In this document: positions 1 to 20,327 of the stretch, piece after piece
Layout of the letters: the number at the start of each line of letters is the position of its first letter
Position numbering within the stretch: the stretch's first letter is position 1
From: Acidimicrobiales bacterium
GTDB lineage: Bacteria; Actinomycetota; Acidimicrobiia; Acidimicrobiales; VFJN01
Assembly (NCBI GenBank): GCA_016936035.1
Contig: JAFGPU010000094.1
Span: 1 to 20,327, forward strand
Reading direction: 5' to 3'
DNA: 20,327 bases
Notes under the pieces: model-generated
Databases searched by the model: none
The model's input: the letters and a program-made list of their open reading frames with translations, nothing else
What the model was told of the DNA's origin: nothing
Program-made: the position numbers and the translations under genes

Positions 1-1347
1 CCGCAGCTCGGCGAAGAGGTCGCCGAGCATGCGGTCGACCGCCTGGGTCTGGAGGAGGTGCCGCTGCTCGGCGACGTCGGCGCCGGTCTCGCCCCAGTAG
101 GCGTGCATCCAGAGGCCGTGCGGCTCCTCGGCCAAGCCGTCGTACCGGGTGCCGTCGTCGAGGACGTCCCACGGCTCGTGCGGCATGACCAGGTGGTAGA
201 ACCACAGGCCCGGCGGGGAGCCGGGCGAGAAATCCTGCCGGTCGATCCACCGGGCGAACTCGTCGCCGCGATCCGGCTCGAGCACGCCGGGCAGGATCTG
301 CGCTCCCTCCGTGCCGGTGTCGAGCGCTCCCCGCCACCAGCCGACGGCGTCGCCCAGCAGCCCCGGGAGCGCCGCCCCGTCGTCGGTGCGGCAGGTGTCG
401 GCCGGGCACAGGCGGGTGATCTGCTCCACCGCTTCGATGCGGTGGGACTCGGCGAACAGGGTGAAGAGGTTGTCGGGGTACTCGCTGACGTCCGGCACCA
501 CGCCCTTCGGCAGCTGGCCGGTCAGCATGGCGGGGACCGCCTCGTACGTCCACGAGCTGGTGGTGGTGTGGTTGCGGTACCAGGTCGCGCCGCTGGCGAG
601 GGATGCGAGCTCGGGATAGAGGTCGGCGTCGATGTTCCCGGACCCGTCGAGCAGGCTCGAGGTGGCGACCGCGTCGACCACGACGACCACGATGGGCGGC
701 GGGTCGTCACCGGTGGCGGCGGCCACCGCCCGGGCGGCCTCGGTGTCGGTACCGCCGGAGCCGCCGCCGGTCGCCAGCGACGCTGTCGGCGACAGCACCA
801 GGAACTGGACCACGAACACCACCGACGCGGCACCGAGGAGCCGGAGGTAGCTGGCCGCCGACGGCAGCTTGGTGCGCACCACGACCAGGATCGCGGCGCC
901 GGCCACACCCGCCAGCACGAGCACCGCCGGCCCCCACGGCGCGGCGTCCGAGCCGAGGCGCCAGACGGCGACGCCGCCGAGCAGTCCGACGGCGGCCAGG
1001 TGGGCGCGGCAGCGCGTGCGCGCGCCCACGAGACCGGTCGCGGCGCTGACGCCGGTGATCACCACCGTCGGCACCGTCGCCACCAGCAGGGCGAAGAGGA
1101 TGACGTCGAGCGGCGCGGCGCCGCGGGCCAGGAACGTCTCGGGCGCGCGGCCGAAGCTGTCCAGGATCGGCCGCGTGAACGCCAGGGCCGCGAGGCCGCA
1201 GATCTCCAGAGCGAGGAGCGCCTCGGACCGCAGGCGGTGGCGGCGACCGGAACCGTTCGTGGTCTCGTCCGCCGTGTCGGCGTCGGACGGTGCCTCCGGT
1301 GGCTGCCCGTCTCGCGCCCGCGTCGTCTTCACGTCATCCCCAGCCAC
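1..1347 (-). CDS. Membrane-anchored sulfatase-superfamily protein (Thr-type), C-terminus beyond window
   Basis: Reading the minus strand from a GTG at 1347 gives 449 codons open to the left edge, so the C-terminal third is missing. After a hydrophilic N-terminus come hydrophobic helices, then an alkaline-phosphatase/sulfatase fold: a VVVVVDA metal-site strand, then the segment HTTTSSWTYEAVPAMLTG. It aligns along its length with the protein at 4020-6128, a clear paralogue. At the place of the sulfatase CxPSRxxLLTGR motif the nucleophile position is Thr267, not Cys or Ser, as in LtaS/EptA-type phosphotransferases. I therefore infer a cell-envelope phosphoglycerol- or phosphoethanolamine-transferase-like or phosphodiesterase role with the catalytic domain outside the membrane; the substrate is unknown. 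The start is chosen because a TAGGGT box lies 7 nt upstream, as in the paralogue, and no ribosome binding site is present. Confidence 0.85.
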   Translation of the reverse strand, partial: MAGDDVKTTRARDGQPPEAPSDADTADETTNGSGRRHRLRSEALLALEICGLAALAFTRPILDSFGRAPETFLARGAAPLDVILFALLVATVPTVVITGVSAATGLVGARTRCRAHLAAVGLLGGVAVWRLGSDAAPWGPAVLVLAGVAGAAILVVVRTKLPSAASYLRLLGAASVVFVVQFLVLSPTASLATGGGSGGTDTEAARAVAAATGDDPPPIVVVVVDAVATSSLLDGSGNIDADLYPELASLASGATWYRNHTTTSSWTYEAVPAMLTGQLPKGVVPDVSEYPDNLFTLFAESHRIEAVEQITRLCPADTCRTDDGAALPGLLGDAVGWWRGALDTGTEGAQILPGVLEPDRGDEFARWIDRQDFSPGSPPGLWFYHLVMPHEPWDVLDDGTRYDGLAEEPHGLWMHAYWGETGADVAEQRHLLQTQAVDRMLGDLFAELR

Positions 1348-1354
1348 CGCGCCG

Positions 1355-1360
1355 ACCCTA
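1355..1360 (-). promoter_or_regulatory. Leaderless -10 box of first sulfatase-like gene
   Basis: On the minus strand TAGGGT ends 7 nt before the GTG start at 1347. The paralogue at 6128 has the same box at the same distance. It matches the TAnnnT form typical of leaderless actinobacterial transcripts. No convincing -35 hexamer is visible. Confidence 0.6.
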
Positions 1361-1377
1361 GTGGCCCCGGGCGCCGA

Positions 1378-1392
1378 TTGACTTTGGGTCAA
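1378..1392. repeat. Dyad TTGAC-N5-GTCAA upstream of first sulfatase-like gene
   Basis: A perfect 5-bp inverted repeat with a 5-nt centre sits about 18 nt upstream of the -10 box, in the -35 region of the minus-strand promoter. It could be an operator. The arms are short, so chance is not excluded. Confidence 0.35.
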
Positions 1393-1485
1393 TTCAGAGA
1401 GTGCCCGCCGCGCCACGGACCGTTCGGCCAGCCGTGGCCACCGGTGGCCCTGCCGAGGGCGGGAGCGGCGCGAGGAGCGTCGCGC

Positions 1486-2466
1486 TCATGGCCCGGACGC
1501 CAGCACCTCGGGGTTGACGCAGTGCGGCGGCGGGTCTCCCGCGAGGACCGCGAGCACGTGGTCGACAGCCATGCCCGCCATCCTCGACCGGGTCGTCACG
1601 GTGGCCGAGCCGATGTGCGGCACGACCAGGCAGTTGGGCAGCGACAGCAACGGGTCGTCGGGAGGCAGCGGTTCGGGGACGGCCACGTCGAGGCCAGCCG
1701 CCCGGATCTCGCCCGTCTCCAGCGCCCGGAGCAGCGCCCCCTGGTCGACGATGGGCCCCCGGGCGGTGTTGACCAGCACCGCCGTCGGCTTCATCGCCCG
1801 CAGTTCGGCGGCACCGATGAGGCCGCGGGTCTCGTCGGTGAGCGCGCAGTGCAGCGTCACGACGTCGGACCGGCGCACCAGCTCGTCCAGCTCGACGAAG
1901 GTGACCCCCGTCGCCGTGCGGGGCGTGCGGTTCCAGGCCAGCACCTCCATGCCGAACCCCGCGGCCCGGCGGGCCACGGCGGCGCCGATGCGGCCGTAGC
2001 CGACGATGCCCAGAGTGGCGCCCGCCACGTCGACCCCCAGCAACCAGTCGGGCTCCCACGTCACCCACTCGCCGTCTCGGACCGCGGCGGCTGCCTCGGG
2101 CAGGCGGCGGGCGGCGGCGAGCATCAGCGCCCACGCGAGGTCGGCCGTGCTCTCGGTGAGGACGCCCGGCGTGGTACCCACGGGGATGCCGCGGCGGGTC
2201 AGCTCGGGGACGTCGAGGTTGTCGTGGCCCGCCGCCATGTTGGCCACGACCTGCAGATCGGGGCATGCGTCCAGCAGCGCCGCGTCGACCCGGTCGGTGA
2301 GCATCGTCACCAGGCCCGTCGCACCCGCGGCCAGCGTGCGCAGCTCCTCGGGCGACGGGGGCCGGCGATGGGGCCAGACCACGACCTCGGCGACGGCGCG
2401 GAGGCGGTCGAGCGCGTCGCCCGGCATCGCGCGCGTGACCGCCACCCGGGGCCAGCGAGCCGTCAT
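1486..2466 (-). CDS. D-2-hydroxyacid dehydrogenase, glyoxylate/hydroxypyruvate reductase-like
   Basis: A 326-aa protein of the NAD(P)-dependent D-isomer 2-hydroxyacid dehydrogenase family, of normal length. The Rossmann motif GYGRIG is at 156-161. The catalytic set is Arg236 (in NTARG), Glu265 (in VPEPLP) and His284 (in PHIGSAT), with the spacing usual for the family. The LDVxxPEPLPxxxPLL stretch resembles glyoxylate/hydroxypyruvate reductases (GhrB/GRHPR type), which reduce 2-oxo acids to D-2-hydroxy acids in the cytoplasm. The exact substrate cannot be read from sequence. The ATG at 2466 is preferred over longer in-frame starts because the homology begins there and TATCGT lies 6 nt upstream, indicating a leaderless message. 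It is followed on the same strand, after 138 bp, by the sulfatase-like gene, which has its own promoter box. Confidence 0.93.
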   Translation of the reverse strand: MTARWPRVAVTRAMPGDALDRLRAVAEVVVWPHRRPPSPEELRTLAAGATGLVTMLTDRVDAALLDACPDLQVVANMAAGHDNLDVPELTRRGIPVGTTPGVLTESTADLAWALMLAAARRLPEAAAAVRDGEWVTWEPDWLLGVDVAGATLGIVGYGRIGAAVARRAAGFGMEVLAWNRTPRTATGVTFVELDELVRRSDVVTLHCALTDETRGLIGAAELRAMKPTAVLVNTARGPIVDQGALLRALETGEIRAAGLDVAVPEPLPPDDPLLSLPNCLVVPHIGSATVTTRSRMAGMAVDHVLAVLAGDPPPHCVNPEVLASGP

Positions 2467-2472
2467 GCCGGC

Positions 2473-2478
2473 ACGATA
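2473..2478 (-). promoter_or_regulatory. Leaderless -10 box of 2-hydroxyacid dehydrogenase gene
   Basis: Minus-strand TATCGT ends 6 nt before the ATG at 2466, with no ribosome binding site between. The same hexamer at the same spacing recurs on both sides of the MarR-ClC gap. Confidence 0.6.
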
Positions 2479-2634
2479 CGCGACGTGGCGTGGCAACCAC
2501 CGGAGACGGCACCTCGCGGCAGCACAATCGCTCGCTACCCTCACGGCCGACGAGCCGACCAGCCGACGTCGCCGCCGCCCGCCGGCGCCGGGAGGCGCCC
2601 GGGGGACCGGGGCAGCAGGACCCAGGAGCCACCC

Positions 2635-3126
2635 ATGCCCGACGCATCCGCCCCGAGGTTGTCCGAGCCCCGATTGACCCATGTCGCCCTGCCGTGCTCG
2701 GACCTCGACCGCACGATCGCGTTCTACACGTCGCTCACCCCGCTGACCGTCGTCGCCCGCAACGAGGACGCCAACGGGCGCAGCGCCTGGTTGTCGAACG
2801 ACCGGCAGTCACGTGATCCGTTCGTCCTGGTGTTCGCCGAGTTCCCGCCGGACGAGGCGGCGCGCTTCGGCCAGGAGCCGGGCCGGCCCGCACCCACACT
2901 GGCCCCGTTCGCCCACATCGGCATCGAGGTGCCGGAACGCGCCGACGTCGACGTCATCGCCGAACGGGGGCGCGCGATGGGGCGCCTGCACTGGGAGCCC
3001 CGCGACATGGCCGAGCACATCGGCTACATCTGCGCCCTGGAGGACCCGGACGGCAACGTCATCGAGTTCTCCCACAACCAGAAGGTGTTCTCGACCGTCC
3101 GGGCCCTGTGGGGCGACGGGGACTGA
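2635..3126 (+). CDS. VOC (glyoxalase/dioxygenase fold) family protein
   Basis: A 163-aa cytoplasmic protein of the vicinal oxygen chelate superfamily. Seen: an N-terminal betaalphabetabetabeta unit opening with LTHVALPCSDLDRTIAFYTSL, a second unit beginning FAHIGIEV, and the C-terminal EDPDGNVIEFSH typical of VOC domains. Candidate metal ligands are the His of HVALP, the His of HIGIEV and the Glu of NVIEF. The family includes glyoxalase I, ring-cleavage dioxygenases and resistance proteins, so the reaction is undetermined. An AGGAG ribosome site sits 6 nt before the ATG. The open frame extends far upstream to position 58, but that part is the antisense shadow of the neighbouring minus-strand genes. 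The stop is 14 nt before the TauE-like gene, so the two probably form an operon. Confidence 0.9.
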   Translation: MPDASAPRLSEPRLTHVALPCSDLDRTIAFYTSLTPLTVVARNEDANGRSAWLSNDRQSRDPFVLVFAEFPPDEAARFGQEPGRPAPTLAPFAHIGIEVPERADVDVIAERGRAMGRLHWEPRDMAEHIGYICALEDPDGNVIEFSHNQKVFSTVRALWGDGD

Positions 3127-3140
3127 CGGAGGAGCCATCG

Positions 3141-4001
3141 ATGCCGGGCGCCGCCGACGCCACCCCGAACCCCACCCCCTCCGACCGCGCCGCCGGGGCG
3201 GGCGCCGAACCGGCAGGCGCCGACGCGTCCCGGGTCCCCCTGGCGAAGATCGTCGTCGTGGGCCTGGCTGCCGGCTTCCTGTCCGGGCTGTTCGGTGTTG
3301 GCGGCGGCGTCCTCATGGTGCCGGCGCTGGTCATCGTGCTCGCCATGGGCCAGCGACTCGCGCACGGCACGTCGCTGGCCGCGATCGTGCCCATCGCGCT
3401 CGCCGGCGTGGTGGGCTACGCCCTGGAGGGCAAGGTCGACTGGGCGGCGTCCCTGTTGCTGATCGTGGGTTCCGCGGGCGTCGGCGCCCGCATCGGCACC
3501 CACCTGTTGCACGTCGTTCCCCAGCGGGCGCTGGCCATCGCCTTCGCGTGCGTGATGCTGCTCACCGCGGCCCGCATGGTGATCGACACCGGTGACGCCA
3601 CCGGCCGACCCGACCTGACCCTGTGGACGGCACTGGCCCTGGTGGTCACCGGCGTCGTGGCCGGGACGACGGCCGGGCTGCTGGGCGTGGGCGGCGGCGT
3701 GGTCATGGTGCCGGCCATGACGGTGTTCCTGGGCATCCCCGCCGCGGTGGCCAAGGGCTCGTCCCTGGCGGTGATCATCCCCACCGCGCTGGTGGGCACG
3801 CAGCGCAACGTCCGGCGGCGCAACGCCGATCTGCGCGTCGCCGCCATCGTCGGCCTGTCGGGTGTGCTGTCATCGTTCCTGGCGTCGCAGATCTCCGTCG
3901 ACCTCGACGAGCAGGCGTCCGATTGGATGTTCGCCGCCCTGCTGGTGTTCGTGGCCGTGAAGATGCTGTGGGACAACCGCCACCCGCTGCCGGCCCACTG
4001 A
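3141..4001 (+). CDS. TauE/SafE family anion (sulfite/organosulfonate) exporter
   Basis: A 286-aa integral membrane protein of the TauE/SafE/YfcA family. The family's internal duplication is plain: GLFGVGGGVLMVPAL near residues 50-63 and GLLGVGGGVVMVPAM near 180-195, each followed by a conserved (A)HGTSLAAI / AKGSSLAVI segment. About eight hydrophobic helices are present after an Ala/Pro-rich cytoplasmic tail of some 32 residues. Known relatives export sulfite, sulfoacetate or related anions; the cargo here is unknown. The ATG at 3141 has a strong GGAGGAG site 6 nt upstream, only 14 nt after the VOC stop, implying co-transcription. It converges on the sulfatase-like gene with an 18-bp gap. A link between sulfur export and the flanking sulfatase-fold genes is tempting but weakened by their Thr active site. 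Confidence 0.9.
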   Translation: MPGAADATPNPTPSDRAAGAGAEPAGADASRVPLAKIVVVGLAAGFLSGLFGVGGGVLMVPALVIVLAMGQRLAHGTSLAAIVPIALAGVVGYALEGKVDWAASLLLIVGSAGVGARIGTHLLHVVPQRALAIAFACVMLLTAARMVIDTGDATGRPDLTLWTALALVVTGVVAGTTAGLLGVGGGVVMVPAMTVFLGIPAAVAKGSSLAVIIPTALVGTQRNVRRRNADLRVAAIVGLSGVLSSFLASQISVDLDEQASDWMFAALLVFVAVKMLWDNRHPLPAH

Positions 4002-4019
4002 GCGCGCTGCGGCCCCGGG

Positions 4020-6128
4020 TCACGCACCGATGACCGTGAGCAGGTGCAGGGTCTCGCCCCCCGGTGGGCCCTCGACCAGGTACGCGTTCACGTCGTTGGC
4101 GGCCGTGAACGCGTCGGGCAGCAGCAGCGCGTGCACCACCGTGTCGCCCTCCGGTGCCCCCGGCCCGGGCTGTTGCACCGGCGCCACCGCCGCCACGACG
4201 CCGTTGACCGTCACCGCCACCACCTGCTCGGGCCGCAACCTGCACGAGGCGACGAGCTCGAGCAAGGGTGGGTCGTCGCCCCGGCGCTCGATGCGGTCCA
4301 GCCCTTCGACCCTGAGCGTGCCGACGCCGTCCTCCTCGACGGCCAGTTGGTCGACGCTCTGGCCGACCAGGCCGCCGTGGTCGGTGCGCTGCCACACGGC
4401 GTGGTCGCCCTCGCCCTCCACGGGATCGGCGGCGAGGACCCGGTCGAACCCGGCACGCCCGTCGAGCTCGATGAAGGAGCTGCCCTCGGCCGGGTCGATC
4501 TCGTGCAGCTCACTTCCGAGCAGGCGCTTGTCGCCCGGGGCGCGGGCAGCACCGGCCTGGCTGGCGGGTACGCCGTCGATGTCCCACGACAGGTCGAGCC
4601 CGGCGAGCTCGGCGATGGTGGGCAGCACGTCGGTGTTCCAGACGTTGGCGTCGTCGACGACGCCGACGTCCTGGCCGGGCGCCTTCACGACGAGCGGTGT
4701 CCAGGCCACCTGCTCGTACTGGGCGGGCGTCATGCCCCGCATCGGCCGGTTGGGGGTGTAGGCCTCGCCGTGGTCGCCGACCACCACGATCAGCGCGTCG
4801 TCGTAGGCACCTGCGGCGCGCAGTTCGTCGGTGAGCTGGCCGAGGGCCCGGTCGACCGCCTGGGCCTGAAGCAGGTGCCGCTGCCGCGCCACGTCCGCGC
4901 CGACCTCGCCCCAGAACGCGTGGAGGAACAACCCGTAGGGCTCGGCCTCGACGCCGGCGTACGGCGACATGTCGTCGACCACGACCCAGGGGTCGTGGGG
5001 CAGGATCACGTGGTGGAACCACAGCCCGGGCGCGCCGCCGGGGGTGAAGTCCTGCTCGGCGATCCACGACGTCAGCTCGTCGGCCCGGTCGGGCTGCAGC
5101 GCCCCGGGCAGCATGCGGGCGCCGTCGCGGGGCTCGGTGTCCAGCGCCCCGCGCCACCAGTCGGCGGCGTCGCCCAGCATCGCCGTCACCGCGCTGCCGT
5201 CCGACGGCGGGCAGATCTCGGCGGGGCACAGGCGTGAGATCTGCTCCACGGCGGTGATGTCGTGCGTCGTGTCGAACAGGGTGAACAGGTTGTCCGGGTA
5301 GGACGTGGCGTCGGGCAGCGGGCTGGGATCGGCGGGCAGACGGCCGCTGAGCAGCGTCGGCACCGCCTGGAAGGTCCACGCGCTGGTGGTGGTGTGGTTG
5401 CGGTACCAGGTGGAGTCGTCGGCCAGCTCGGCGAGGTGGGGGAACAGGTCGCCTTCGATCTGTCCCGCGCCGTCGAGCAGGCTGACGGTCGGCAGCGCGT
5501 CGACGACCAGGACCACGATGGGCGGCAGCTCGCCGTCGCGCGCGGCCTGCGCCGCCTCGCCGGTGCCCGACGGCATCGCGTCGCCGCCGCCGGTCACCAG
5601 CGGTGCGGCCGGCGAGAAGGCGAGGAACTGCACGACGAACACGACCGAGGCGGCGCCCAGGTAGCGCAGGTAGGTCGCGGTGGGGCGCACCCGGTGGCGG
5701 AGGACGACCAGGCACGCGCCGGCGACGACGCCGGCGCCGACGAGCAGCGGCGGCGCCCAGGGTGAAGCGTCCGTACCGAAGCGCCACGCCACCAGGCCAC
5801 CGAGCAGCCCCACCGCCCCCAGGTGCACCGCAGCGCGCACGCGCGTGCCGGCGGCGCGCGCCGCCGCGCCCACGACCGCCAGGACGAGGGTGGGGATGAC
5901 GGCCACCGCCACGGCGAACAGCACGACATCGGATCCGGAGGCACCCCGGGCGAGGAACGTCTCGGGGGCCCGGCCGAAGCTGTCGAGGATCGGGCGGGTG
6001 AACGCGAGGCCCGCGAGCCCGAAGACCTCGAGCGCCAGGAGAAGCTCGAGGCGGATGCCCGCACACGTGCGCGCCGCAGCGGCCCTCTCCCGCGAGCCGG
6101 GCTCGGGGGCGGGTCGGCGGGCGGTCAC
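4020..6128 (-). CDS. Membrane-anchored sulfatase-superfamily protein (Thr-type), complete paralogue
   Basis: A 702-aa protein. Residues about 25-180 contain roughly five hydrophobic helices; residues about 200-510 form the alkaline-phosphatase/sulfatase fold with metal-site Asp210 (VVLVVDA), H378-D379 (LPHDPW) and D452-H453 (VVGDHGE). The nucleophile segment is WTFQAVPTLLSGR. Aligned with sulfatase CxPSRxxLLTGR, Thr252 replaces the formylglycine Cys, so normal sulfatase activation is not possible. Together with the helical N-terminus this resembles LtaS-like or EptA-like phosphotransferases, but I assign no substrate. The C-terminal 190 residues form an additional beta-rich part of unknown role. 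It starts at GTG 6128 with TAGGGT 7 nt upstream, the same arrangement as its paralogue at 1347. The stop lies 18 bp from the convergent TauE-like gene. Confidence 0.88.
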   Translation of the reverse strand: MTARRPAPEPGSRERAAAARTCAGIRLELLLALEVFGLAGLAFTRPILDSFGRAPETFLARGASGSDVVLFAVAVAVIPTLVLAVVGAAARAAGTRVRAAVHLGAVGLLGGLVAWRFGTDASPWAPPLLVGAGVVAGACLVVLRHRVRPTATYLRYLGAASVVFVVQFLAFSPAAPLVTGGGDAMPSGTGEAAQAARDGELPPIVVLVVDALPTVSLLDGAGQIEGDLFPHLAELADDSTWYRNHTTTSAWTFQAVPTLLSGRLPADPSPLPDATSYPDNLFTLFDTTHDITAVEQISRLCPAEICPPSDGSAVTAMLGDAADWWRGALDTEPRDGARMLPGALQPDRADELTSWIAEQDFTPGGAPGLWFHHVILPHDPWVVVDDMSPYAGVEAEPYGLFLHAFWGEVGADVARQRHLLQAQAVDRALGQLTDELRAAGAYDDALIVVVGDHGEAYTPNRPMRGMTPAQYEQVAWTPLVVKAPGQDVGVVDDANVWNTDVLPTIAELAGLDLSWDIDGVPASQAGAARAPGDKRLLGSELHEIDPAEGSSFIELDGRAGFDRVLAADPVEGEGDHAVWQRTDHGGLVGQSVDQLAVEEDGVGTLRVEGLDRIERRGDDPPLLELVASCRLRPEQVVAVTVNGVVAAVAPVQQPGPGAPEGDTVVHALLLPDAFTAANDVNAYLVEGPPGGETLHLLTVIGA

Positions 6129-6135
6129 GGCCCGG

Positions 6136-6141
6136 ACCCTA
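6136..6141 (-). promoter_or_regulatory. Leaderless -10 box of second sulfatase-like gene
   Basis: Minus-strand TAGGGT ends 7 nt before the GTG at 6128. The preceding bases also match the paralogue's promoter (ACTAGGGTC in both), so the start region was copied with the gene. Confidence 0.6.
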
Positions 6142-6143
6142 GT

Positions 6144-6158
6144 TGCACAGGTCGTGCA
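6144..6158. repeat. Dyad TGCAC-N5-GTGCA upstream of second sulfatase-like gene
   Basis: A perfect 5-bp inverted repeat with a 5-nt centre lies immediately upstream of the -10 box. It has the same 5-5-5 architecture as the dyad before the paralogue but a different sequence. A possible operator; the short arms make this uncertain. Confidence 0.35.
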
Positions 6159-6188
6159 GTTTTCTGCGCGCCGTCGGGCGCGCCGGGC

Positions 6189-6521
6189 TCAGCTACACGA
6201 CACGCACGTGTCGGCCTCGGGGACCGCCTCGAGCCGCTCGGCCGGGATCTCCGCACCGCAGCGCGCACACCGCCCGTAGGTGCCCGACCGGTGGCGCTCG
6301 ACCGCCCGCTCGGCGGCGGCGACCGCCTCGCGGGCGCCCTCGAGCAGGATGCGGGTCGCGTCGCGGTCTTCCTGGATGACGGCCGGGTCGGCGAGCAGGG
6401 CTTCGTACTCGTCCTGGATGCGCCGGGCGTGCGCCCGCGCGGAGTCGAGCTCGGCGACGAGCCGGCGCCCGGTCTCGTCTTTGCTCGCGTGGGTGGTGCC
6501 AGTCGTCTGGTCGGCAGGCAT
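6189..6521 (-). CDS. DksA/TraR-type C4 zinc-finger protein
   Basis: A 110-aa protein. The N-terminal two thirds (about residues 14-78) are a charged helical region of coiled-coil type, and the C-terminus holds a C4 zinc finger: C85-x2-C88-x17-C106-x2-C109, beginning TYGRCARCG. This is the arrangement of DksA/TraR family proteins, which insert into the RNA polymerase secondary channel and alter initiation. Actinobacterial short forms are often only annotated as TraR/DksA zinc-finger proteins. Whether it carries the acidic tip needed for DksA function cannot be settled by eye. The ATG at 6521 is chosen because GGAGGT lies 4 nt upstream; the frame stays open to 6698 but without signal. It is transcribed in the same direction as the small membrane protein upstream, 146 bp away. 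Confidence 0.9.
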   Translation of the reverse strand: MPADQTTGTTHASKDETGRRLVAELDSARAHARRIQDEYEALLADPAVIQEDRDATRILLEGAREAVAAAERAVERHRSGTYGRCARCGAEIPAERLEAVPEADTCVSCS

Positions 6522-6667
6522 GTGACCTCCAGGGGAGAACGGAAGGCCGGGTGCGGGAGGGCGGCTCGCTGCGCGGGTCGCCACCGCCGCGCACGGCCGG
6601 TGGCAGAACCCTACCCAGATCGTCCCCCACCTGGCGGTCTCGCCTGGCGCCGGGAGGATCCCCCGGC

Positions 6668-6937
6668 CTAGTGCTCCTCGTTGCGGGTCATGTTCCACAC
6701 GCCGCCGAACATCGAGCCGAACCCGAGCCCGCCCCAGAAGGCCGCCATGCCGCCGACGGCCAGCGCCCCCGAGGTGCCCATGCCCGCGAGGTACATGCCG
6801 CCGCCGACGAAGGCGAAGGCCGCCACGATGCCGATGAGCGACCCGAGGACGACGGCCCGCATCATGCCGGGGGGCGCGGCGAACCCGCTGCCGCCCACGC
6901 CCTCACCCACTGCCTCGCGTGCGTCGATGGAAGTCAT
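6668..6937 (-). CDS. Small two-helix membrane protein of unknown function
   Basis: An 89-aa protein I do not recognise. After a hydrophilic N-terminus of some 25 residues it shows two hydrophobic, Gly/Ala/Met-rich segments (about 26-52 and 57-80), then a short charged tail ending NMTRNEEH. It is likely an inner-membrane hairpin protein. The ATG at 6937 is chosen because the AT-rich promoter/operator region begins right there; the frame is open further upstream only as antisense of the regulator gene. No ribosome binding site is visible. It is divergent from the SufR-like regulator at 7034, and the dyad between them suggests that regulator controls it. Confidence 0.7.
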   Translation of the reverse strand: MTSIDAREAVGEGVGGSGFAAPPGMMRAVVLGSLIGIVAAFAFVGGGMYLAGMGTSGALAVGGMAAFWGGLGFGSMFGGVWNMTRNEEH

Positions 6938-6940
6938 ACT

Positions 6941-6946
6941 TATAGT
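6941..6946 (+). promoter_or_regulatory. -10 box TATAGT for the SufR-like regulator
   Basis: TATAGT (5 of 6 to the sigma-70 consensus) in an AT-rich island lies directly before the 17-bp dyad, so the dyad would cover the transcription start. An alternative TAGTGT box lies nearer the gene, at about 6998. Confidence 0.45.
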
Positions 6947-6962
6947 CTTTACTAGATAAAGA
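6946..6962. promoter_or_regulatory. 17-bp dyad, likely operator of the SufR-like regulator
   Basis: TCTTTACTAGATAAAGA: six-base arms TCTTTA/TAAAGA are perfectly inverted around a 5-nt centre containing CTAG. It lies 9 nt from the start of the membrane-protein gene and 71 nt from the regulator start, in the only AT-rich patch of this region. A related sequence lies before the globin gene and a looser one in the DoxX promoter. Confidence 0.6.
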
Positions 6963-7033
6963 CCGGTCGACGCCAGGGTCCACCGCCCGGGGCGGGTAGT
7001 GTCGGACCGTCGCCCGGCGGAGGAGGCGAGATC

Positions 7034-7696
7034 ATGACGACGCTCCAGAAGCAGGCTCGGGCCCTCGGCGACCCGACCCGCTACCGCATCTTCCGCTTCA
7101 TCGCCGACGCGGCCGAGCCCGTGGGCGTCGCCGCGCTCACCGATCACGTGGGCCTCAACCACAACGCCGTGCGCCAGCACCTCGCCAAGCTCGTGAACGC
7201 CGACCTCGTCACCGAGGAACCCGCGGCACCGACCGGTCGAGGGCGGCCCCGGTTGCAGTACGCGCTGCACCCGGCGGCCGAGAGCCGGTGGGGCGTCGCC
7301 GGGCCCTACGAGCGCCTGTCGCTGTGGTTGACCGAGATGGTGCGCACCGGGACGACCGCCGTCGAGGTCGGCCGGCGGGTCGGTCGTCGCCGCCGGCTCG
7401 GCACGGGCGCCACCGGTGACAGCATCAGCACCCTGGTCGACCAGATGGCGCGGCACGGCTTCGACCCGGTGGTCGACACGGTCGACGACGGCGCCGACAT
7501 CACTCTGCGCCACTGCCCGTTCGCCTCGGTCGCGCTCGCCGACCCCGACACGGTGTGCGAGATCCACCTCGGCATGGCGTATGGCATCGCCGAGTCGATC
7601 GACGGGCTGACCATCGACGAGCTCGAACCGCACGACCCCCGGCGGGCCCATTGCCGGCTGCGGTGCCACGTCGAGCCGGCCGCCACCGGCGACTGA
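7034..7696 (+). CDS. ArsR-superfamily (SufR-like, COG2345 type) regulator with Cys-rich C-terminus
   Basis: A 220-aa cytoplasmic DNA-binding protein. Residues about 5-80 form a winged helix: ALGDPTRYRIFRFI, then the recognition region GLNHNAVRQHLAKLVNADLV and a wing with GRGRPRLQYAL. The C-terminal half holds Cys161 (RHCPFA), Cys175, Cys207 and Cys211, i.e. C-x13-C-x31-C-x3-C, with a nearby His-rich tail (AHCRLRCH). SufR and relatives use such cysteines to hold an Fe-S cluster that senses iron, redox state or NO; that this protein does so is inference. A GGAGGAGG site precedes the ATG. It is followed after 37 bp by a truncated globin gene and is divergent from a small membrane protein across an operator-like dyad, which suggests autoregulation and control of the globin. 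Confidence 0.85.
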   Translation: MTTLQKQARALGDPTRYRIFRFIADAAEPVGVAALTDHVGLNHNAVRQHLAKLVNADLVTEEPAAPTGRGRPRLQYALHPAAESRWGVAGPYERLSLWLTEMVRTGTTAVEVGRRVGRRRRLGTGATGDSISTLVDQMARHGFDPVVDTVDDGADITLRHCPFASVALADPDTVCEIHLGMAYGIAESIDGLTIDELEPHDPRRAHCRLRCHVEPAATGD

Positions 7697-7712
7697 CCTG
7701 TTTTCACGCAGG

Positions 7713-7727
7713 GTTTGCTAGAAATAC
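7713..7727. promoter_or_regulatory. Operator-like site and promoter region before the globin gene
   Basis: GTTTGCTAGAAATAC shares TTT-n-CTAGA with the dyad at 6946-6962 and lies 6 nt before the globin ATG. AATACT ending 5 nt before the ATG could serve as a weak -10 box. The only spacer available is 37 bp after the regulator stop. Confidence 0.45.
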
Positions 7728-7733
7728 TGGTGC

Positions 7734-8150
7734 ATGGCCAGCACGCCGCACACGGGCGACCTCGACTCCCGCTCGCAGATCCACCACCTCGTCGTCGGCT
7801 TCTACCGCGAGGTCGTCTTCGACGACCTGCTCGAGCCCGTCTTCGGCGAGGTCGCCGAGGTCGACTGGGCCGAGCACATCCCCCGCCTGATCGACTACTG
7901 GTGCCGGGTGCTGCTGGGCGAGACCGGCTACCGCGGCGCGCTGCTCGCCGTGCACGCCCACCTGCACGCTCTCGAGCCGTTGCGCCTCGAGCACTGCGAC
8001 CGCTGGTACCAGCTGTGGGCTCGCAGCGTCGACGACCGCTGGTCGGGGCCGCTGGCGACGCGCGCCAAGGAGCACGCCGCACAGATCATGGCCACCATCG
8101 CCCGGCGGCTGCTCGACGCCGACTGGTCCCCACCCGTCCGCGCCGCCTGA
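7734..8150 (+). CDS. Group III (P) truncated haemoglobin
   Basis: A 138-aa haem protein of the truncated globin family, group III. Seen: the B-helix FYREVVFDDLLEPVF with Tyr24 as the likely B10 residue, the WAEHIPRLIDYWCRVLLG segment, a His74-x7-Pro-Leu pattern giving His74 as the probable proximal F8 ligand, and HCDRWYQLW at 87-95, the region of the group III HFxRWLxLF signature. Group III globins (Ctb of Campylobacter is the best known) bind O2 with very high affinity and are tied to NO/nitrosative stress. It lies 37 bp behind the SufR-like regulator, so the pair is a plausible sensor-effector module. No ribosome binding site is seen. It converges on the hydrolase gene with a 108-bp gap in which I see no clear terminator. 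Confidence 0.9.
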   Translation: MASTPHTGDLDSRSQIHHLVVGFYREVVFDDLLEPVFGEVAEVDWAEHIPRLIDYWCRVLLGETGYRGALLAVHAHLHALEPLRLEHCDRWYQLWARSVDDRWSGPLATRAKEHAAQIMATIARRLLDADWSPPVRAA

Positions 8151-8258
8151 CCGGCGCGCCCTCGCGACCGGGCAGGTCGCATCGCCGGCGCGAGCGACGG
8201 CGTCGGCGAGCAGAGCGCGACCGGCCGCGACGACCGGCACACCCGCCGGATCGGGCGG

Positions 8259-9065
8259 TCACCCCGTCGTGGCCACCGATCGCAGCAGGTTGTCGAGCGC
8301 CTCGTCGAACTCGGTGGGACGCTCGAGATTGGGCAGGTGCCCGGCTCCCTGGATGACCGCCAGGCTCGAGCCCGGGATGCCCTCGTGCATCTCCTCGGCC
8401 ACCGCGACCGGTGTGAAGGCGTCCTCGGTGCCCACCACCACCAGCGTCGGCACCGTCAGGCCCTCGAGGGTGGCGCGGTAGTCCGGCCGCTCGGCGCGCC
8501 CCCGCAGGGCCGCCGCTGCGCCCTCTGCCGGCGCGGCCGTCATCATGGTGCGCACGTGCTCGGCCACCGCTGGGCGTTCGGCCAGCGTCTGGGCGCTGAC
8601 CATGCGGGGCAGCAGCTCCTCGGCATGGTCGGCCATGCCCTCGGCCTGCAGCCGGTCCGCCACCCGGTGGCGTTCCGCCTTGCCCTCGTCGGTCTCGGCT
8701 CGGGGGGTCGTGTCGGCCAGGAGCAGGCCACGGATCCGCTCCGGTCGGAGGCGCACGATCTCCATGGCGATCTGGCCGCCCATCGACAGGCCGCCGAGGA
8801 CGAACCGGTCGATGCCGAGGTGGTCGAGCAGCCCCATGACGTCACCGGCGAACACGTCGAGCGTCGTGGCACCGGGCACGACCGTGGTCTCGCCGTAGCC
8901 CCGCAGGTCGGGGACGACCACCCGCCATCCGGCCGCCGCCACGTGCTCGGCCTGCGGCCGCCACATCGACCGGTCGAACGGGTGGCCGTGGACCAGCACG
9001 AGCGCGTCGCCCTGCCCCGTGTCGTCGTAGCCGATGGTGATGTCCCCGATGGAGGCGCTCGTCAT
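8259..9065 (-). CDS. Alpha/beta-fold hydrolase
   Basis: A 268-aa cytoplasmic protein of the alpha/beta hydrolase family, of usual length. The oxyanion strand reads LVLVHGHPFDRSMW; the nucleophile elbow GLSMGG places Ser94, the acid is Asp215 (VVGTEDAFTP) and the base His243 (GAGHLPNLERP). DLRGYGET follows the second strand as in 3-oxoadipate enol-lactonase and related esterases/haloperoxidase-like enzymes. The substrate is not deducible. The ATG at 9065 is 10 nt after the DinB-like gene's stop, which favours an operon. Yet TAGCAT ends 7 nt upstream and no ribosome site is seen, so an internal leaderless promoter is likely. The longer frame to 9362 is out-of-frame coding of the neighbour. Confidence 0.92.
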   Translation of the reverse strand: MTSASIGDITIGYDDTGQGDALVLVHGHPFDRSMWRPQAEHVAAAGWRVVVPDLRGYGETTVVPGATTLDVFAGDVMGLLDHLGIDRFVLGGLSMGGQIAMEIVRLRPERIRGLLLADTTPRAETDEGKAERHRVADRLQAEGMADHAEELLPRMVSAQTLAERPAVAEHVRTMMTAAPAEGAAAALRGRAERPDYRATLEGLTVPTLVVVGTEDAFTPVAVAEEMHEGIPGSSLAVIQGAGHLPNLERPTEFDEALDNLLRSVATTG

Positions 9066-9072
9066 GGTGGTG

Positions 9073-9078
9073 ATGCTA
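9073..9078 (-). promoter_or_regulatory. Leaderless -10 box of the hydrolase gene
   Basis: Minus-strand TAGCAT ends 7 nt before the ATG at 9065. Its first three bases are the TAG stop codon of the preceding gene. Confidence 0.5.
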
Positions 9079-9678
9079 CGGACCGGGCGGCGGCGCCCAC
9101 GTCGGCGCTCGGCCGGTGAGGCCCAGCACGCGGTCGAGCAGGGCGGCGTCGTCGGGGACCTCGACCACGGGCCCGAAGAGGCCGTCGCGTGCCGCCTCCT
9201 GGCCCGGCTCGGCGAAGCCGTCCACGAACTGGTGGACGACCTCCAGCAGGCCGGGATCGCACGCGAAGCGTTGCCCGGAGGCCCGGGCGACGTCCCACCC
9301 GTGGATGACGAGCTCGTCGAGAACGACCAACCCGGCGATGTCCCCGGGCAGGTCGAGGCCACCCGCCTGGGTCATACCCTGCCACGCCACCGGGTCCTGC
9401 CAGGCGGCGGCCAGCCTCTCCAGGTCGGCGGGGATGCGCTCGCGCCAGTCGTCGCCCAGGCGCGAGGCGTCGCCCGACGGGCCCTGCGCCGCCGTCGCGC
9501 CCGTGTCCTTCGCCGCCGCCGCCGTGAACGCGAGCGCCAGGCCCCCGACGTGGTCGACCAGGTCGCCCAGCGAATAGGCGGGGCACGGCGTGGGCGCGCC
9601 GAGCATCCCGTCGGGGATGCCTCGGACGAGGTCGGCCATCGTGCGGGCCGCGGGTCGCAGGTCGACGGGTGCGGTCAT
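9076..9678 (-). CDS. TIGR03086-like DinB-fold protein, mycothiol-dependent transferase/isomerase type
   Basis: A 200-aa cytoplasmic four-helix DinB-fold protein of the actinobacterial mycothiol-maleylpyruvate-isomerase-like group. Seen: an early TPCPAYSLGDLVDHVGG segment and LDELVIHGWDVARA. His43, Glu122 and His126 match the H-...-E-x3-H metal triad described for mycothiol-dependent maleylpyruvate isomerase. Members use mycothiol as cofactor or transfer it to electrophiles; the substrate here is unknown. GGAGGAG stands 8 nt before the ATG. It lies 74 bp after the PLP-lyase stop and 10 bp before the hydrolase start, all on the same strand. Confidence 0.87.
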   Translation of the reverse strand: MTAPVDLRPAARTMADLVRGIPDGMLGAPTPCPAYSLGDLVDHVGGLALAFTAAAAKDTGATAAQGPSGDASRLGDDWRERIPADLERLAAAWQDPVAWQGMTQAGGLDLPGDIAGLVVLDELVIHGWDVARASGQRFACDPGLLEVVHQFVDGFAEPGQEAARDGLFGPVVEVPDDAALLDRVLGLTGRAPTWAPPPGP

Positions 9679-9752
9679 GCGGTTCGCTCCTCCGGTCAGG
9701 GTCGGGTCACCGACTCAGACCGCGGCACGGCGCCGAACTCATCGGCGCGGGC

Positions 9753-10853
9753 TCACCCCGCAGTCACGTGGTGGTCGGCGACGATCGCCCGCACGCCGGC
9801 GGCGAACCGCTCGACGTCCTCGGCCGTCGTGGCGAAGCTCGTCATCCACCGCACCACCGAGGCCGGACGGTCCCAGTCCCAGAAGAACGACCAGTCCTGC
9901 AGCGGCTCGATGGCCGCGGCCGGCACCGTGACGAAGACGGCGTTCACCTCCGGGGGCGCCACGACCTCGACCCCGGGAATGCCGGCGACCGACCGGGCGA
10001 GCTCGGCGGCCATGGCGTTGGCGTGGGTGGCGTTGCGCACCCACAGATCGTCCTCGAGCAGAGCAAGCGCCTGGGCGGCGAGGAAGCGACTTTTCGACGC
10101 CAGCTGGCCGGCCTGCTTGCGCACGAACGCCGCCCGTTCCGCCAGCGCCGGGCGCAGGTAGACGATCGCCTCGCCGGACACGGCGCCGTTCTTGGTCATG
10201 CCGAAGGTCATCAGGTCGACGCCGGTGTCGCGGATCATCGTGCGGACGTCGCTGCCCGCGGCGGCGACCGCGTTGGCGATGCGGGCGCCGTCGACGTGCA
10301 CGAGCAGGTCGTTGGCGTGGGCGCGCTCGCACACCGCGGCGATCTCGTCCGCCGTGTAGAGGGTGCCCATCTCGGTCGACTGGGTGATGGACACCGCGGC
10401 GGGCTGCGGGTGGTGCTCGCTGCCGAGCCACTGCAGGTAGGGGTCGATGGCCTCGGGCGCGAGCTTGCCGTGCTCGTGCGGGACGGGGACGACGCTGACG
10501 CCGGCGAAGCGGACGAGCGCCCCGCACTCGTCCACGACGAGGTGGGCCGACTCGGTGCTGACGACCGCCTGCCACGGCTGGAGCACGGAGGCGAGGCCGG
10601 CCACGTTGGCGCCGGTGCCGCTCCAGCACAGCAGCGACTCGACGGGGGCGTCGAACAGGTCGCGGAACGCCTGGGACGCCCGCCGGGTCCAGTCGTCGTC
10701 GCCGTAGGCGAGCGCGGTCCCCTCGTTGGCGGCAGCGATGGCGGCGATCACCTCGGGCGAGGCCCCGGCCGCGTTGTCGCTGGCGAACGAGCGGGCGGGC
10801 GGGGGCGGAAGGGCTGGCGTCAACGGAGGCTCCGGTCGTGGGCTCGTGGTCAT
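9753..10853 (-). CDS. PLP-dependent beta-eliminating lyase / threonine-aldolase-family enzyme
   Basis: A 366-aa fold-type I PLP enzyme of the threonine aldolase/beta-eliminating lyase family. Seen: SFASDNAAGASPEVIAAI near the N-terminus, GDDDW at about 51-55, Asp188 in HVDGARI for the pyridine nitrogen, and Lys221 in FGMTKNGAVSG as the Schiff-base lysine. Classical family members cleave L-threonine or allo-threonine to glycine and acetaldehyde; others eliminate at C-beta. The N-terminal 20 residues are Pro-rich and look disordered. The start at 10853 overlaps the methyltransferase stop by 4 bp (ATGA), so translation is coupled. The frame is open upstream to 13277 only as antisense of other genes. 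Confidence 0.9.
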   Translation of the reverse strand: MTTSPRPEPPLTPALPPPPARSFASDNAAGASPEVIAAIAAANEGTALAYGDDDWTRRASQAFRDLFDAPVESLLCWSGTGANVAGLASVLQPWQAVVSTESAHLVVDECGALVRFAGVSVVPVPHEHGKLAPEAIDPYLQWLGSEHHPQPAAVSITQSTEMGTLYTADEIAAVCERAHANDLLVHVDGARIANAVAAAGSDVRTMIRDTGVDLMTFGMTKNGAVSGEAIVYLRPALAERAAFVRKQAGQLASKSRFLAAQALALLEDDLWVRNATHANAMAAELARSVAGIPGVEVVAPPEVNAVFVTVPAAAIEPLQDWSFFWDWDRPASVVRWMTSFATTAEDVERFAAGVRAIVADHHVTAG

Positions 10854-11479
10854 GGCTTCCGGGCGACGCCCTCGTAGAGGTAGCCGGGCGTCCTCGGGCT
10901 GCCCTTGAGGTAGTGGTTGTCGAGGGAGACGACCTCGAAGCCCGCGTCGGCGACGATCTCGTCGATGCGACGGTCGAAGTGGCACCCGCCGGCGATCCGG
11001 CGCTGGAGCGGCGTGAGGCGGTGCTGCCACTTCGCGACGCGCACGTCGGGTGAGAGCCCGTGCTCGAGGAAGTGCAGCTGCCCGCCGGGGCGCAGCACGC
11101 GGTGCACCTCGCGCAGGGCGACGGCGACATCGGGGATCGTGCAGAGGGTGAAGGTGCTGAGCGCACTGTCGACCGACTCGTCCGGCAGCGGGATGTCCTC
11201 GCCGTCGAGGCCGATGAACTCCACCGGGATGTCGCTGGCGGCCAGCCGGCGCGCGCCCAGGCGCCGGCCCGTGACCGCCGGGTCGACGGCCAGCACGCGG
11301 CGGACCGTGGCGGGCAGGTGGGGCTGGTTGAGCCCCGAACCGAACCCGATCTCGAGCACGTCGCCGTGCAACCCCTCGGCGACACGGGCCCGCAGGTCGC
11401 CGATCTCGCCGACCCCGCACACGCGGTCGATGACACGTGGCAGGACCTGATGCTCGTAGAAGGCGCCGAGCGAGCGCAT
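10850..11479 (-). CDS. Class I SAM-dependent methyltransferase, METTL7-like
   Basis: A 209-aa cytoplasmic methyltransferase. Motif I is VLEIGFGSGLN (about 41-51), followed by the acidic VLAVDPA, LPDESVDSALSTFTLCTIPD (motif II region) and LREVHRVLRPGGQLHFLEHG (motif III). The later AGGCHFDRR and DAGFEVVSLDN segments resemble the METTL7/TMT1 group, some animal members of which methylate alkyl thiols; function in bacteria is unproven. The ATG at 11479 is the best-placed start before the homology, though only a weak purine stretch precedes it and the frame continues upstream. Its stop overlaps the PLP-lyase start (ATGA). It is divergent from the P450 unit. Confidence 0.85.
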   Translation of the reverse strand: MRSLGAFYEHQVLPRVIDRVCGVGEIGDLRARVAEGLHGDVLEIGFGSGLNQPHLPATVRRVLAVDPAVTGRRLGARRLAASDIPVEFIGLDGEDIPLPDESVDSALSTFTLCTIPDVAVALREVHRVLRPGGQLHFLEHGLSPDVRVAKWQHRLTPLQRRIAGGCHFDRRIDEIVADAGFEVVSLDNHYLKGSPRTPGYLYEGVARKP

Positions 11480-11604
11480 CAGCTCGCGCCCCGGACGGCG
11501 GTCGGTGGTCGTCGCACGGCTCCACTCTGCCGCGAACGGGGCGGTGCCGGCGATCGGGGCGCATTCTCGATCCGCGCTGTACGGGCTCCCGGGGAAGGAG
11601 CACA

Positions 11605-11721
11605 ATGGCCTGCAACGGGTACAGGCCGTCCGCGTCCGCCTCGGCGTCCGAGGACCTGGCCGATGAGCAGGAGGCGGAGCTCGTGACCCTTGCAGCGCGC
11701 GATGCGGGCGACCGACGATGA
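11605..11721 (+). CDS. 38-codon ORF overlapping the P450 start (coupling peptide or small protein)
   Basis: A 38-aa peptide, opening MACNGYRPSASASASEDL, hydrophilic and acidic in the middle, with no match I recognise. AAGGAG lies 4 nt before its ATG, while the P450 itself has no ribosome site. The stop overlaps the P450 ATG as ATGA (11718-11721), the standard sign of translational coupling. It could be a real small protein (a P450 partner or leader) or only a device that delivers ribosomes to the P450. Confidence 0.5.
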   Translation: MACNGYRPSASASASEDLADEQEAELVTLAARDAGDRR

Positions 11722-12977
11722 CCATCGAGGCGATGGCGGCGTGGGGGTCGTACGACAGGGACGATCCGTTCCCCCTGTTCGCGCAGGTGCGCGAGCTCGG
11801 CGCGGTGCATGCGGTGACGCTGGCCGACGGGCACGACGCCTTGCTCGTCGTCCGCTACGACGAGGCACGGACTGCGCTCAACGACCCGCGACTCTCCAAG
11901 GACATGCACGCCGCGCTCGCCACGGGCGCCGGCGTGGTGGCCGAGGGACTGCCGGGGCGGGCGTTCGCCCGGCACATGCTCAGCGTCGACCCGCCCGACC
12001 ACACCCGGCTCCGCCGTCTCGTGTCGGCCGCCTTCACCCCCCGCAGGATCGAGGCGCTGCGCCCCCGCGTGCAGGCCATCGTTTACGGTCTGCTCGACGA
12101 CATCGCGGCACACGGACCTGACGCCCGGGTCGATCTGGTGGGCACCCTCGCCTTCCCGCTGCCGTTCACGGTCATCTGCGAGCTGCTCGGCGTGCCCGAG
12201 CCGGACCGGGCCTCGCTCGGCGCTGGCCTCACGGCCCTGCTCGTCCCCACCGCGACGGCAGACGAGTACGCACGCGCCAAGGAGGCGTCGGACGCCGTCG
12301 TGGCCATGCTGGAGGCGCTGGTCGAGGCCAAGCGGGCCGCCCCCGGCGACGACCTGGTCAGCGGGTTGATCAGTGCCCGTGACGGCGACGAGCGCCTCAC
12401 CACCCAGGAGCTGCTCTCCACGATCTTCCAGCTGATCGTGGCCGGGCACGACACGACCACCAGCCTCATCGGCAACAGCGTCGTCGCCCTGTTCCGCAAC
12501 CCTGCCCAGCTCGCAGAGCTGCGCGCCGACCCCGACAAGGTCGCGGCGGTCGTCGAGGAGGTCCTGCGGTACGACCCACCCGTCCCCCACTCGACCTTCC
12601 GCTACGCGACCGAACCCGTGCAGATCGGTGAGGTGATCCCCGCCGGCGCGCAGGTCGTCATCTGCCTGGCGGCCGCCAACCGCGACCCGACGCGCTACAC
12701 CGACGCCGACGTGCTCGACATCGATCGGACCGAGGCTCGGCACCTGGCGTTCGGCCACGGCATCCACCACTGCCTCGGCGCGCCCCTGGCCCGGATGGAG
12801 GGTCAGATCGCCCTCCGGTCCCTGCTGCACCGCTTCCCCGACCTCCGCCTCGCCATCGGCGTCGACGAGCCGCACTGGGGCCACGGTGACGGGCTCGTCC
12901 TGCGCGGACTCTCCGAGCTGCCCGTCGTTCCCGGGCCTGCGCTCGCTCCGCACGCGTCGCAGCAAGTGCCTCCCTGA
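11718..12977 (+). CDS. Cytochrome P450 (soluble bacterial class)
   Basis: A 419-aa haem monooxygenase without a membrane anchor. Seen: DPPDHTRLRRLVSAAFTPRR in the C-helix region, the I-helix oxygen-activation motif A242-GHDTT, the K-helix ExxR (E281-R284), and the haem loop FGHGIHHCLGAPLAR with proximal ligand Cys352. The oxygen-binding Thr is present, so normal hydroxylation chemistry is expected; the substrate is unknown. No ferredoxin or reductase gene lies in the window, so electrons come from elsewhere. The ATG overlaps the stop of a 38-codon ORF by 4 bp. It is divergent from the methyltransferase/lyase run, and its end faces the DoxX-like gene across a long hairpin. Confidence 0.95.
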   Translation: MTIEAMAAWGSYDRDDPFPLFAQVRELGAVHAVTLADGHDALLVVRYDEARTALNDPRLSKDMHAALATGAGVVAEGLPGRAFARHMLSVDPPDHTRLRRLVSAAFTPRRIEALRPRVQAIVYGLLDDIAAHGPDARVDLVGTLAFPLPFTVICELLGVPEPDRASLGAGLTALLVPTATADEYARAKEASDAVVAMLEALVEAKRAAPGDDLVSGLISARDGDERLTTQELLSTIFQLIVAGHDTTTSLIGNSVVALFRNPAQLAELRADPDKVAAVVEEVLRYDPPVPHSTFRYATEPVQIGEVIPAGAQVVICLAAANRDPTRYTDADVLDIDRTEARHLAFGHGIHHCLGAPLARMEGQIALRSLLHRFPDLRLAIGVDEPHWGHGDGLVLRGLSELPVVPGPALAPHASQQVPP

Positions 12978-13046
12978 CGCCGGTCGATGGTGACGGGGTG
13001 GCTGTGCAGCGACAGGAACCGCTCCGGGTGTGCGAGACGGGACGCC

Positions 13047-13105
13047 TCGGGTGGCGCGGGCCTGGAGCATGCCCACCTGGATGCTCCCAGCCTCCCGCCA
13101 CCCGA
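13047..13105. terminator. Long two-part hairpin, likely bidirectional terminator
   Basis: Outer arms TCGGGTGGCG (13047-13056) and CGCCACCCGA (13096-13105) pair perfectly over 10 bp. Inside, GGAGCAT (13064-13070) and ATGCTCC (13081-13087) pair over 7 bp around a 10-nt loop. It sits in the 158-bp gap between the converging P450 and DoxX-like genes. There is no T-tract, which is usual for high-G+C terminators. Confidence 0.6.
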
Positions 13106-13135
13106 CAACACCAACGCGGAGACGATCGACTGCCG

Positions 13136-13576
13136 TCAGACCCTCGAGGGCCGCCGGTCGAAGGCGGTCGCCAGGCGGGCGAGCGTCAACGCCGCGAGCA
13201 GGAGCCCGAAATCGCGCAGGGCGATGTCGTAGAAGTCGGCCTGCAGCAACAGGTTGACGATGATCCCGGCGAGCCACGCGGCGACGAGGTAGCCGCCGAA
13301 CCTGGGACGGAGGGCGACGACGAGACCAGCGACGATCTCGATGACCCCGATGGCGAGCAGCGCCTGGTGGGCGTTGCCGGGCACCAGGTCGTTGATCTCC
13401 GGTGCCAGGTAGATGCGCCAGTCCACGAGCCAGTCGAGGAACTTGTCGATCCCGAACAGGATCGGGGCGACGGTGAACCCGATGCGCAGCAGGGTGAAGG
13501 CCTGGAAGGCCGGATCGCCGAGCCGACGCTCGGCGGTGCCGAGGGAGACGGCTCGGTCGGCGGTCGTGGTGGACAT
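13136..13576 (-). CDS. DoxX-like four-helix membrane protein
   Basis: A 146-aa inner-membrane protein with about four hydrophobic segments (about 26-48, 66-88, 92-112 and 118-136). LLRIGFTVAPILFGIDKFLDW, AIGVIEIVAGLVVALRPRFGGYLVAAWLAGI and the C-terminal DIALRDFGLLLAALTLARLA resemble DoxX/DoxD-like proteins, which take part in thiosulfate-quinone or oxidative-stress redox systems. Its exact role is not known. AGGAGG stands 5 nt before the ATG and a full promoter lies further up. It is divergent from a SufR-like regulator. Confidence 0.8.
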   Translation of the reverse strand: MSTTTADRAVSLGTAERRLGDPAFQAFTLLRIGFTVAPILFGIDKFLDWLVDWRIYLAPEINDLVPGNAHQALLAIGVIEIVAGLVVALRPRFGGYLVAAWLAGIIVNLLLQADFYDIALRDFGLLLAALTLARLATAFDRRPSRV

Positions 13577-13600
13577 CGCAACCTCCTCTATAAGTCAGTG

Positions 13601-13616
13601 TCTTTGACGTTAGAGA
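13601..13616. promoter_or_regulatory. Imperfect dyad over the DoxX -10 box, candidate operator
   Basis: TCTTTGACGTTAGAGA pairs at 6 of 8 positions around the central ACGT and covers the -10 element. Read on the minus strand it begins TCTCTAACG and continues TCAAAGAC, resembling TCTTTATCTAGTAAAGAC at the other SufR-like locus. Confidence 0.4.
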
Positions 13617-13635
13617 GGGCTCGTTGTTCCGTCAA
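13607..13635 (-). promoter_or_regulatory. Sigma-70-type promoter of the DoxX-like gene
   Basis: On the minus strand TTGACG (13630-13635) is followed after exactly 17 bp by TAACGT (13607-13612). This is the best complete promoter in the window, upstream of the AGGAGG site and ATG at 13576. Confidence 0.65.
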
Positions 13636-13648
13636 GGTTCTTAGGTTT

Positions 13649-13654
13649 TAGACT
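13649..13654 (+). promoter_or_regulatory. Leaderless -10 box of second SufR-like regulator
   Basis: TAGACT ends 6 nt before the ATG at 13661. No ribosome binding site is present. Confidence 0.55.
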
Positions 13655-13660
13655 CTGACC

Positions 13661-14374
13661 ATGGACCCGGCAGAGGACCTCGAGCGGCGCATCAGCGGCA
13701 TCGCCGCCTTGGACCAGCCGTTGCGGCGCGACCTGTACCGACTGCTCTCCGAGCGACGGGGCGCCTGGGTGACCCGCGACGAGGCGTCGGCAGCGCTCGA
13801 CGTGCCGCGCTCGGTCGCGGCATTCCACCTCGACAAGCTGGTGGAGGCGGGCGTGGTCGAGGTCACCTTCGAGCGCACCACGGGCCGCACCGGTCCGGGG
13901 GCGGGGCGGCCCGCCAAGCTCTATCGGCGAGCGACGAGCGAGGTGTCCGCGTCGGTGCCCGAACGTCGTTACGACCTGGCGGGGTCGCTCCTGGCGACCG
14001 CCATCGCCGAGGCGGAGCGCACCGGGGCGCCGATCGCCGAGTGCCTCAGCACCAGCGCACGGGCGGCAGGCCGTGCCATCGGCAGGGAGGCAGCCGACGC
14101 GACGGGCCGGCTCACGACCCGTGAGGCGCGGCGACGCACCGTCCTCGAGCTCCTTTCCCGTCACGGTTACGAGCCCGCAGTCGGCGCGCGGGGCGAGATC
14201 GCGCTCGTCAACTGTCCGTTCCACCGCCTCGCCGAGGAGCACCGCAGCCTCGTGTGCGGCATGAACCTCGATCTCCTCGCCGGGCTCCTCGAAGGGATCG
14301 GGCCGGCCGATCGCCTCGATGCCCGGCTCGATCCCGAGCCCGGCTACTGCTGCGTGCGCATCAGGGCTGCATGA
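13661..14374 (+). CDS. Second ArsR-superfamily (SufR-like) regulator with Cys-rich C-terminus
   Basis: A 237-aa DNA-binding protein. Winged helix at about 12-90: LDQPLRRDLYRLLSERRG, recognition region LDVPRSVAAFHLDKLVEAGVVEV, wing GAGRPAKLYRR. The C-terminal domain carries the COG2345 hallmark VNCPFHRLAEEHRSLVCGMN and ends with GYCCVRI: Cys185, Cys199, Cys230 and Cys231. The first pair has the same x13 spacing as the regulator at 7034, so the two are of one subfamily and may hold an Fe-S cluster (inference from SufR). TAGACT 6 nt before the ATG indicates a leaderless message. It is divergent from the DoxX-like gene, with a dyad between them. It converges on the MarR gene with a 27-bp gap and no visible terminator. 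Confidence 0.86.
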   Translation: MDPAEDLERRISGIAALDQPLRRDLYRLLSERRGAWVTRDEASAALDVPRSVAAFHLDKLVEAGVVEVTFERTTGRTGPGAGRPAKLYRRATSEVSASVPERRYDLAGSLLATAIAEAERTGAPIAECLSTSARAAGRAIGREAADATGRLTTREARRRTVLELLSRHGYEPAVGARGEIALVNCPFHRLAEEHRSLVCGMNLDLLAGLLEGIGPADRLDARLDPEPGYCCVRIRAA

Positions 14375-14401
14375 GCACCGGCCGACCCGGCGCGCCAGAC
14401 C

Positions 14402-14821
14402 TCATGGTGTGGCGGGGAGATCGTCCCAGAGCGTGGCGAACCGGGTGCGCAGGCGGGAGAGCTCTTCGAGGTGTGCTGCGGCGAGCGACTCGACCTTCTC
14501 GGTGCCCGTCGGCGTGAGGCGAAGGCGCACGACGCGCTGATCGTCGCGGTCGTCGACGCGCTCGAGGAGACCGGCCGCCTCGGCGCGGTCGACCAGCTCC
14601 ACCGCGCTGTGGTGCCGCAGCAGCAGGTGCTCGGCGACCTCTCGAATGGACGGCGGCGAGCCGTGCCCGCGGACGGCGAGCAGGAGCTGGTGCTGCGCGC
14701 CGGTGAGACCCACACCCTTGGCCTGGTCGTCGCTCCAGTGCAGGAAACGGCGCAAGCCGTCGCGGAAGGCGAGGAGCCGCTCGAAGTCGGCGTCGGTCAG
14801 GGTGGCCCGGTGAGGCACCAT
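14402..14821 (-). CDS. MarR-family transcriptional regulator
   Basis: A 139-aa protein of normal MarR length. Seen: an N-terminal dimerisation helix FERLLAFRDGLRRFLHW, LTGAQHQLLLAVRG, the winged-helix core SIREVAEHLLLRHHSAVELVDRAEAAGLLERV and the wing DDRDDQRVVRLRLTPTG with the DxRxxR family signature. MarR dimers bind palindromes and let go on binding small acids or on oxidation. The only evident target is the palindrome in the 25-bp gap to the divergent ClC gene, so it likely represses both itself and the transporter. TATCGT 6 nt before the ATG indicates a leaderless start. Confidence 0.93.
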   Translation of the reverse strand: MVPHRATLTDADFERLLAFRDGLRRFLHWSDDQAKGVGLTGAQHQLLLAVRGHGSPPSIREVAEHLLLRHHSAVELVDRAEAAGLLERVDDRDDQRVVRLRLTPTGTEKVESLAAAHLEELSRLRTRFATLWDDLPATP

Positions 14822-14826
14822 CGCCT

Positions 14827-14841
14827 CACGATACTATCGTG
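14827..14841. promoter_or_regulatory. MarR operator palindrome fused with both divergent -10 boxes
   Basis: CACGATACTATCGTG has two perfect 7-bp arms around one central base. TATCGT read on the plus strand (14835-14840) lies 6 nt before the ClC ATG, and TATCGT read on the minus strand (14828-14833) lies 6 nt before the MarR ATG. Operator and both promoters coincide in a 25-bp intergenic space. Confidence 0.75.
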
Positions 14842-14846
14842 TCACG

Positions 14847-16610
14847 ATGATCGTTCCGACACCGACTCGTCGGCTGGTGCTGCTCGCCGTCATCGGCGCC
14901 GTGCTCGGCTTCGCCGGCGGCGGCGCCGCCTGGGTGCTGGTGCACCTCATCGAGTTGATAACCAACGCTGCGCTGTTCCACGAGCTCTCGGCCGAGGGCC
15001 ACCCGCTTGCCGAGCTCGACACCGGCCCCTGGCTGTTCGTGGCCGCAATCGTCGGTGGGCTGGTCATCAGCATGTTGGCGAAGTGGTCACCGGTCATCCG
15101 CGGCCACGGCATCCCCGAGGCGATGGAAGCCGTGCTGACCAAGCAGAGTCGCATCGCGCCTCGCACCGCGGTCGCCAAGCCGATCTCCGCCGCCATCGCG
15201 ATCGGGACCGGCGCGCCCTTCGGCGCCGAGGGGCCGATCATCGTCACCGGCGGTTCGGTCGGCTCGCTCCTCGGCCAGCTCATCCCCGTGACGCCCTCGG
15301 AGCGCAAGATCCTCCTTGCCGCCGGCGCTGCGGCCGGCATGTCGGCGACCTTCGGCGCGCCGCTCGCCGCCGTCGTGCTCGCCATCGAGCTGCTGCTGTT
15401 CGAGTTCTCGGTGCGGGCGTTCGTGCCACTCGTCGTGGCCAGCTCGATCGCCGGCGGCATGCACTCGTTGCTCTTCGACGACGGCCCCCTTTTCCGCGTA
15501 CCGGCACACGACTTCGCCGGGCTCGACGTGCTCCCCGCGTTCGTGCTCCTCGGCGTGGCCTGCGGCGTGCTCGCGATCGTGATCAGCCGGGGCCTGTTCG
15601 TCGTGGAGGACCTCTACCGCCGACTCCCGGTCCGCGAGTTCTGGCACCCGGCGATCGGCGCGGCCGGCTTCGCCACGGTCGGGCTGTTCGTGCCACGTGC
15701 CCTCGGGGTGGGATACGACGTGATCGGCGACGTGCTCGGCGGCCGGCTGGCCGTTGCCACCGCCGCTGGCCTCGCGATCGGGAAGCTGCTCGCGTGGTGG
15801 CTGGCCCTGGGGTCCGGTACGTCCGGTGGGACGCTTGCACCGATCCTGCTGATCAGTTCGGCCTTCGGGACCGTGATCGGCGCTGCGCTCAACGACGTGT
15901 TGCCCGGGCCCGACGTCGCCCTCGGTGCGTTCGCGATCGTCGCCATGGCAGCGACGTTCGGCGCGGCCACGCAGGCGACGTTCGCCGCGATCGTGTTCGT
16001 CTTCGAGCTGACTCGTGACTACGAAGTGATCCTGCCGCTGATGCTGGCCAGCGTCGTCGCCGATCTCGTGTACTCGGCGGTCAACGAGGACAGCCTGATG
16101 ACGGAGAAGCTGCGGCGGCGGGGCCTGCGCATCGGCCGGCACTACGGCGTCGATCCCTTCGCCGGCACCCCGGTCGCCCACATCATGACGACGGCGGTCG
16201 ACACCCTGCCCGCGGACGCCACGGTCGGCGAGGCTCGGGGACGCTTCGCTGCCGGCGGACACGGCGCCTACCCGCTCGTCGACGACAGGCGGCTCGTCGG
16301 CATCATCGCCAGGGGCGACATCCTCCGGGGAAGCTGGGCGGACCGTGAGCCGCTCGTCGACCACGCCACCAGAGACGTCGTCACGGTGCATCCCGGCGAC
16401 AGCGCGCAACACGCGCTCCGGATCATGGTCGACGAGCACGTCGAGCACGTCCCCGTCGTCGACTGCACAGAACTCGTCGGCATCTGCACGCGCACCGACC
16501 TGTTGAAGGTCCGCCGCCGCCAGCTCGACCTCGAACGCCGACAGCACGGTGTCACCCGCATCCGCCGCGACGGCAGACGCCGCAGCACGGTGACCGAGGC
16601 ATCTCCATGA
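14847..16610 (+). CDS. ClC-family chloride channel/transporter with C-terminal CBS pair
   Basis: A 587-aa membrane protein. The ClC core (about 1-415) shows GHGIPEA (86-92, the place of GSGIP, with His instead of Ser), GAEGPII with gating Glu128, AIEL with Glu181 near the place of the inner proton glutamate, and GSGTSGGTLAPIL (322-334). Two CBS domains follow at about 444-497 and 505-556, then a basic tail. CBS pairs bind adenine nucleotides and regulate gating. The presence of both glutamates would fit a chloride/proton exchanger more than a pure channel; this is inference. The start is 25 bp from the divergent MarR gene, leaderless, and likely under its control. It converges on the response regulator with a 45-bp gap. 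Confidence 0.94.
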   Translation: MIVPTPTRRLVLLAVIGAVLGFAGGGAAWVLVHLIELITNAALFHELSAEGHPLAELDTGPWLFVAAIVGGLVISMLAKWSPVIRGHGIPEAMEAVLTKQSRIAPRTAVAKPISAAIAIGTGAPFGAEGPIIVTGGSVGSLLGQLIPVTPSERKILLAAGAAAGMSATFGAPLAAVVLAIELLLFEFSVRAFVPLVVASSIAGGMHSLLFDDGPLFRVPAHDFAGLDVLPAFVLLGVACGVLAIVISRGLFVVEDLYRRLPVREFWHPAIGAAGFATVGLFVPRALGVGYDVIGDVLGGRLAVATAAGLAIGKLLAWWLALGSGTSGGTLAPILLISSAFGTVIGAALNDVLPGPDVALGAFAIVAMAATFGAATQATFAAIVFVFELTRDYEVILPLMLASVVADLVYSAVNEDSLMTEKLRRRGLRIGRHYGVDPFAGTPVAHIMTTAVDTLPADATVGEARGRFAAGGHGAYPLVDDRRLVGIIARGDILRGSWADREPLVDHATRDVVTVHPGDSAQHALRIMVDEHVEHVPVVDCTELVGICTRTDLLKVRRRQLDLERRQHGVTRIRRDGRRRSTVTEASP

Positions 16611-16631
16611 CAGCGACGGTGCGCGTGGCGA

Positions 16632-16643
16632 CCGCGGCCGCGG
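16632..16643. repeat. 12-bp palindrome in the ClC/response-regulator gap
   Basis: CCGCGGCCGCGG lies in the 45-bp gap between two convergent genes. It has no loop and is made only of G and C, so it may be a chance feature; a role in termination is possible. Confidence 0.25.
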
Positions 16644-16655
16644 CGTTGGACCAGG

Positions 16656-17309
16656 TCACCGCGCCGCTGTCCCCGTCCCCCACCCCCAGCTCGCGATGCC
16701 CACGCGGTTCCTCGTCCCGAGCTTCCGGTGGATGCTCGCGATGTGGTTCTTCACCGTTCCCGCGGCGATGTGCAGGGCCGCTGCGATCTCGGCGTTGGTC
16801 TTCCCCAGCGCGACCAGGCGGACGACGTCGGTCTCGCGCGCCGTCAGAACCTCGCCGCCCGGCAGCTCCGGGGGCGGCGCGGGCGAGAAGTGCTCGAGCA
16901 GGCGGACGGTCACTTGGGGGCTGAGCAGGGCGTCGCCGGACGCCGCGGCCCGCACGGCCTCGGCGAGGAGCGCCGGGCTGGAGCGCTTCAGGACGAAGCC
17001 CGACGCCCCGTTCCGCAGTGCGGTGTGGACGTACTCGTCGATGTCGAAGGTCGTCACGACGACGACGCGGATCGGGTCGGTGACATCGGCCCCGGCGAGC
17101 GCTCTCGTCACCTCGAGACCGTCCATCCGCGGCATGCGCACGTCGACCAGGACGACGTCGGGACGCAGCCGGCGCGCCTGCTCGACCGCGATCACCCCGT
17201 CCTGCGCCTCACCGACCACGCTGATGTCCGGCTGCGCCTCGAGGATGATGCGGAACGCCGCCCGAATGCTCTGCTGGTCGTCGGCGATCAGGACCCGGAT
17301 CGGGTTCAT
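16656..17309 (-). CDS. NarL/LuxR-family response regulator
   Basis: A 217-aa cytoplasmic regulator. Receiver domain 4-120 with the acidic pair Asp10-Asp11, phospho-acceptor Asp56 (LVDVRMP), Thr86/87 and Lys108. After a Pro-rich linker comes a LuxR helix-turn-helix at about 153-207 (LTARETDVVRLVALGKTNAEIAAAL, GTVKNHIASIHRKLG). The C-terminal tail SWGWGTGTAAR is slightly unusual. The ATG at 17309 overlaps the kinase stop by 4 bp (ATGA), so the two are translated together as a two-component pair. Targets are unknown; the direct repeats upstream of the kinase are candidates. Confidence 0.94.
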   Translation of the reverse strand: MNPIRVLIADDQQSIRAAFRIILEAQPDISVVGEAQDGVIAVEQARRLRPDVVLVDVRMPRMDGLEVTRALAGADVTDPIRVVVVTTFDIDEYVHTALRNGASGFVLKRSSPALLAEAVRAAASGDALLSPQVTVRLLEHFSPAPPPELPGGEVLTARETDVVRLVALGKTNAEIAAALHIAAGTVKNHIASIHRKLGTRNRVGIASWGWGTGTAAR

Positions 17310-18532
17310 TGCCGTCCCACCTGCGGCTCGAACGGCACTGCGGCGCGCACCGACCACCCGCACGTGCTCCCTGGACCGGCGTCGAACGTCCCGCCCAACG
17401 CCTCGATGCGGTCCGCCAACGCGGGAAGGCCTGACCCGCCACGCCGCGAGGCGCCTCTCGGCGCCGGCGATCGAGGTGCGTCGTCGGCGACCGACAGCTC
17501 GACGAGCACCGTTCCGTCGTGCCGGGCGCGGCGGGCCAGCGCCACCCGCACGTGGGCGGCGCCCGGCGCGTGACGGCGGACGTTCGTGAGGGCTTCGACG
17601 GCCACCCGGTACAAGGTCGTGCTGACCTCGGGCGGCAGCCACGGCGCGTCGAGCCCGTCGAGCTCCGGGTCGACTTCCAGGTGGACGTCACCGCCGCCCG
17701 GGGGCTCGAACCGCTCCACCAGGGCGGGAAGGTCGGACAGGTCCGGGGGCGAGACGGCGGGCCGCGGCCCGGCGGGCAGCTCCGCCTCGAGCTCGCGGAG
17801 CATGCGGAGCGTCCGGTCCATCGACCGCAGGGCACGCTGGGCCGACTCCTCGATCGACCTGAACGCCCCCATCACCCGGTCGTCGCCCGCACCGAGGACC
17901 TGCCCCGCCTGCGCCTGGGCCAGCGCGGCGCTCACGTCGTGGGCGACGAAGTCGTGCAGGTCGCGGGCCAGGACGAGGCGCTGGGCACGCTTCGCCTCCC
18001 GCAGCGCCGCCGCCCGACGCTCGTCCTGCCTCCGAAGGTGACGTCCCCCGGCCGTGGCGGCGAGGCCGGCCACGCCCCAGAGCAGCGTGCCCATCATGCG
18101 CTCGTAGGTGGTCGCCTGGCCGTCGAACCGGACGTTGAGGGTCGCGATCGCCACCGTGCCCAGAGCTGCCACCGCCAGGGTCCCGCGCGGGGTCCCGACG
18201 CGGACGGCGACGACGATCAACGCGACCAGCGCCAGTGCCTCCCCCACGGTGGCGGCACCCGCGGACGCAGTCGCAGCATCGACCTGGCCGGCCACGACGA
18301 GGACGCCCAGCGTCATGATCGACGACACCGCGGCGCAGCCACCTGCGATCAGCTCGGTCACGCCGGTGCGGTCGCGACCCGGCGACACGGCCGCAACGCC
18401 GCCGACGACCGCCGCGATGGCCGGGGCCCACAGCAACGCTTCCGCGCTCCGGGAGGACCACACCAGCGCGCCCGGCACGAGCACCGCAGCAGCCACGCCG
18501 ACCCACAGAACCCGATCCGGCACCGCCCGCAC
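17306..18532 (-). CDS. NarL-type (HisKA_3) sensor histidine kinase
   Basis: About 408 aa, from a GTG at 18532; a GTG two codons earlier (18538) is also possible. The N-terminal 165 residues hold about six short hydrophobic segments and no recognisable ligand domain, so the stimulus is probably sensed in or near the membrane. The HisKA_3 motif LARDLHDFVAHDVSAAL contains the phospho-acceptor His (193 from this start). The HATPase part shows EALTNVRRHA (N box) and GGSGLPALADRIEALGG (G box). The later start is preferred because TAACCT ends 6 nt before it, the spacing seen at other leaderless genes here, whereas it abuts the earlier GTG directly. It overlaps the response regulator by 4 bp. Confidence 0.9.
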   Translation of the reverse strand: MRAVPDRVLWVGVAAAVLVPGALVWSSRSAEALLWAPAIAAVVGGVAAVSPGRDRTGVTELIAGGCAAVSSIMTLGVLVVAGQVDAATASAGAATVGEALALVALIVVAVRVGTPRGTLAVAALGTVAIATLNVRFDGQATTYERMMGTLLWGVAGLAATAGGRHLRRQDERRAAALREAKRAQRLVLARDLHDFVAHDVSAALAQAQAGQVLGAGDDRVMGAFRSIEESAQRALRSMDRTLRMLRELEAELPAGPRPAVSPPDLSDLPALVERFEPPGGGDVHLEVDPELDGLDAPWLPPEVSTTLYRVAVEALTNVRRHAPGAAHVRVALARRARHDGTVLVELSVADDAPRSPAPRGASRRGGSGLPALADRIEALGGTFDAGPGSTCGWSVRAAVPFEPQVGRQ

Positions 18533-18538
18533 GGCCAC

Positions 18539-18544
18539 AGGTTA
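18539..18544 (-). promoter_or_regulatory. Leaderless -10 box deciding the kinase start
   Basis: Minus-strand TAACCT ends 6 nt before the GTG at 18532 and touches the alternative GTG at 18538, which a leaderless message could not use. Confidence 0.5.
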
Positions 18545-18634
18545 GAGAGCGCTGCTGTCCCCCGACCGTGCTGACGGGAACCGTCCCCCGGGCCCGGGGA
18601 GGCAACGCCGGCGGGCGTCGCCCTGTCGGGCCGC

Positions 18635-18688
18635 GGTCGTCGCTTCAGCTCTGGTCGTCGCTTCAGCTGCGGTCGTCGCTTCAGCTGT
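18635..18688. repeat. Three tandem 18-bp direct repeats
   Basis: GGTCGTCGCTTCAGCT plus two variable bases is repeated three times at 18635, 18653 and 18671, identical over 16 positions. The array lies about 90-145 bp upstream of the kinase promoter, and its last copy covers the stop codon of the membrane-protein gene. Possible roles are activator binding sites or a recent slippage expansion. Confidence 0.8.
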
Positions 18689-19277
18689 GGACGGCCCGGG
18701 CGGGGTCGGCGGCGAGCCGCGCCGGTCGGCTCCGGCGTCGGCGGACGTAGTAGGCCGCGGTCACCGCACCCAGCAGGGGACCCCACGCCAGCAGCGGCGC
18801 GTACGCGGCCGTCATGATCAGGCCGGCGAGGCCGTGGGGCGCATCCGGGTCGCCGTTGTTCTCGGGCCCGAACCACATGAGGGCGCTGGTCCAGTTGATG
18901 AGCGTGATCACGATCGCGCCCACCGCCGCCGGGACGACGGCTGCGAGCACCGGCACGTCCCGGCCACCGAGCAGCGGCCACGAGTCCGGGACCCGCTCAC
19001 CCCACGGCCGCACCAGGCCCAACGTGAGCAGGGCCGCACCTTCGGCGAGGACGCTCAGCACGAGCACGTACGGCGTGATCCACCCCGGGGCCGCGTACAG
19101 CTCGGCCAGCTCGCCGCTGAACCCGACCGGGATGCCGACCCCGAGCGCGACCCGCCACAGCCCGGAGGGAAGGACAGTCAGCGGCACCAGGTGCGCGGCC
19201 ACGTGGGCCCACCGGGGCACCCCGGGCGAGACGTGCTTCGACTCGATCCACAACCGGCGGGGGTCGACGATGTGCAT
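18681..19277 (-). CDS. Multi-helix membrane protein of unknown function
   Basis: A 198-aa protein I do not recognise. The N-terminus MHIVDPRRLWIESKHV is amphipathic. About four or five hydrophobic segments follow (about 27-52, 65-90, 107-130 and 148-172), with a loop containing GPENNGDPDAPHG before the last. An Arg-rich tail (YYVRRRRSRPARL) should face the cytoplasm. GGAGAAG lies 4 nt before the ATG at 19277. It is upstream of and co-directional with the kinase/regulator pair, but 140 bp of repeat-bearing spacer and a separate kinase promoter separate them. Membership in the same signalling system is only a suggestion. Confidence 0.75.
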   Translation of the reverse strand: MHIVDPRRLWIESKHVSPGVPRWAHVAAHLVPLTVLPSGLWRVALGVGIPVGFSGELAELYAAPGWITPYVLVLSVLAEGAALLTLGLVRPWGERVPDSWPLLGGRDVPVLAAVVPAAVGAIVITLINWTSALMWFGPENNGDPDAPHGLAGLIMTAAYAPLLAWGPLLGAVTAAYYVRRRRSRPARLAADPARAVHS

Positions 19278-19378
19278 GGCGCTTCTCCGAAGGTGGGGAA
19301 CGGATCAGACGACCATGCGCCACAGCGCGGGCGGTTCCCATGTGCCGAAGAGGACGAACAGCCGCCGTGCGGGCGGCC

Positions 19379-19400
19379 GACCGTGCCCTTCGGCACGGTC
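19379..19400. promoter_or_regulatory. Perfect 9-bp stem with 4-nt loop in a divergent gap
   Basis: GACCGTGCC and GGCACGGTC pair perfectly around CTTC. It lies 102 bp upstream of the minus-strand membrane-protein start and 30 bp upstream of the plus-strand gene at 19431. No T-tract follows, so it is either an operator or an RNA hairpin in a 5' leader. Confidence 0.5.
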
Positions 19401-19430
19401 ACGTCGCGCATGAGTGGTCAGACTTGGGCG

Positions 19431-19856
19431 ATGAGCGTCACGACCATGCCGCGCCGAGTCTCCATCCGCAGCTTCGTCCTCGGGGTGGTCATCGGCGCCG
19501 CGGTCACGGTGGTGGTGGGCGTCACGGGAGTGCTCGTGGTGCGGTGGTTCCAGTCGACCTTCTCGACGCTGAAGCTCACCGAGGCCGAAGTCCAGAGCAG
19601 CACCCTCAACGCGTACCTGGAGAGTCGGTCGATCGCGGCCGGCTCGTCAGCGGTCGTCATCGCCGAGGAGAGCGACTGCAACCGCTGGGTGGCCACGGTC
19701 AGGATCCACCGTCCGACCGACGGGCCCGGCACCAGCGGCGACACCGAGATCGTCGACTCGGCGACGTTCCAGGTGAACAACGACAGCGGGCAACCGTTCC
19801 CGCACGAACGCCCCGGCATGTCGGCTGAACAGGTCAAGGCCAGTATGTGCAGGTGA
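19431..19856 (+). CDS. Small single-anchor extracytoplasmic protein of unknown function
   Basis: A 141-aa protein with no recognised family. Residues about 12-36 form one hydrophobic helix (FVLGVVIGAAVTVVVGVTGVLVV) after a basic MPRRVSIR start, giving a signal-anchor topology with the rest outside. The outer part is soluble with two cysteines (SDCNRW and the final MCR) that could form a disulfide. Start choice is uncertain between ATGs at 19410, 19431 and 19446, since none has a clear ribosome site. 19431 has the best, though weak, upstream -10-like CAGACT. Its last 23 bp overlap the end of the convergent DUF433 gene. Confidence 0.6.
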   Translation: MSVTTMPRRVSIRSFVLGVVIGAAVTVVVGVTGVLVVRWFQSTFSTLKLTEAEVQSSTLNAYLESRSIAAGSSAVVIAEESDCNRWVATVRIHRPTDGPGTSGDTEIVDSATFQVNNDSGQPFPHERPGMSAEQVKASMCR

Positions 19857-20064
19857 CTCGGCACCCTGTGTCGGCTGCAGCTCCATACCGGATCGCGGCG
19901 AGCACGTCCTCTCGATCGAGGTACGGGTAATCCTCGAGGATCTCCTCGATGTCGCGATCCGCGGCGAGCTGACCGAGGACCATCCCGACGGTGATGCGCG
20001 TGTCACGGATGGTCGGCAGTCCGCCCATTCGGTCAGGGTCGACGGAGATCGGCTCGACGCTCAC
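19834..20064 (-). CDS. DUF433 antitoxin-like protein
   Basis: A 76-aa protein of the DUF433 family (VapB-like antitoxin with helix-turn-helix). The signature is intact: ISVDPDRMGGLPTIRDTRITVGMVLGQLAADRDIEEILEDYPYLDREDVLAAIRYGA. The last 15 residues (ADTGCRVTCTYWP) do not look like the usual acidic/hydrophobic end of the family, and the reading frame overlaps the convergent gene by 23 bp, so the C-terminus may have been replaced. The usual partner, a DUF5615 PIN-like toxin, would be expected right downstream and is absent. The GTG start at 20064 overlaps the HepT stop by 4 bp (GTGA). Confidence 0.8.
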   Translation of the reverse strand: MSVEPISVDPDRMGGLPTIRDTRITVGMVLGQLAADRDIEEILEDYPYLDREDVLAAIRYGAAADTGCRVTCTYWP

Positions 20065-20327
20065 GACTCCGGACTCTCTGACTCGATTCGCTCCGCGAGC
20101 GCTCTCACTGCGACCTTCAGGTCGTTGAGCTCGTTCTCGACGACGTCCGTCACGATCGAGTGGTCGGTGTCGAAGTAGTGGTGGGCCAGGTGGTCAACGC
20201 ATGCGGGCGATCGCGCTCCACGGGATCTCTGGTGCCGCAGCAAGCAGCTCTGGACTGATCGCCTTGACTGCCTCACCGATCTCGATCAGCCGAACGCGGA
20301 CCGCGTCGTAGACCAACCCGTCGTGGA
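20061..20327 (-). pseudogene. Frameshifted HepT-like (DUF86) toxin gene, N-terminus beyond window
   Basis: The minus strand from the right edge encodes a HepT-like helical protein: LVYDAVRVRLIEIGEAVKAISPELL then PEIPWSAIARMR, where the frame meets TGA (20194-20196). One base out of phase it resumes DHLAHHYFDTDHSIVTDVVENELNDLK and runs to the stop at 20061. Removing one T of the minus-strand CGTTGAC (position 20196 or 20197) joins both parts into the family's RX4HXY RNase motif, R-DHLA-HHY. HepT proteins are RNA-cleaving toxins normally paired with an MNT nucleotidyltransferase antitoxin, which may lie beyond the window. The break falls between the catalytic Arg and His, so the product should be inactive, unless it is a sequencing error or a frameshift that is read through. 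Confidence 0.75.

Follow-up and report, generated by a model that had tools for sequence, protein, structure and literature searches.

Well-known members of the MarR family, among them E. coli MarR acting at marO, OhrR and Rv0678, are dimeric winged-helix autorepressors that bind palindromes near promoters, some of them at two sites, and the footprint of Rv0678 is said to cover a start codon. The targets and operators of these three systems differ from those of the locus described here. As far as the available text of the searched literature extends, no passage on a published MarR footprint covering a start codon was met. Also close to our locus are two actinobacterial systems, which, like all studies cited below, are represented here by excerpts of the published text. 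In Corynebacterium glutamicum the MarR regulator CrtR is encoded divergently from its target crtE, crtR is reported to be leaderless, and the CrtR motif overlaps the -35 and/or the -10 element of the target (PMC5401885), and in Mycobacterium smegmatis the MarR protein Ms6508 is a local autorepressor that acts at a single place in the genome, through one 21-bp palindrome (PMC4143341). On average 19.2% of actinobacterial genes are leaderless, with a TANNNT about 12 bp upstream of the start codon, counted from the first T (PMC3160421), and in mycobacteria an ATG at the 5' end of the mRNA suffices for translation (PMC4633059). Among the literature matches listed, none concerned a MarR regulator of a ClC gene or a TATCGT-N3-ACGATA operator; a Rhizobium tropici acid-stress study names a MarR gene and, separately from it, ClC genes (PMC5936775), and another R. 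tropici study includes ClC, with no MarR passage in its available text (PMC3557214).

The window analysed here, i.e. the whole stretch of 20,327 nucleotides from an Acidimicrobiales draft genome, contains a MarR-family gene and a ClC gene that diverge from a very short gap, with the following features.

14402..14821, minus strand: MarR-family regulator gene, predicted autorepressor, 139 aa, without cysteine (ORF, Pfam, translation)
14847..16610, plus strand: ClC channel/transporter gene with CBS domains (two stretches), 587 aa (Pfam)
14835..14849, plus strand: predicted operator site 1, TATCGTGTCACGATG, whose left arm is the ClC -10 and whose right arm closes with the ClC ATG (no other exact YATCGTNNNACGATR in the draft genome; kept in relatives)
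14819..14833, minus strand: predicted operator site 2, TATCGTGAGGCGATG, whose left arm is the MarR -10 and whose right arm ends in the MarR ATG (conserved 16-bp tandem spacing)
14835..14840, plus strand: predicted ClC -10 hexamer TATCGT, 6 nt before the ATG (read directly; TANNNT at 6-9 nt is a lineage habit)
14828..14833, minus strand: predicted MarR -10 hexamer TATCGT, 6 nt before the ATG (read directly; 20 of 105 loci have TATCGT 6-8 nt before an in-frame MarR start)
14827..14841, no strand: CACGATACTATCGTG, the palindrome described in the sequence-only reading, junction of sites 1 and 2 with its centre at 14834 (read directly, and comparison with relatives)

A direct read of the gap (14822-14846, CGCCTCACGATACTATCGTGTCACG) confirmed what the sequence-only reading had reported of its anatomy, namely a length of 25 bp, a palindrome CACGATA-C-TATCGTG at 14827-14841 with perfect 7-bp arms, and one TATCGT on each strand (14835-14840 on the plus and 14833-14828 on the minus strand), each 6 nt from its own ATG. 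The MarR ATG lies at 14821-14819 on the minus strand and the ClC ATG starts at 14847 on the plus strand; in an ORF check, each was the earliest start codon after the upstream stop in its own frame. With TATCGT followed by 6 nt on both strands and its first T 12 nt before the ATG, the window fits the published leaderless spacing exactly. At the far ends of the gene pair, a 105-aa ORF without a Pfam match (16607-16924), whose ATG overlaps the ClC stop codon, is possibly co-transcribed with ClC, and a 237-aa gene with an HTH_20 domain (ArsR-like; 13661-14374) converges on the MarR gene, leaving 27 bp in between.

The gap holds a second, overlapping 15-bp palindrome, which was absent from the sequence-only reading. 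This palindrome, TATCGTGTCACGATG (14835-14849), includes the ClC start codon, and its mirror, TATCGTGAGGCGATG (minus strand, 14833-14819), includes the MarR start codon. The two sites are mirror images about 14834, lie 16 bp apart from centre to centre, and differ from TATCGT-N3-ACGATA (hereafter the inward form, as opposed to the outward form ACGATA-N-TATCGT) at one (site 1) and two (site 2) of the 12 positions.

Searching 397 genomes of the order for MarR (E <= 1e-18) gave 105 hits in 97 genomes, and all 105 loci were read. At 71 of them the window ClC had a tblastn hit within about 1.5 kb of MarR. The hit diverges from MarR at 39 loci, precedes it on the same strand at 31 and follows it at one, and 19 of these 71 ClC neighbours are merely 24-34% identical to the window ClC. 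The inward form with a spacer of 3 and at most two mismatches was present in the 265 nt at or before the MarR start of 36 of the 105 relatives, against an expectation of 1.66 derived from the remainder of those same loci; when spacers from 0 to 12 were scanned, 3 was the clear peak, and the next best inward spacer, 6, was found at 8 loci. Within the 39 divergent gaps, whose shared descent bears on these counts of conserved sites, an inward site was found in 21 at up to one mismatch, in 33 at up to two of 12 and in all 39 at up to three, so that six gaps get no closer than three mismatches. At up to two mismatches it was present in 16 of 16 divergent pairs whose ClC is at least 60% identical to that of the window and in 17 of 23 below 60%. 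Equal-length control windows from the same loci matched in 5 of 780 cases at up to two and in 13 of 780 at up to three mismatches; four of the five matches were perfect and probably stem from a single extra site in L058, the sole such locus found. Conservation in orthologous MarR-ClC gaps, by which the sequence-only reading had proposed to be judged, was thus checked, and a conserved element is present. At L111 (G227), the inward site before MarR is centred in a palindrome with 20-bp arms and a 1-nt spacer, far longer than those seen in the other divergent gaps; this palindrome may also act as a terminator or as a multi-dimer site.

Outside the order, 80 of 250 relatives were kept in a scan of named genomes, the loci being picked via shared peptide words that include the recognition helix. 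ClC was near MarR at 60 of these 80 loci and divergent at 57, and all 57 divergent pairs have an inward site with at most one mismatch, 52 of them a perfect one. Most of these pairs are from Mesorhizobium, whose gaps are wider and hold the site, with a variable middle, some 100-260 nt ahead of the MarR start in the alignment, and one is from an Armatimonadetes MAG, with a single mismatch; because the Mesorhizobium genomes are close kin and because of the selection by peptide words, these pairs represent few independent events. Among the named relatives, the nearest one (L129, 74%) carries the label Acidimicrobiia, which points to the lineage of the window.

In 19 of the 39 divergent gaps of the order, a second site (at most 4 of 12 mismatches) lies at exactly 16 bp from the first, compared with 0.04 expected; the next most frequent offset, 13, was found in three. 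The palindrome of the sequence-only reading is therefore best described as the junction of two tandem sites, at which two dimers probably act. That reading had instead taken ACGATA-N-TATCGT (14827-14841) to be a single operator, on which one dimer centred on 14834 would cover both promoters, and this we consider unlikely. The perfect 7-bp arms speak for it, as does the presence of the outward form at up to one mismatch in 16 of the 39 divergent gaps and its enrichment before MarR (24 of 105 at up to two mismatches against 0.44 expected); nine of the 39 gaps have the outward form at up to one mismatch while the strict inward form has two to three, five of the nine being perfect with C/G at the outer positions. 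However, an inward site at up to three mismatches is also present in every one of the 39 gaps, and the outward form at up to one mismatch is found in only two of the 57 named-genome gaps, the other 55 pairs all carrying the inward form at that threshold. Moreover, the outward form arises automatically where two inward sites stand in tandem 16 bp apart. On the gaps of the relatives and the tandem spacing, ACGATA-N-TATCGT was rejected as the core operator, and the conserved element of the MarR-ClC pair is probably TATCGT-N3-ACGATA.

Not all relatives share the doubled arrangement. In L041 and L042 the ClC and MarR starts lie at the two ends of the gap as in the window, L042 with two exact YATCGTNNNACGATR sites and L041 with TCTCGT in place of TATCGT on the ClC side. 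Single-site relatives (e.g. L044, L045, L047, L048) have TATCGT-N3-RCGATATG, in which the MarR ATG, at 8 nt, shares bases with the right arm, and to judge from these gaps the doubled form may be derived from a single site of this type.

An operator-like palindrome overlapping both -10 hexamers, as proposed earlier, is supported, and so is the leaderless geometry. In G093 (400 kb, 283 genes), TANNNT precedes candidate starts by 6, 7, 8 and 9 nt in 20, 16, 11 and 4 genes (51 in sum) and by any other distance up to 29 nt in 0-5 genes, and in the genome of the window itself (about 177 kb, 113 genes) the respective numbers are 6, 7, 1 and 6 (20 in sum) and 0-2 elsewhere, all counts being based on simple home-made gene calls on parts of both genomes. 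In-gene, in-frame ATG/GTG codons used as a control had few such hexamers, e.g. 2, 2 and 4 of 3559 at 6, 7 and 8 nt in G093. Judged by these counts, leaderless spacing is ordinary in the lineage. TATCGT precedes an in-frame MarR start by 6, 7 and 8 nt at 4, 7 and 9 of the 105 loci, and the ClC start by 6 nt in merely 5 of 39 (L009, L010, L042, L052, L055), which makes the ClC half of the mirror its rarer part.

Conceivably, the element is an operator while transcription of one or both genes begins farther upstream, within the opposite gene; the mRNAs would then have leaders, and the repressor would act as a roadblock or cover the translation starts. In line with this, no clear -35 element could be recognised by eye in the window, and in some relatives 40-260 nt separate the site from the start of the MarR alignment. 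Yet 20 of the 105 loci have TATCGT at 6-8 nt from an in-frame MarR start, against 0-4 for each other distance up to 19 nt, and the lineage habitually places TANNNT at 6-9 nt, in agreement with the published leaderless signature (PMC3160421), which makes such upstream promoters very unlikely.

The same-strand pairs, in which ClC precedes MarR, provide a natural control for the proposed operator. A site was found before MarR in none of the 31 and before ClC in 22, where about one would be expected in the 31 loci (a hand calculation using the control rate over 15.7 kb); eight of the 31 have no site before a readable ClC, and in one (L087) the stretch is incomplete. The site thus follows the promoter of the pair. 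The -10-like hexamer in many of these same-strand loci is TACGAT, the other arm. MarR relatives without ClC in front have a site at up to two mismatches in 3 of 35 cases; among MarR genes of this kind, L043 (G303) has one perfect operator-type site and L046 (G235) two tandem sites with one mismatch each.

Random 25-mers of the window hold some palindrome with arms of at least 7 and a spacer of at most 8 in about 1.7% of cases (20,000 draws, the few that overlapped the site being skipped yet kept in the denominator), and it is its conservation that lifts the palindrome above chance. That the repeats are a product of chance, or a promoter by-product in which TATCGT is kept only as a -10 without MarR binding, is extremely improbable, for although the palindrome alone is a roughly 1.7% event, both arms are conserved around a middle of constant length (N3) but variable sequence, the site is present away from the MarR start in the Mesorhizobium gaps, and selection for a -10 leaves the site before ClC in same-strand pairs unexplained.

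The exact YATCGTNNNACGATR occurs once in the 3.2-Mb draft genome (68% complete), at 14835-14849, and CACGATANTATCGTG at up to two mismatches matches one further place in this genome, with two mismatches. Exact copies were also found in G105 (two, both in the MarR-ClC gap) and G155 (one, in the gap); G093, among the closest relatives, has a gap with mismatches, no exact YATCGTNNNACGATR in it and one copy elsewhere in the genome, and a search of G210 for the exact sequence found none. Over the 97 MarR-bearing genomes, there are 68 exact sites compared with 10 for a reversed control, and 25 of the 68, placed by hand from their coordinates, lie before or at the start of ClC or its MarR. Among the other 43, neighbours were checked for 18: 16 have neither gene in view (two of these near a contig end), one lies just behind ClC (G198) and one just behind MarR (G348). 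The MarR locus of the latter genome (L058) has a second perfect inward site behind the regulator gene, 809 nt beyond the point where the MarR alignment begins. Thirty of the 43 sit in nine genomes of families f21 and f39, whose loci have 47-69% GC, several of them below what is usual for the set; with these nine left out, an exclusion chosen after the result was seen, 38 sites (25 + 13) remain in 88 genomes versus 9 control matches. A genome-wide regulon was rejected, the exact consensus being single-copy in the window's own draft genome. In two genomes, G376 (L310) and G354 (L311), a site found by DNA alone lies near the start of a ClC gene on a different contig from MarR, in G354 as TATCGT-AAGACG-ATG in frame with ClC. 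In these two genomes, whose MarR relatives lack ClC in front within the stretch read, the sites suggest regulation in trans, although a distant linkage is possible in such fragmented assemblies.

The window MarR matches PF12802 (MarR_2) with 49.8 bits (cut-off 27) and PF01047 (MarR) with 21.4 bits, under the cut-off of 24.6, and resembles MarR proteins of solved structure only weakly (best match 4xrf, E 4e-7). It contains no cysteine, which argues against thiol-based sensing, and in the stretch examined 12 of the 105 family members have one; thiol redox sensing was rejected on this basis. Each group, that of the relatives without a site included, has many members whose recognition-helix region reads approximately LRHHS-x-V, so that the helix alone does not predict the operator. 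The window ClC matches PF00654 (Voltage_CLC) with 284 bits and CBS with 88.7 bits and falls under the NCBIfam cut-offs for ClcA and for both ClcB models. It retains the gating GxEGP glutamate (as GAEGP), whereas Leu and Met align with the inner proton glutamate and the central tyrosine of ClcA-type exchangers, which we take to be E203 and Y445 in ClcA numbering with their accepted roles. Cl-/H+ exchange is therefore not to be assumed for this protein, and its earlier designation as a chloride/proton transporter is unproven.

The sequence anatomy, the conservation and spacing of the sites, the single exact occurrence in the draft genome and the movement of the site with gene order are direct observations, and from them we infer MarR binding, repression and leaderless transcription. 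Most likely, the gap works as an autoregulatory switch with two sites, through which a dedicated MarR repressor would shut both leaderless promoters. It would consist of two 15-bp TATCGT-N3-ACGATA operators in tandem, in each of which the TATCGT arm serves as the -10 while the opposite arm extends into the start codon at +1. With a MarR dimer bound to site 1 and covering -12 to +3, RNA polymerase would be kept from ClC, and a dimer on site 2, covering the same part of the MarR gene, would keep it from MarR itself, resulting in negative autoregulation; a ligand or condition releasing MarR would then allow both genes to be expressed together. With centres 16 bp apart, i.e. about one and a half turns, the two dimers would presumably sit on roughly opposite faces of the DNA, and as site 1 is nearer to the consensus than site 2, the hold on ClC may be tighter than that on the regulator gene. 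It is tempting, if doubtful, to extend this two-site switch to a MarR-ClC module shared by several phyla, whose operator was absorbed into leaderless promoter cores in Acidimicrobiia, one 15-bp sequence being operator, -10 and start codon at once and doubled in mirror, and whose cysteine-free MarR senses an ionic or acid-related signal tied to ClC.

In Actinobacteria, Mesorhizobium and, judging from a single MAG, Armatimonadetes, the analysis predicts a dedicated repressor whose operator is sharply defined. The gap would be a clean natural example of the same bases serving as operator, -10 element and start codon, a sharing made possible by leaderless initiation. Relatives with one site, with two sites, with same-strand order or with ClC on another contig form a ready comparative series, and the inducer, if found, would indicate the purpose of these ClC proteins.

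Taken singly, divergent MarR autorepressors, palindromes that lie on -10 boxes and leaderless genes in actinobacteria are all known already (PMC5401885, PMC4143341, PMC3160421, PMC4633059). Unlike ClC, the target of CrtR is carotenoid synthesis; the crtE transcript begins 114 nt before the start codon, with the TTAA motif another 25-28 nt farther upstream, and neither an overlap with a start codon nor mirrored tandem sites were met in the available text (PMC5401885). Ms6508 differs in that it controls its own operon with two ABC transporters, through the motif ATACCTCTGTNACAGAGGTAT, and its footprint extends from -35 to -7 relative to the start codon and thus ends short of it, unlike the predicted sites of the window (PMC4143341). 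Published leaderless genes have the same TANNNT spacing as both window strands, but in the excerpts available they are described as promoter and translation classes, not as carrying built-in operators (PMC3160421, PMC4633059). Operator arms that act as the -10 and run into the start codon on both strands, as predicted here, are a compact variant of divergent MarR autoregulation and not a new kind of regulation.
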